Assembly: GCA_902566775.1 (NCBI GenBank)
Contig: CACFKF010000005.1
Span: 1-64,000, forward strand
DNA: 64,000 nucleotides
DNA from: an uncultured Pelagibacteraceae bacterium
GTDB taxonomy: Bacteria > Pseudomonadota > Alphaproteobacteria > Pelagibacterales > Pelagibacteraceae
Reading direction: 5' to 3'
Numbering within the stretch: the stretch's first letter is position 1; each line of letters starts with the position of its first letter. Shown piece after piece: positions 1 to 64,000 of this stretch. A program made the position numbers and the translations under genes. Under the pieces are notes generated by a model. It searched no databases. It saw only the letters and a list, made by a program, of their open reading frames with translations, and was not told the DNA's origin.

Positions 1-1
1 A

Positions 2-973
2 ATGGTGCCTTTGTTAGAGGCGGTTGTTCAAGCTGGAAGACCTTTAATGATAATCTCAGAAGATGTTGAAGGAGAAGCTTTGGCAACCTTAGTTGTGAAT
101 AAACTAAGAGGCGGTTTAAAAGTTGTTGCTGTAAAAGCCCCTGGATTTGGAGATAGAAGAAAAGCAATGCTTGAAGATATTGCAATATTAACTGGTGGAA
201 CGGTAATTTCTGAAGATCTTGGTGTAAAATTAGAAAATGTTAAACTTACTGATCTTGGTTCTTGCAAAAGAACTAAAGTGGACAAAGAAAATACTACAAT
301 TATAAGTGGATCTGGTAAAAAATCTGATATCGAGGCAAGATGTACTCAAATAAGACAACAAGCTGACGAGACCACTTCTGATTATGATAAAGAAAAACTT
401 CAAGAAAGATTGGCTAAACTTGCTGGCGGTGTTGCCGTGATAAAAGTAGGTGGCGCAACTGAAGTAGAAGTAAAAGAAAAGAAAGATAGAGTGGAAGATG
501 CTTTAAATGCGACAAGAGCTGCTGTTGAAGAAGGAATAGTGGTTGGTGGTGGGTGTGCTCTTCTTTATGCTGCTCAAGATCTAGGTAAAGTTAAAACTAA
601 AGGTGACGACCAAAAAGCTGGCGTTGATTTGGTTAAAAAAGCTTTAGAAACTCCTATTAGACAAATTACAAAAAATGCTGGAGTAGATGGTTCTGTGGTA
701 GTTGGAAAACTATTAGAAAAAAATAAACCTTCTCAAGGATTTGATGCTCAAAATGAAGAGTATTGCGATATGTTTGAAAAAGGAATTATTGACCCTGTAA
801 AAGTTGTAAGAACTGCTTTACAAGACGCAGCTTCTATCGCTGGTTTACTTGTAACTACAGAAGCTATGATTGCTGACAAACCAGAAGAAAAAGATGCTGG
901 TCCTGCTGGAATGCCTGGAGGCGGAATGGGCGGTATGGGTGGCATGGGTGGTATGGGTGGTATGGGAATGTAA
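2..973 (+). CDS. groEL: 60 kDa chaperonin GroEL, C-terminal part (5' end outside window)
   Basis: Protein reads [61 protein letters not shown] and ends in the GGMGGMGGM tail typical of GroEL; the first Met is internal. Confidence 0.98.
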
Positions 974-1000
974 TCGTTCCAACCCAAATCAAAATTCAAA

Positions 1001-1029
1001 AAGGCGAGTTTTTACTCGCCTTTTTTTTT
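1001..1029 (+). terminator. Rho-independent terminator after groEL
   Basis: AAGGCGAGTttttACTCGCCTTTTTTTTT: GC-rich stem followed by a T run. Confidence 0.9.
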
Positions 1030-1037
1030 CGATAAAA

Positions 1038-2126
1038 CTAATCACTTAACAATGTTTCTAATTCTCTTACTTCTCCAATTTTAAATATAATTGCATCTTT
1101 TTTGTTATATCCAAATTTTTCGGCATTTGCTTTAAATCTAACCGGAGGTTCCCAAATCGGTTCCAAACTTAAGATTGATGTACCCCAATGCATTCCGATT
1201 ACTTTTTTAACTTTTAAGTCTTGCATTAATGATAAAAGCTCTTCAGGGTTTGCATGAAACACGGATTTATCTTTCACATTAATAATGGGAAAAAAATTGT
1301 AAGCACCAATATTTCCAAATCCTAAGTCAATGGGTCCAAATTTTTCACCTAGATCTTTATAAAAGGGCGCAGGCCCTGTATCACAGGCAAAAAATATCTT
1401 TTTACCTTTGTATTCGATTAAAAAACTTCCCCAAAGACTTCTATCTGTATTTCCATCTCCCCAAATCCAACGCTTGCTCCAATGTTGAGCCGGAATCATT
1501 GTAACTTTTATGTCATTATTTATCTTAATTGTATCAAACCAATCCATTTCTTTTACCTTATCTTTTTTGTATCCATTTCTTGTAAAATATTTTCCAAGTT
1601 TCAAAGGAACAAGTACTTCAGCATTTTTGTAAGGAAAATTTTTTATAGTTCTAATGCTCATGTGGTCATAGTGGTTATGTGTGAGCAAAAATAAATTTAT
1701 TTCGGGAAGTTCTTTCAGAGTTAGAGGGGACTCGACATATTTTTTAGGACCAAACCACAAAGGTCCATAATTTTTTTCAAAAACTGGATCAGTAATAATC
1801 GTAGTGTCTCCAAGTTTAATAATAAAGCTCGCGTGATCAAGCCACATAACATATGAGCCTGACTTATGTCTTTCAAGATTTTTTAAAACATCTTGTTTAT
1901 CAATTACGTGTTCAGGGGGATAGTTTATTTTAAGTTTCTTTTTTTCTTCGCTAAAAACTTTCCATTTCCACTTAAAATTTGGATTTCTTTGAGGGCCACC
2001 TTCTGGATTTCTAAAAGCAAATAGCTTTCCGTCCTTGTAAATATGGTGGTAAGGTTTTTCTATAGATTGAGCCATTGTATTAAAAGTATTTAAAAAAAAT
2101 ATTAATGCAAATATATATTTAAACAT
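1038..2126 (-). CDS. MBL-fold metal-dependent hydrolase (NAPE-PLD/COG2220-like), secreted
   Basis: HNHYDHM metal-binding motif, FACDTGPAP, N-terminal signal-like segment. Confidence 0.8.
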   Translation of the reverse strand: MFKYIFALIFFLNTFNTMAQSIEKPYHHIYKDGKLFAFRNPEGGPQRNPNFKWKWKVFSEEKKKLKINYPPEHVIDKQDVLKNLERHKSGSYVMWLDHASFIIKLGDTTIITDPVFEKNYGPLWFGPKKYVESPLTLKELPEINLFLLTHNHYDHMSIRTIKNFPYKNAEVLVPLKLGKYFTRNGYKKDKVKEMDWFDTIKINNDIKVTMIPAQHWSKRWIWGDGNTDRSLWGSFLIEYKGKKIFFACDTGPAPFYKDLGEKFGPIDLGFGNIGAYNFFPIINVKDKSVFHANPEELLSLMQDLKVKKVIGMHWGTSILSLEPIWEPPVRFKANAEKFGYNKKDAIIFKIGEVRELETLLSD

Positions 2127-2143
2127 TTGGCAATAGTATTGTT

Positions 2144-2797
2144 TTAATTGGAATTAAAAATTTTATCTACAATGTAAAGGCCTAGAGCGACAGCAGGTCC
2201 CACTCCAAACGCAAACAACAAAGTTCCTATGCCAACCGTTCCACCTAAATACCATCCGGTAATTACAACCGTAATTTCAAGAAAAGCTCTAACTAAAGCA
2301 ATTGGAAGTTTGGTTTTCTTCTGCAAACCTGTCATTAATCCATCTCTTGGGCCTGGCCCCAAGTTTGCAATTAAATAAAAACCACTGCCCAAGCCTACTA
2401 ACAAAACAGAAATAACTGCCATTAACAATTGAGAAAAATAATTACTTGGTGTCCCAACAAACGCAATAGATACATCAATCATGAAAGCAATTATAATTGC
2501 ATTCAATATTGTACCTATGCCAGGTTTTTGATCTAAGAAGATCCAGAGAAAAATAACGAACAAACTTATAAAAAAAGTTATCAATCCTATTGATAAATCA
2601 ATGTGTAAAGATATTCCCTGAGCTAATACACTCCATGGTGAAGCGCCAGTAAGTGATACAAGCAACAAACCCTCTCCTAATCCAAATAGAGTTAATCCAA
2701 AACATAAAAATAAAAAGGTGGGTAGCTTTGGTTTAAAGTTTAAAGGTTTTTTAGAACTCCAGGAAACTTTAGGTACATTTTTTATAGAAAGAAACAT
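2144..2797 (-). CDS. YczE/YyaS/YitT-family membrane protein
   Basis: Several TM segments; GLGEGLLLVSLTGASPWSVLAQG and LGPGPRDGLMTGLQKKT motifs. Confidence 0.75.
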   Translation of the reverse strand: MFLSIKNVPKVSWSSKKPLNFKPKLPTFLFLCFGLTLFGLGEGLLLVSLTGASPWSVLAQGISLHIDLSIGLITFFISLFVIFLWIFLDQKPGIGTILNAIIIAFMIDVSIAFVGTPSNYFSQLLMAVISVLLVGLGSGFYLIANLGPGPRDGLMTGLQKKTKLPIALVRAFLEITVVITGWYLGGTVGIGTLLFAFGVGPAVALGLYIVDKIFNSN

Positions 2798-2843
2798 GTT
2801 TCATTATTAGTATAATTAATCTAACTTTTCTATTTATAATTTT

Positions 2844-3524
2844 ATGAAAAAATACATTTTTATTCTCTTTTTAATTTTTTTATCCTCTTATGCTCAAGCA
2901 CATACATCACATTACAAAGGTATAATAAAAATTGAAATGGAAGTATTTAGAAATAATGAAGCAATTGGTTATAGCAATTATTTTTTTGAACACATAGATA
3001 ATGACATGACTGTCAAAAACTATACCCAATTTAAAGTTAAATTGTTTGGTGCAACCATATTTTCTATATCCAGTGAGGCCATAGAAAAATATAAAGAAAA
3101 TAAATTAATTTATTTTAAATCAATCACATTTCAAAATGATAAAGAAAAGTATGTTAATTTAATTTACGATAAAACCAAAAAAAAATTTATCATAAATGGA
3201 TCTTCATACAAAGGAGAAGCAAGTATGGATTGTGTTATTGGCAATTGGTGGAATCACAAATTACTAAATGCAAATCAACAAATTAGTCCTTTATCAGGTA
3301 GTATAAAAGATCAATTAGTTACATTTGTTGGTAATGAAGATATTACTATATATGGAAAAAATTACTCTACAGCTCATTACAAATTAAGATCTAAAGACGA
3401 CAACTTACCAAAAGATAAAAAATTAGATTTTGATATATGGTTAGATAAAAAAAGTAACTTAATTATAAAAGTTGCATACAAAAGAATGGGGGATTGGGAA
3501 TATAGATTAAAAAGTTTTCAGTAA
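2844..3524 (+). CDS. DUF6134/DUF3108-like periplasmic protein
   Basis: Signal peptide and beta-rich domain; family assignment from memory of the pattern only. Confidence 0.5.
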   Translation: MKKYIFILFLIFLSSYAQAHTSHYKGIIKIEMEVFRNNEAIGYSNYFFEHIDNDMTVKNYTQFKVKLFGATIFSISSEAIEKYKENKLIYFKSITFQNDKEKYVNLIYDKTKKKFIINGSSYKGEASMDCVIGNWWNHKLLNANQQISPLSGSIKDQLVTFVGNEDITIYGKNYSTAHYKLRSKDDNLPKDKKLDFDIWLDKKSNLIIKVAYKRMGDWEYRLKSFQ

Positions 3525-3568
3525 ACAAATTGTAACTTTTGAAATCTAAACTATATTCATTTTAATTT

Positions 3569-4300
3569 ATGTCTATTTGGGGAAGTTTAATTGGTGGAAT
3601 GGTTGGTTTGTCATTAGGTGGACCTTTTGGAATGTTATTAGGTTCACTAATTGGCGGACGAATTTCAAGAGCAAGATCTAGTGCAGCTGGAAGTTTTGGT
3701 ACATTTGCACAACCTCAACAAATTTTTGCTCTATCTTTAATAGTTTTATCTGCAAAGCTTAGTAAAGCAGATGGCCAGGTTAGCAAAGAAGAACTTGTAG
3801 CTGTAAGAGATAAGTTAAAAATTCCAGAAAATGAAATAGAGAATGTTGGAAAAATATTTAATAAGGCTAAAGAGGAAAGCACTGGATATGAACCTTATGC
3901 AAAACAAATAGCTCAAATTTATAAAAATAATCCAAATGTATTGGAAGAAGTAATTAATATCTTGTTTTATATTGCTGAATCAGATGGAAATGTAAGTCAA
4001 TCAGAATTGAATATGATTCAGCACATAGCTCAAATTTTTAACTTAAACCAATCCCAATTTAATTCTATTAAGGAAAGTAGAAAAAGTTCAGACAAATTAA
4101 ATCCATATATTGTACTAGAAAGCAAACCAGAAGATGACCTTCAAACTATAAGAAAAAAATATCTAAAATTAAGCAAAGAACATCATCCTGATTTGTTAAT
4201 GAATAAAGGTGTTCCTAAGGAAGTAATTGTGGAAAGTAAAAAAAAAATGAGAGCAATAAATTTAGCTTGGGATCAAATTCAAAAACTTAAATCTAATTAA
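3569..4300 (+). CDS. TerB-like/DjlA-like protein with C-terminal J domain
   Basis: Gly-rich N-terminus, TerB-like helical region, then [13 protein letters not shown]...[11 protein letters not shown] with HPD motif. Confidence 0.8.
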
Positions 4301-5574
4301 AACTGTTCAGATTCTGTTGAATCTTTCATGGCAGTAGTAGAACTTTTGCCTGAACTTATAGTATTTGATACAGCATCAAAATAAGATGTTCCCACTTCTC
4401 TTTGGTGTTTAACGCTTGTATAACCATCTTTTTCTCTTGCGAATTCTTGTTGCTGAATTTTTGAGTAAGCTGTCATACCTTGAGACTTATATTTTTCTGC
4501 CAGTTCAAATATTGCTATATTTTGTGTATGAAAACCAGCAAGAGTAATAAATTGAAACTTGTAGCCCATTTCTGCAATTTTCACCTGAAAGGAAGCAATC
4601 TCTTCATCAGATAAATGTTTTTTCCAATTAAATGATGGAGAACAATTATACGCAAGTAGCTTTCCAGGAAACTTGGCATGAATTGCATCTGCAAATTTTT
4701 TAGCTTCTTCTATATTAGGTGTTGCAGTTTCGCACCATATTAAATCTGAATAAGGAGCATAAGCTAAACCTCTAGAGATTGCTTGCTCAATTCCATGTTT
4801 AACATAAAAGAAACCTTCTGGTGATCTTTTACCGGTCAAAAAGGGTTTATCATTTTCATCGTGATCATTTGTAATTAATTTAGCAGCGTTTGCATCTGTC
4901 CTTGCTAAAATAATTAGTGGTACATCAGCAATATCAGCTGCAAGCCTAGCTGCTTTCAAATTTTTTATCATTGTGCCAGTAGGAACTAATACTTTTCCTC
5001 CCATATGCCCACATTTTTTTTCGCTGGCAAGCTGATCCTCAAAATGAACACCTGCAGCTCCAGATCTAATAAATTTTTTTGTTAATTCAAAAACATTTAG
5101 TGGTCCGCCAAATCCTGCTTCACCATCAGCAATAATTGGCAACATATAATCTACTCTATCTTTTGTTTTCATGTCACCATCTTTGATTTCCATATGTTGG
5201 ATTTGATCAGCTCTGATTAGTGCATTATTCATCGCATCAACTAACTTTGGAGCGCTATCAAATGGATATAATGATTGATCCGGATACATTTCTCCAGCGC
5301 TATTTGCGTCTGCCGCTACTTGCCATCCGCTCAAATAAATTGCCTTTAAACCTGCTTTGGCGTGTTGAACAGCATGGTTTCCTGACAATGATCCAAGTGT
5401 ATTTATATAAGGTTCTGTATTCAAAAGTTCCCAAAGTTTTTTTGATTGATGCTTGCACATAGAGTGCTCAATTTTGATTGAGCCTCTTAATCTTTCTACT
5501 TCTTCTGGTGTATAATCTCTTTTTATTCCCGTAAATCTTTTCAAATCATATGAAACTTTTGCCTCTGAACTCAT
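4297..5574 (-). CDS. aceA: Isocitrate lyase
   Basis: [41 protein letters not shown] are characteristic of isocitrate lyase. Confidence 0.97.
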
Positions 5575-5617
5575 TAAAAATATTTCCTCGTTATAGTTTG
5601 TAAATTAGATATGGGTC

Positions 5618-5785
5618 TTACTTATTTTCACTATATTCATTAGTGAACTCGTTCATTCCACTTGAGCCCCAATCACAATGGTCATCTCTAAGATAAACAC
5701 CTGTCTCGCTATACTGGTACAAGTCCTCATTTTGAGTTACCTGATGCTTGCTCTCTGGTGCTTTGCTGTTGTTTTTGTTGTTCAT
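5618..5785 (-). CDS. Small ORF (55 aa) directly upstream of aceA: MNNKNNSKAPESKHQVTQNEDLYQYSETGVYLRDDHCDWGSSGMNEFTNEYSENK
   Basis: Manual translation; ATG at 5785-5783, TAA at 5620-5618; below the length cut-off of the supplied ORF track. Codons are richer in G/C than the surroundings. Confidence 0.5.
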   Translation of the reverse strand: MNNKNNSKAPESKHQVTQNEDLYQYSETGVYLRDDHCDWGSSGMNEFTNEYSENK

Positions 5786-5797
5786 ATGGATCTTATA

Positions 5798-5817
5798 ATT
5801 TACAAAATTTACAATTT
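5798..5817. promoter_or_regulatory. Operator-like motif ATTTACAAAATTTACAATTT
   Basis: Same core ATTTACAAAATTTACAA recurs at 5871-5887 in the aceA/regulator intergenic region; resembles RamB-type TTTGCAAA half sites. Confidence 0.55.
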
Positions 5818-5870
5818 CTACAATAATATCAATAATGCTTGTAAAATATGATAATTTTATGTAAATTATT

Positions 5871-5889
5871 ATTTACAAAATTTACAAAT
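5871..5889. promoter_or_regulatory. Second copy of operator-like motif ATTTACAAAATTTACAAAT
   Basis: Lies 8 bp before the regulator start codon; second copy of the 5798 motif. Confidence 0.55.
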
Positions 5890-5896
5890 AGAAAAT

Positions 5897-7322
5897 ATGA
5901 GTCAAACAGATCTAAAAATTGGTCCAAAAATTAAAGGTTTTAGGAGGCAATTGGGCATTCAAGCAAATAAACTGGCTGAACAATTAAACATTTCTCCAAG
6001 TTACCTTGCATTAATTGAAGGTGGAAAAAGAAAAATTGATGGAGATCTATTGCTCAAAGTCTGCGAAGAGCTAAAAATAGAATTATCCGACCTAACAACA
6101 AAATCTGACATTAACTTATCAAACGATATTTCAGAATTATTAGATGATAAATTGTTTGAAGATTTAGATATATTGGGCCCCGAAATTAAAGATTTGGTAA
6201 ATACAAATCCTAAAATGGCAAGAGCTCTAATAAAGCTAGGAGATAATTACAAACAAAAAGATCATGAGTTAATTAACAAGGTGGAAAATTTATCCGGCAA
6301 AATGATAGATAATAGAAAAAATTCTTTTCCTGGAGAGGTTGTTTCAGATTTTATTCAAGAAAATAAAAATTACTTTCCTAAACTAGAAAATTTTGCAAAC
6401 ATAATTTTTGAAAAAATTCAAACTAACAATCGAACAAGATACATGTCAATATGTGAATTCCTAAAAAATGAATATTCTATAACAGTTAAAGATGTCATTC
6501 CAGAGGAAGGAAAACCTTTTTCCAAAGTATATAATAAGGATAAAAAAGAACTTTTGTTAAGTGATTTTGTTTCTTTAGAAACAAAAAAATTATTTGCTGC
6601 TGCACAAATTGCCCAAGAGGGTGCTATGGATGAAATAAATGAATATTTATCAAAATTTTCTTTTCCTTCTGAGGAATCAAAAAAACTAACAAAAGTTGCA
6701 TTATTAAACTATTGTGGAGCTGCTATTTTAATGCCTTATAAATTATTCCATCAAGAATGTAAAAAAACAAAAATATGATCTTGAGCTTTTGCAAAATAGT
6801 TTTGCCACATCCTTTGAACAGGTGGCTCATAGAGTTACATGTTTACAAGATCCAAAACTCCCTGGAATTCCTTTTCATATGTTAAGAGTTGATATTGCTG
6901 GAAATATTTCAAAAAGATTTTCTCTTTCTGGCATAGAGATCCCAAGATATGGTGGTGCTTGTCCAAGGTGGAACATTTATTCTGCGTTCACAACTCCTGG
7001 AAAAATTCATGCAGCAGTAAGCAAAATGTCTAATGGAGAAAAATATGTTTGTATTGCAAAAACTGTAGAAAAAGGAGTTGGAAGGTATGGCAAGTCAAAA
7101 AGCATGTTGTCCATTGGTCTAGGATGTGAAGCAAAATATGCTAAAGATTTTATATACACTGAAAATTTAAATGTTAATGACAAAAAAATAGAAATGCCTA
7201 TAGGAGTTTCTTGTCGAACATGTGATCGACTAAATTGTTCTCAAAGAGCCTTTCCACCTCTTCATAAAAAATTTGATGTAGATATAAATTCGAGGGGAGT
7301 CTCAGTATATGTTACTGAGTAA
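5897..7322 (+). pseudogene. XRE-family short-chain fatty acyl regulator (RamB/ScfR-like), split into two frames (5897-6778 and 6789-7322)
   Basis: N-terminal HTH (IQANKLAEQLNISPSYLALIEGGKRKIDGDLLLKVCEEL); the C-terminal domain (SFATSFEQVAHRVTCLQDPKLPGIPFHMLRVDIAGNISKRFSLSG...CRTCDRLNCSQRAFPPL) is in the +1 frame. Dropping one A from TGTAAAAAAAC restores ...ECKKQKYDLELLQNSFATSFEQVAHRV. Confidence 0.8.
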
Positions 7323-7330
7323 AAAAATTA

Positions 7331-8560
7331 TCAATTTTTTTTATTTTTTTCTCGCTCTCTCGCCAAAAGTTGTGTTAAAGAATCTACCATTAAATCAGAA
7401 GCTTTAAATATTTCATTAGTTTTTAGTTCATGTGTAGTATTTTTTTCAGGATTGCTTTTGTCTTCTATAATTACTCCTTCATCTGGAGAATTATTTTTTA
7501 TGTAAATTAATAACAACCATTCATCATCAATAGTTTCGTCCCACTTAATAAATATTTCTCCAGTTTCAAATCTTCTATCTACACATCTAAAAATTGACAT
7601 ATGTCTAGTTATATGTCGTTTATTAAGCTGAAATACTAAGCTACTTGCGCTTCTATAAAAACTTTCAAGACAGCTTTCTATTTTTTGTCTCTCTAATAAA
7701 TACTCTCTTTCTTTTTGCAAAAGGCTTTCCCTGTCATCTCCTTCCTGGACATGAACTCCTAAAGCCTCAACTCTTTCCCTAATTTTTTGATCTCTGATAA
7801 CTCTATATTTTGCTTTTAATCTATCTATTCTTTCTTGTAGGCCTGCATAATCTTCTCTTTGTTCTTTTAGTGAAATTTTTTCTAATTTTTCTAACTCTTT
7901 GATTTCTCGAATTCTAAATTTTTCAATTTGTCTATCAATTTTAAGCTCTTCAAGGAACTTTTTTTGCCTTTCTGCTTGTTCTTTTCTGATAATGGCTTGC
8001 TCTTTTCTAAGAAATAATTTTATGTCTTTTGCTCTTTCTTTTTCCATTCTTTTTTCTTCTTGAAGCTCTTTTTTTTTATCTTCAAGTTTTTGTTTTTCTT
8101 GAAGTCTATATTCTTTTTCAGAAGCTATTTTTTCTTGATACATTCTTTTATTTTCTTCTATTTGCTTTCTTCTTTTTTCTTCTTCTTTAATAAACTTATA
8201 CTCATATATTTTTTCAGAAAATTTTTGAAAAAAGTTTTGAATAAATTTTTGAAGACTAAATTTAATCTTAAATTTAAATTTTAGTTTTAATTTTTCCTCA
8301 AACCTAATAATCTTTAAAATCAGTCTTTTAGAGCTATTTTTAATTTTTATTGGTTTTTTATTATGAATTTTACTTGAAAATTTTAAAAATGTTTTTTTTA
8401 ACTTTTTTATTTTAATTTTTTTTTTAAATCTTCTTTTTTTAATTTTTCTTTTAAATCTTCTTTTTTGAATTTTTTTTTTTGTAGATTTTCTTCTTTTATG
8501 CTTTCTTTTTACTATTATTTTTTTTCTTTTTAATTTTTTTTTTTTTGCCTTTTTTTTCAT
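7331..8560 (-). CDS. Lys/Arg-rich coiled-coil protein with polybasic N-terminus, unknown function
   Basis: About 39 of the first 56 residues are K/R; long charged central helix; short globular C-terminus. Confidence 0.6.
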   Translation of the reverse strand: MKKKAKKKKLKRKKIIVKRKHKRRKSTKKKIQKRRFKRKIKKRRFKKKIKIKKLKKTFLKFSSKIHNKKPIKIKNSSKRLILKIIRFEEKLKLKFKFKIKFSLQKFIQNFFQKFSEKIYEYKFIKEEEKRRKQIEENKRMYQEKIASEKEYRLQEKQKLEDKKKELQEEKRMEKERAKDIKLFLRKEQAIIRKEQAERQKKFLEELKIDRQIEKFRIREIKELEKLEKISLKEQREDYAGLQERIDRLKAKYRVIRDQKIRERVEALGVHVQEGDDRESLLQKEREYLLERQKIESCLESFYRSASSLVFQLNKRHITRHMSIFRCVDRRFETGEIFIKWDETIDDEWLLLIYIKNNSPDEGVIIEDKSNPEKNTTHELKTNEIFKASDLMVDSLTQLLAREREKNKKN

Positions 8561-8595
8561 AAAAAACTAACCAATCTAGACTTACCAAGAAAATA

Positions 8596-9783
8596 TTAAT
8601 AAATATAGTCTCTTGTAATAGGTGCGGTAGTTTGGTTTTTTGTTAATTGAATTTGAAATACAACCTGATCTCCCCACTTAAATGCTAATTCACATGACGC
8701 TAAATAAAATTCCCACATTCTGAAAAATTTTTCATCAAACATTTCTAAAATTTTAGATTTGTTGCTTATACACCTTTCTTTCCAATTTTTTAAAGTAAGG
8801 CTATAATGATTCCTTAAAACTTCTAGATCACTTATAATAAGTCCTGACTTTTCAATTGGTCCTGCAACTTCGCTCATACTAGGAGTATACCCTCCTGGAA
8901 AAATATATTTCGTGATCCAGGGCTGAGGGTCTCTTGGACCTGCGACTGATCCTATTGTATGAATTAAGGCCAATCCTTCATCGTTAAGCAAACTATTAAC
9001 TTGTCTAAAAAAAGTTTTATAATATTTTCTACCTACATGTTCAAACATTCCCACACTAACTACCCTATCAAATTTTTCATTTATATTTCTGTAATCAGCA
9101 AGTTTAAACTGGACTTGATTTTCTAAATTATTTTCTTTCGCCTTATTTAAACTATATTTATATTGATTCTCGGATAATGTGATACCAGTAACTTCACATT
9201 TAGTTTTTTTTGCAATATCAATCGCAAGCGAGCCCCAACCACTTCCAATATCTAGTACTTTTTGGTTAGGTTGAAGATTTAATTTTTTAATTATATGATC
9301 AATTTTATTATTTTGTGCAGTTTCCAAACTTTCATTTTCATTTTTAAAATATGCACAAGAATATTGTCTCTTTGGATCAAGAAATAGATTGTAAAGATCT
9401 TCAGAAATATCATAATGATGAGCCACATTATATTTTGATTTTTTTGCTAAATTAAAGTTAGTTAAATATCTATAAGTGCCTCTGATTTTATTTAATATTC
9501 TTCCAAAAATATTAATTTCATTTCTTCCTATATTCTTCATGGCTATTTCCAAAAAATCTGTTAATGATCCATTTTTAATTTCAAGAGTCCCATCTGTGTA
9601 AGCTTCCCCAAAATATAAATCAGGATAGAATAATAGTTTAAAATGAAGTTTTTTATCTATTAATCTTAGTGTAATAGGTTCCTTTTTTTTTGGATTTCCA
9701 ATAATATATTTTTTTGAGTCTGCATCTATTAAAATAAACCCATCTTCTTTAAATAATTTATTTAAAAAACTAACTAGTTGCAT
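8596..9783 (-). CDS. cfa: Cyclopropane-fatty-acyl-phospholipid synthase-like methyltransferase
   Basis: VLDIGSGWGSLAIDIAKKTKCEVTGITLSENQ, VSVGMFEHVGRKYY, YIFPGGYTPS. Confidence 0.9.
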   Translation of the reverse strand: MQLVSFLNKLFKEDGFILIDADSKKYIIGNPKKKEPITLRLIDKKLHFKLLFYPDLYFGEAYTDGTLEIKNGSLTDFLEIAMKNIGRNEINIFGRILNKIRGTYRYLTNFNLAKKSKYNVAHHYDISEDLYNLFLDPKRQYSCAYFKNENESLETAQNNKIDHIIKKLNLQPNQKVLDIGSGWGSLAIDIAKKTKCEVTGITLSENQYKYSLNKAKENNLENQVQFKLADYRNINEKFDRVVSVGMFEHVGRKYYKTFFRQVNSLLNDEGLALIHTIGSVAGPRDPQPWITKYIFPGGYTPSMSEVAGPIEKSGLIISDLEVLRNHYSLTLKNWKERCISNKSKILEMFDEKFFRMWEFYLASCELAFKWGDQVVFQIQLTKNQTTAPITRDYIY

Positions 9784-9784
9784 T

Positions 9785-10669
9785 TTAAGCCGCCTTGGTT
9801 TCCTTTAAATTAAAATTTAATTCTTTTAAATCTTCAAATAATTTTTTTCTATCACTGCTATTTAAAAGGCTTAATGGTGGTAAAATATTTTCATAAATTT
9901 CATTTTCATTTATAAAAAAAGAATGTAAGGCAGAAATCAAGTTAAATTGATCAAAAACTTTTCTCACATTACAAAGCTTTTCGTTATATTTTTGTTCTTT
10001 TTTTGCAAAAAAATCATCATATACTTTTCTTGCTAAACTTGCGGTAGCATTACAAGTGGCAGTTATTATTCCTGAACATCCTAACTCCAAACCTTTTAGT
10101 AATTTCAATTCAGAACCAGGCAGAACCGAAAAATTTTCAATTTTTAAATTTTCATATAAATTATAAGAACTATCTTTAACCCCTACTATTTGTTTTGGAA
10201 ATTTTTTAACTAATTCTTCAACACATTCTATGCTAAACTTGTATCCACATAGTTTTTCAAAATTATAAAGAATTATTTTTGCCTCCGGGATTTTTTCTAT
10301 AATTTTTGAATAAAAATTTATTGCTTCTTTGTCTCCATATTTATAATAAGCTGGTGGCATAATTAAAAATTTATTAAAACCTAATGAGTTGGAAATTCTC
10401 ATTAAATTTATTGTTTCACCTAATGAGTTTAACCCACTGCCTATTAAATACTTATCTTTGTACTTGCTTGTGGATAATTCGTTTAACAAATTTATTTTTT
10501 CACTTATTGGTATTAGTTGTGCTTGACCGGTACTTCCAAAAATTGCAACTCCATGACATCCTTGGTTAATCAAATTTTCTGCATGAATTATGGTTTTGTT
10601 TGAATTTAAAGTTAAGTTTTCATTAAAAATTGACATAGAGGCTGCAAAAATACCTTTAATTTGGTCCAT
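9785..10669 (-). CDS. Dihydrodipicolinate synthase family aldolase
   Basis: HAENLINQGCHGVAIFGSTGQAQLIP, ILYNFEKLCGYKF, VGVKDSS: DapA/NanA fold motifs. Confidence 0.8.
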   Translation of the reverse strand: MDQIKGIFAASMSIFNENLTLNSNKTIIHAENLINQGCHGVAIFGSTGQAQLIPISEKINLLNELSTSKYKDKYLIGSGLNSLGETINLMRISNSLGFNKFLIMPPAYYKYGDKEAINFYSKIIEKIPEAKIILYNFEKLCGYKFSIECVEELVKKFPKQIVGVKDSSYNLYENLKIENFSVLPGSELKLLKGLELGCSGIITATCNATASLARKVYDDFFAKKEQKYNEKLCNVRKVFDQFNLISALHSFFINENEIYENILPPLSLLNSSDRKKLFEDLKELNFNLKETKAA

Positions 10670-10714
10670 GATAAAAATTTTATTTATAATAAAAGTAATA
10701 TAATTATTTTTAAA

Positions 10715-11686
10715 ATGAAAGTTTTAGTTATTCAAAATCGGATGGGAATTGGTGATATGGTTATTTTTCTACCCTATATCGAAGCAATATCTAAATATTA
10801 TAGTACACGTGTAAGCTTGCTTGTTAAAGAAAATACCAAATGTTTAGAATATTTATCAAATAATCCTAATATAGATAATATAATTATACTAGATAGAGAT
10901 GATAAAAAAAAAATTGGCAAACATTACGGACTTAAAGGCATATTTAATTTAGCTCTTGAAATAAAAAAACATAATTTTGATAAAATTTTTATCTTCAATT
11001 CATCATTTAGGTACAAAGTTGTTGCTAAATTAGCCAAAATAAAAAATGTTTATCAATACAAATTGTTCAGTAAAAAAAATCAAAATATAATTGAAACTGC
11101 TAAAACTTTTTTAAAAAAAAGTCTTAATGTTGAAGTTGATAGCAATCCGACAATATCATTAAATTCCGAGATAGTTAAAAATGCAAAAAAAAAATTTGAA
11201 ATATTAGATGATGAAATAAATATAGTTTTAGGAGTTGGTGGATCTGGTCCCACTAAAAGAGTTGCTCCAGAAAAATTTATTCAATTAATGAAACTTTGTT
11301 CTAATAAATTTAAATGTAAATTTTTTATAGCAGCAGGTTCAAACGAAAAGGAAGAAAAAATAGTTAACACAATATTGAACTCTGAACATAAAGATAAATG
11401 CATAACGCTTAATAAATTAAGAATTTCTGAAACTCTACCAATAATTAAAAATTGCAATATTTCTATTTGCAACGATACTAGTTTTAGTCATTTATCTGCT
11501 GCACTAGGGGTGGAAACTATTGTGCTAATGACAGACACTCCTCTTCTTTACGGCAGCTACAGCCCTAGAATGCATCCAATTTTACCAGACGGAGAAAAAA
11601 TTGTAACTCATGACACTCTAGGAAAAGATAAAATTAATCCTGAAAAAATTTTTAATAAAGTAAAAAACATCTTAAACTTAAATTAA
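10715..11686 (+). CDS. Glycosyltransferase family 9 (heptosyltransferase-like)
   Basis: VLVIQNRMGIGDMVIFLPYIEAI N-terminus and CNDTSFSHLSAALGVETIVL C-terminus; start at 10715 preferred over 10661. Confidence 0.8.
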   Translation: MKVLVIQNRMGIGDMVIFLPYIEAISKYYSTRVSLLVKENTKCLEYLSNNPNIDNIIILDRDDKKKIGKHYGLKGIFNLALEIKKHNFDKIFIFNSSFRYKVVAKLAKIKNVYQYKLFSKKNQNIIETAKTFLKKSLNVEVDSNPTISLNSEIVKNAKKKFEILDDEINIVLGVGGSGPTKRVAPEKFIQLMKLCSNKFKCKFFIAAGSNEKEEKIVNTILNSEHKDKCITLNKLRISETLPIIKNCNISICNDTSFSHLSAALGVETIVLMTDTPLLYGSYSPRMHPILPDGEKIVTHDTLGKDKINPEKIFNKVKNILNLN

Positions 11687-12187
11687 ATTTTTTAAAACTA
11701 CCTCTTTGGCTTCATTAACAATTGCAGCAAGCCTTGAGAGTTCGGGACTTATATCCGGATGTATTTTTTTCATTATTTTTTTATAAGAATTTAAAACTTC
11801 ATTTTTAGTATATTTTTTGTTTGGGTCTAAATTTAAAATTCTATATGCTTCTTCAACCGAAATGCTTTGCTTGTTAAAATTTTGATTTATATTATTAAAG
11901 TTAAATCTTCCAGAATTTTTTAACACTCTTAATAAATTCCAAATTCTCAGGAGTTGAAATAAGGATAATCCTGCTTTTGTTTTTATTAATGGCAATATCA
12001 TTAAAACAAATGGAAGAGAAAATATAAATCTTCCGGCATATACCATTGTAAGAGCTAAAATTGCAGCTAAAATTATGGTAGTAGATCTAACAATTTTAGA
12101 AATTTTTTTACTTGATGTTTTGGCAAACCAATTAAGTAAGAAATAAATTAGGACAAAAATAATAAGTGTAACAAAAAAAATATTCAT
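11678..12187 (-). CDS. Membrane-anchored J-domain protein
   Basis: N-terminal TM segments; EEAYRILNLDPNKKYTKNEVLNSYKKIMKKIHPDISPE J domain. Confidence 0.8.
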   Translation of the reverse strand: MNIFFVTLIIFVLIYFLLNWFAKTSSKKISKIVRSTTIILAAILALTMVYAGRFIFSLPFVLMILPLIKTKAGLSLFQLLRIWNLLRVLKNSGRFNFNNINQNFNKQSISVEEAYRILNLDPNKKYTKNEVLNSYKKIMKKIHPDISPELSRLAAIVNEAKEVVLKNLI

Positions 12188-12205
12188 GTATTAGATTATA
12201 TTCAT

Positions 12206-14281
12206 ATGAAAACACCAAAACTAGAAAAAAAACCGGAGATAAAATCATGTCATGACAAAAAGTGGCAGGATAATTATAGCTGGATACACCAAAAAAATAT
12301 CCTTGAAGTGCTAAGAGATAGTTCAAAACTTCTACCTGAAGTAAAAAAATACTTAGAAGAAGAAAACGCTTTTACAGAATATAATTTAAAAGACACAAAA
12401 GAATTGCAAAAAAAACTTTTTAAAGAAATTAAAGGAAGAATTAAGCTTGATGATGAATCGCTACCTTTTAAAGACTATGATTATGAATATTGGATAAAAA
12501 CAACTACTAAAGGAAATTACACCATTAAACTAAGAAAAAAAATTGGTTCAAATAAAATAGAAGAAATATGGAATGGTGATAAAGAAAAAGAAAAGTTAAA
12601 TACAGAATATTTTGGTGTTGGCGATTTAGAAGTAAGCTGGAATGACAAATATTTAGGCTACTCACTGGATTTAAAGGGATCTGAATATTATACTATTTAT
12701 GTAAGAGATATTGAGTCAGGAAAGTTGGTAACTGAGAAGATTGAAGAAACAAGTGGTGGAATTACTTTTAGCTTGGATAACAAATTTATTTTTTATTCAA
12801 AATTAGATGAACATCATAGACCAAGAAAAATATTTAGACATAAGATAGGTAGTTCTGTTAAAGAAGATGTTTTAATTTTTGAGGAAAAAAGTGAAGCTTT
12901 TACTGTTGGTATTGGTTTAAGTTCTGATGAAAAATATTATTTTATAGTAAGCTCAGACCATAATACTTCTGAACAATATTATTTTTCAGTAAATGAAGAA
13001 AGCCCTAAGCCAAAATTAATTAAAAAAAGAAAAAAAGGCATACTTTATTCTGTAAGTTCCTGGAATGGTTGTTTTTATAATCATACAAATGAAGATGCTG
13101 AAGATTTTAAAATTGAAAAATGCGAAGATTTATCTAATCAAGAGTGGAAAACTTATATTGCTGCTAAAGATGAAGTTTTAATAGGCGGGTTAGTTTTTTT
13201 AAATAATTGGATAATTAGATCTGAAACTTCCAACGCACTTGGAAAAATATTTGCAAAAAATTTAAAAACCAATGTAGAAGAAGAAATTATATTTGCTGAT
13301 GAAAAAGTAATTGTTCCTGGAATTTCTTTAATTCAAAGAGAAAGAAGTACCGATCAATTGTACCTAAGTTATTCATCTCCAAAAACCCAATCTAGAACTT
13401 ATTTGTATAATTTAAAAAACAAGGAAAAAAAACTTGTTAAAGAACAAGAAATACCCTCAGGACATAATTCTGAGGATTATATTGTAGAAAGGTTAGAATG
13501 TAAGTCACATGATGGAAGACTAGTGCCAATAACGATTACTAGGCATAAAAAAACTAAAATTGATGGATCGGCAAATTTATTACTATATGGCTACGGTTCT
13601 TATGGAAGTTCTATGAGTCCTAGTTTTTCATCTACTAGATTAAGTTTGATTAATAGAGATATAATTTGGGTAACAGCTCACATAAGAGGTGGATTGGAAA
13701 GGGGCATGAAATGGTGGAAAGAAGGAAAATTATTAAACAAAAAAAACACTTTTGAAGATTATATTGCAGTTGCAAAATTTTTAATTGAAAAAAAATATAC
13801 GTCAGAAAAAAAAATCATCGGGATGGGTGGTTCTGCGGGGGGACTACTTATGGGGGGGGTTGCAAACCAAGCTCCAGAATTATTTTTAGGAATTATTATG
13901 GCAGTTCCATTTGTAGATTCATTAACCACTAATCTAGATCATTCATTGCCGCTCACTGTTGGAGAATTTGATGAGTTTGGAAATGCTAAAGAAAACAAAG
14001 AACATTTTGAATATATTCTTTCTTATGCTCCTTATAATAATATTAAAAAAATGGATTATCCTCACATTTTTATTACAACCAGTTTAAGTGATAATCGTGT
14101 TTTATTCGACGAACCTGCAAAATTTACTGCAAAATTAAGAGAGCACAAAACAGATAATAATCTTCTACTTTTAAAAACAGAAATGAATGCCGGCCATGGT
14201 GGGAAATCTGGAAGAGATGGTGCTATTGAAGAGATAGCTATTGATTATGCTTTTGCGCTCAAAATTTGCAAAAAAAATTAG
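12206..14281 (+). CDS. ptrB: Oligopeptidase B (S9 prolyl oligopeptidase family)
   Basis: LLLYGYGSYGSSMSPSFSSTRLSLINRDIIWVTAHIRGG and GGSAGGLLMG catalytic motif. Confidence 0.92.
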   Translation: MKTPKLEKKPEIKSCHDKKWQDNYSWIHQKNILEVLRDSSKLLPEVKKYLEEENAFTEYNLKDTKELQKKLFKEIKGRIKLDDESLPFKDYDYEYWIKTTTKGNYTIKLRKKIGSNKIEEIWNGDKEKEKLNTEYFGVGDLEVSWNDKYLGYSLDLKGSEYYTIYVRDIESGKLVTEKIEETSGGITFSLDNKFIFYSKLDEHHRPRKIFRHKIGSSVKEDVLIFEEKSEAFTVGIGLSSDEKYYFIVSSDHNTSEQYYFSVNEESPKPKLIKKRKKGILYSVSSWNGCFYNHTNEDAEDFKIEKCEDLSNQEWKTYIAAKDEVLIGGLVFLNNWIIRSETSNALGKIFAKNLKTNVEEEIIFADEKVIVPGISLIQRERSTDQLYLSYSSPKTQSRTYLYNLKNKEKKLVKEQEIPSGHNSEDYIVERLECKSHDGRLVPITITRHKKTKIDGSANLLLYGYGSYGSSMSPSFSSTRLSLINRDIIWVTAHIRGGLERGMKWWKEGKLLNKKNTFEDYIAVAKFLIEKKYTSEKKIIGMGGSAGGLLMGGVANQAPELFLGIIMAVPFVDSLTTNLDHSLPLTVGEFDEFGNAKENKEHFEYILSYAPYNNIKKMDYPHIFITTSLSDNRVLFDEPAKFTAKLREHKTDNNLLLLKTEMNAGHGGKSGRDGAIEEIAIDYAFALKICKKN

Positions 14282-14290
14282 TTCATTATA

Positions 14291-14318
14291 TTGAAATTGT
14301 AATTTTTACTCCCATATA
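14291..14318 (+). promoter_or_regulatory. Sigma-32 (RpoH)-like heat-shock promoter
   Basis: TTGAA-N15-CCCATATA upstream of hsp20; matches the TTGAA/CCCCATNTA consensus and spacing. Confidence 0.7.
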
Positions 14319-14379
14319 AGTTTTAAAGTCGCCTAATGGGACTTTTAAAAAATAACCTTGCTAAAAAAGGAGGATATAT

Positions 14380-14826
14380 ATGACAAGTAAGGATCTATCT
14401 ATATTCAACTCACTAAGACCTTTTTCTATTGGTTTTGACGATATGTTTGACCAATTCGAAAGCATGTTGGGCAATGGAAGTTTAAGTATGCAATCAAACT
14501 ATCCGCCATACAACATAAGAAAAACTGGGAAGGACAAATACTCGATTGAAGTTGCTCTTGCTGGTTTTAATAAGAAAGATGTTGAAGTTGAGTTTGAAGA
14601 CAATTTATTAACAGTTAGAACTAAACAGGTTAATAAATCTGAAAGTAAAAATGAAGATGGTGAAATTCTTCATAAGGGTATTTCTCAAAGGCAATTTGCA
14701 AGATCATTTACAATTGCAGATGATGTAAAAGTAGGTATCGCAGAACTAAAAGATGGCCTTTTGACAATAGCTTGCGAAAGAATTGTGCCAGAATATAAGA
14801 AGAAAAAACTTATTGAAATTAAATAA
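14380..14826 (+). CDS. Small heat shock protein Hsp20/IbpA
   Basis: YPPYNIRKTGKDKYSIEVALAGFNKKDVEVEFEDNLLTV and GISQRQFARSFTIADDV; strong AGGAGG SD. Confidence 0.95.
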   Translation: MTSKDLSIFNSLRPFSIGFDDMFDQFESMLGNGSLSMQSNYPPYNIRKTGKDKYSIEVALAGFNKKDVEVEFEDNLLTVRTKQVNKSESKNEDGEILHKGISQRQFARSFTIADDVKVGIAELKDGLLTIACERIVPEYKKKKLIEIK

Positions 14827-14837
14827 GTGCTAAACTT

Positions 14838-14865
14838 ACTTGTGGGGACCTAAATCCCCACAAGT
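14838..14865. terminator. Hairpin terminator between convergent hsp20 and permease genes
   Basis: ACTTGTGGGGA cctaaa TCCCCACAAGT, perfect 11-bp stem. Confidence 0.8.
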
Positions 14866-14877
14866 TTCTAATTCGTA

Positions 14878-16194
14878 TTATTTTTTTGGTAATGTTGCGT
14901 TTAAAATAAATGCTAATAATCCAGCAGGTATTAAACCAGTAGTTAACAACAATCTTAATTTAATTCCTAAATCAGGCATGTGAGCAACAAACTCAGGAAA
15001 AGCATATAATCCAATTCCAAAAGAAAGTGATAAAGCTAATATTAAAATATTTCTTTGACTCATTTCTGTTTTTGAAATTAGCTTGATTCCTGCTCCTGCA
15101 ATTAATCCAAACATAATAATCGCTGCTCCGCCAATTACAGAGTCTGGCATTGCTGCAATAATTCCACCTAATTTTGGAAACAAACCTAATAAAATTAAAA
15201 TTATACCAGCAACTGTTCCTACGTGCCTACTAATCACTCCTGTAAAAGCAACAAGACCTGCATTTTGTGAATAAGAAGTGTTTGGCATAGCATTAAAAAT
15301 TGATGCAAAGGCTGTTCCAACTCCATCCGCCATTATACCGCCCGAAAGTTCTTTATCAGTAGCTTCTCTGTTTGCTCCACCCATTGTCGTAGCACTAATA
15401 TCTCCAATAGTTTCAATAGTTGTAACTATGGACATGAACAACATCAGTATTACAGCGCCCCAAACAAAATCAATTCCATATTGCAGTGGCATTGGAAATG
15501 CAAACCAACCTGCAGCTGCTATTTTTGCCCATCTTACTTCTCCTAGTAAGGCTGCTACTATAAACCCTGCTATTATTCCAATTAGTATGGAAGCTGCTGA
15601 GACCATTCCTTTTCCTCTTAAATTAGTTAAGAGCGCAACTATTAAAACTGTACCAGCTATAGTTAAGTGGTGCCAATTTGCAAAAATTTCTGGCTTATTG
15701 TTCATTAACCACACTCCACCACCAGCATACTTAAACCCTACTTTAAGAAGACTGATTCCAATCATTAAAACAACTATTCCTGTCACTAATGGAGGAAACA
15801 TATGTCGAATTGGTTTTAACATTTTACCAATCCATATTTGAAAAATTCCTCCTATAAATGCAGCTGTAAAGATTGCTCCTAAACCAAAGGCTTTAAAAGG
15901 TAGCATTATTGGAATGAAAGCAAAACTTGTACCTTGTATTATTGGAAGTCTTGCACCTATATTTTTATAGCCTACAGTTTGAATTATTGTTGCTACTCCA
16001 GCAGCAAACAAGGCCATTTGAATTAAAAAAATCTTTTCCCCAGTTGTTACTCCAAAAACACCCGCAACAATTAATGGAACGGTAATGTTCCCTGCAAACA
16101 TTGCAAAAACATGTTGAATTCCCAATGGTATTGATTGATTCAACGGTAGTTTCTTGTTAACAGCTCCGGAAGTTTTAGTTTTTTTACGAGCCAT
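14878..16194 (-). CDS. NCS2 family xanthine/uracil permease
   Basis: LPIIQGTSFAFIPIM, GDISATT, PNTSYSQNAGLVAFTGVISR motifs. Confidence 0.9.
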   Translation of the reverse strand: MARKKTKTSGAVNKKLPLNQSIPLGIQHVFAMFAGNITVPLIVAGVFGVTTGEKIFLIQMALFAAGVATIIQTVGYKNIGARLPIIQGTSFAFIPIMLPFKAFGLGAIFTAAFIGGIFQIWIGKMLKPIRHMFPPLVTGIVVLMIGISLLKVGFKYAGGGVWLMNNKPEIFANWHHLTIAGTVLIVALLTNLRGKGMVSAASILIGIIAGFIVAALLGEVRWAKIAAAGWFAFPMPLQYGIDFVWGAVILMLFMSIVTTIETIGDISATTMGGANREATDKELSGGIMADGVGTAFASIFNAMPNTSYSQNAGLVAFTGVISRHVGTVAGIILILLGLFPKLGGIIAAMPDSVIGGAAIIMFGLIAGAGIKLISKTEMSQRNILILALSLSFGIGLYAFPEFVAHMPDLGIKLRLLLTTGLIPAGLLAFILNATLPKK

Positions 16195-16312
16195 TTACCC
16201 TCCTATTTAAAATTATTTAAATAAGCCTATTTGAAATTTTTTTTAATTAAAAGGATAAAATCAAAAAATTTGACAAAAACATGCAAAAAAACCTATAAAT
16301 AATCAATTATTA

Positions 16313-16615
16313 TTAAAAGCACCCTTTGCTATTAAAACCAATAACCATATCAAACTCATTTATTTCAAATTGTCTTTCACAAAGAATTCCATATTTTTTG
16401 TTTTTATAAACTAAGATTCTAGAGCCCTTTTCATTCTTACTTTCTTCAGTAGGATTTCCCATGACTATCTTTAATTCTGATTCTGGTTGACCAATAAACT
16501 TACTTAATTTTTTATTTTCCTTTTCAACTGCTTCATTCGATTTTTTTTTTACAGTTTCGCATGCTGAAATAAAAACTAGTAAAAAAATTAATTTAGCTAA
16601 CAATAAATTTTTCAT
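16313..16615 (-). CDS. Small lipoprotein
   Basis: N-terminal signal with lipobox-like SACE; SmpA/OmlA-like ESELKIVMGNPTEE pattern. Confidence 0.5.
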   Translation of the reverse strand: MKNLLLAKLIFLLVFISACETVKKKSNEAVEKENKKLSKFIGQPESELKIVMGNPTEESKNEKGSRILVYKNKKYGILCERQFEINEFDMVIGFNSKGCF

Positions 16616-16794
16616 TTTATTTAGGTTATTTTAACATTTAATAGTTACTATAAACTATTCTAATTATAGGTAATAAATTAACCTAAAAGTTGTATTAAAT
16701 TGGCAAATCAAGGAATAACTCTGTTTTTTTTCGAAATAAATGAAGATTTTAATTATCGAATGAAATAAATTGCAACTAATTAACAAACTTAAAC

Positions 16795-18096
16795 TTGGAG
16801 GTCAAAATGATGGATAAATATTTTGATTATAGAAAACATAAAACGGATTTTAAAACAGAGGTTATGGCTGGAGTAAGTACATTTCTTACAATGGCATATA
16901 TTATGTTCTTAAATCCAGTCATACTTGCCGACGGTGGGTTTGACTTTGGCGGAGTTTTCACAGCAACTGCTCTTGCAACTGCATTAGCATGTTTTATTTG
17001 TGCGTTTTACGCTAAAACTTGGCCAGTAGGCTTAGCACCAGGAATGGGAATAAATGCATTTATTGCTTATGGTGTTTGTTTAGGTATGAACTATACACCA
17101 GCCGAAGCACTTGGCGCTGTATTAGTTGCCGGAGTAGTGTTCTTAATAGTTTCATTAACACCGATTAGAGCTTGGCTAATAAACTCTATTCCAAAAAGTT
17201 TAAAACTTGGAATTGGAGCAGGTATTGGTCTTTTCTTAGCTATCATTGGTTTTGAAATTATGGGATTAACTGCAGATAACCCAGTAACACTTGTTCAACT
17301 TGGTGATGTCTCTAATCCACTTCTTCTTTTAGGAGCTGGAGCATTTGTTTCAATGATCGTAATGGAAAAAATGAAAATTAAAGGAAATATAATTATTGGA
17401 ATTTTAGCTTTTAGTATAATAGCTTGGATTACAGGCTTGGGCCAATTCAATGGTGTTTATTCTGCTCCGCCACCAATGACTCACTTAATGACTTTTGATT
17501 TAGGTGCTGCTCTAAGCGCATCAATGGTTACGGTTGTTTTTACTCTTTTCTTCATAGACTTTTTTGATACTGCTGGAACGCTAACTAGTGTTGCAAACGT
17601 AGCTGGAAAAGTTGGAAGTGATGGTAAAATAAAAGACATTGATAAAGCGATGTTGTCAGACAGTGTGTCTACTGTTGCTGGTTCTATCATGGGTACTTCA
17701 ACGGTAACAACATATGTTGAGTCGGCCGCTGGTGTAAAAGCTGGAGGAAGAACTGGAATGACTTCACTTACAATTGGAGTTTTGTTCTTAGCATGTTTAT
17801 TCTTCAGTCCACTTGCAACATCACTTCCTAAAGAAATTGATGGTGCAGCATTAATTTATATTGCAACTCTATTTGTTCGAAATATAACAGATATTGAGTG
17901 GGAAGACGCTGCTGAAGCGGGCCCTGCTGTACTTGCAATGATTGCAATGCCATTCACTTATTCTATATCTCATGGAATAGCTTTGGCATTCATTTCTTAT
18001 GCAGCCATTAAGATATGTACTGGAAAAATCGATTCTACTAGCCCAGCAATTTGGGTTATAGCAATACTAAGTGTTGTCAGTTTTGCAGTAGCATAA
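16795..18096 (+). CDS. NCS2 AzgA-like purine permease (guanine/hypoxanthine type)
   Basis: TEVMAGVSTFLTMAYIMFLNPVIL, APGMGINAFIAYG, DFFDTAGTLTSVA motifs; SD GGAGG. Confidence 0.9.
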   Translation: MEVKMMDKYFDYRKHKTDFKTEVMAGVSTFLTMAYIMFLNPVILADGGFDFGGVFTATALATALACFICAFYAKTWPVGLAPGMGINAFIAYGVCLGMNYTPAEALGAVLVAGVVFLIVSLTPIRAWLINSIPKSLKLGIGAGIGLFLAIIGFEIMGLTADNPVTLVQLGDVSNPLLLLGAGAFVSMIVMEKMKIKGNIIIGILAFSIIAWITGLGQFNGVYSAPPPMTHLMTFDLGAALSASMVTVVFTLFFIDFFDTAGTLTSVANVAGKVGSDGKIKDIDKAMLSDSVSTVAGSIMGTSTVTTYVESAAGVKAGGRTGMTSLTIGVLFLACLFFSPLATSLPKEIDGAALIYIATLFVRNITDIEWEDAAEAGPAVLAMIAMPFTYSISHGIALAFISYAAIKICTGKIDSTSPAIWVIAILSVVSFAVA

Positions 18097-18119
18097 ACAT
18101 TTAAAAATACTTTTAAATT

Positions 18120-18145
18120 GGGCGGTCTTCGGATCGCCCTTTTTA
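18120..18145 (+). terminator. Rho-independent terminator with UUCG loop
   Basis: GGGCGGTC TTCG GATCGCCC followed by TTTTT. Confidence 0.85.
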
Positions 18146-18667
18146 TTTACGGTGTTTTTTTTTTATATCTTCAATTCTTATTTCTTCGTAAACTTCAAAT
18201 GGTTGAACTATCCAAGGATTAGCTTCCAATTTTACTGCACAAAAATCAGGCTGAAAAGTTGATTTTTTCTTTTTCCAAAGTGTAGCAGTTTTAATATCTT
18301 CAATTTTTCCCTTAATTGGTTCATAAGCCCTTAGCCAGTCTACACTTTTGTTAAAAGTAATTCCTGTATCAGATAAATCATCACAAAGTAAAATTTTACC
18401 ACCCATGTTTGGAGCTATTGAACTCATTTCTCTAGAAAATACTATGTCGCCTTGTTCATCCTCTACTCCTTTGCCACTATAAGACTCAACGGCAAGGTAA
18501 GCACATTTCAATTTAAATACTCTACTTAAAACATCTATCATTGGTGCGCCTCCTCGCATAATGCCAATTAAAATTGATGGCTTGTATCCACTTTCGTCTA
18601 TTTGAATTGCAAGCTTTTCTACAGTTTCATGATATTGATCCCAGCTTACAATTAATTTTTCTGACAT
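18143..18667 (-). CDS. Xanthine-guanine phosphoribosyltransferase-like protein
   Basis: PRTase motif KILLCDDLSDTGITF and GIMRGGAPMIDVLS. Confidence 0.8.
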   Translation of the reverse strand: MSEKLIVSWDQYHETVEKLAIQIDESGYKPSILIGIMRGGAPMIDVLSRVFKLKCAYLAVESYSGKGVEDEQGDIVFSREMSSIAPNMGGKILLCDDLSDTGITFNKSVDWLRAYEPIKGKIEDIKTATLWKKKKSTFQPDFCAVKLEANPWIVQPFEVYEEIRIEDIKKKHRK

Positions 18668-18683
18668 ATCTCTCTATATAATA

Positions 18684-19595
18684 TTAATTCTTAAAAATTA
18701 ATATTAAAACTGCAAGTAAAATTAAAAGTACAATTGATGTTATTAAAATATACAACCTGTGAATGTTTCTGCCTCTTAAGTTGAAATAATGTCTGACTAA
18801 GACAGAGATTACTGCAATAGCAATTAAAATTAACCAATTATATTTATGATAAACTATAAAGCTGTAGTGACCTGATAGCATTATAAACAAAACTAAAAAA
18901 GTTGAATAATTATTGTGTATGGATCTTTGTTTGGCGGCTAAAGACAAGCTAATGTCAAATTTTTCATTTTTTCTACTGCTATTTATAATATTCATTTGGT
19001 TTGGAATAATTACTGTAAATACATTACCAAACATATTTGTTCCAATAATTAAACCAACACTTAAAAATGCAAATTTTGGTCCAAATAATTTTGTTAAACC
19101 AAATGAAATTAGAACTAATAATATTAGAATTATTGAAATAAATAAAAAATTATTCTTTATCAAATTAGATCTACATAATAGATCATATATAAACCAAGAA
19201 ACTATAATTGAAGATAGTGATATAAGAATTGCATTAAAAGATGAAATTTCTAAAACTCTTTTATCTACCATTAATATGCCGGAGTTATAATAATAAACTA
19301 CTGCTAATAACAAAATTCCAGTAACAAAGGTTAGATAACTTTGCCATTTAAATATTACTAGTCTGTTCAGATATTCTAATGGGGGAGATTTTTTTAATCT
19401 TGTTAATTTGTAATAAAATCCAGAATGCATCAAATATCCTTCCCCATCAATATCATCGCTCGAAATATTTTTGTTTAATTTGTTATCTAAATAATTGAAT
19501 AAAAAACTATTTCCTACCCAAAGAATTGCAAATAATACATGTCCCCACCTCAAGACAAGTTCTAACCATTTTAATGTATAAGGTAAATATTCCAT
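18684..19595 (-). CDS. puuD: Urate hydroxylase/oxidase PuuD, membrane domain only
   Basis: LKWLELVLRWGHVLFAILWVGNSFLFNYLDN plus TM helices as in PuuD; no CxxCH and ORF stops after the last TM. Confidence 0.82.
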   Translation of the reverse strand: MEYLPYTLKWLELVLRWGHVLFAILWVGNSFLFNYLDNKLNKNISSDDIDGEGYLMHSGFYYKLTRLKKSPPLEYLNRLVIFKWQSYLTFVTGILLLAVVYYYNSGILMVDKRVLEISSFNAILISLSSIIVSWFIYDLLCRSNLIKNNFLFISIILILLVLISFGLTKLFGPKFAFLSVGLIIGTNMFGNVFTVIIPNQMNIINSSRKNEKFDISLSLAAKQRSIHNNYSTFLVLFIMLSGHYSFIVYHKYNWLILIAIAVISVLVRHYFNLRGRNIHRLYILITSIVLLILLAVLILIFKN

Positions 19596-19598
19596 AGA

Positions 19599-20069
19599 TT
19601 AATATTCTACCTTATCAGTTTTTTTATCCCAAATATCAAAAGCTTTTAAAGCTTCTTCTCTCAACATTTGTTTTATTGGAATTCTTCTATCTTCGATTTT
19701 TTTAGAAAATTCAGAATAAATCATTGAGTCGTCAAAATTTATTTTTTTCGCATCATCCCTAGTATTTGCATAATAAATATTATCGATATGTGACCAATAT
19801 ATTGCAGATAAACACATTGGACATGGTTCACAACTTGCATATATATCGCAGCCTGAAAGGTTAAACGTATTTAGTTTTTTGCAGGCATCTCTTATAGCAA
19901 CGATTTCTGCATGGGCGGTTGGATCATTTGAAAAAGTAACTTTATTAGAACCTTCTGCAACAATCATATTATCCTTAACAACTACACAACCGAAAGGTCC
20001 TCCAATTCCGCTCGCACTTTTTATAGAAAGCTCAATTGCTCTTAACATAAATTTATTTTTTGATTCCAT
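19599..20069 (-). CDS. guaD: Guanine deaminase (cytidine deaminase fold)
   Basis: DPTAHAEIVAIRDACKKL, CEPCPMCLSAIYW zinc motifs. Confidence 0.88.
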   Translation of the reverse strand: MESKNKFMLRAIELSIKSASGIGGPFGCVVVKDNMIVAEGSNKVTFSNDPTAHAEIVAIRDACKKLNTFNLSGCDIYASCEPCPMCLSAIYWSHIDNIYYANTRDDAKKINFDDSMIYSEFSKKIEDRRIPIKQMLREEALKAFDIWDKKTDKVEY

Positions 20070-22382
20070 TTAATTTTTATTATGATTAATTTTATTTTTT
20101 AAGTTTCTAATACTCATTAAAACTTTTTCTGGTGTCGCAGGTGCATCAAGAATTGGTATTATTTTATTTTTCCCTACAGAAGCTATAGCATCTTTTATTG
20201 CATAAAATACACTCATTGCTAACATAAGAGGTGGTTCGCCCGTAGTTTTTGATTTATTTACTACTTTTTCTTTATTCTTGCCCTGTTTAAAAATTTCAAC
20301 ATTAAATTTTTTTGGCATATCGCTTACCGCTGGTATTTTGTAAGTTGAAGGAGAAAAAGTAGTTATTTTTCCATTAGAATTCCAATTTACTTCTTCCATA
20401 GTTAACCATCCTTGTCCTTGAACAAAACCTCCTTCAATTTGACCCATTTCTAAAGCTGGATTAATTGCTTTTCCAACATCATGAATTATATCAACACGAT
20501 CAACTACGTTTTCGCCAGTCAACGTATCTACAGTAACTTCAGTTACTGCTGCTCCATAACAAAAATATAAAAAAGGTCTTCCTAAAAAAGTTTTTTTATT
20601 AAATTTTATTTTTGGTGTTGAATAAAAACCAGATGATGATAGTGAAATTCTATTTAAATATGCTTCATTAATGATTTTCTTAAAATTAAAAGACTTATTT
20701 TTAATTTTAATTAATCCTTTTTTATAAAATACTTTATTTGAACTAACTTTATATTTTAACTTAATAAAATTTTCTAAATTTTTCTTTATTTTTGAAACAG
20801 CATTGAGAGCAGCTGCTCCATTTAAATCAGTAGTAGAAGATGCAGCGCTTGCCGAAGTATTTGGTACTTTTGAGGTATTTGTTGAAGAAATCTTTACTTT
20901 TTCGAATGGTAAACCAAATTCATTTGCAACAAGTTGTGCAATTTTTGTATTTGTACCCTGTCCCATTTCTATTCCACCATGATTTAAATATACACTTCCA
21001 TCTGTATAAATATGGACAAGTGCTCCGGCTTGATTGAGATGAATTGTTGTAAACGAAATACCAAATTTTACAGGCGTAATTGCAAGTCCTTTTTTTAAAT
21101 ATTTGTTTTTTGAATTGAATTTTTTTATATTAGAATATCTGTTTTTATAATTTGATTTTTTTATCAATCTGGTAAAAATTTCATTAATTACATTGTCTTC
21201 AATTTTCATTCCATAATGTGTAATATTATTATTATTTTTTTGATAAAAATTTCTTTTTCTTATGTCACAAGGATCTTTTTTCAAAAACCTTGAAATGTTA
21301 TCTATGATATTTTCTATTGCCATCATGCCTTGGTTGCCACCAAAACCTCTAAATGCTGTGGAGGTTGCTGTATTTGTTTTACAAAGATAGTTTTGCACTT
21401 CAATATTAGAAAGATAATATGCATTGTCTATATGAAGCAAAGCTCTTTCGTTTATTGCATGGGACAAATCAGGCGACATTCCGCATCTTGATGCTAGTTT
21501 AATCTTTAATCCTTCAATAACTCCTAGTTTGTTAAAACCAACTTCGTATTCTGAATAAAAATCATGTCTCTTGCCAGTAATAATAATATCATCGTCCCGA
21601 TCAAGTCTAAGCTTTATAGGTTTTTTTGTTTTGTTAGCCAATAATGCACAAATACTAGATGTTAAAAAATTTGTTTCTTTTCCGCCAAAACCTCCTCCTA
21701 TTCTTCTAACTACAACATTTATCGTATTACTTTTTTGATTTAACATCTTTGCTATTATTTGTTGCGTTTCTGAAGGATGTTGAGTGGAGCTGTAAACCAA
21801 AAAATCATTATCTTCTTTTGGTATAACAAATGCTACTTGTCCTTCTAAGTAAAAATGTTCCTGACTTCCTGTTGTAAAATTTCCTTTAAGATTATTTTTT
21901 GATTTTAAAATTTTTTCAGAAGGATTCCCTCTTTTAATTGTTTTTTTTTTAAAAAGAAGTTTTTTTTTATTTAAAGCTTCTTTAATAGTTATAATAGGCT
22001 TTAAATCTTTATAACTAATCCTAGCTTTTAATACTGCTCTTCTTGCAAATTCAGTAGAAGTGGCTGCTACTGCAAACAAAGGTTGCCCGTAATATTCAAC
22101 TTTTTTCTTGGGGAATATTGGATCTCCATCAAATACTGGCCCTACATCATTTCTTCCTGGAATATCGTTATATTCAACCACTGAAACAACACCTTCGCTC
22201 TTCCATACTTCTGATAAATCAATTTTTTTAATAATAGCATGTGCTTTTTTACTCCAGCCAATTGCACCATGTAAAGTTCCAAATGGTTCTTTTATATCAT
22301 CGGTATAAATAGCATATCCACTGACATGTTTAGAAGCACTGTCATGTGGTCTTTTTTCATTAATAAAAATATTTTCACTCAT
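20070..22382 (-). CDS. xdhB: Xanthine dehydrogenase, molybdopterin-binding subunit
   Basis: HVSGYAIYTDDIKEPFGTLHGAIG, STQHPSETQQI, VVRRIGGGFGGKE, TAFRGFGGNQGM. Confidence 0.97.
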   Translation of the reverse strand: MSENIFINEKRPHDSASKHVSGYAIYTDDIKEPFGTLHGAIGWSKKAHAIIKKIDLSEVWKSEGVVSVVEYNDIPGRNDVGPVFDGDPIFPKKKVEYYGQPLFAVAATSTEFARRAVLKARISYKDLKPIITIKEALNKKKLLFKKKTIKRGNPSEKILKSKNNLKGNFTTGSQEHFYLEGQVAFVIPKEDNDFLVYSSTQHPSETQQIIAKMLNQKSNTINVVVRRIGGGFGGKETNFLTSSICALLANKTKKPIKLRLDRDDDIIITGKRHDFYSEYEVGFNKLGVIEGLKIKLASRCGMSPDLSHAINERALLHIDNAYYLSNIEVQNYLCKTNTATSTAFRGFGGNQGMMAIENIIDNISRFLKKDPCDIRKRNFYQKNNNNITHYGMKIEDNVINEIFTRLIKKSNYKNRYSNIKKFNSKNKYLKKGLAITPVKFGISFTTIHLNQAGALVHIYTDGSVYLNHGGIEMGQGTNTKIAQLVANEFGLPFEKVKISSTNTSKVPNTSASAASSTTDLNGAAALNAVSKIKKNLENFIKLKYKVSSNKVFYKKGLIKIKNKSFNFKKIINEAYLNRISLSSSGFYSTPKIKFNKKTFLGRPFLYFCYGAAVTEVTVDTLTGENVVDRVDIIHDVGKAINPALEMGQIEGGFVQGQGWLTMEEVNWNSNGKITTFSPSTYKIPAVSDMPKKFNVEIFKQGKNKEKVVNKSKTTGEPPLMLAMSVFYAIKDAIASVGKNKIIPILDAPATPEKVLMSIRNLKNKINHNKN

Positions 22383-22385
22383 TAT

Positions 22386-23822
22386 TTAATTTAATCTAAT
22401 TAATTTTTGTTTTTTTATTTCTATAAAACATTTTGTTAATAAATTTTTTGCTATCTCCATGCGATAACCTTTGGATGCTCTCATATCATCAATTGGTGCA
22501 AAATCTTTTTCTAGTTTTTTTTCTGCCTTTTTAAAGGTTTCTTCTGAAAAAATTGAGTTAATGAGTATTTTCTCACAGTTAGTAGCCCTTTTTGGGATTG
22601 GCGCCATTCCTCCATATGCAATTTTTACATTTTTTATTTTTTTATTAATTATTTCTAAATTAAATGATGCACATACTGAAGAAATATCATCGTCAATTCT
22701 TTTGGATATTTTATACGCTTTAAAAATATTCTTTTTAAATATGGGAATAATTATTGAATGAATAAATTGTCCTTTTTTTAATCTAGTTTTTCTATAGCTG
22801 ATAAAAAAATTTTTTAATGGTAAAACTGTTTTATTTGATTTTTTCTGTAAAACTAACTTGGCGTCCAAAGACAATAATAATGGCAGGGTGTCGCCAATTG
22901 GTGAAGCTGTAGCTATATTGCCTGCCATGGTAGCAAGGTTTCTAATTTGCACAGAACCATATCTTTTTAGAATTGAATTAAAATCTGGATAATACTTTTT
23001 TATAAATAATTCAAATTCTATTAAAGAAGTCGCTGCACCAACTTCTATATTGCTGTTTCTTTCTTTAATAAATTTAAGTTCTTTAATTGAATTTAGAGAA
23101 ATAATATTATTAATTTCTTTTCTTTCTTTTGTAACAATTAATGAAAGATCAGTAGCACCACTTAAAAATATTGAGTTTGAATTATTTTGAATTATTTTTT
23201 TTAACTCATTGATGCTTTTTGGAGAAAAATATTTTTTATTTCCATTTTTTAAGCTTAAATTTTCTATGCCTATTTTTTTTAATAAATGTAAAGTTTTTTT
23301 CTTATTTTTATAAAATTCATCTGATCCAGTAACCTTATTTAAACTTTTTGCAGCATCTATAATTGGTCTATACCCTGTGCAACGACATAAATTTCCAGAA
23401 ATTGAATCTTTAATATTTTCATTACCATAAGAAGAAAAATTTTTGTACATTGCAAAAAGTGACATAACAAATCCAGGTGTACAAAAACCACATTGAGAAC
23501 CATGATATTTAATCATTGCATCTTGCACTGGATGCAAAGTTCCATTTTTTGAAACTAAATCTTCAACAAGTATAAGTTGTTTTCCTTCTAAACTAGGAAC
23601 GAAGCTAATACAGGAATTAATTGCTTTATAAATAATAGTATTGTTTTTTAATTCTCCCAAAACAATAGTGCATGCACCACAGCCTCCCTCGGCACAACCT
23701 TCTTTTGTTCCTGTCTTTTTTAATTTAAGACGAACATAATTAAGTATAGTCTCGTTAGGATCTGGATTGCTAACCGAGCAAATTTTGTTTTCCCATACAA
23801 ACTTTATTTTATTGGAAGACAT
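22386..23822 (-). CDS. xdhA: Xanthine dehydrogenase, 2Fe-2S/FAD subunit
   Basis: GTKEGCAEGGCGACTIVLG, GSQCGFCTPGFVMSLFA, ISGNLCRCTGYRPI. Confidence 0.97.
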   Translation of the reverse strand: MSSNKIKFVWENKICSVSNPDPNETILNYVRLKLKKTGTKEGCAEGGCGACTIVLGELKNNTIIYKAINSCISFVPSLEGKQLILVEDLVSKNGTLHPVQDAMIKYHGSQCGFCTPGFVMSLFAMYKNFSSYGNENIKDSISGNLCRCTGYRPIIDAAKSLNKVTGSDEFYKNKKKTLHLLKKIGIENLSLKNGNKKYFSPKSINELKKIIQNNSNSIFLSGATDLSLIVTKERKEINNIISLNSIKELKFIKERNSNIEVGAATSLIEFELFIKKYYPDFNSILKRYGSVQIRNLATMAGNIATASPIGDTLPLLLSLDAKLVLQKKSNKTVLPLKNFFISYRKTRLKKGQFIHSIIIPIFKKNIFKAYKISKRIDDDISSVCASFNLEIINKKIKNVKIAYGGMAPIPKRATNCEKILINSIFSEETFKKAEKKLEKDFAPIDDMRASKGYRMEIAKNLLTKCFIEIKKQKLIRLN

Positions 23823-24173
23823 CTAACTTCCTCTGTAAGTAGAATAACTCCATGGTGAAACAAGTAAAGGTACATGATAATGCTCCTTAGAATTAGAAAT
23901 TCCAAATTTTACAACTACATCATCTAAAAATGGAATTTTTGGTATTTCTGCTATTTTTTTAAAATAATCGCCTACAAAAAAAGTAAGTTCGTATTTTCCT
24001 TCTTTAAAATTTGATCCTTCTATTAAGGGTTGGTTTGTACGACCATCATTATTTAAAATTACACTATTTAACTTTTCTCTCTTGTTATTTTGAACGTAAT
24101 ATAAATCAACTTTAATACCTTTGCCTGGCTTCCCTGAATAAACGTCTAAAACATGTGTAGTTAATTTTGTCAT
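23823..24173 (-). CDS. uraH: 5-hydroxyisourate hydrolase (transthyretin-like)
   Basis: THVLDVYSGKPGKGIKV N-terminus and HYHVPLLVSPWSYSTYRGS C-terminal signature. Confidence 0.96.
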   Translation of the reverse strand: MTKLTTHVLDVYSGKPGKGIKVDLYYVQNNKREKLNSVILNNDGRTNQPLIEGSNFKEGKYELTFFVGDYFKKIAEIPKIPFLDDVVVKFGISNSKEHYHVPLLVSPWSYSTYRGS

Positions 24174-24242
24174 ATAGTTATGTATATAATATACAATTAA
24201 TGCATAATTAAAATATTAAAACAAACAAGTAAAAAATCATAT

Positions 24243-24737
24243 ATGGATTTAATGGATAAATTTAATAAATTAAGCAGATCTGAATTTATATCTACTTTTG
24301 GAAATATTTTTGAAAAAACAGAATGGATTGCCGAAAAATGCTATGATTCAAAACCTTATAGTAATTTTAATGAATTAGTTTCAAGAATGTTGGAAGTGTA
24401 TGAAAGAGCTGAAAAAAATAAACATCTTGAAATTTTAAATTCTCATCCAGATTTAGCTGTTGAAAAAAAATTAACTGATGATTCAAAAAATGAACAAAAA
24501 AATGCAAGTTTAAATGAATGTACCAATAAAGAATTTATTGAATTTAAAAAATTGAATGAAGAATATAAAAAAAAATTTGGCTTTCCTTTTATTATTGCTG
24601 TTAAGGGCAAAAATAAAGAAGAAATATTGAATAATTTTAGACAAAGAATAACAAATAATATAAATTCTGAATTTGAAGAAGCTAAAAAACAAGTAAAAAA
24701 AATAGCAAGCTTACGTCTAAGTGAAATAACTAAATAA
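24243..24737 (+). CDS. uraD: OHCU decarboxylase
   Basis: LNSHPDLAVEKK and FGFPFIIAVKGKNKEEIL signatures. Confidence 0.93.
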   Translation: MDLMDKFNKLSRSEFISTFGNIFEKTEWIAEKCYDSKPYSNFNELVSRMLEVYERAEKNKHLEILNSHPDLAVEKKLTDDSKNEQKNASLNECTNKEFIEFKKLNEEYKKKFGFPFIIAVKGKNKEEILNNFRQRITNNINSEFEEAKKQVKKIASLRLSEITK

Positions 24738-24742
24738 ATAAT

Positions 24743-25729
24743 ATGAAAAAATTTATTAATGGTAAGATGATTAATTTGGCAGAGCCAAGACTTGGTTCAA
24801 AAGTAATTTTTAAAACTGATGATTTTTTTGCATCTGCAAAAAGAATTATTAAACCAGAACCACCTGTTTTCAAGGATGGACTTTTTGATTCACATGGCAA
24901 ATGGATGGATGGATGGGAAACAAGAAGAAAAAGAAGAAAAGGTTTTGATTATTTAATTGTAAAACTTGGGAAACCAGGAAAAATTTTTAATGTTGATATT
25001 GATACATCTCATTTTAATGGTAACCAACCAACACATGCTTCTTTGGAAGCTTGCTACACAAATAAAAAACCAAATAAAAAAACAAGATGGATTAAAATTT
25101 TAAATAACAAAAAACTTAGACCAAATAAAAATCATAATTTTAAAATTAAAAATAAATTAGTTTTTAATCATGTTAAGTTAAATATTTTTCCTGATGGAGG
25201 AGTGGCAAGACTTAGAATTTATGGAGAAGTTGAAATTAATAAAATTAATTTTGGAAATAAATTAATTAATCTAACATCAGTCTTAAATGGAGCATCTATA
25301 GTAGGTTGTAATAATGAACATTTTGGTAGAGCTGAAAATGTTCTAGCGCCTGGCAAAGGTAAAAATATGGGTGATGGATGGGAAACAAGAAGAAGTAGAG
25401 GAAAAAACTTTGATTGGCTTATAATTAAATTAGGACGTACAGGTACAATTAATAAAGTTGAAATAGATACTCACCACTTTAAAGGAAATTATCCAGACAA
25501 GTGTTCTTTACAAGTTGCATATATACCTAAAAAAATATCAAATTATTCTGTAGTAAAAAAATCTACTAGATGGAAGTCTATTTTAAATAAAGTTAAACTT
25601 AATGCTAATAAAAAACATGGTTTTAATAATAAAATAATGAAAAAAAATAAAATTAATTTTATTAAAATTAACATTTACCCTGATGGAGGAATTTCAAGAG
25701 TTAGGGTTTTTGGAAAAGTTGTCAAATGA
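24743..25729 (+). CDS. alc: Allantoicase
   Basis: Two copies of GWETRR...FD(Y/W)LIVKLG and DGGVARLRIYGE-type repeats. Confidence 0.95.
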   Translation: MKKFINGKMINLAEPRLGSKVIFKTDDFFASAKRIIKPEPPVFKDGLFDSHGKWMDGWETRRKRRKGFDYLIVKLGKPGKIFNVDIDTSHFNGNQPTHASLEACYTNKKPNKKTRWIKILNNKKLRPNKNHNFKIKNKLVFNHVKLNIFPDGGVARLRIYGEVEINKINFGNKLINLTSVLNGASIVGCNNEHFGRAENVLAPGKGKNMGDGWETRRSRGKNFDWLIIKLGRTGTINKVEIDTHHFKGNYPDKCSLQVAYIPKKISNYSVVKKSTRWKSILNKVKLNANKKHGFNNKIMKKNKINFIKINIYPDGGISRVRVFGKVVK

Positions 25730-26223
25730 AAATTATTATAAAACCAAAAAAAATAACTAAAAAAAATTTTAAAAAATTCGGTGACTTAATATCTACAAAA
25801 AAAAGAAAACCAATAAATATAAATAATGGTTACGCAAAAAGATTTGATAACTTATGTAGAATTAATACTTCTTCAAAAAAAGGAAATACAATAATGAGTA
25901 TTTTTTCTGCAAAGAAAAGAAAATTTCCGATGAAGATTGATATGATGGAAAAGCATCCTCTTGGAAGTCAAGCATTTGTTCCAATGAACGAAACTAAATT
26001 TTTAGTATTTGTTGCTCCAAAGGGCAAAAAACCAGATACTAAAAAAATAAAGTCTTTTATTGTACCAAAACAAACTGGAATTAACTATAAGCCTGGAATA
26101 TGGCATTTCCCTTTAATATCAACAAAAAACATGCATTTCCTAGTAATAGATAGAAAAGGAATAGGCAATAACTTAGTAATTTATAAATTTAAAAATGAAA
26201 AAATTTCGCTCAAACTCAAATAA
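25726..26223 (+). CDS. allA: Ureidoglycolate lyase
   Basis: MEKHPLGSQAFVPM and GIWHFPL motifs; ATGA overlap with alc. Confidence 0.9.
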   Translation: MKIIIKPKKITKKNFKKFGDLISTKKRKPININNGYAKRFDNLCRINTSSKKGNTIMSIFSAKKRKFPMKIDMMEKHPLGSQAFVPMNETKFLVFVAPKGKKPDTKKIKSFIVPKQTGINYKPGIWHFPLISTKNMHFLVIDRKGIGNNLVIYKFKNEKISLKLK

Positions 26224-27115
26224 AAAATACCTAAGAGATATGGTTGGTTATGGTTCAAAAAAATTTCGAGTAAAATGGCCTAACAATGCAAGAATAGCAC
26301 TTCAAATAGTTCTAAATTATGAAGAAGGAGCAGAGAATTGTGTGCTGCATGGAGATAAAAATTCCGAAGTTTTCTTATCAGAAATTATAGGCGCACAACC
26401 AGTCAAAGGTCGACATATGAATATGGAATCTTTTTATGAATATGGATCCAGAAGAGGTTTTTGGAGACTGTATGAATTATTCCAAGAAAAAAAAATTCCT
26501 TTAACAATTTTTGGCGTTGGTATGGCATTAGAAAGAAATCAAGATGTATGTAATGCAATGAAAAAAGCTGGCTATGAAATTGCTTCACACGGATGGAGAT
26601 GGATTGATTACCAAAATTTTTCAAAATCTAAAGAAAAAGAACATATGAATCTGGCAATACAATCAATAAAGAAAATTTTTGGAGAGAGACCTTTGGGTTG
26701 GTATACCGGAAGGTGTAGCCCAAATACCCTGCGATTAGTTATGGAAGAAGGTGGATTTCTTTATTGTAGCGACTCTTATAGTGATGATCTACCTTATTGG
26801 GAAAAGAGAGGAAATAAAAAACAATTAATTATTCCATATACTTTAGACAATAATGATATGAGATTTGCCACTAATCAAGGTTTTAATAGTGGAGAACAAT
26901 TTTATACTTATCTTAAAGATAGCTTTGATGTTCTATATGAAGAAGGAAAAGTTTCTCCTAAAATGATGTCTGTAGGTTTACATTGTAGATTAATTGGTAG
27001 ACCTGGTAGAATACAATCGTTAAAAAAATTTTTAGATTATGTTTTAAAATTTGATGATGTTTGGATTTGCAAAAGAATAGATATCGCAAAACACTGGATT
27101 AAAAATTATTATTAA
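26195..27115 (+). CDS. puuE: Allantoinase PuuE (polysaccharide-deacetylase fold)
   Basis: VLNYEEGAENCVLHGD, YEIASHGWRWIDYQ, LGWYTGRCSPNTLRLV. Confidence 0.9.
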   Translation: MKKFRSNSNKKYLRDMVGYGSKKFRVKWPNNARIALQIVLNYEEGAENCVLHGDKNSEVFLSEIIGAQPVKGRHMNMESFYEYGSRRGFWRLYELFQEKKIPLTIFGVGMALERNQDVCNAMKKAGYEIASHGWRWIDYQNFSKSKEKEHMNLAIQSIKKIFGERPLGWYTGRCSPNTLRLVMEEGGFLYCSDSYSDDLPYWEKRGNKKQLIIPYTLDNNDMRFATNQGFNSGEQFYTYLKDSFDVLYEEGKVSPKMMSVGLHCRLIGRPGRIQSLKKFLDYVLKFDDVWICKRIDIAKHWIKNYY

Positions 27116-27136
27116 TAAAACAAAAAAATAATAAAC

Positions 27137-27763
27137 TTAATATTCAACATCTGTTGGATCTATGCTTCTCCACATGTACCAAGTAAATACTGTTCTATAG
27201 CCCAAATGCACCTTGGAAATTTTTTCTAAAAATCTTTTACTTGGTGGATACGAAACTTTGTAATTTTTGGAAATCGCTCTAATTAAACCTATATCTTTAA
27301 TAGGAAAGATGTCTGGTCTATTTAAATTAAACATCAAAAACATTTGTGCACTCCAAACACCCAGCCCTTTTAGTCTAGTAATGTATTCAATAGCTTTTTC
27401 ATCATCTATTTTTTGTAAATCATAAACATTAAATGATTTATTTTGAAAATTTTTAGCAATATTTTTTAAGTAAGATATTTTTTGACGAGACAATCCAGCA
27501 CTTTTTAAACTTCTAGAGTGTAAATTTATAACTACTTTAGGTGTAATTTTTTTTTTACATTTAATTTCAAATTTTTTCCAAATGGAATCTGCCGCTTTTA
27601 CTGATATTTGTTGTCCTACTATAGTTCTACAAAGTGAAAAAAAGGGCTTATTTCTAGTGGTCAAAAAACCTTTGTTATATTTTTTTATTATTCGTCTTAA
27701 TACTGGATCCCTTCTAGAAAGAATTTTTTTGGCTTTATGCCAATATTTTGGAGGTCTATTCAT
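27137..27763 (-). CDS. DNA-3-methyladenine glycosylase (AlkA-like, HhH-GPD)
   Basis: CRTIVGQQISVKAADSIWKKFE and TRLKGLGVWSAQMFLMFNLNRPDIFPIKDIGL. Confidence 0.88.
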   Translation of the reverse strand: MNRPPKYWHKAKKILSRRDPVLRRIIKKYNKGFLTTRNKPFFSLCRTIVGQQISVKAADSIWKKFEIKCKKKITPKVVINLHSRSLKSAGLSRQKISYLKNIAKNFQNKSFNVYDLQKIDDEKAIEYITRLKGLGVWSAQMFLMFNLNRPDIFPIKDIGLIRAISKNYKVSYPPSKRFLEKISKVHLGYRTVFTWYMWRSIDPTDVEY

Positions 27764-28637
27764 GTCTAGAAATAGAAACTTGTTTTTTATGATAAATTTC
27801 TCTTCTGAATATAATTACTGAAGAAATAATTACTAATAAAGACCCAATTAATGTTCTTAAAGTTGGAATTTCATCCCATATAAGATATCCAAAAATAATA
27901 GCAAAAACTAAAGCTAAATATTTTAAAGGTGTAACAAGAGAAACATCTGAAAACTTGTATGATTGTGTAAGCCACAAGTTCGCTAAGCCTCCTAAAATTC
28001 CTAAAAGAGATAATAAAAATAAATCTTTTAGTGATGGTAACAACCATCCCTGCGGGATGGTAAAAAAACTAAGTATCATTATAGATATTGAAAAATAAAA
28101 ACTTATTAACCAAACTGGCTCTGATGCTGACAGCTGCTTTATAGCTATTGCTACGTAAGATAACCCTAGACAAAAAATTATTGGATAAAAATAATATATA
28201 TTCATTGAACTAAATCCAGGTTCTGAAATAACTATTATTCCTATAAAGCCAACAAGTACTGCCAACCATCTATATAAACCTACTTTTTCACTTAACAAAA
28301 AAATTGAAAATATTGTAGTAAAAATTGGTGAAGCAAATGTGATGCTTACAACTGTAGCTAAAGGAAGTTCTCTTAAAGCTATAAAAATTGCAACTATAGC
28401 AAACAATCCTGCGGCACATCTTTTAAAATGCAGAAAGGGTCGGTTTGTTTTATAAAAATTAAAATACCTTTCTTTTGGAATTAAAAAAAATAAAGGAATT
28501 AATCCAAAAAAACCCCTAAAAAAAAGAACTTCTCCAACAGGATAGTTCTCTGACCATTTAACTATTAAATCCATTATAGAAAATGCACATACAGATATAA
28601 ACATGTACAAAAAGCCTAATTGATTTTTGGAAAGCAT
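27756..28637 (-). CDS. EamA/DMT family transporter
   Basis: Ten-TM EamA-like ORF; start trimmed to MLSKNQLGFLYMF because the upstream extension overlaps msrA. Confidence 0.8.
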   Translation of the reverse strand: MLSKNQLGFLYMFISVCAFSIMDLIVKWSENYPVGEVLFFRGFFGLIPLFFLIPKERYFNFYKTNRPFLHFKRCAAGLFAIVAIFIALRELPLATVVSITFASPIFTTIFSIFLLSEKVGLYRWLAVLVGFIGIIVISEPGFSSMNIYYFYPIIFCLGLSYVAIAIKQLSASEPVWLISFYFSISIMILSFFTIPQGWLLPSLKDLFLLSLLGILGGLANLWLTQSYKFSDVSLVTPLKYLALVFAIIFGYLIWDEIPTLRTLIGSLLVIISSVIIFRREIYHKKQVSISRHE

Positions 28638-28671
28638 AATAATAACTTTAGAACAATTAAAAAAATTATCA

Positions 28672-29115
28672 ATGGAAATAGCAGTTTTAGCTTGTGGATG
28701 TTTTTGGGGACCTGAAATTAAATTCAGTAAGCTTGAAGGAGTTATCAGAACTGAAGTTGGATACTGCGGCGGGAATACTAAAAATACAACATATGAAGAA
28801 GTTTGCAATGGCAATACAAATCATGCCGAGGTGGTTAAAATAAATTTTAATAATAAAATAATATCTTATGAAAAAATTTTAGATACTTTTTTTGAAATTC
28901 ATGACCCAACAACATTAAATTATCAAGGCCCGGATTTTGGCACTCAGTATAGAAGTGAAATATTTTATTTCAACGATGAACAAAAAAATATTGCTGAAAA
29001 AGTTTTAAAAAAAAAAAATGATCAATTATCTGGTAAAACCGTTACAAAAATTTCACTAATAAAAAATTATTGTAAAGCAGAAGAATATCACCAAAAATAT
29101 TTAGAAAAAAGATAG
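28672..29115 (+). CDS. msrA: Peptide methionine sulfoxide reductase A
   Basis: ACGCFWGPEIKFSKLEGVIRTEVGYCGG; start trimmed to MEIAVLACGCFWG. Confidence 0.93.
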   Translation: MEIAVLACGCFWGPEIKFSKLEGVIRTEVGYCGGNTKNTTYEEVCNGNTNHAEVVKINFNNKIISYEKILDTFFEIHDPTTLNYQGPDFGTQYRSEIFYFNDEQKNIAEKVLKKKNDQLSGKTVTKISLIKNYCKAEEYHQKYLEKR

Positions 29116-29116
29116 T

Positions 29117-29935
29117 ATGTCTTTAGTTTCAACAGATTGGTTAGAAAAAAATATAAATGAAGTTAAAATTCTTGATGCTTCTTGGCATATGCCTAATACT
29201 CAAAGAAATGGTTATGAAGAATATAAAAAAGATCATATAAAAAATTCTATTTTTTTTGATATAGATAAATTTTCTAACAAAAAAAATAATCTTCCACACA
29301 TGCTACCAGATAGCAGTGAATGGGAAAAAATTGTTTCTAGCCTAGGAATTTCAAATGATGATCAAATAATTGTTTATGATAATTCTGATGTAATAAGTTC
29401 TTGTAGATGCTGGTATACATTTATTTTTTTTGGACATGATCCAAAACTGATTTCAATTTTAAATGGTGGTTTATCGAAATGGAAAAAGGAGAATAGGGAA
29501 ACTACTAATGAATTATATGTTAGTGAAAAAAAGCAATATATATCTAAAAAAAAAGATAGCTTAGTTAAATCCAAAGACGAAATAGAAGCAAATATAGTTG
29601 AAAAAAAATTTAAAGTGGTTGATGCAAGAAGCAAAAGTAGATTTTTAGGTTTAGAAAAAGAACCTAGGGCAGGAATTAGAAGTGGCTCAATCAAAAATTC
29701 ATACAATTTACCTTTTGGAGAAATTATAAATCAAAAAGACAAAACTTTTTCAGAAAAAAAAATAATAAAAGAAAAATTTGCTAAAATAGGAATTATTGAT
29801 GAAAATAATGTAGTATTTTCTTGCGGATCAGGAATCACAGCGTCAGTTTTAAGTCTAGCATATTCCATGATTAATGATAAATATTTGCCTACTGTTTACG
29901 ATGGTTCTTGGGCCGAATATGGTAAGATAAAATAA
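29117..29935 (+). CDS. sseA: 3-mercaptopyruvate/thiosulfate sulfurtransferase
   Basis: Two rhodanese domains; VVFSCGSGITASVLSLAY active-site loop. Confidence 0.9.
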   Translation: MSLVSTDWLEKNINEVKILDASWHMPNTQRNGYEEYKKDHIKNSIFFDIDKFSNKKNNLPHMLPDSSEWEKIVSSLGISNDDQIIVYDNSDVISSCRCWYTFIFFGHDPKLISILNGGLSKWKKENRETTNELYVSEKKQYISKKKDSLVKSKDEIEANIVEKKFKVVDARSKSRFLGLEKEPRAGIRSGSIKNSYNLPFGEIINQKDKTFSEKKIIKEKFAKIGIIDENNVVFSCGSGITASVLSLAYSMINDKYLPTVYDGSWAEYGKIK

Positions 29936-29940
29936 AAAAA

Positions 29941-30849
29941 ATGAAAAGATCAACAAAAATTACTTCAATAGTCATAGTTTTTTTTCTAATTATAGCTTCT
30001 GTAATTACAGCACGAACAATGATTGGTAATCATTTTCAAAAAAAATTCAGCAAAAGACCTCCTCCGGGAATTATAGTAACTGAGGTAGTAAAAAAAGAAT
30101 TTTCAGAAAAAATTGAAACATTTGGAACCGCTGTATCAAATAAAACTAAATCTTTCAGAATAAAAAAAGATGATTTAATTGGAGATTTAAAATTAAACAA
30201 CTATGTCAAAAAAGGTAATGCAATTATTAAGTTAAAAAGTGGAAATATTATAGCTCCGTTTAATGGTGTAGTAGGGTATACTGGTTTAACTGAAGACATA
30301 TTTGTTACTGATAGCACATTTGTTATAACTTTGGATGATAATTCAATAATCTATTCAGATATTAAAATTCCTGAAAACTATTCTTCAGTTGTTAAAAAAG
30401 GGCTTCCAATAGAAGCTAAAGTTTCTAGTTATGAAAATAAAATTTTTACAGGAGAAGTTGATTTCATCTCAAGTAGAATAAATGCTGAAACTAGAAGTTT
30501 ATTAACAAGGATTAAAATTGCTAATACAAATTTAAAATTGATATCAGGCTCTTTGTTAGAGGTAAGTGTAAAGTTTAATTTAAGAAATTCTCTTAGCATA
30601 CCTGATACTAGTGTAATGATGGAAGGTGAAAAAGCTTACGTATATAAAGTATCAAAAGATAATATAGCAAATAAAATAGAAATAAAAATTGGTACGAGAC
30701 AAGAAAGCAATATTGAAGTTTTATCTGGATTAAATATTGGAGACATAATTGTTGCTGAGGGATTAAAAAAAGTCTACCCAAGAAGTAAAATCAAACCTAT
30801 TGAAAAAGGCTCAAAAAATAGTGAGTCTGATTGGAAAAAAAATAATTAA
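29941..30849 (+). CDS. RND efflux periplasmic adaptor subunit
   Basis: Membrane-fusion protein layout, IIAPFNGVVGYTGL; directly upstream of the RND pump. Confidence 0.85.
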   Translation: MKRSTKITSIVIVFFLIIASVITARTMIGNHFQKKFSKRPPPGIIVTEVVKKEFSEKIETFGTAVSNKTKSFRIKKDDLIGDLKLNNYVKKGNAIIKLKSGNIIAPFNGVVGYTGLTEDIFVTDSTFVITLDDNSIIYSDIKIPENYSSVVKKGLPIEAKVSSYENKIFTGEVDFISSRINAETRSLLTRIKIANTNLKLISGSLLEVSVKFNLRNSLSIPDTSVMMEGEKAYVYKVSKDNIANKIEIKIGTRQESNIEVLSGLNIGDIIVAEGLKKVYPRSKIKPIEKGSKNSESDWKKNN

Positions 30850-30853
30850 TTAA

Positions 30854-33800
30854 ATGTTGATAACTGAATTAAGCATCAGAAGACCCGTTGTTTCATGGGT
30901 AATGTCTCTAATTTTAATTGTATTTGGACTTTTTGTTTTTTGGAAATTACCAGTAAGAGAACTTCCATCTGGCCTTCAGCCTCCAGTAGTACAGGTGCAA
31001 GTTGATTATGCGTCCGCGTCTGCTCCTATAATTGATCAAGAAGTAACACAAGTTTTGGAAGATGTGATTGGTGGTGCAGAAGGAATTAAAAATATTGACT
31101 CAAAATCTTCAAATGGAAGAAGCACAATTAAAGTTGAATTCGATACAAGTATTGATTTGGATAATGCAGCTAATGATATAAGAGAAAGAGTTGCAAGAGT
31201 TGTTGACAACTTGCCTTCAGAGTCAGACCCACCAGAAATACTTAAACAAGCAGCAGGATTTACTACAACAATGTGGTTAGCACTTTCATCCTCTACTTGG
31301 AGTGATTTAGAGCTTGGCGATTATGCTGAAAGATATTTAGTAGATACTTTTTCGAGTGTAAAAAATGTAGGTAGAATTTTAGTTGGAGGACTTAGAGAAC
31401 TAAGTATTAGGGTATGGGTAGATCCTATAAAACTAGCAGCAAATGATTTAACTGTTCAGGAAGTTGAAAGAGCTTTAAGAGGAGAAAATATTAGATTGCC
31501 CGCAGGTACTCTTGAAGCAAATAATATCGATTTAACCTTAAGTTTAGATAAATCCTACAATAGCATAGAAACGATTAAACAACTTCCAATTAAAAAAACT
31601 AATAAAAAAGTCGTGGTTTTATCAGATGTCGCAAATATAGAGTTTGGTCCAGTTTCTGAAAAAACTTTATTTAAAGCCCAAAAAAAAGACCAATTAAATT
31701 TAAAGACTGTTGGAATTGGAATTTATGCAAGAAGTGGGGCATCAACTGTAGAACTTTCTAAGGAAATCAAAAAAAAAATTACTGAAGTAAATAAATCTTT
31801 ACCTGAGGGGCTAAAAATAGAAATAGCATTTAATAGAGCAACTTATATTGGAGCAGCAATTAATGAGGTTTACAAAACTCTTATAATTGCTTTTGTTTTA
31901 GTTATAATAATTATTTATTTATTTTTAGGTAACTTAAAAGCTGTAATCGTTCCAGCTATAGCTTTACCAGTTAGTTTAATAGCTTCTTTTCTTGGAATTT
32001 ATATATTTGGATTATCAATAAATATTTTTGTCCTTTTAAGTTTTATATTGGCGATTGGTATAATTACTGATGACTCTGTAATTATGACAGATGCTATTTA
32101 CAGAAGAATAGAAAATGGAGAAAATCCTCTGGTTGCAGCATATAAAGGATCTAGACAAATTACATTTGCAATTATTGCAACTACATTAATTCTTATTGCT
32201 GTCTTTTTGCCACTAATATTTATTGAGGGTATATCTGGGACTCTATTCAGAGAAACTGCTATTGCATTATCATTCTCTATTGTTGTCTCATCTTTTGTTG
32301 CTTTAACTTTATCTCCAATGCTTGCAAGTAAATTTCTAAATAAAAAAAATAATAAAAACTTTGTAATACGAAAATTTGAAAAAATTTTCTTAGGTTTTTC
32401 AAAATTTTATCAAGAAACATTGGAAGTTTTAGTTAAAAAGACAAAAACCATTTCGATTTTTATTATATTTATAATTATAGCTTCTGTGTTACTATTTAAT
32501 TTTTCAAAAAAAGAATTATTGCCAATGGAAGATAGAGGGGCTTATCTGGTCATTGGTTTTACTGATGAAGGAAGTTCTTTTGAATACACACAAGAAAAAG
32601 CACAAGTTATTGAAAAAAGACTCATTCCATTATTGCAAGCTGAAAATAGTCCTTATTCGCGTTTTATTATGAGAGTGCCTGGTTTTGGAAGCTCTGCCAC
32701 TTCATACAACAGTTTTATAATCATTGCTTTGCTAGATCATTGGAAAAATAGAAAACAAGATTCTCAAACAGTAATGAGGCAAGCCATTGGTAAAATTGTT
32801 ACGGTACCCCAGGCAGTAGCTTTCCCAATATCTCCACAATCAATAAGAGTTTCGAGTTATAACAAACCTGTTCAAATGGTTATTTATGGAAGTACTTATG
32901 AAGAATTGGAAAGTATTCAAAATGAAGTAATTGGAAAATTAAGAAGAAATAGAAATTTATCAAGAATAGAGTCAGACTATTCTAGAAATAAACCTGAAGT
33001 AAAACTTATAATTAATAAAAATAAAGCAAAAGATTTGGGTGTTTCTACTGAAACAGTTGGTAAAAGTTTAGAAACACTCTATGGAGGTAAAAGAGTTACA
33101 ACATTTAATAAGTTAGGAAAAGAATATCCAATAATATTACAGCAATATTTATCAGATAGAAGAAATAAAGAAGGAATATCAAAAATTTTTGTAAGATCAG
33201 ATACAACAGGAAAACTAATATCACTAACAAACTTGGTAAATTTTAAAGAAGAAGGAACAGCAAAAGAATTGTCTAGATATAATAGGCAAAGAGCAGTCAC
33301 TATTTCATCTAATATTTCAGAAAATTATACTCTTTCAGAAGCAATTAAATATTTAGAAAATATAATGGCTGAAGTTTCACCTAAAAGCCAAATTACTTGG
33401 AAAGGTAAATCAGAAGAAATTAAAGAAACAAGCAATGAACTTTTTATAATATTTGCTTTAGCATTATTAACGGCATATCTGGTTATGGCAGCAACATTTA
33501 ATTCATTTATCCATCCATTTATAATTATTCTCACTGTTCCTTTAGCAATTTTTGGTGGATTAGTTTTTATTTTATTTCTAAATAGTTCAGTAAATATCTT
33601 CTCACAAATTGCATTAGTTATACTTATTGGTATATCCACTAAAAATAGTATTTTAATAGTTGATTATGCTAATCAAATTAGAACAACTGGAAAAAATATT
33701 GAAACAGCTGTTAAAGAAGCTTGTAATATAAGGTTCAGACCAATTATCATGACGTCTCTAAGTACTATGATCGCAATGATGCCCTTAGTAATTGGAAATA

Positions 33801-33976
33801 TTGGCCCAGGAGCAGGTGAAGGCTCTAGATTAGCGGTTGGCGCTACAATTTTGGGAGGAATGATAATTTCTACATTCTTTACACTGTATGTAACTCCAAC
33901 AATGTATTTATCTTTAGCAAAAAATACAAAAAGAATAGATGCTGTTGATATAGAACTAAAAAAACAGTTACGTTAA
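30854..33976 (+). CDS. RND efflux transporter permease (AcrB family)
   Basis: 1040 aa; SIRRPVVSWVMSLILIVFGL, GIITDDSVIMTDAIYRRIENG, MTSLSTMIAMMPL. Confidence 0.95.
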   Translation: MLITELSIRRPVVSWVMSLILIVFGLFVFWKLPVRELPSGLQPPVVQVQVDYASASAPIIDQEVTQVLEDVIGGAEGIKNIDSKSSNGRSTIKVEFDTSIDLDNAANDIRERVARVVDNLPSESDPPEILKQAAGFTTTMWLALSSSTWSDLELGDYAERYLVDTFSSVKNVGRILVGGLRELSIRVWVDPIKLAANDLTVQEVERALRGENIRLPAGTLEANNIDLTLSLDKSYNSIETIKQLPIKKTNKKVVVLSDVANIEFGPVSEKTLFKAQKKDQLNLKTVGIGIYARSGASTVELSKEIKKKITEVNKSLPEGLKIEIAFNRATYIGAAINEVYKTLIIAFVLVIIIIYLFLGNLKAVIVPAIALPVSLIASFLGIYIFGLSINIFVLLSFILAIGIITDDSVIMTDAIYRRIENGENPLVAAYKGSRQITFAIIATTLILIAVFLPLIFIEGISGTLFRETAIALSFSIVVSSFVALTLSPMLASKFLNKKNNKNFVIRKFEKIFLGFSKFYQETLEVLVKKTKTISIFIIFIIIASVLLFNFSKKELLPMEDRGAYLVIGFTDEGSSFEYTQEKAQVIEKRLIPLLQAENSPYSRFIMRVPGFGSSATSYNSFIIIALLDHWKNRKQDSQTVMRQAIGKIVTVPQAVAFPISPQSIRVSSYNKPVQMVIYGSTYEELESIQNEVIGKLRRNRNLSRIESDYSRNKPEVKLIINKNKAKDLGVSTETVGKSLETLYGGKRVTTFNKLGKEYPIILQQYLSDRRNKEGISKIFVRSDTTGKLISLTNLVNFKEEGTAKELSRYNRQRAVTISSNISENYTLSEAIKYLENIMAEVSPKSQITWKGKSEEIKETSNELFIIFALALLTAYLVMAATFNSFIHPFIIILTVPLAIFGGLVFILFLNSSVNIFSQIALVILIGISTKNSILIVDYANQIRTTGKNIETAVKEACNIRFRPIIMTSLSTMIAMMPLVIGNIGPGAGEGSRLAVGATILGGMIISTFFTLYVTPTMYLSLAKNTKRIDAVDIELKKQLR

Positions 33977-34566
33977 AAAATTATATATTTATTTTTATTA
34001 AGTTTTTTCTTACAAACGTTTAATTGTTTCCTATACTTATTAGCTTGTACTGCAACTTTTTTTGCAAGAATAATTACCTTTTGATTATTTTTATAATTTT
34101 TGTAATTTCCCCATCCTTCATGATAAGCAAGATATTGTCGATAAGGATCTTTTAGTGAAATTTTTAAAATTTCTTTAGTTTTATTTGTATACCAACCAAT
34201 GAAATCCACACTATCTTTAAATCTTGTTCTTGTTGCAAGCTTATTGTTTGTTTCTTTCTTATACTGCTCCCAAGTTCCTTTTACAGCTTGAGAATATCCA
34301 AAAGAACTTGAGGGTCTTTTGTAGGGAATAACTTTAAAAATTTTTTGCCTTTCCGGCTTTGCTAACCAATCAAAATTGGACTCCATTTTAATAAACGCAA
34401 GCTGAATATAAATTGGCGTTCCCCATTTTTGTTCAGTTTTTTTAGCATGTTTATACCAAAGATATCTTTCTGAAAATATTGAACAAGCGTCTGCTGTACC
34501 TTTTTTGGGGATTGAAGAACAAGATGTTAAAATTAAAAAAAAAATTAGAAAAAAAATTTTTTTCAT
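33973..34566 (-). CDS. Transglycosylase SLT-like lipoprotein
   Basis: Lipobox LTSCSS; AFIKMESNFDWLAKP, SSFGYSQAVKGTWEQY, YLAYHEGWGNY. Confidence 0.8.
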   Translation of the reverse strand: MKKIFFLIFFLILTSCSSIPKKGTADACSIFSERYLWYKHAKKTEQKWGTPIYIQLAFIKMESNFDWLAKPERQKIFKVIPYKRPSSSFGYSQAVKGTWEQYKKETNNKLATRTRFKDSVDFIGWYTNKTKEILKISLKDPYRQYLAYHEGWGNYKNYKNNQKVIILAKKVAVQANKYRKQLNVCKKKLNKNKYIIF

Positions 34567-34581
34567 TAAATTATTAAAGAA

Positions 34582-34890
34582 CTACTTAAACTCAGATTTT
34601 GCTTTTTCGTTAAATTCATTCATCTTTTCTCTAATTTCTTCATCGGATATATTGTGATTTTTTAAATCTCCCTTAATTTTTCTAAAAACATCTTCATCCC
34701 CTGCTTCTTCAAAATCAGCTTTTATAACTGCTTGGATATATTCCTTTTCTTTCTCTTGGTCGTAACCTAAAATTTGTGAAACCCACTGGCCCAAATATTT
34801 ATTTTTTCGGGCACTTATTTTAAATTGCAATTCTTCATCATGTGCAAATTTTTTTTCAAAACTTTTCTCTCTATCATCAAAACTGCTCAT
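34582..34890 (-). CDS. DUF1476 protein, homologue of the alphaproteobacterial F1-ATPase zeta inhibitor
   Basis: MSSFDDREKSFEKKFAHDEELQFKISARKNKYLGQWVSQILG matches the DUF1476/zeta pattern. Confidence 0.88.
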   Translation of the reverse strand: MSSFDDREKSFEKKFAHDEELQFKISARKNKYLGQWVSQILGYDQEKEKEYIQAVIKADFEEAGDEDVFRKIKGDLKNHNISDEEIREKMNEFNEKAKSEFK

Positions 34891-35305
34891 TTTTTTTCCT
34901 TAATTTAAATATTAAAATTATGATCAATGATATAGCCACTCCAACAATATTTCCAGCAAGATCTTTTATTTCAAAACCACGTTCTGGAATAACTAGATGC
35001 AATAATTCTAAAAAAATTGATATAAAAAAAAGGTAAGTAACAATTCTTATAAACGCTGATTTTTTTGGATAAGAAATAAAACCTAATAAAGAAATAATAA
35101 TAAAGGCATATACGTGATTGGAAGAAACAAAAAAATCACTAGTTAATTGCGGCTGTGTTTTACAATCATTATAAATAAAACAGCCAAAAATACTTCCTGG
35201 ATACAGATAAAAAACAATTAAACAGATATTGCTTATATGAAATAAATACTTTGCAATGCTTACAATTTTTGTTCCTACAAACTTACTATTATTATTCACT
35301 TTCAT
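34877..35305 (-). CDS. VanZ-like membrane protein
   Basis: Four TM segments, FFISIFLELLHLVIPERGFEIKDLAGNIVGV. Confidence 0.75.
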   Translation of the reverse strand: MKVNNNSKFVGTKIVSIAKYLFHISNICLIVFYLYPGSIFGCFIYNDCKTQPQLTSDFFVSSNHVYAFIIISLLGFISYPKKSAFIRIVTYLFFISIFLELLHLVIPERGFEIKDLAGNIVGVAISLIIILIFKLRKKNEQF

Positions 35306-35335
35306 CTCTTATATTAGTATTTATAATAAAAACCA

Positions 35336-36049
35336 ATGAGCAATCTGATATTAGTAAGGCATGGTCAAAGTGAATGGAATCTAGAAAATAGATTTACAGG
35401 ATGGGTTGATGTTGATCTAGCCCCAAAAGGAAAACTGGAAGCCTGCAAAGCAGGAGAACTAATAAAGGAAAAAAAAATTAAGTTTGACTATTTTTTTACT
35501 TCTTACCAAAAAAGAGCAATTAATACTCTAAAATTAATACTTAACACTTTGAGAATTAAGGATGCCCATATCATCAAAGCTTGGCAGTTAAACGAAAGAC
35601 ATTATGGATCCCTAACAGGACTCAACAAAGACGAAATGAAAAAACAATTGGGAGAGAAGAAAGTGCATGAATTTAGAAGATCTTGGAATGTTCCTCCAGA
35701 ACCATTAAGTAAAAATAACCCTTATCACCCAGTAAATATCGAAGCCTATAAAGATATACCATTAAAAAATATACCTGACACTGAATCTCTAAAGGATACT
35801 TATGAAAGAGTATTGCCATATTTTACAGAAGAAATTCAAGGCAAACTAACAAATAAAAATATACTTATATCTGCGCATGGTAATTCTTTAAGAGCTATAT
35901 GTAAATTCTTGTTTAACCTAAGTGAAGATAAAATACCCAAATTAGAAATTCCAACAGGAAATCCTTTGTTTATAAATTTTGGTAATAATAAAATTTCTGA
36001 ATGTTATTATTTAGATAATGAAAGAGCAAAAGACTTAATAGCTTTTTAA
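35336..36049 (+). CDS. gpmA: 2,3-bisphosphoglycerate-dependent phosphoglycerate mutase
   Basis: LILVRHGQSEWNLENRFTGWVDVDL and WQLNERHYGSLTGLNK. Confidence 0.96.
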   Translation: MSNLILVRHGQSEWNLENRFTGWVDVDLAPKGKLEACKAGELIKEKKIKFDYFFTSYQKRAINTLKLILNTLRIKDAHIIKAWQLNERHYGSLTGLNKDEMKKQLGEKKVHEFRRSWNVPPEPLSKNNPYHPVNIEAYKDIPLKNIPDTESLKDTYERVLPYFTEEIQGKLTNKNILISAHGNSLRAICKFLFNLSEDKIPKLEIPTGNPLFINFGNNKISECYYLDNERAKDLIAF

Positions 36050-36065
36050 CAGTTGATAAAAATTA

Positions 36066-37496
36066 TTAAGCATTTTCATATTTTTGTTGTATTGACATTA
36101 TATGAGTATTAAGTTCATCTAAAAATTTCAGTTTTTCTTCGTCGTTTTCGTCCGAATATTTATCTCTTAGATTGTCAATTTCTGTAAAACACATTGAAAC
36201 TGTCCACCATTTTTCTCTTTTTTCACTAAGAATTCTTTTGGCTATTCTTTTTTTAATTGATTTAAACATGTCTGACGGTAATACTTCTGGAGCTTCTTGA
36301 TAAATTATTTTTTTTCCAAAATCTACCAATCGCTTATCGTCAAATTTATCTAATAATTTTAATTTATCTTTCCATGAGGCTGAATGCCAAGCTGGGAAAA
36401 GTGCGGTATCTTTGTTTGATGTAAATTTAATATAAATACTTTCTTCAGGATAAATATCTTCTTGAGATTTTGATTGTTCTTTTTCTTCTGCTATTTCTCT
36501 TAATGCTGTAAGAATATTTTGAGAAAATTTTTCATTATTTTTTACTAATTGAGCTCTTTTTTTTATCAAACTAGAATCTATTGCATTATATGGTTCTTCT
36601 TTCATTCCATATTCAGGACCAAGAATTATTGGCGCTTTATTAGATCTAATTGTTCTCAAAAACTTTGGTGTTTTTTTCATTTCTATTTTTATTTCATTGA
36701 TTGACATTTTTAGTAAAGGCTCAACATCAACTCTAAGATCTACAGCTTGACCCCATTGGTAAACAGGATGAATACAATGCTTATGATGTAAAGGAGCGCA
36801 TAAATACAATCGAGACTTTCCATAAAAATATTCATTTAAAGTAATTATATTTTCTTTTTTAAAAATCGTTTCTGTATCTGATTTGTTTGAAGTTTTAAGA
36901 AAAGTATCCCAAGTATTAGGTTGTTTTTTTTTAATTAAACCCAATATTTTCATCGTTAATGTTGCATCAAATAAAGCTGAATGAGCATCACTAGAGTCAA
37001 ACCCATTCATACGACTTAAAGATTCTAATTTAAATACAGCGTTACCTTTTTCATTAATCTCTGTCTCAAGTATGCTAGGGTCTATGGCATAAGCTGCTCT
37101 TGCAATATTTATGCCGTCATGTCTTTTGTTAGGCGACGCATTCGTAATATAAGGGTATCTAATTCCTTTAAAAAACTCTTTCCTAAGCATTTCATCATCA
37201 AAACCTATATTGGACCATCCAAGAAAAATAGCAGGACTCCACTTTTTAAAAATTTTTTCAATCTCCCCTAACATCTGATAATGACTTAAATTAACTTTAG
37301 TTAACTGATCAATACTTGTCTTGTTAACAATTAAAGCCATTGCTTGGGGGATCTCACCTTCTGGCAATCTACACCTTAAATTAAACCTGTCTTTTTCTTT
37401 AAAATTTTCATCAACTAATAAGCCTCCAATTTCAATAATGCTTCCAAAATCGGTTATGGCACTTGATGATTCAATATCCCAAATAGCTAAATTCAT
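36066..37496 (-). CDS. sbcB: Exodeoxyribonuclease I
   Basis: DnaQ-like N-terminus IWDIESSSA...GWSNIGFDDEMLRKEFF and HSALFDATLT. Confidence 0.8.
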   Translation of the reverse strand: MNLAIWDIESSSAITDFGSIIEIGGLLVDENFKEKDRFNLRCRLPEGEIPQAMALIVNKTSIDQLTKVNLSHYQMLGEIEKIFKKWSPAIFLGWSNIGFDDEMLRKEFFKGIRYPYITNASPNKRHDGINIARAAYAIDPSILETEINEKGNAVFKLESLSRMNGFDSSDAHSALFDATLTMKILGLIKKKQPNTWDTFLKTSNKSDTETIFKKENIITLNEYFYGKSRLYLCAPLHHKHCIHPVYQWGQAVDLRVDVEPLLKMSINEIKIEMKKTPKFLRTIRSNKAPIILGPEYGMKEEPYNAIDSSLIKKRAQLVKNNEKFSQNILTALREIAEEKEQSKSQEDIYPEESIYIKFTSNKDTALFPAWHSASWKDKLKLLDKFDDKRLVDFGKKIIYQEAPEVLPSDMFKSIKKRIAKRILSEKREKWWTVSMCFTEIDNLRDKYSDENDEEKLKFLDELNTHIMSIQQKYENA

Positions 37497-37628
37497 ATGT
37501 TTAAAAACTTTTCTTTAAGCTATGTTTTGATGGATGTTTAGATTGTATTTCTTGAGAACTAAACCATTTGCATCTAAACAAGTAGCTTCTAGTTAGTAAT
37601 ATCTCTTCTAAGAATTTATTAATAAAAG

Positions 37629-38384
37629 TCAACTTAAATTTTTCATTTCATTAAATTTTTTTAATCTTCCTAGAAATAAATTTTGATACATGAGTAATTC
37701 AGGGCCTTCAATTTTAAAATCCTGAAATAAATTATCAACAGTGCATAATAATATTACTCCTGAAGTAATATTTGTTTTATAAACAACGTTGTGCGCCAAA
37801 GTGTATGCGCCTAATTGTAAAAAATAATCCTGAATATAATCAATTTTTTTTGGTTTATTTGCTTGTTTAAAGTCTATAATTGCTTCTTGTCCTTGATAAA
37901 CACCAACAAGGTCTGCTGTTCCGGCATATTTTTCTGGATAATGTAGTGTAGTCTCCATTCCATATATTTCATCTAATTTGCCCTTAATTCCTTTTTCAAT
38001 TATTTCTTTTGCCATATTTTTATATTGCTCATTATTTTCAAAAAAACTTTCATTAATTCTACCTCTTAGAAAATCTTCAATATAAGAATGCATTGATGTA
38101 CCTCTGGTTGAAGCTTCATTTTTAATTTTATTTGCTTGAGCATGACCCACTCTTTCCTTCCATAATTCTAAAGATGCTTTATCTTCTTCGCTCATTGTAC
38201 TTTTTAGTACAGATGTAACGCTTGGCAATTTCTCGTCATCAAATAAATATTTTCTGAGACCATCTTCAATAGATCTTGATGATTTTGGATAATTAAATTT
38301 ATTATTCCACTTCATAGCGTCACTTATAATTGTATTTGATTTTAAAATAAAATTAATTTTTAAGTTGTTTTGAGTGGTCGACAA
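37629..38384 (-). CDS. PD-(D/E)XK nuclease (MGME1/phage exonuclease-like)
   Basis: LPSVTSVLKSTMSEEDKASLELWKERVG, GTSMHSYIEDFL, GTADLVGVYQGQEAIIDFKQANKPKK; real start may be 38315 because the 5' end overlaps rmuC. Confidence 0.7.
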   Translation of the reverse strand: MSTTQNNLKINFILKSNTIISDAMKWNNKFNYPKSSRSIEDGLRKYLFDDEKLPSVTSVLKSTMSEEDKASLELWKERVGHAQANKIKNEASTRGTSMHSYIEDFLRGRINESFFENNEQYKNMAKEIIEKGIKGKLDEIYGMETTLHYPEKYAGTADLVGVYQGQEAIIDFKQANKPKKIDYIQDYFLQLGAYTLAHNVVYKTNITSGVILLCTVDNLFQDFKIEGPELLMYQNLFLGRLKKFNEMKNLS

Positions 38385-39447
38385 ATTTTTCTACGTTTTC
38401 AGTTTTAACAGCTTTTTCAACTTGCTCGGGATCTTTTATATTTTCTAAAGTTCTAGTAATTGATCTAGCATCTGTGCCAAATGTATCTACAACCTTCATA
38501 GCTTCTTCTAATTTTTTTCGAAGTACAATTACATTATCAAAATGTTTTGCAAATCTTGTGCTAATCGTTTTTAAATGATTATAAATTTCTGTTGCACCCT
38601 TTTGTACCTTTAATGATTGAAAGCCCATATGTAGAGACTGCAAATAAGCTGAAAGAGTATTTGGTCCCATGATTACAATTTTATATTTTTTCATTAATTC
38701 TTGCGTTAATAGTTCTTTAGTACTAGGATCTTGGTAGTCAGTTAATTCTTTATATAAACTCTCAGTTGGTGCATACACTATTCCAAAATCTGTAGTTTTT
38801 GGTGGAACAATATATTTTTCATTCACACTTTTAGCTTTATCTTTAAAAGCTTTTGCTAATTTAGTTCTGGCATCTGCCATTGCTTTTTTATCATCTGCTT
38901 GATGGGCATCATCTATTGCTTTAAATCTTTCTACTGGAAAATGACTATCTACCGGAACCAATACATCTCCTTGAAGCTTGATTGCAAATTCTACATTTTC
39001 AGATGTATCTTCTTTCATCTTAACGTTTGATATGAATTGAGAAGCCGGCAACAAATCTTTTATTAAAGAGGCCAAACTAAACTCCGCAAGGGTCCCATAT
39101 TTTTTAACTCCTGCTAAAATCTTAGTAATCCCTTCCTGGCTTTTATTTAAAATCTCTACCTGTTGATTGAAATTTAAAACTTTTTCATCAACTTTAGTTA
39201 AGGCACCCGACATGTCTTTTGCTATTTCTTTGGTCATGGTTCCAAAAGAAGCGCTAAAATCTCTAGCAATATCTTTGGACATAGATCCGAACGACTGATT
39301 AAATGAATCTTTTAGGTTATTTATTTCTTCCTGGATTTTTTCAGTAGGATTGTCCTCTTGCTTAGGTTTAGCTTTAAGCTGAAAGTATAAAATAACCAGG
39401 CTAATTCCTATTAAAACACCAACTAATATTATTAATAAACTATCCAT
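38353..39447 (-). CDS. rmuC: DNA recombination protein RmuC
   Basis: VDSHFPVERFKAIDDA and MGPNTLSAYLQSLHMGFQSLKVQKGA motifs. Confidence 0.93.
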   Translation of the reverse strand: MDSLLIILVGVLIGISLVILYFQLKAKPKQEDNPTEKIQEEINNLKDSFNQSFGSMSKDIARDFSASFGTMTKEIAKDMSGALTKVDEKVLNFNQQVEILNKSQEGITKILAGVKKYGTLAEFSLASLIKDLLPASQFISNVKMKEDTSENVEFAIKLQGDVLVPVDSHFPVERFKAIDDAHQADDKKAMADARTKLAKAFKDKAKSVNEKYIVPPKTTDFGIVYAPTESLYKELTDYQDPSTKELLTQELMKKYKIVIMGPNTLSAYLQSLHMGFQSLKVQKGATEIYNHLKTISTRFAKHFDNVIVLRKKLEEAMKVVDTFGTDARSITRTLENIKDPEQVEKAVKTENVEKFVDHSKQLKN

Positions 39448-39459
39448 GATTCTTAATTT

Positions 39460-40143
39460 TTATAATAAATTGATTATTTTTTTAATTCCAGTTTTTTTTG
39501 TTGATAGCTTAGATTGCATCAAGCAAGCCTGGGATTTTAGGATATGTCCATCCTTTAAAATTCTTAAATTGTTAGCTTTTAATGTTGCTCCTGTACTAGT
39601 TATATCTGATATAATTTCTGCAGTACCAGTAAATGGTGCAACTTCTGTGCTTCCCAAACTATTAACTAATTGAAATTGTGTCACTCCTTTAGAGTATAAA
39701 AATTTTCTTGTTAAATTTGGATATTTTGTTGCAACTCTTAAAAGTCTTTTTTTTTTCTTTTTAAATTCATCAGCCACTTCATCTAAATCTAATAGTGTCT
39801 GAACATCTAGCCACAAGTCTGGAATGGCTAAAACTAAATTTGCATTACCAAAATTATACTTTTTACTTATTAAAATATTATTTTGTATATTTATTTCACT
39901 CTCTTTAAGTAAATCATATCCTGAAAAACCTATATCAATATTTCCCAATGACAACTGCTCTATACATTCCCTAGCATGCAAATAAATTATTTTGGTATTT
40001 GGAATTTTTTTAATATATCCAAATAAATCTCTTTCACCTCTTTCAGAATTAATATGTAATTTATTCTTTTTAAAAATATTAATTGTATCATGCTTTAACC
40101 TTCCTTTGGACGGAAGTCCTATGTTAATAATATTTTTAGTCAT
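39460..40143 (-). CDS. hisG: ATP phosphoribosyltransferase, short form
   Basis: LGLPSKGRL-type N-terminus (INIGLPSKGRL), IDIGFSGYDLL, GTAEIISDITSTGATLKANNL; 227 aa. Confidence 0.92.
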   Translation of the reverse strand: MTKNIINIGLPSKGRLKHDTINIFKKNKLHINSERGERDLFGYIKKIPNTKIIYLHARECIEQLSLGNIDIGFSGYDLLKESEINIQNNILISKKYNFGNANLVLAIPDLWLDVQTLLDLDEVADEFKKKKKRLLRVATKYPNLTRKFLYSKGVTQFQLVNSLGSTEVAPFTGTAEIISDITSTGATLKANNLRILKDGHILKSQACLMQSKLSTKKTGIKKIINLL

Positions 40144-41192
40144 ATAAATTCATATTTACAGCTGCACCTACTGCTGGGATTTTTCTAAATCCTAAGTTGC
40201 TAGTTAGTTGATCATATCTTCCACCTGATATGAAATTTTTAAATTTTGATTTTATTTTCACTTCAATAGAAAAGATCATTGAGCTATATAATTCAACTTC
40301 TTTACCATTAGAAGCAGAAAACTCTATTTTTAAATTTTTATTATTTTTTTTACTTAGAGGAAAAAAACCTTTACCAACAATTATATTAATTTTGTTTTTT
40401 TTAAAAAAAGTATTTAAGATTTTAGGTGCTTTTTCTAATGGACATTTAATTTTTAAAAATTTTTTAATGATATTTTTATTTTTTTTTCCAGTTGAAGATT
40501 TTCTTGGATCTTCAATTTTCATATTAAATCTATCTAATATTTCTTTATAAGTTCGGCCTGCAATAATTTTATTTTGATTTTCTTTCCTCATTTTTTTGGT
40601 ATCTTAACTTATCTGTTTCGACAAATACTGAATCTATATCTAGATTGGTTTCTAATCTTTTTAATAGTTCGTTAAAATAATTTTCATTCCAATAATGCCT
40701 TTTAAGTCTATTTCTCCATCTTCTTGGAATGTCTAGTTTGTTAATTAATAAGTTAAATAATTCAACATTCCCAATTTTTAAAACTGACTTTTTAAAACCA
40801 CTACTTTTTAAAATTTTTAAAGACGTATCAATTATTTCTTTGTCATCTTTCTGTTTATTCTCAGAGCCTAGAATTTCATAACCAATTTGATTTTTTATAA
40901 TACTGTCTTTTTTTTGGTAAGTTTTTCTAAATGCTTCGCCACTGTAAAAAACTTTTTCTCTTTTATTCTTTTTGTTTTGAATAAATCTTATTACTGAAGA
41001 AATTGTTAGATCTGGTCTTAAACAAAGTTCTTTCCCATTTAAATCATAAAATGAAAATAAGAATCTCTTGAAATTTTCTCCAGATCTTTGAAGAATGTAT
41101 TTAGTCTCAAGAACTGGATCTAAAATAATATTATTAAAACCTTTAGATTTAATTGATCTAAGGATTTTTTCAGATAATTTTTTTGATTTCAT
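40136..41192 (-). pseudogene. hisZ: ATP phosphoribosyltransferase regulatory subunit HisZ, split by frameshift (41192-40569 and 40591-40136)
   Basis: N-part LDPVLETKYILQRSGENFKRFLFSFYDLNGKELCLRPDLTISSVIRF; C-part NKIIAGRTYKEILDRF...FISGGRYDQLTSNLG. Removing one A from CCAAAAAAATGAGG fuses them as DKLRYQKMRKENQNKIIAGRTY. Confidence 0.85.
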
Positions 41193-42504
41193 CGATTAAA
41201 TTTTCAACTTTTACAGATAATTCTTCGCCTGTTTTAAGATTTCTTAATTTTACTTCAGCTTTTTTTATTTCATCTTCACCATAGAAGATTGCACATGGAG
41301 ACTCTATTTTATTTGCATATTCCATTTGTTTTTTTAATTTACCTTCTCCAGGATAAATTTCTGAACTGATGTTGGTCGATCTAAGTTTATTTAATATATC
41401 AATATATTGTTTAGTTTTGTTTTGATCAAAAACACATATGACCACCGGTCGTGTAGACTTTATTTTGAAATCTTTTTTTTGCATTAAAGCAAAAACAAGC
41501 CTATCAAGACCAATCGATATTCCTGTTGCTGGACAGTCAAGATTTCCAAAATTACTCACAAGATTGTCATACCTTCCTCCGCCACCTATCGAGCCAAATT
41601 GTATTGTTTGTCCTTTTAAATTTTTTACATCAAAGTTTAAATTGACCTCAAAAATTGGTCCTGTGTAATATTCTAAACCCCGTATAACCGATGGATCAAA
41701 TTTATAATTTTTAAAGTTATATGCTTCAAATATTTTTATAATTTCTAAGACATCTTCGCTATCAGGAACATCGCTCTTTAAAGCATTTTCTATTATTTTA
41801 ATCTGTTCGTTTTTAAGGTTTGCACCTTTTGTATAATCTCCTGATTTATCTTTTCTACCTTCACCTAAAAGTTTTTGGGCCTCACTCCAGCCAAGTCTAT
41901 CAATTTTGTCAAGAGCACGTAGAATAATTGATATTTGATCTTTCGATTTGATTTTTAATTGCTCAAATAGTTTATCTGTAAATTTTCTTGAAGAAATTTT
42001 TACGATATAATCAGCTTTGCCAAGTCCACACTTTTCTAATATTTCAGATATTAATATGCAAAGCTCAGCATCAGCTTGTAAATTTTTTGTTCCGACATAA
42101 TCTGCATCAAATTGAAGAAATTCTCTATATCTTCCAGGTCCAGGCTTTTCATTTCTCCAAACAGTTCCTAGTTGATAACGCTTAAAAGGTTTTGGAATTT
42201 CATTGAAATTTTTTGCAACATATCTTGCTAAGGGGGCTGTCAAATCGTATCGAAGTGATAACCATTTATTCTCATCTTTAAATGAAAAGACTCCTTCGCC
42301 TGGTCTATCTTTATCGGGTAAAAATTTTCCAATACTCTCCGTATACTCAAAACTTGGAGTTTCGAGATATTGAAAGCCATACTTGATCATCACCTCTTTA
42401 ATATTAGAAATTACAAAATCTCTGATTAATAGTTCTTTTTCTTGTCTATCTTCAAAACCTGAGGGTAATTCCTTAGAAGGTTTTATCTTTTTTTCTTTTT
42501 CCAT
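41170..42504 (-). CDS. hisS: Histidyl-tRNA synthetase
   Basis: LPSGFEDRQEKELLIRDFV, FRYDLTAPLARYVAKN-type motif, GSIGGGGRYDNLV; start trimmed to MEKEKKIKPSKELPSG because the longer ORF runs through tRNA-His. Confidence 0.95.
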   Translation of the reverse strand: MEKEKKIKPSKELPSGFEDRQEKELLIRDFVISNIKEVMIKYGFQYLETPSFEYTESIGKFLPDKDRPGEGVFSFKDENKWLSLRYDLTAPLARYVAKNFNEIPKPFKRYQLGTVWRNEKPGPGRYREFLQFDADYVGTKNLQADAELCILISEILEKCGLGKADYIVKISSRKFTDKLFEQLKIKSKDQISIILRALDKIDRLGWSEAQKLLGEGRKDKSGDYTKGANLKNEQIKIIENALKSDVPDSEDVLEIIKIFEAYNFKNYKFDPSVIRGLEYYTGPIFEVNLNFDVKNLKGQTIQFGSIGGGGRYDNLVSNFGNLDCPATGISIGLDRLVFALMQKKDFKIKSTRPVVICVFDQNKTKQYIDILNKLRSTNISSEIYPGEGKLKKQMEYANKIESPCAIFYGEDEIKKAEVKLRNLKTGEELSVKVENLIDEIKKII

Positions 42505-42508
42505 TTTT

Positions 42509-42585
42509 TGGTACACGGGGACAGATTCGAACTGTCGACCTTCGGTTCCACAAACCGCTGCTCTAACCAACTGAGCTACCCGTGC
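42509..42585 (-). tRNA. tRNA-His (anticodon GTG), CCA encoded
   Basis: GCACGGGTAGCTCAGTTGGTTAGAGCAGCGGTTTGTGGAACCGAAGGTCGACAGTTCGAATCTGTCCCCGTGTACCA folds as a cloverleaf. Confidence 0.93.
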
Positions 42586-42752
42586 TCCTTTCTTTGTTTT
42601 ATACTAATTGTGGTTAATTTTAAAATTATAAAATGATTAAATTGCTAGCGTGCAGCCAGCATGAAAATGATGTCTGTGAAAGTTTATTGATACTTTAATT
42701 TTTCTTATCATTGCGAGTTAAATAACACTTATTTTTATTATTGCAAGCAAGT

Positions 42753-42802
42753 TTTGTATAGGGAATCTCTGCTACTTATTAGCATCAATTACCCTATACA
42801 AA
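42753..42802. repeat. Perfect inverted repeat with nested hairpin downstream of cspA
   Basis: TTTGTATAGGG aatctc TGCTA cttat TAGCA tcaatta CCCTATACAAA. Confidence 0.75.
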
Positions 42803-42818
42803 TTTATGTGAATTAGAA

Positions 42819-43028
42819 TTAAGAGGTTTTTTGCAGTTTTACTGCGGCAGGTCCTTTTTCTCCATCTTCAACTTCAAAAGTTAATTCGTCACCTTCATTT
42901 AAATACTTTAAACCAGCATCTCTTACTGCAGAAGCATGAACGAATACATCTTTTTCTTTGTCTTCTCGCTCAATGAAACCGTATCCTTTTTTGCCATTGA
43001 ACCATTTTACTTTACCTTTTAGACTCAT
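42819..43028 (-). CDS. Cold shock protein
   Basis: [31 protein letters not shown]. Confidence 0.97.
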
Positions 43029-43146
43029 TATTACTCTTTCTTTTATTGTTGTACTTTAGCTAAACTTTAGCTTGAGACTAATTAGTAGATTTTATTATTT
43101 ATTGCAAGTTAAATGAAAAGTTTTTTTTGGCTATTTTGTTGGCTGA

Positions 43147-43221
43147 TGGTGGCTTCGGTTGGAATCGCACCAACGACACATACCTTTTCAGGGTACTGCT
43201 CTACTACTGAGCTACGAAGCC
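43147..43221 (-). tRNA. tRNA-Phe (anticodon GAA), CCA encoded
   Basis: GGCTTCGTAGCTCAGTAGTAGAGCAGTACCCTGAAAAGGTATGTGTCGTTGGTGCGATTCCAACCGAAGCCACCA. Confidence 0.93.
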
Positions 43222-43223
43222 TT

Positions 43224-43439
43224 TTAAAAGCGAAACGTTATTCTGCATTTGGTCAAATCGTAGGGAGATATGCTACATAAAATTTCATCTCCTTCTAATA
43301 TGCGAATCCTGTTTTTACGCAAACGCCCACTCGTATGGCCAATAACTGTATGGCCATTCTCTAATTTTATTTCAAAAGTGGCTGAGGGTAATGCTTTAAT
43401 TACTTTTCCTTTATATTCAAGAACCTCTTCTTTAGTCAA
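43224..43439 (-). CDS. infA: Translation initiation factor IF-1
   Basis: [43 protein letters not shown]. Confidence 0.97.
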
Positions 43440-43441
43440 AT

Positions 43442-44725
43442 TTATTTTCTCCTTAATCTTAATTCTATTGATTTAGCATGTCCTTCTAAACCTTCAAATT
43501 TTGCTAAAGTTATAACTGAAGAACCAAGAGTTTCAATACCCTTTTTTGATAAATTTATATAAGAGATTCTTTTATAAAAATCATAAACCGATAATCCGCT
43601 TGAAAACTTGGCTGAAGAATTTGTTGGTAATATATGATTTGTACCAGCATTATAATCAGTAACAGCCATAGCAGAATATTTTCCTAAGCAAATTGATGCT
43701 GCATTATTAATTTTATTTAAAATCATATTATAATTTTGAATATTTAATTCTAAATGTTCCGGAGCGATCATATTAATAATGTCAACAATTTGTTTGTTAG
43801 AATAAGCTCTTATCAAAATTCCATTTAATTCCAAACTTTTTTTTGCAATAAATTTTCTTGGTAAATTTTTTAGTTGACGAATAATTGATTTTTTTACTCT
43901 GTTTATAAAATTTATATCTTTAGATATTAAAATAGATTGAGAATTTATATCATGTTCTGCTTGAGCTAATAAATCTGCAGCAACCCAATTTTCATTAGAA
44001 AATTTATCTGCAACAACTGTTATTTCTGATGGTCCGGCTACCCCATCAATTCCAACATCGCCAAAAACTTCTTTTTTAGCGGCAGAAACAAAAATATTTC
44101 CCGGTCCAACAATTTTATTAACTTTTTTAATTTTTTTTGTACCGTAAGCAAGTGCAGCGATTGATTGGATTCCACCTATGCAATATATTTCATTTATACC
44201 TATTTTTTTTGCTGCATATAAAACTCCTGCATTTTGTTTGCCTTTAAGTTTTGGATTAATCATAACGATCCTCTTTACACCAGCTATTTTTGCGGGAATT
44301 CCACTGTGTAGAACTGTCGAAGGAAAACTTGCGTTACCACCGGGAACATAAATTGAAACTGAATCTATTGCCCTATATTTGTAATACAATTTATTATTCA
44401 AATTGTCTTTATGAAATATATTCTGAATTTTTTGTTTAGAATGAAATTTATGTATTCTATTAAATGCAAAATCTATTGCTCTTTTTATTTTAGGATCTAA
44501 AGACTTGATAGCTTTTGATATTTCTTTCTTACTAATAGTGATTTTGCTATTTTTGCTATATTTTTTTTCATATTTAAGTATTGCTTTATCTCCATTCTTC
44601 TTTACATCGTAAATTATTTTTGAAACTACACTTTTGCTAGTCTTATAATCAATTTTTCTTTTTCTTAGTAATTTACTAAGTTTTGAAGCATAACTCTTAT
44701 TATTACAATATAATATTTTAATCAT
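43442..44725 (-). CDS. hisD: Histidinol dehydrogenase
   Basis: [61 protein letters not shown]. Confidence 0.97.
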
Positions 44726-45121
44726 TTAAATTTTATGTTGATCCTCAAGAGTTGATTCCACAATTTCAGTAAGAAGTGTTATAATACAATTATTATTAAA
44801 AATTAAGTTTATTTCAAATTTATCCTTATTTTTAATTAAATCTATTGCAAGCAGTTCCAAAATCAAATTTTTATCGTTCTGATCAATATTTTTTGATTTG
44901 ACCGATTCCACAAATTCAAATTTACAAACACTATTAATTTTCTCCTTATTATTTTTTTTGTTTTCTCTATTAAATCTTTGTAAAAAAATCAAAAAAATTT
45001 GACTTTTCTTTAAATATCTTAATTCGGACACGCTTACTTTTGCTTGAAAACAACATGCTGATATCAAGTTTAACCCTTGACTATCCTTTGCGATAATTTT
45101 TGCTAAATATTTTTTCCCCAT
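44726..45121 (-). CDS. DUF2948 family protein
   Basis: Length, sequence style and the conserved murA-DUF2948-hisD order. Confidence 0.65.
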   Translation of the reverse strand: MGKKYLAKIIAKDSQGLNLISACCFQAKVSVSELRYLKKSQIFLIFLQRFNRENKKNNKEKINSVCKFEFVESVKSKNIDQNDKNLILELLAIDLIKNKDKFEINLIFNNNCIITLLTEIVESTLEDQHKI

Positions 45122-45125
45122 AACA

Positions 45126-46400
45126 TTAGGAAATTACTTTAATATTTACTCCTAATTTTTTCAGTTTGTTTGATAGTTGATAATATCCCCTAAGACCGTG
45201 ATACACACGAAAAATAGTAGAACTTCCTTTAGCAGCTATAGCACCAAGAATAATGGCAAAAGTAGTTCTTAAATCTGAAGAAATACATTGAGCACCAAAT
45301 AGATTTTTTACTCCAATTATTGTAGCTTTATTATTTTTAATATTTATGGATGCTCCCATTCTTACAAGTTCTGGTGCTGCCATATAACGATTAGAAAATA
45401 TAGTTTCCTTAATTGTACTTTTGCCATCTATTGTTGTTAATACCGCCATCAAAATAGGCATATTGTCTGTCGCCAGTAAAGGCCAAGGACCAGTTATAAT
45501 ATTTACAGGTTTTAACTTCTTTTGAGCGTTTATACTTATTGAAAAATTATCATTTTTTATTTCACAACCCATTTTTTTTAAAACTTCTAATTCTTTTGGC
45601 AAATGTTTTGGATTTATATTATTAACTTTAACTTTGCCTCTGGTAATTGCTCCAACACACAAATAAGAAAAAGCATTGATACGATCCCCAATCACTCTAT
45701 GAGAACCTTTAATTAATTTTTTTATTCCTTTTATTTGGATTGTTCTCTTGCCTTTAAATTTAATAAATTTAAATTTTGCACTGTTATTTAAAAAATCTAT
45801 TAAAGATACAACTTCAGGCTCAATACTGATATTTTTTAATGTTGTTGTATTTTTTGCGAAAACAGCAGAAAGAATTAAGTTGGCAGACCCCGTTACTGAA
45901 GGTTTCGGGAATCTGTATGTATTGCCTAATAATCCATTTTTAGCAGAAATTTTTACATAGCCGCCTTTCAAGCTATGATTGGCATTTAATTTTTTGAATC
46001 CTTCAAGATGAAATCCAATCCCGCGGTAACCCAAGCTACAGCCCCCAGGTTTTCCCACTTGGATAGAACTTTTTGGATACCTGCTTAAAAGAGCTCCCAA
46101 AAAGGTTACCAAGCCTCTCATGCGAGAAGTATAGTTATAATTAATAATTAATTTATGTTTTTTTCTATTGGTTACTTTTATTGATTTATTTTTTTCTGAA
46201 ATTTCTACTTTAGATCCTAAATCTTGTAAAAGTTTACAAGTTAATAAAACATCATTACATAAATTTACATTGTTTAAAGTGACAGAATCTTCAAATAAAA
46301 TTGTAGATGCAAGCAAGGGTATACAACAGTTTTTGGAACCTTCTACCGTGATAGAATTATTGCCTCCTTTGGTTGGACCTTTAATAACATATTTAAGCAT
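45126..46400 (-). CDS. murA: UDP-N-acetylglucosamine 1-carboxyvinyltransferase
   Basis: GSKNCCIPLLASTILF, MRGLVTFLGALLSR, PGGCSLGYRGIGFHL. Confidence 0.92.
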   Translation of the reverse strand: MLKYVIKGPTKGGNNSITVEGSKNCCIPLLASTILFEDSVTLNNVNLCNDVLLTCKLLQDLGSKVEISEKNKSIKVTNRKKHKLIINYNYTSRMRGLVTFLGALLSRYPKSSIQVGKPGGCSLGYRGIGFHLEGFKKLNANHSLKGGYVKISAKNGLLGNTYRFPKPSVTGSANLILSAVFAKNTTTLKNISIEPEVVSLIDFLNNSAKFKFIKFKGKRTIQIKGIKKLIKGSHRVIGDRINAFSYLCVGAITRGKVKVNNINPKHLPKELEVLKKMGCEIKNDNFSISINAQKKLKPVNIITGPWPLLATDNMPILMAVLTTIDGKSTIKETIFSNRYMAAPELVRMGASINIKNNKATIIGVKNLFGAQCISSDLRTTFAIILGAIAAKGSSTIFRVYHGLRGYYQLSNKLKKLGVNIKVIS

Positions 46401-46403
46401 AAG

Positions 46404-46967
46404 CTATTTTTTTGATAATACTCTTGGTCCGACCACATTTTTTTGGTTTTGATATTTTCCATTACGGTCTTTGTAACTTATTTCTGGTTCTTCATTTCCT
46501 TTTATAAATAAAAATTGCGCTATTCCTTCGTGTGCATAAATTTTGCAAGTGTTTTGAGATGTATTAGAAATCTCGATGGTAATTTGGCCACAAAACTCTG
46601 GTTCAATAGGTGTAACATTAACAATGATTCCTGCCCTAGCCCAGCTGCTCTTCCCAACACATATTGCTAATACATCTCTTGGAAGAGAAAATGTTTCTTC
46701 TGTGCAACCAAGCAAGAATGAGTTGCCAGGCAATAAAACTTCTTTTGCTTTTTTTTCAATAAAGTTGGAATCATCAAAGTTTTTTACATCAACAATTCCT
46801 GCATGAACATTAGTAAAAATTTTAAAAGAATCGCTGAGAGTCACGTCGTACCCAAAGCTACTTAAACCTGAACTAATTTTTCCATCTGAAAATTGTTTAT
46901 CTTTAAATGGAACAATCATTTTATGCTCAAGAGCCATTTTCTTAATCCATTTATCACTCATTATCAT
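46404..46967 (-). CDS. dcd: dCTP deaminase
   Basis: GLSSFGYDVTLSDSFKIF, CVGKSSWARAGIIVNVTPIEPEFCGQITIEISN. Confidence 0.95.
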   Translation of the reverse strand: MIMSDKWIKKMALEHKMIVPFKDKQFSDGKISSGLSSFGYDVTLSDSFKIFTNVHAGIVDVKNFDDSNFIEKKAKEVLLPGNSFLLGCTEETFSLPRDVLAICVGKSSWARAGIIVNVTPIEPEFCGQITIEISNTSQNTCKIYAHEGIAQFLFIKGNEEPEISYKDRNGKYQNQKNVVGPRVLSKK

Positions 46968-46968
46968 T

Positions 46969-47079
46969 TTATTTATTTTTTCCTATTTTCGTTTTTTTTT
47001 TGAATTCTTTTCTTTTTTTTAAATTTTTTTTTAAAGCTGCTGCAAGCTTGGAGGGCTTTTCTTTTTTATTAACAATCAT
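46969..47079 (-). CDS. 36-aa Lys-rich micro-ORF MIVNKKEKPSKLAAALKKNLKKRKEFKKKTKIGKNK
   Basis: Manual translation; ATGA overlap with the preceding ORF and 1 nt before the dcd ORF; PSKLAAAL-(K/R)-NL-(K/R)RRK-type pattern recalls small alphaproteobacterial proteins. Not in the supplied track. Confidence 0.55.
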   Translation of the reverse strand: MIVNKKEKPSKLAAALKKNLKKRKEFKKKTKIGKNK

Positions 47080-47279
47080 TTATCTTTATTTGGCGATGTA
47101 ATAAAATCCAAGGTTATAGGTTTATTGGTATCAATTTTGTTAACAGGCTTTACTTCTTTCTTATCACCCAGCTTGGCTTCTCTTTTTGCTTTTCTTTCAG
47201 CAAGTTTACGTTCTCTTTTGGCAGCTTTTTCCATAGCCTTCATGCTTTTTTGAGTTTTATATGTGTAGTGGATGCCCAT
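47076..47279 (-). CDS. Small basic hypothetical protein
   Basis: 67 aa, KKRE-rich N-terminal helix; ATGA overlap with the following micro-ORF. Confidence 0.5.
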   Translation of the reverse strand: MGIHYTYKTQKSMKAMEKAAKRERKLAERKAKREAKLGDKKEVKPVNKIDTNKPITLDFITSPNKDK

Positions 47280-47397
47280 GTTTTTTCTAATTAAAAATTA
47301 TTATTTAATAGGTATAGTTCATTATATTAAAAAAATTAAGGCAATAATTTGAATAAATTTGTTTTATATATTAGGTTTTTTATATTTATCAATTTAA

Positions 47398-47473
47398 GCC
47401 CATATAGCTCAGATGGTAGAGCAATTCCATGGTAAGGAGGAGGTCATCAGTTCGATTCTGGTTATGGGCACCA
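47398..47473 (+). tRNA. tRNA-Thr (anticodon GGT), CCA encoded
   Basis: GCCCATATAGCTCAGATGGTAGAGCAATTCCATGGTAAGGAGGAGGTCATCAGTTCGATTCTGGTTATGGGCACCA. Confidence 0.92.
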
Positions 47474-47476
47474 GAT

Positions 47477-48199
47477 TTAATTTTTAAAAAATAATTTTCT
47501 TACTATAAAAGCCAAAATTAATAGAAGGAAAAAAGCAATAATTGGACCATAAATTTCAAATGAAGTTATGAGTTCAAAAAAAGATGGGGGTTTTATATTT
47601 TTTTTAATTTGATTTTCTAAACCCGCTCCTAGAGAACAAAATACAAATGCTTGAGGCAAAAATCCTAATAAGCTACCAAAAAAATAATTTTTTAGTTTAA
47701 CATTAAAAAAAACCGGTAATATATTTTGTATCTGAAGAGGTGTGCCCCCGATTACACGCAACAAAAAAATTGCAAAAAATTCATTCGACTTTATTTTTTC
47801 TTCAAAAAACTTAAGTTTATTTGAAAATTTTTCTTTAATTAAATCCTTAAAAAAGTAATTGGCAATAATATAAGTTAAACCGGCCCCTAATGACAAAGTT
47901 ATCACAGCTATTACTGTTCCAAAATAAACCCCAAACAGAAATCCTGAAGCTAAAACAAGGGGCGAACCAAATCCAAGAAGCACTGAAATCCATAAAACTC
48001 CTATCACTATAAAAATAATAGAAACTAGAGCTAAATTAGATTCTCTAAAATTGACTAAATATTCACTATTTGTCCGAATGAAATTATAGCTAGAAATTTC
48101 TTGAATACTAAATTTTGAAAATAAAAAATATAAAAAAACTGAAAGAATTATTAAATAAACCAAACCTATCCAAATTTTAATATTTTTCATTCTTTGCAT
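47477..48199 (-). CDS. TVP38/TMEM64 (DedA-like) membrane protein
   Basis: [68 protein letters not shown]. Confidence 0.8.
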
Positions 48200-48259
48200 A
48201 ATTCTATTTTATACACTATAAATACCAAAAATTTTAATAATACTAACAATACACATATT

Positions 48260-48394
48260 ATGAAAAGAACTTACTCCCCATCTAATATAAAACGGAATCG
48301 ACGTCATGGATTTCGAGCACGCATGAAAAAAAGTAAAGGCATATTGGCTGCAAGACGTAAAAAAGGTCGTAAGAGACTAACTGTTTCTGCCTAA
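48260..48394 (+). CDS. rpmH: 50S ribosomal protein L34
   Basis: [44 protein letters not shown]; start trimmed from 48194. Confidence 0.98.
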
Positions 48395-48397
48395 TTA

Positions 48398-48742
48398 ATG
48401 AAAACCAAAATTGTTGCTTTAAAGAATAGTGAAGATTTTAAAAAATTGTTAAAAGGAAATAAATTATCAAATAAATATTTTGTTATGTTTTATAAAAAAT
48501 TACTTAAAAAAAAATCTAATAATTTAAATATTAGCATTGTGACTAAAAAAAAATTAGGTAATGCAGTAAAAAGAAACTTTTGCAAGAGGCGCTTCAAAAG
48601 TCTAGTTAATGAGATAGTTAGAAAAATTTCACTAAATTTTAATTATTCATATCTAATACTAGCCAAAGACAATGCGTTAAAGAAAGATTCCTTTGAAGAT
48701 TTAAAAAAAACAATGTTTTCTGAATTTAACAAAATTAGATAA
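48398..48742 (+). CDS. rnpA: Ribonuclease P protein component
   Basis: [26 protein letters not shown] motif; between rpmH and yidD. Confidence 0.93.
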
Positions 48743-48981
48743 TGAAAATTATTACTTATTTATTAATTGGAATAATAAAATTATATAAATTATTAATTAG
48801 TCCTTTGTTTCCAAATTCGTGTAAATTTGAACCTACATGTAGTTCTTATTGCATTGATTCTTTAAAAACTTATGGATTAATCAAAGGTTTAACCAAATCA
48901 ATTCATAGAATCATAAGATGTAATCCTTGGTTTGGTTATGGTGGATACGATCCTGTAAAAAAAGAGAAAGAAGTAAAATAA
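48742..48981 (+). CDS. yidD: Membrane protein insertion efficiency factor YidD
   Basis: [47 protein letters not shown]. Confidence 0.95.
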
Positions 48982-48983
48982 TT

Positions 48984-50666
48984 ATGGATACAAAAAATGT
49001 TATAGCCGCCATATCATTATCTGCTGCAGTAATTATCCTTTATTCTCTTTTTTTTGTTGAACCTCCTGATCCAAATCAAATTAAAAAAGATCCTATTGAA
49101 AAAACAAAAACTGTTGAAAGTTCTGATACTCCTAGTTTAGATAAAAATGAAAACTTTACAAAACTAACCAGAAAAGATGCTTTGTTAGAAAATGATAGAA
49201 TTCAATTTGAAAATGATAATGTGGTTGGATCTATTTCTCTTAAAGGAGCAACAATAGATGACTTAACTTTTAAAGAATACAATGTTGAACTTAATGGTAA
49301 TGAAAAAGTTACTTTGTTAAGCCCAAGAAAAGTTGAAGATGGTTATTTAATAGAAAGCGGCTTTGTAACTACAAACAAAAACATAGATGTGCCGGACTCA
49401 TCTACTATATGGGAAATTTCTGGAAATAAAAAATTAACTAATAATAATCCTATAAAATTAAACTGGAGAAACTCTCAAGGTATTACATTTGAAAAACACA
49501 TAAGTTTAGACGATCAATTTTTATTTACTGTTAAAGAAAGAGTAATTAATTCATCAGATAAAACTTATAATTTTTATTCTTATGGACAGATAATTAGAAA
49601 TAAACTTCCTGAAATATCTGGTTTTTATATCCTTCATGAAGGATTTTTATCTGTGCTTGATGATCAATTAATTGAGGAAGATTACGACGATATTCAAGAA
49701 AAGAAATTTACACAAACTGCTCAGGAAGGATTTTTTGGCTATTCTGATAAATTCTGGCTTACCTCAATTATTCCACCTAGAAACAAACAATTTAAAACAA
49801 CTTTTGATTATAAAAATAAATTTAGAGCTAATTATATATCTTCAGAAGGTACCGAAGCTGGACCTAATGACACTATAGAAGAAGAAATTCAAATTATTGT
49901 TGCAGCTAAAAGAGTTAAAACAATTGATGGTTATGCTGAAAGCTTAAGCATTAATAAATTTGATCTTGCGATCGACTGGGGAGTCTTGTACTTTTTAACA
50001 AAGCCCTTGTTCTTTGCAATTGATTATTTCTTTAAATTACTTGGTAATTATGGTTTGGCAATTATAGCAGTAACTGTTTGCATTAGGTTGGTATTCTACC
50101 CTCTTGCTAATTTTTCCTTCAGGTCGATGGGGAAAATGAAACTTCTTCAACCGGAAATGACAAGACTAAAAGAACTTCATAAGGATGATAAAATGAAGTT
50201 GCAACAAGAGATGATGGCGCTTTATAAAAAAGAAAAAGTAAATCCTATGAGTGGTTGTCTACCAATACTCGTGCAGATCCCAGTATTCTTTGCTCTATAC
50301 AAAGTATTGTTTGTAACTATTGAAATGCGACACATGCCATTTTATGGTTGGATTCACGATTTAAGCGCTAAGGATAGTACTACAATTTTTAATCTTTTTG
50401 GTTTAATTCCATGGTCACCACCAGAATTTTTAATTATAGGAATTTGGCCAATCCTAATGGGTCTTAGTATGTGGCTTCAGCAAAAATTAAACCCTAAACC
50501 TCCTGATCCTATACAACAGAAGATTTTTGCATTCTTTCCTATTTTTCTTACAGTAATACTTGCGCCTTTTCCATCCGGTCTGGTAATTTATTGGACTTTT
50601 AATAATATTTTCACAATGATTCAGCAGTATTACATACAAAGTAAAATGACTGTTAAAACAACTTAA
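48984..50666 (+). CDS. yidC: Membrane protein insertase YidC
   Basis: MDTKNVIAAISLSAAVIILYSLFF start; LGNYGLAIIAVTVCIRLVFYPLANFSFRSMGKMK; start trimmed from 48927. Confidence 0.97.
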   Translation: MDTKNVIAAISLSAAVIILYSLFFVEPPDPNQIKKDPIEKTKTVESSDTPSLDKNENFTKLTRKDALLENDRIQFENDNVVGSISLKGATIDDLTFKEYNVELNGNEKVTLLSPRKVEDGYLIESGFVTTNKNIDVPDSSTIWEISGNKKLTNNNPIKLNWRNSQGITFEKHISLDDQFLFTVKERVINSSDKTYNFYSYGQIIRNKLPEISGFYILHEGFLSVLDDQLIEEDYDDIQEKKFTQTAQEGFFGYSDKFWLTSIIPPRNKQFKTTFDYKNKFRANYISSEGTEAGPNDTIEEEIQIIVAAKRVKTIDGYAESLSINKFDLAIDWGVLYFLTKPLFFAIDYFFKLLGNYGLAIIAVTVCIRLVFYPLANFSFRSMGKMKLLQPEMTRLKELHKDDKMKLQQEMMALYKKEKVNPMSGCLPILVQIPVFFALYKVLFVTIEMRHMPFYGWIHDLSAKDSTTIFNLFGLIPWSPPEFLIIGIWPILMGLSMWLQQKLNPKPPDPIQQKIFAFFPIFLTVILAPFPSGLVIYWTFNNIFTMIQQYYIQSKMTVKTT

Positions 50667-51533
50667 ATGGCAGCAATTGAAGAAGTAAACTTAGAAAAAA
50701 TTTTACCTTCAAGTGGTCCTTCCATCAAAGAAGTTAAAAAATATCTAGAAAAATATAACGAAGAAAGAATTGTAATAAAATGTGGAGGAAGTGTTTTAAT
50801 TGATCCTAATCTTTTTAATCTTTTTATATCTGATATAACAATTATGAATAAACTTGGATTAACTCCAACAATTGTACATGGGGGAGGAAAAAGAATTAAT
50901 AATAAATTAAAAGAATTAAATATTGAAAGCACTTTTATAAAAGGCTTAAGAGTTACAAATGAAGATACCATAGATGTAGTTGAAGATGTTTTAATTGAAT
51001 TTAATAATGAAATTGTAAATGCACTAAAAGAAAAATCTTGTAATGCAAAATCAATCACAACTAAAGATCATAATATAATTGTAGTTAAATCTGAAAGAAA
51101 AGAACTTGGTTTTGTTGGAGAACCAACCGAAATTAAAGTAAATGTTTTAAATGAAATAATTAAAGCTGAACAAATTCCTGTGATAGCTCCTATGGGATTA
51201 AAAGATAATCAAACATTTAATATTAATGCAGATACTGCTGCTGGAGCTATAGCTAAAAAGTTAAAATCAAGAAGACTTTTGCTAATGACGGACATGGAAG
51301 GTGTAATTGATAATAATAACAAATTAATTTCAGAAATTACTCCTGATTTAGCTAAGAAAATGATTGATGAAGAAGTTATTAAAGGTGGAATGATACCTAA
51401 AATAAATACTTGTATAGATGCTGTAAATAACGGAGTTAGGGGTGTTGTTATAATTGATGGAAGAAAGCCTCATTCTATTCTTTTTGAATTATTTTCCGAT
51501 AAGGGTTCAGGAACATTAATTAGAAATGCATAA
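50667..51533 (+). CDS. argB: Acetylglutamate kinase
   Basis: IVIKCGGSVL, PTIVHGGGKRIN, INADTAAGAIA. Confidence 0.96.
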   Translation: MAAIEEVNLEKILPSSGPSIKEVKKYLEKYNEERIVIKCGGSVLIDPNLFNLFISDITIMNKLGLTPTIVHGGGKRINNKLKELNIESTFIKGLRVTNEDTIDVVEDVLIEFNNEIVNALKEKSCNAKSITTKDHNIIVVKSERKELGFVGEPTEIKVNVLNEIIKAEQIPVIAPMGLKDNQTFNINADTAAGAIAKKLKSRRLLLMTDMEGVIDNNNKLISEITPDLAKKMIDEEVIKGGMIPKINTCIDAVNNGVRGVVIIDGRKPHSILFELFSDKGSGTLIRNA

Positions 51534-52197
51534 TTTAAAAAACATAAAAAATTTTATATTTGATTGTGATGGAGTATTATATCAAGATTTAGATGCAGTA
51601 TTTGGACAAGTTAGCGAAAGAATGACTAATTATATTTCTAAAAAACTAAATGTAGATTTGAAGAAAGCAAAAGAACTACAAACAAATTATTTTCATAAAT
51701 ATAATACAAGCTTAAACGGTTTGATGATTCATCATAATGTAAACCCTAGGGAGTTTCTTGAATATGTACACGACATTAATTTAGATTTCATGAAAAAAGA
51801 TTTAATTTTAAGAGAAGAGCTTATAAAACTTGAGGCTAAAAAATTTGTTTTTACAAATGGATCAAAAGATCATGTAAAAAATGTAACTAAACATATAGGT
51901 ATTGATGACTTATTTGATGGTACATTTGATATTACAGATTGTAATTTGATACCCAAACCCTCGTTAGAACCTTACAAAAAATTAGTTAAAAAATTTGGTA
52001 TTATTCCTGAGGAAACAATTTTTATTGAAGATATAGCAAAAAATTTAGAGCCAGCAAAAAAACTAGGTATGAAGACAGTGTGGTTAATCAATGATGAGTA
52101 TTGGGGGAAAAAAGATTCTGATAAAGATTTTATTGATTTAAAAATCAAAAATCTCTCTAGTTTTCTTAAAGAAATTAATATATTAAAAGTAGCATAA
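51526..52197 (+). CDS. HAD-family pyrimidine 5'-nucleotidase
   Basis: FIFDCDGVLYQDL, FVFTNGSKDHV, FIEDIAKNLEPAKKLGMKTVW. Confidence 0.85.
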   Translation: MHNLKNIKNFIFDCDGVLYQDLDAVFGQVSERMTNYISKKLNVDLKKAKELQTNYFHKYNTSLNGLMIHHNVNPREFLEYVHDINLDFMKKDLILREELIKLEAKKFVFTNGSKDHVKNVTKHIGIDDLFDGTFDITDCNLIPKPSLEPYKKLVKKFGIIPEETIFIEDIAKNLEPAKKLGMKTVWLINDEYWGKKDSDKDFIDLKIKNLSSFLKEINILKVA

Positions 52198-52202
52198 TAT
52201 TT

Positions 52203-53033
52203 ATGAGTAATATTGAAAAAATAATTAATGATGCGTGGGACAATAAAGAAAAAATAAGTAATAATTCAGATAAGCCAATTATAGATGCAATAAACCAAAC
52301 TATACAACATCTAGACCAGGGAAAAGCAAGAGTTGCGGAAAAGATAAATGGTAATTGGGTAACTCACCAACATATAAAAAAAGCTATAATGTTAAGCTTT
52401 AGAATCCATGGCATGGAAAGTTTGTCTGGTCCATACAGTTCATGGCATGATAAAGCTCATTTACTTAAAGGAAAAACAGCTGGATGGACAAAAGAAGATT
52501 TTGAAAAAGCTGGATTCAGAATGGTTCCTAATTCACCTGTAAGAAAAGGATCTTATATTGGAAAAAATGTTGTGTTAATGCCATGCTTTGTAAACATAGG
52601 AGCATACATTGATGAGGGAACAATGATGGACACTTTTTCAAGAGCAGGGAGTTGTTGTCAAATTGGAAAAAATTGCCATATATCTGCGGGATCCGGAGTT
52701 GGAGGTGTTTTAGAACCAGCTCAAGCATTACCAACAATCATAGAAGATAATGTTTTTTTAGGAGCTATGTCTGAAGTGGTTGAAGGAATAATTGTTGGAG
52801 AAGGATCGGTATTAAGCATGGGCATGTATATTGGTCAATCAACAAAAATTGTAGATAGAAAAACAGGAGAAATTTCCTATGGAAAAATTCCTCCATATTC
52901 AGTAGTTGTGCCTGGTTCGTTACCTGATAAAAAAAATCCAAGTGCCCCTTCGCTAAATTGCGCAGTGATAATTAAACAGGTTGATGAAAAAACTAGATCA
53001 AAAACTTCAATAAATGATCTACTAAGAGAATAA
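52203..53033 (+). CDS. dapD: 2,3,4,5-tetrahydropyridine-2,6-dicarboxylate N-succinyltransferase
   Basis: VRKGSYIGKNVVLMPCFVNIGAYIDEGTMMDTFSRAGSCCQIGKNCHISAGSGVGGVLEP. Confidence 0.97.
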   Translation: MSNIEKIINDAWDNKEKISNNSDKPIIDAINQTIQHLDQGKARVAEKINGNWVTHQHIKKAIMLSFRIHGMESLSGPYSSWHDKAHLLKGKTAGWTKEDFEKAGFRMVPNSPVRKGSYIGKNVVLMPCFVNIGAYIDEGTMMDTFSRAGSCCQIGKNCHISAGSGVGGVLEPAQALPTIIEDNVFLGAMSEVVEGIIVGEGSVLSMGMYIGQSTKIVDRKTGEISYGKIPPYSVVVPGSLPDKKNPSAPSLNCAVIIKQVDEKTRSKTSINDLLRE

Positions 53034-53037
53034 AAGA

Positions 53038-54189
53038 ATGAAAAATTATAATGAATTAAGATTAGCTAAAGAGCTAATAAGATTTCCAAGTATTACGCCT
53101 GTAGATGCTGGAATAATGAAATTTTTAGCAAAAAAATTAACTGCCATTGGTTTTAAATGCAAAATACTAGAATTTAAAGAAAAAGGATCTAAACCAGTTA
53201 AAAATTTATATGCTAGATTAAATAAATCTAGACCTAATTTCAATTTTGCTGGACACCTCGATGTGGTTCCTCCTGGTGATATAAATCATTGGACAGTTAA
53301 CCCATTTAAACCAGCAGTAAAAGGAAAATATTTAATTGGAAGAGGTGCAAACGATATGAAATCTTCTATTGCTTGCTTTGTTTCTGCTGTAAGTAAGTTT
53401 AAAAAAAAAAAATTTAAAGGCTCAATAAGTTTATTAATTACTGGTGACGAAGAAGGCATCGCCATTAATGGTACAAAAAAAGTTGTCGAATATTTAAGAA
53501 AAAAGAAAGAAAAAATTGATTTTTGTCTAGTTGGCGAGCCAACAAATCAAAACAAATTGGGCGAAATGATGAAAATAGGAAGAAGAGGAAGTATGACGGG
53601 GCATCTAACTATATATGGAACGCAGGGCCATGTTGCATATCCGCATGATGCCAATAACCCTGCTCCGGTTATGACAAGAATACTTAGTCAAATTGAAAGT
53701 ATGAAATTAGATAATGGTACAAAAAACTTTCAGCCTTCAAATCTAGAAATAGTTAAAATTAATACAGATAATACAGCAGATAATGTTATCCCAGCTGAAA
53801 TGAAAGCAACTTTTAATATCAGATTCAATAATAAGCATTCTTCAAATTCTTTAAAAAAAAAGCTGAATAGAATTATTAAAAAAAATTGTGATAAAAATAA
53901 ATGTTCTTTTAAAATTTCTTACATGGTGTCAGGAGAAGCATTTATAACAAATCCCAATAAAACTACTTTTATGATTCAGAAAGTCATAAAAAAAATAACA
54001 AAAATAAAACCAAAATTATCCACTACAGGTGGCATATCAGATGCTAGATTTATTAGAAAAATAGCTCCTAGTGTTGAGTTCGGATTAGTTGGAAAAACCA
54101 TGCATAAAGTTGATGAAATAGTCTCTTTGTCTGATTTAAAAAAATTAACTGGAATTTATTATAGTATTTTAGAAAACTATTTTAAATGA
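53038..54189 (+). CDS. dapE: Succinyl-diaminopimelate desuccinylase
   Basis: FAGHLDVVPPGDINHWTVNPF, GRGANDMKSSIACFV, TGGISDARFI. Confidence 0.96.
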   Translation: MKNYNELRLAKELIRFPSITPVDAGIMKFLAKKLTAIGFKCKILEFKEKGSKPVKNLYARLNKSRPNFNFAGHLDVVPPGDINHWTVNPFKPAVKGKYLIGRGANDMKSSIACFVSAVSKFKKKKFKGSISLLITGDEEGIAINGTKKVVEYLRKKKEKIDFCLVGEPTNQNKLGEMMKIGRRGSMTGHLTIYGTQGHVAYPHDANNPAPVMTRILSQIESMKLDNGTKNFQPSNLEIVKINTDNTADNVIPAEMKATFNIRFNNKHSSNSLKKKLNRIIKKNCDKNKCSFKISYMVSGEAFITNPNKTTFMIQKVIKKITKIKPKLSTTGGISDARFIRKIAPSVEFGLVGKTMHKVDEIVSLSDLKKLTGIYYSILENYFK

Positions 54190-55115
54190 GTACTGCCATT
54201 ATAACTACGGATACCTATAAAGATCATCAAGTAACCCCTGGCCACCCAGAAAATGAGGGTAGGATAACAGCAATAATTGAAAAATTAAAATTAAAGAAAA
54301 ATAATTTAATTTGGAAAAAACCAAAAAAATTTGATTTAAAAATAATAGAAGACACTCATGGAAAACAATTTACTGATGATGTGTTGAGTTCTTTCCCTAA
54401 GGAAGGATTTGGTTTTTTCGACCAAGATACACCAGTAGTTAGTAAATCTAAAAAAGCAGCACTTGATGTTGTAGGAGCATCAATACAAGCTATTGATAGC
54501 ATAGAAAATAAAGAAATTAATAATTCGTTCGTTGTAGCGAGACCACCTGGTCATCATAGTGGTACTCAGCTGGGACCTAAAGGTTTTTGTCTTTTGAACA
54601 CAGCTTGTATTTCCTTAAATTATTTAATCAACAAATATAAATACAAAAAAGTTGCATTATTAGATGTAGACGTCCATCATGGTGATGGCAGTCAAAGCCT
54701 TCTCTGGGATAAAAAGAATATATTTTTTGCTTCTACACATTTGGGTGGTGGTTTCTACCCAGGAACTGGTAGTGAAAATGAAAAAGGTAAATATAACAAT
54801 ATAACTAATATACCTATGGAAGCTGGCACAAATTCTGAACAGTACTTAAATGCTTATGACCGTGTTTTAAGTAAATTAAAATCATTTAACCCAGATTTTG
54901 TACTAATGTCGATGGGTGTAGATGGACTAGATATAGATCCAATAGGGCAAATGAAACTTCAACCTAAGGATTTTTATACAATTACGAAAAGAACATTAGA
55001 AATAACAAAACAATGTTGCAATGGAAAATTTGTGAGTTTACTTGAGGGAGGTTATAGTTATCAAGGGTTACAGGAAAGTTCCGACGAACATGTTAACGCA
55101 CTTCTAGAATTTTAA
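54186..55115 (+). CDS. Histone deacetylase-family (class II/acetylpolyamine-type) amidohydrolase
   Basis: VVARPPGHHSGTQLGPKGFCLLNTA, VALLDVDVHHGDGSQSLLW, LLEGGYSY. Confidence 0.92.
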   Translation: MSTAIITTDTYKDHQVTPGHPENEGRITAIIEKLKLKKNNLIWKKPKKFDLKIIEDTHGKQFTDDVLSSFPKEGFGFFDQDTPVVSKSKKAALDVVGASIQAIDSIENKEINNSFVVARPPGHHSGTQLGPKGFCLLNTACISLNYLINKYKYKKVALLDVDVHHGDGSQSLLWDKKNIFFASTHLGGGFYPGTGSENEKGKYNNITNIPMEAGTNSEQYLNAYDRVLSKLKSFNPDFVLMSMGVDGLDIDPIGQMKLQPKDFYTITKRTLEITKQCCNGKFVSLLEGGYSYQGLQESSDEHVNALLEF

Positions 55116-55149
55116 TTGATTTATTAAGTTATTTCTATAAATAACACCT

Positions 55150-55623
55150 GTGAAATTATACAAAGTAAAAAAATCAAACATCGATAAACGAGGTCTTTAT
55201 GCGTCGAAAAATATAAAGACTGGAGAAAGAATTATTGAATATGTCGGAAAACTAATCAGTAAAAAAGAAGCTGAAAAGAATCCAAAATTTGATAATAGCA
55301 AAGATATTTATCTATTTAATATTAATAAAAAATGGGATCTGGACGGGGCATGGTCATTTAACACTGCAAGATTAATTAATCACTCATGTGATCCAAACTG
55401 TGAAGTTGAAGGAAAAGGACTTAAACTTTGGATAAGCGCAATTAAAGATATTAAAAAAGGTGAGGAATTATCTTATGATTATGGGTTTTCGTATTCTAAA
55501 GAAGAAATGGAAAATTTTATTTGTAGATGTGGATCAAAAAATTGCTGTGGATATATTGTTCGAGAAGAATCCAGATGGAGAATAAGTAAAAAATTTAAAA
55601 AATCAAATAGAATTAATAAATAA
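55150..55623 (+). CDS. SET-domain protein lysine methyltransferase-like
   Basis: GLYASKNIKTGERIIEYVGKLIS, ARLINHSCDPNCEVEG, GEELSYDYGF, FICRCGSKNCCGYI post-SET Cys cluster; GTG start. Confidence 0.92.
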   Translation: MKLYKVKKSNIDKRGLYASKNIKTGERIIEYVGKLISKKEAEKNPKFDNSKDIYLFNINKKWDLDGAWSFNTARLINHSCDPNCEVEGKGLKLWISAIKDIKKGEELSYDYGFSYSKEEMENFICRCGSKNCCGYIVREESRWRISKKFKKSNRINK

Positions 55624-56356
55624 CTTTTGCTAAATACAATCCATGAGCGGGTGCTGGAGTAGCGCAGTTCTTCCTATTTTTTGAGTTAAAAGCATTTTCA
55701 AATTTTTTCATATCCCACTTCTTTTCTGCTAAATATTTTAAACATCCTACCATTGATCTGACTTGATTTCTTAAAAAAGATTTTGATCTAAATTCAATTT
55801 CAATTTTCTTATTCACATTTTTTATAGTTATTTTGTTAATTTTTTTTATAGGACTTTTAGCGTAGCAATTTTTTGCTCGCATTGTACTAAAGTCATGTGT
55901 ACCTACTAGTTTTTTAGCCCCTGCTTTTAATAATTTAATATCTAGTTTCTTTCTTATATGCCAAGCCCTTTCATTTTCTATAACAGGAGTAGCTAAGCGA
56001 TTAATTATAAAATATTTATACACTCTTTCTTTTGCTGAATGTCTTGCATGAAATTTATTGCTTCTTTTATAAAGATTAATTATGGAAATTTTTTTTGGGT
56101 TTAAAAAAAAATTTAAAGAGTTAACTAACTTTTTTATTTCTTTAATTTTAAAGTTAATATCGAAATGAGCGGACTGACCAAATGCCGCCACACTTTTATC
56201 AGTACGTCCTGCTGCGTAAACTATAATTTTCTGCTTTAGTAATTTTGTAAGGTTTTTTTCAATTTCTTTTTGAATACTTTTTCCTTTTAATTGTTTTTGC
56301 CAACCTACAAATTTTGGTAAGGAAGCATATTCAACTAAAATCTGGTACCTATGCAT
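55613..56356 (-). CDS. truA: tRNA pseudouridine synthase A
   Basis: VYAAGRTDKSVAAFGQSAHFD, FHARHSAKERVYKYFI. Confidence 0.93.
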   Translation of the reverse strand: MHRYQILVEYASLPKFVGWQKQLKGKSIQKEIEKNLTKLLKQKIIVYAAGRTDKSVAAFGQSAHFDINFKIKEIKKLVNSLNFFLNPKKISIINLYKRSNKFHARHSAKERVYKYFIINRLATPVIENERAWHIRKKLDIKLLKAGAKKLVGTHDFSTMRAKNCYAKSPIKKINKITIKNVNKKIEIEFRSKSFLRNQVRSMVGCLKYLAEKKWDMKKFENAFNSKNRKNCATPAPAHGLYLAKVIY

Positions 56357-57272
56357 GATTCAAATCTGAACCTTTTTCAATTTTTGTACCTAATATAAAT
56401 TCATTTATTTTTTGTGCTTTTTTGCCCTCTCTTTGAATTTCTAGAATTTTTAGGGAATTATTCCCACAAGCTATTTCAAGGTTTTCATTTAATACACATC
56501 CAGGCTTACCAGTAGAGGCAGATAATAGAGCTTTCAATATTCTATATCTCACCCCCTTAAATATGAAGTAGCAATAAGGAAACAAACCATTAATCTGACC
56601 TATTATTTTTTTTGCATCATCATTCCAATTAATCTTACTTTCAGATTTATCAATTTTTTTTGCATAAGTAGCATTTTTATGATCTTGCTCTTTATATTTT
56701 ACGGTTCCATCAAAAATATTATCAATAACATCTGAAATCTTCTCAGCCGCTAGCATTGAAAGTCTTTCGTTTAAGTTTTGTGCATTTTCATTTTCTAAAA
56801 TATTTATTTTAAATATATCTGAAACATCTCCAGCATCTAGTTTTTCATTTATTTTCATTACACTTATTCCTGTTTCTTTTTCTAAATTCATTATTGATCT
56901 TTGAATGGGCCCTGCACCTCTGAAACTAGGCAATATAGAAGCGTGCAAATTTATAAAACCATTTTTACTCAAATTTAAAATATCTTTTGTTAGGATTTGA
57001 CCATAAGAGACTATCACACCTAAACTTAAATTTTTTTTTTTTAAATATTCGTATTCCTCTTTATTATCTTTAACTTTTTCTGGAGTTCTTACTTCCAGAT
57101 TTAAAGTTTCTGCTATTACATGAATTGGTGACTTCGTTATCTTTTGACCTCTATCAGATTTTTTTGGAGGCTGTGTGTATACTGCAGCTATTTCAAATCC
57201 ATTCTGGTAAATATTTTTTAGAATTGGAACAGCAAAATTATCTGTTCCCATAAAAACTATCTTTTTGCTCAT
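56349..57272 (-). CDS. fmt: Methionyl-tRNA formyltransferase
   Basis: IVFMGTDNFAVPIL, INLHASILPSFRGAGPIQRSIM. Confidence 0.96.
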   Translation of the reverse strand: MSKKIVFMGTDNFAVPILKNIYQNGFEIAAVYTQPPKKSDRGQKITKSPIHVIAETLNLEVRTPEKVKDNKEEYEYLKKKNLSLGVIVSYGQILTKDILNLSKNGFINLHASILPSFRGAGPIQRSIMNLEKETGISVMKINEKLDAGDVSDIFKINILENENAQNLNERLSMLAAEKISDVIDNIFDGTVKYKEQDHKNATYAKKIDKSESKINWNDDAKKIIGQINGLFPYCYFIFKGVRYRILKALLSASTGKPGCVLNENLEIACGNNSLKILEIQREGKKAQKINEFILGTKIEKGSDLNHA

Positions 57273-57274
57273 AA

Positions 57275-57799
57275 TTAAAGAACAACTCTGTCTTCATTAG
57301 CTTTCAGTTTAGATAATTTTTTTACAATCATTGATCTTTTTAAATTTGAAACATATCTCAAAATTGTAATTCCATCTAAATGCTGAATCTCATGTTGTAT
57401 ACAAACAGCTAATAAACCATCACATTTGAGATTCCTTTTTTCTCCATTATAATCTAAATACTCAATCTCACACGTACTTGGACGACTTACTTCAACAAAT
57501 TGATTGGGAACGCTTAAGCAACCCTCTTCAAATTTAGATAAATCTTGATTTTTATTTTTAATTATTGGATTAACAAAATACATTGGTTCTTTTTTTTTTT
57601 CATCTTTTGACAAATCCATAACAACAATTCTTTTTGGTACGCCTATTTGAATTGCTGCTAAACCAATTCCTTTTGCATAATACATTGTCTCCAACATATC
57701 ATCCATAAGTTTTTGTTCCTCTGTTCCAACTCTATCAACTGGTTCAGATATTTTTTTTAAAGTTGGATCTGGTTCTATAATTATTTTTCTAATAGCCAT
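57275..57799 (-). CDS. def: Peptide deformylase
   Basis: GIGLAAIQIGVPKRI, EEGCLSVP, CIQHEIQHLDG. Confidence 0.97.
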   Translation of the reverse strand: MAIRKIIIEPDPTLKKISEPVDRVGTEEQKLMDDMLETMYYAKGIGLAAIQIGVPKRIVVMDLSKDEKKKEPMYFVNPIIKNKNQDLSKFEEGCLSVPNQFVEVSRPSTCEIEYLDYNGEKRNLKCDGLLAVCIQHEIQHLDGITILRYVSNLKRSMIVKKLSKLKANEDRVVL

Positions 57800-57820
57800 A
57801 AGTTAATTTTAATATAATTT

Positions 57821-59581
57821 TTAGACTTTTAAAGGGAGAACTTTTAATAATATATTATTTCTTACTTTATCAAGGTTAAGTTGATTTAATACACTTACAA
57901 TAAAATAAATTGTATCTGAACCTACTTCGGTGACGTTATCTTCTCCTAGAATCTCGACCAATCTTAATAGTGCGAGCCCTGGCTCGTCTCTGTTAATTAA
58001 TAATTGAATATCATAAGGAATATTAGGATCTAAAACCTCATACTCGTAAGTTTTCTTTGGAAAGTCAATTCCATCTGATTTTAATGATTCCAAGATAATT
58101 AAATCCTTCATCGAAAAAAAATATTTTTTATCTTTTTTTATCTTTTTAAATAAATTTGCCAAATCCTTTTCAATACTTTTTGAATCTGACTCTTCAATAA
58201 AATAATCTAATATTTTGGACTGATGAATTATTTTATTATTAAATTTTATCTTCTTATTATTTTTGGTTATATTTGTCTTTTTATGAATGTTATAAAAATC
58301 TGTATAATCTAAAGGGATTTGCGTCTCATCCATACTTTCTAAAAATTCAACTAACTTAGAATTAAATGCTTCGGATATTTTATCTTTATTAAACAAATCT
58401 TTTAATAGCTTGACTAATTTGATTCTTTCTGGTGTTGCTTTAGTAATTAAAATACCTTGGTAAACTAATGCTCTTGATTCTGGGCCTGATAACAATTTAT
58501 AAGATTCTTCAACTGTTAATAATTGATTAATATTAAACTTAAAACGTTCATACAAAGCAAACAATTCTTTCTCTTCATAATTCTTTTCATGAGTAGCCAT
58601 TTCTATGGTTAATAACTTTTCTTTATCTTCCAAATCAATTAGATCAATATTTTGCAATAGATTGGCATACGATAAGTATTTCCAAATCATCTTTGAAGTA
58701 TCAATTTTAGGCTCAAAATTAAAATTAGGATCTGTTCTATGTGATAAATGAAAATTTAATAATGATTTTTCTGAAATTTCTTTATCAACAGTTTCATCAT
58801 AACCAACTAGATAAGCAAATTTTTTTTCAAAAAAAATGTCACTTAAGCCATCTTCTTTAGATAAGTCAAAAAGTAATTGCGCTTCTTCATTTTTATTTGT
58901 ACTGATAAGACAATAAATCTTAAACTTTAAAACATAATCATCATTTATTTGAAAATTAATTTTATTAAATATGTCACAAGCTTTACCTAGATCTGATCTT
59001 GATAAATAATAATCAAGATAATATCTAACTAAATTAGATTCACTTTCCAAACTATCATTTTTGGACAAATAAGCCTCAATTAAATTCAAGTCTTTCTGTC
59101 GAATAAGCCAGTCAGATTTTATTTTTAAAAATTGTTCTTTGTTTATATTTTTCTTTGGAAAATAAGAATTTGTCAAAAGAGCTATATTTAAAATTTCTTT
59201 CGCATCTTGTGATAAATTAATTTTATTAATTTTATCAACAAGTTCTAAAATTTTAGTTCCATTTGAATAACTCCACATATACATCGAAAGATCGTGATCA
59301 GCAGGATCGTAAATGCCAACAATATTTATATTTTTAGATAATAAATTTTTTTCCTCATCAATTTTAATTGTATTATCTTTTTCCTGTGTAATTTGAAAAA
59401 TTGATTCTGTTATTGTATTTTCATTTTCTATTGTTTCATTATTTTCAACATTATTTTCTTTAATTGTTTGGTTATCTATTTTCCAAATATCAATTGGTTC
59501 AGTTGAATAAGAATTTTGTAAAAAAAAAAAACCTATTAAAATTGATAAATTTATTTTATTTAACAACTTTAAGATTTTCAT
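57821..59581 (-). CDS. Secreted/periplasmic helical-repeat protein of unknown function
   Basis: 586-aa ORF with signal-like N-terminus (NLSILIGFFFLQNSYS); no recognised domain. Confidence 0.65.
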   Translation of the reverse strand: MKILKLLNKINLSILIGFFFLQNSYSTEPIDIWKIDNQTIKENNVENNETIENENTITESIFQITQEKDNTIKIDEEKNLLSKNINIVGIYDPADHDLSMYMWSYSNGTKILELVDKINKINLSQDAKEILNIALLTNSYFPKKNINKEQFLKIKSDWLIRQKDLNLIEAYLSKNDSLESESNLVRYYLDYYLSRSDLGKACDIFNKINFQINDDYVLKFKIYCLISTNKNEEAQLLFDLSKEDGLSDIFFEKKFAYLVGYDETVDKEISEKSLLNFHLSHRTDPNFNFEPKIDTSKMIWKYLSYANLLQNIDLIDLEDKEKLLTIEMATHEKNYEEKELFALYERFKFNINQLLTVEESYKLLSGPESRALVYQGILITKATPERIKLVKLLKDLFNKDKISEAFNSKLVEFLESMDETQIPLDYTDFYNIHKKTNITKNNKKIKFNNKIIHQSKILDYFIEESDSKSIEKDLANLFKKIKKDKKYFFSMKDLIILESLKSDGIDFPKKTYEYEVLDPNIPYDIQLLINRDEPGLALLRLVEILGEDNVTEVGSDTIYFIVSVLNQLNLDKVRNNILLKVLPLKV

Positions 59582-59741
59582 TAGAAATAATTTTTTCTAT
59601 TTTTTTATTAGGGTAAGGAAAATTTATCTTATCAACTAATACTACCACTAGTAATAATATGATAGCAACAAATGCAATCTTGATAAGTATCTTTGCTGAA
59701 CTACCAAGTGGACCAACAGTTGATTTTTTTCGAAACTCCAT
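59556..59741 (-). CDS. Small single-TM protein
   Basis: 61 aa with one TM segment (IAFVAIILLLVVVLVDKI); overlaps the start of the 586-aa ORF. Confidence 0.5.
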   Translation of the reverse strand: MEFRKKSTVGPLGSSAKILIKIAFVAIILLLVVVLVDKINFPYPNKKIEKIISNENLKVVK

Positions 59742-59823
59742 TTATATATCTTACTAATTTTAAATTAAGAAAAAACTTAGATCAACAATTTGTCTTATTT
59801 GTGTTTTTTCAATAATAATACTT

Positions 59824-60330
59824 ATGAAATTAAATAAAAACCTAATATTAATAGGATTTATGGGCGTTGGTAAAAGTAGCCTGGGCCGACTTTTAGCAAA
59901 AAAATTGAATTTAAAATTTTTCGATACGGATTTTATTTTAGAAAAAAAAACAAAAATGAAAGTTTTTGAAATATTTAATAAAAAAGGAGAACCCTATTTT
60001 AGAAACTTGGAGAGAAAAGTTGTATTAAACCTACTAAATAAAAAAAACTCTGTGATATCTCTTGGTGGAGGAGCTTTTAATGAAAAAGTTAGGAAAGTAG
60101 CACAAAAAAACTGCGTAACTATATGGTTAAATTGGAGTGCAAAAACTTTAATTGATAGAATAAAAAAAAATAATAAAAGACCAGTTGCTTCAAATTTAAG
60201 CAATAATCAATTAAAAGATTTATTAATTAATAGATCAAAAATTTATTCAAAAGCAAATTATAAGATAGAGTGTGAAAATATGGCAAAAACAGAAATAATT
60301 GATAAAATTGTCCATTCACTAAAATTATGA
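59824..60330 (+). CDS. aroK: Shikimate kinase
   Basis: LIGFMGVGKSSLGRLLAKKLNLKFFDTDFILE. Confidence 0.96.
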   Translation: MKLNKNLILIGFMGVGKSSLGRLLAKKLNLKFFDTDFILEKKTKMKVFEIFNKKGEPYFRNLERKVVLNLLNKKNSVISLGGGAFNEKVRKVAQKNCVTIWLNWSAKTLIDRIKKNNKRPVASNLSNNQLKDLLINRSKIYSKANYKIECENMAKTEIIDKIVHSLKL

Positions 60331-61433
60331 ATCAATCAAAAATAAAAGTTAAAACTAAAACTCGATCTTATAATATTGTCATTGGTAATAATTTAATAAA
60401 AGATTTTTCAAAAATTTTAAAAAACAATTCGGTTCATTTTTCTAAATGTTTATTAGTCATAGATAAAAATGTTCCAATAAAATTTTCAAAAAAATTATTT
60501 TTTTTACTAGGAAAGAAAAAAATTTTTACATTTTATTTTAATTCAAATGAAAAAAATAAAAGTCAAAAAACAATTAATTCTTTAACAGATGTGCTCTTAA
60601 AAAATAATTTTCACAGGAATGATTGCTTGATATCAGTGGGAGGTGGAATTACTGGTGATGTATCAAGTTTTTGTGCAAGTATTTTCAAAAGAGGTATGAA
60701 ATTTATAAATGTTCCAACAACTTTATTGGCACAGGTAGATTCGAGTATCGGAGGCAAGTCATCCATCAACTCTACATACGGTAAGAATTTAATTGGAACT
60801 TTTTACCAACCAAACTTAGTGATATCCGATACAAATTTTTTAAAATCATTACCTAAAAGAGAAATTGTATGTGGATACGCTGAAATATTAAAACATTCTT
60901 TAATAATGAATAAAAAGTTTTTTACATATTTACACAATAATTCAAAAAAAATTTTAGAATTAGATAATCTATTGTTAAAAAAGATTATTTTTCAAAGTTG
61001 CTTAATTAAAAAGGCAGTTGTTGAAAAAGATGAAAAAGAAAAAAATTTAAGGCAAATTTTAAACTTTGGCCATACGTTTGGTCATGCTTTTGAAGCATCG
61101 ATAAAATATTCAAATAAAATAAACCATGGTGAAGCAGTACTACTTGGAATGTATTGTGCTATGCATTTTGCTTATAAAAAAAAAATTTTAAGGAAAAATG
61201 ATTATGAACAAATTATAAATCATTATAAAAAATTAAATTTACCGATGGATTTAAAAAGATTTTTTTCAATAAAGGACATAAATAAAATTTTATCATTTAT
61301 GCGAAAAGATAAGAAAAATAAAAACAATAAAATTAACCTAGTTTTGCTTAACCGAATAGGTAAATCGAGATATAATTGCCAGTTTAAAGAGCTTCAAATA
61401 AGAAAATTTTTACGTCAACAATTAACTAATTAA
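60327..61433 (+). CDS. aroB: 3-dehydroquinate synthase
   Basis: SVGGGITGDVSSFCASIFKRGMKFINVPTTLLAQVDSSIGGKSSIN. Confidence 0.97.
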   Translation: MNQSKIKVKTKTRSYNIVIGNNLIKDFSKILKNNSVHFSKCLLVIDKNVPIKFSKKLFFLLGKKKIFTFYFNSNEKNKSQKTINSLTDVLLKNNFHRNDCLISVGGGITGDVSSFCASIFKRGMKFINVPTTLLAQVDSSIGGKSSINSTYGKNLIGTFYQPNLVISDTNFLKSLPKREIVCGYAEILKHSLIMNKKFFTYLHNNSKKILELDNLLLKKIIFQSCLIKKAVVEKDEKEKNLRQILNFGHTFGHAFEASIKYSNKINHGEAVLLGMYCAMHFAYKKKILRKNDYEQIINHYKKLNLPMDLKRFFSIKDINKILSFMRKDKKNKNNKINLVLLNRIGKSRYNCQFKELQIRKFLRQQLTN

Positions 61434-61682
61434 TATTTGTATTGAATGAATATATTTTTTCATCTCTTCATCTAATATTTTATAAATTTTTTTTGTTCTC
61501 TCTATTTTACTAAATTTACTAAGTTCTTCAGATTTAACTATAAGCTCTAAGTGAAATTTTCCATGTTTATGGGACTTATGTTTAATATGTAAATATGTTT
61601 TGTCTTTTATATCAATATTTTGAACTGCTATATTTTTTTCAATTTTATTTTTTACTAACAGTATTAATTGATTTATATCCAT
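61422..61682 (-). CDS. BolA family protein
   Basis: HKSHKHGKFHLELIVKSEEL...RTKKIYKILDEEMKKYIHSIQI. Confidence 0.85.
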   Translation of the reverse strand: MDINQLILLVKNKIEKNIAVQNIDIKDKTYLHIKHKSHKHGKFHLELIVKSEELSKFSKIERTKKIYKILDEEMKKYIHSIQILIS

Positions 61683-61717
61683 AAATATTATCTGATATTA
61701 TATACTATCGAAAAAAA

Positions 61718-62245
61718 ATGAAAAATATTTGCGATTGGAATAATTGTTTTAAAATTGGTGAATACAAAGCCCCTGTTGAGAAAGATAATAGTAAAAACTA
61801 TCGCCTTCTCTGCCTCGATCACGTCAAAGAGTTTAATAAAAATTGGAATTACTTTTCTGGAATGTCAGATAGACAAATCTACGATTGGTTGAAAAGTGAT
61901 ATGGTCTGGCATAAACCCACACAAAGTTTTAGTTCTTCGGATAATTTTTTTAAAGTCTTATGGAATAATGCTCTAAAAGACGAATTTGATAAGTCGAGTT
62001 TTAAAAGTCAATTTAACAATATGAACAAATTTAAGTTTAATAGTAACGATGTCAAAGCTTTTGGTATACTTGGCGTTTCAGTGGGACTAGAATGGAGGAA
62101 GATACAAGAAAAATTCAAAAAGCTTGTCAAAAAATTTCACCCTGATATGAATGCAGGAAATAAAAAATACGAAGATAAGCTCAAAGTAATTACATTGGCT
62201 TATACTCAATTAAAGAATACATATAGAGAAAAAAATGACACCTAA
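61718..62245 (+). CDS. J-domain protein
   Basis: [36 protein letters not shown] domain, N-terminal C-x-W-x-x-C segment. Confidence 0.88.
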
Positions 62246-63209
62246 TTTAAATTCAAAACCAGATATGAAGTTATCTGTTAAACAAACTTTTGGAATAGAT
62301 AGTGATATGGAAGTTGAAGCTTTTTCAAAAAAAAATGAATTTGTTCCTGAAATTGATAAAGATTATAAATTTGATAGAGATACAACTTTGGCAATTCTTG
62401 CAGGATTTAAATATAATAAAAGAGTAATTGTCCATGGCTATCATGGAACGGGAAAAAGCACTCACATAACAAATGTTGCTGCTAGATTAAATTGGCCCTG
62501 CATTAGAGTTAACCTAGATTCACATGTTAGTAGGATTGACTTGATTGGGAAAGATGCAATTATAATTAAAGATGGAAAACAAGTAACAGAATTTCAAGAA
62601 GGAATACTCCCTTGGTCTATCCAAAATCCTGTGGCACTTATTTTTGATGAATATGATGCAATGAGACCAGATGTTGCATTCCTTATGACTAAGGTGCTTG
62701 AAGCAGAAGGTGGTTTAACTTTATTAGAAAAAAATAAAGTTATAAAACCACATAGTTATTTTAGATTATTTGCAACAGCTAACACAGTTGGATTGGGTGA
62801 TACAACAGGACTTTATACTGGTACTCAACAAATTAACCAAGCACAGCTAGATAGATGGAATATAACTACGACATTAAATTATTTAGATTTAGAAAAAGAA
62901 ATGGAAATTGTCCTGGCAAAAAATAAAAATCTAAATAATGCAAAAGGAAAAGAAAAAGTTGCAAATATGATTAAAGTAGCATCATTAACTAGAAAGGGTT
63001 TTATTGCGGGAGATATATCAACTGTTATGTCGCCACGAACAGTTATACACTGGGCTGAGAATAGCTCTATATTTAAAGATACTGGTTATGCTTTTAGAGT
63101 AACCTTTTTGAATAAATGTGAGGAATTAGAAAAAAATATAATCGCTGAATATTATCAGAGGTGTTTTGGAGAAGACTTACCAGAATCACTAATTAATGTT
63201 CAGATGTAA
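62235..63209 (+). CDS. cobS: CobS-like AAA+ ATPase (cobaltochelatase subunit family)
   Basis: [46 protein letters not shown]. Confidence 0.94.
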
Positions 63210-64000
63210 ATGAACAAAGAAGATAATTTTAAAGAAAAATTTAAACAAGCTTTAATTTCGACTGTTAAAGTAATCTCAGAAGACTACAAACCAAATAAAG
63301 AAAGCGCTAATGCTAGTTCTAAAAATATAAATTTTTTTGAATTAGACAATTTAAGTTCTAAACGTGATTTTATACGTTTTAGAGCTGAAGCAGATTCTGA
63401 AGCTTTAAAAAAAAAGTTTTCTGATAAAAAAATTTATCAAAACAATTTGCCCAATAATTCTTCTTACAGATCTTTGTATGATATATCTGAAAAAATTAGA
63501 TATGAACTGCTTGGTACAAGAATGTTGAAAGGTATATCCAAAAATCTTAGCGAAAACTATTATCAAAAAATAAATCTTAAACGTAAAGATAAGTTAAAAA
63601 GCAAAGAAGATGTTAGTGCAGCAGAGGCTTTTGAGTTATATATGTTAAAAAATTTCTTAAATATAAAGCTCAATACAATGTCCTCTAAAATATTGAGTTT
63701 TTGGGAAAAAGAATTTAATTCTTCAATAAATAATCACATAAAATTCTTAAATAAAAATATTGAAAATCAGGAAGCATATAACTCGAAATTCTCTAAATTA
63801 TTAGAGGAAATGGGTATTTTTGATACTGAAAATGAAGAAAAAAACCAAGAAAAAGAAGAAAATAATGAAAATAATAACAAACAAAATCAATCAGAAGATG
63901 AAAAAGAAAAAACTAAACAAGATGAAGATAGTACAGGATCTGAAGTAGATTATGATTTCGACGATTATTCTATGAATGAGGAACTTGTTGATACAAATTC
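63210..64000 (+). CDS. cobT: CobT-like protein, N-terminal part (runs off window)
   Basis: Open frame from ATG at 63210 to window end (MNKEDNFKEKFKQALISTVKVISEDY...) with acidic linker; directly after cobS; absent from the track because it has no stop. Confidence 0.88.
   Translation, partial: MNKEDNFKEKFKQALISTVKVISEDYKPNKESANASSKNINFFELDNLSSKRDFIRFRAEADSEALKKKFSDKKIYQNNLPNNSSYRSLYDISEKIRYELLGTRMLKGISKNLSENYYQKINLKRKDKLKSKEDVSAAEAFELYMLKNFLNIKLNTMSSKILSFWEKEFNSSINNHIKFLNKNIENQEAYNSKFSKLLEEMGIFDTENEEKNQEKEENNENNNKQNQSEDEKEKTKQDEDSTGSEVDYDFDDYSMNEELVDTN

Follow-up and report, generated by a model that had tools for sequence, protein, structure and literature searches.

Genes and features at the hisS locus

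The window analysed here is a 64,000-nucleotide stretch from an uncultured Pelagibacteraceae bacterium, and the locus described below lies on its minus strand. A tRNA-His(GTG) gene at 42585..42509, called by both ARAGORN and Rfam, ends in an encoded CCA (42511-42509), which is followed by an AAAA linker (42508-42505) and then by the ATG of hisS (42504-42502). This juxtaposition was the subject of the original prediction, and its coordinates are confirmed by direct reading and by both programs. The prediction also held that the junction leaves no room for a Shine-Dalgarno (SD) sequence, which is borne out by the 4-nt linker, and that tRNA-His and hisS share one transcript, which is very likely because they are separated by only 4 nt. 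The tRNA gene lacks G-1, having an A at position -1, and has a G1-U72 pair and A73. It is the sole tRNA-His gene found in this genome, which is 79% complete.

The hisS gene (41170..42504) encodes histidyl-tRNA synthetase (HisRS) and matches PF13393 (E 8.7e-37) and PF03129 (E 1.3e-13). Its open reading frame (ORF) has 443 codons plus a stop, and its end falls at 41170-41173 depending on how the stop is counted. The protein is 96% identical to the HisRS of AG-414-N18, the nearest named record, and carries an RNEKPGPGR motif that is typical of the G-1-independent HisRS of Alphaproteobacteria. It is followed by hisZ (40136..41192), HisZ-like by Pfam, and by hisG, which encodes ATP phosphoribosyltransferase (39460..40143; PF01634, E 5.9e-35). 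The predicted order of hisS and then overlapping hisZ and hisG is thus confirmed by Pfam, except that the hisZ of the window is split by a frameshift in the assembly into two ORFs (41192-40569 and 40591-40136). The break occurs at an A7 run (CCAAAAAAATGAG; window 40569-40591) and is a candidate sequencing error or real slippage. In the close relatives L187-L198, hisZ is a single open frame of about 350 codons.

Several further elements lie 5' of the tRNA. An SD-like AAGGAG (42585..42590) overlaps tRNA position 1. Next to it is a -10-like element, TAGTATAAAAC (42591..42606), which is weak by itself and possibly part of a second promoter 15 nt 5' of the tRNA; TAGTAT, TAATAT or TAAGAT is found 13-17 nt 5' of tRNA-His in most loci inspected. 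We also considered a mini-ORF (ATG-CAG-CAG-TAG) over the tRNA 5' end and dropped it, as the AT at -2/-1 is lost in some clades. Beyond these elements, 50-130 nt upstream, are a short histidine-rich ORF and a hairpin, which had been overlooked in the original prediction.

A histidine-codon leader ORF

The leader ORF (42637..42711), found by direct reading and an ORF scan, has 24 codons and reads MIRKIKVSINFHRHHFHAGCTLAI up to its stop. It includes the codons CAC AGA CAT CAT TTT CAT at 42678-42661. Just 5' of it, inspection revealed a weak promoter-like stretch (42715..42749, approximate ends) consisting of TTGCTT, 17 nt and TGTTAT, which was not reported by a promoter consensus scan of the window; a related -10-like block occurs 5' of the leader ORF in other loci.

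A scan of upstream regions for ORFs containing 3 or more His within 7 codons picked one out in 140 of the 151 non-redundant loci of the family, compared with 121 of 3000 random windows (4%). Several of the 11 loci missed by the scan have a degenerate version that contains two His (THRICLHSL, for example). The motifs that recur are THRHHFHAG, SHSHRVHARLLLS, AKHHFAHARLLLS, THRHHPHAEHALS and HSHHHFHAKHGLG. The His codons drift almost exclusively between CAT and CAC and seldom to other codons, an alternation that indicates selection on the residue itself. In most loci the ORF ends ~40-70 nt 5' of the tRNA, and it also precedes the exceptional loci in which the gap between tRNA-His and hisS is long.

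A comparable arrangement is present in the sister family, where a His-rich ORF of the type MFNFKHHHYHI, followed by a stop, lies with a hairpin directly 5' of hisS, the tRNA-His gene being located beyond a transporter gene. In the sister-family loci L141-L153, a conserved ACCCC(C)T stretch follows the His leader ORF.

A hairpin at the last histidine codon

In the window, a hairpin with a 7-bp stem (H2, TGCTGGC-TGCAC-GCTAGCA; 42643..42661) begins in the last His codon of the leader ORF. RNAalifold found no structure in a 95-sequence alignment, and the hairpin analysis was therefore anchored at the His codon. With this anchoring, a hairpin of at least 6 bp is found at the last His codon in 237 of 238 loci, and the CAY codon touches its 5' edge in 237 of 237. 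The stem sequences differ from clade to clade while the pairing is kept: GCTGGC/GCTAGC, GCTAGGC/GCTTAGC, GCTGAGC/GCTTAGC, ATAGCC/GGCTAT and GCAAGC/GCTTGC. Within one group, only G-U changes are seen in the H2 stem; two-sided changes are found between clades only and depend on the anchoring at the His codon. Part of the family has an extra hairpin over the His codons, with two-sided changes from C-G to U-A and from U-A to A-U. Its covariation amounts to 6 cells, and none of 500 shuffles reached as high.

A clear U-run after the hairpin is absent in most clades, and 119 of 182 loci have 1-4 T among the 8 nt that follow it. Searches with Rfam gave no match to a leader family in the window (E up to 10) or in six sister-family loci (E up to 1), and no T-box match upstream of hisS in the window. 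Long-range pairing of the leader ORF start with the sequence after the hairpin was also tried and rejected as too weak: the mean longest match was 7.3, compared with 6.3 when the partner came from another clade.

Conservation of the junction

We searched for HisRS in 197 family genomes, plus 147 sampled from the order and 289 from the class, and then retrieved the loci. Comparison of the tRNA-hisS spacing across relatives, one of the checks that accompanied the original prediction, showed that the gap between CCA and ATG is 3-6 nt in 179 of the 182 non-redundant Pelagibacteraceae loci (4 nt in 130, 5 in 42, 3 in 4 and 6 in 3), and is 11 nt, 28 nt and undefined in one locus each. The juxtaposition recurs beyond chance across the Pelagibacteraceae. 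It is kept next to HisRS sequences only 44-50% identical to that of the window and next to differing tRNA-His sequences. In the HisRS tree, all family members form one clade (100/99) with several lineages inside it. Longer gaps occur in four divergent loci of the same genus (L154, L155, L156 and L158), the first three of which come on top of the loci just counted.

A number of individual loci show peculiarities. In the locus with the undefined gap (L216), a longer A-run at the hisS start shifts the ATG out of frame, perhaps through an assembly error. The spacers of L154 and L158 can fold into a small hairpin, with AGGA in the loop of the latter. Degenerate tRNA-His genes precede hisS in L073, L075-L078, L087 and L157, with T-loops such as AGCGTAA and unusual D-loops, and all of these except L157 are missed by ARAGORN. 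A degenerate tRNA-His is the sole one in the complete genome G017 (30 of 32 tRNA hits inspected). In L064, L065, L066 and L067, the tRNA-His is of the type usual for the genus but the HisRS encoded after it is of another lineage, which looks like an in-place replacement of the synthetase gene. Finally, three fairly complete genomes yielded no HisRS. This probably reflects gaps in the assemblies, since in one of these genomes a hisZ-like match starts at a contig end.

Outside the family the arrangement changes. The tight junction is absent in the sister family, where tRNA-His, if seen, lies ~1.4 kb upstream of hisS, and in the 4 loci examined an opposite-strand MFS-type transporter gene lies between the two. 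None of the 26 loci from other Alphaproteobacteria showed a tRNA immediately 5' of hisS.

One way to account for so persistent a neighborhood is that a co-adapted pair of tRNA-His and HisRS has stayed adjacent through exchange as a cassette. Within one genus, the same locus is occupied by several HisRS lineages and widely differing tRNA-His genes, as such exchange would lead one to expect. The pair does not always move together, however, as the HisRS lineage changed in L064-L067 and the tRNA type of the genus stayed, and linkage by co-inheritance leaves the leader unexplained. We consider this reading rather unlikely; it can be combined with one based on the histidine leader.

Tight tRNA-gene junctions are common in these genomes

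We surveyed two complete genomes, G017 and G009, inspecting about 30 tRNAs in each; eight (tRNA-His counted) and nine of these, respectively, lie 1-12 nt before a coding sequence. In 29 of 30 genomes of the family (L387-L416), tRNA-Gln, used as a control, is located 3-7 nt 5' of an unrelated gene, which mostly has about 420 codons. tRNA-Leu, tRNA-Pro, tRNA-Gly and others also tightly abut unrelated genes. The median same-strand gap in the window is 3.5 nt, and an SD core precedes 12% of first ATGs in the window vs 8% of control positions, the first ATG being taken as the gene start by a rough rule. A predicted fold of the tRNA plus the hisS start leaves the AUG unpaired. Given the tRNA-Gln control, the other tight tRNAs, the low use of SD sequences and the unpaired start, the 4-nt gap without an SD is a habit of these genomes, a matter of ordinary compaction and no special device.

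Compaction could in principle be the whole story, with the junction as neutral packing, the His-rich ORF as an unrelated small gene and the operon free of histidine regulation. The short intergenic distances, the tight junctions at many tRNAs and the missing U-run after the hairpin in most clades all fit. What such an account leaves unexplained is why all clades keep the His codons at the edge of a hairpin and why the sister family does so too, ahead of hisS, and we regard it as unlikely.

The original prediction had instead put the junction forward as a candidate tRNA-processing switch specific to HisRS: RNase P and 3' cleavage of tRNA-His would leave a near-leaderless hisS mRNA, and the cleavage rate would set HisRS synthesis. 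The family has indeed kept the junction while HisRS and tRNA type changed, and an RNase E/G gene was found in 6 of 6 genomes. This idea is not borne out, however, as tRNA-Gln and several other tRNAs show the same geometry ahead of genes that have no evident connection with the tRNA. SD-less starts like that of hisS are general in the genome, and the start codon is predicted to be unpaired beside the folded tRNA. No RNase Z above the curated cut-off was found in the 6 genomes, and the gap is longer in the four divergent loci. The tRNA-Gln control and the two-genome survey led us to reject a histidine-specific processing device as the main explanation, and we consider it quite improbable. Processing of the tRNA may still generate the hisS 5' end, with RNase E/G as a candidate endonuclease if the tRNA-His and hisS RNAs get separated, but regulation by processing has no support here. 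The SD-less tRNA-gene junctions seen across the family lend themselves to tests of how mRNAs begin in a streamlined alphaproteobacterium.

Least probable is control of the kind known from thrS, in which HisRS would bind the tRNA-His part of its own uncut mRNA, acting as a regulatory domain, and block the ribosome, AAGGAG and ATG being a ribosome site split by the tRNA and held together by it; an SD-like 4-mer lies at -12..+1 of the tRNA in 144 of 182 loci, such a motif stands beside only one other tRNA gene inspected in the same genome, the acceptor stem would bring both ends together in the predicted fold, and thrS is reported to have a split ribosome site. Whole genera nevertheless lack the motif, as do all 11 loci with the GCCCTGG type of tRNA, where the junction is still present, and other tRNA-gene junctions do without it. 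Because of this loss in several genera, we treat an SD bridged by the tRNA as a rival only; both the operator and the regulatory-domain role of the uncut tRNA seem very unlikely. If they were true, one RNA would combine a His-codon leader, a genuine tRNA operator and the synthetase in a closed homeostatic loop.

A proposed histidine-responsive operon

The sequences establish a conserved His-codon ORF, a hairpin in its last His codon, a fixed place for both 5' of tRNA-His, and the tight gap. Clustered His codons that end in a hairpin upstream of tRNA-His, hisS and hisG point to ribosome-mediated control by the charging of tRNA-His. We therefore favor, with a probability of roughly two in three, a single histidine-responsive operon of the Pelagibacteraceae (leader, tRNA-His, hisS, hisZ and hisG) that would be controlled by ribosome stalling at the His codons. 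It is the leader ORF and the hairpin, rather than the 4-nt junction, that argue for histidine-specific control.

In this operon the leader ORF would be translated, and when His-tRNA-His is scarce the ribosome would stall on the leader His codons. A ribosome stalled there would mask the 5' side of the hairpin stem and thereby alter transcription of tRNA-His, hisS, hisZ and hisG, starvation most likely resulting in more expression. The sign of the response is uncertain, because in many loci the stop codon of the leader ORF lies beyond the hairpin, and a translating ribosome would also open the hairpin there. Since most clades have no clear U-run after the hairpin, intrinsic termination is only putative. 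The second promoter-like element between the leader and the tRNA could allow the leader to be bypassed. hisS itself would be read by SD-independent initiation at its start, which is A-rich and unpaired; the message could be the uncut transcript or the RNA left once the tRNA has been excised.

As the sister family has the His ORF 5' of hisS with no tRNA between them, the simplest history would be that tRNA-His came between an older leader and hisS in the Pelagibacteraceae.

SAR11 bacteria number among Earth's most abundant cells, and their gene regulation is generally considered sparse. If the proposed operon is real, a leader decoded by tRNA-His precedes the genes for tRNA-His itself, its synthetase and the first enzyme of histidine biosynthesis, forming a compact feedback loop that would act on tRNA supply, charging and amino-acid synthesis.

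Comparison with known systems

Histidine leader peptides are classical, the enterobacterial his operon being one example. Like those attenuators, the SAR11 locus has histidine-related genes immediately preceded by a short ORF in which His codons cluster, with RNA hairpins after the ORF. It differs from them in that the controlled unit opens with the gene for the tRNA that decodes the leader, that the His codons are interrupted (HRHHFH), and that most clades have no clear intrinsic terminator and there is no Rfam match. The SAR11 leader resembles a His attenuator in how it would work; we do not place it in that class, since its terminator is only putative and Rfam gave no match. Histidine leader peptides have been predicted for Bacillus hisS* and hisZ by Naville and Gautheret (PMC2965389), and a structured-RNA search in Ca. 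Pelagibacter ubique (PMC2704228) is silent in its main text on hisS, histidine and leader peptides. Our literature search, which covered few subscription papers, returned no report of leader-peptide attenuation in SAR11, and the leader is apparently unreported.

The junction recalls the tRNA punctuation of mitochondria, where a tRNA likewise ends a few nucleotides from the next start codon at several sites of the genome. Here, the setting is a free-living bacterium with an encoded CCA, and the formation of 5' ends by tRNA excision is only putative.

The translational operator of Escherichia coli thrS is a split ribosome site with tRNA-like domains. The SAR11 junction shares with it a tRNA-shaped structure beside the start codon of a synthetase, with an SD-like motif on the other side; unlike thrS, it has a genuine tRNA, the motif is absent from whole genera, and binding of HisRS is putative.

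The tRNA and synthetase themselves belong with the G-1-less pair of Alphaproteobacteria described in PMC3937112, sharing the absence of an encoded G-1, A73 and the GPGR in the motif-2 loop of HisRS. The available text of that paper reports the derived traits in 7 of 8 SAR11 strains and does not mention operon order or a leader. Compared with the pair as described there, part of the genus studied here has further, degenerate forms of tRNA-His.
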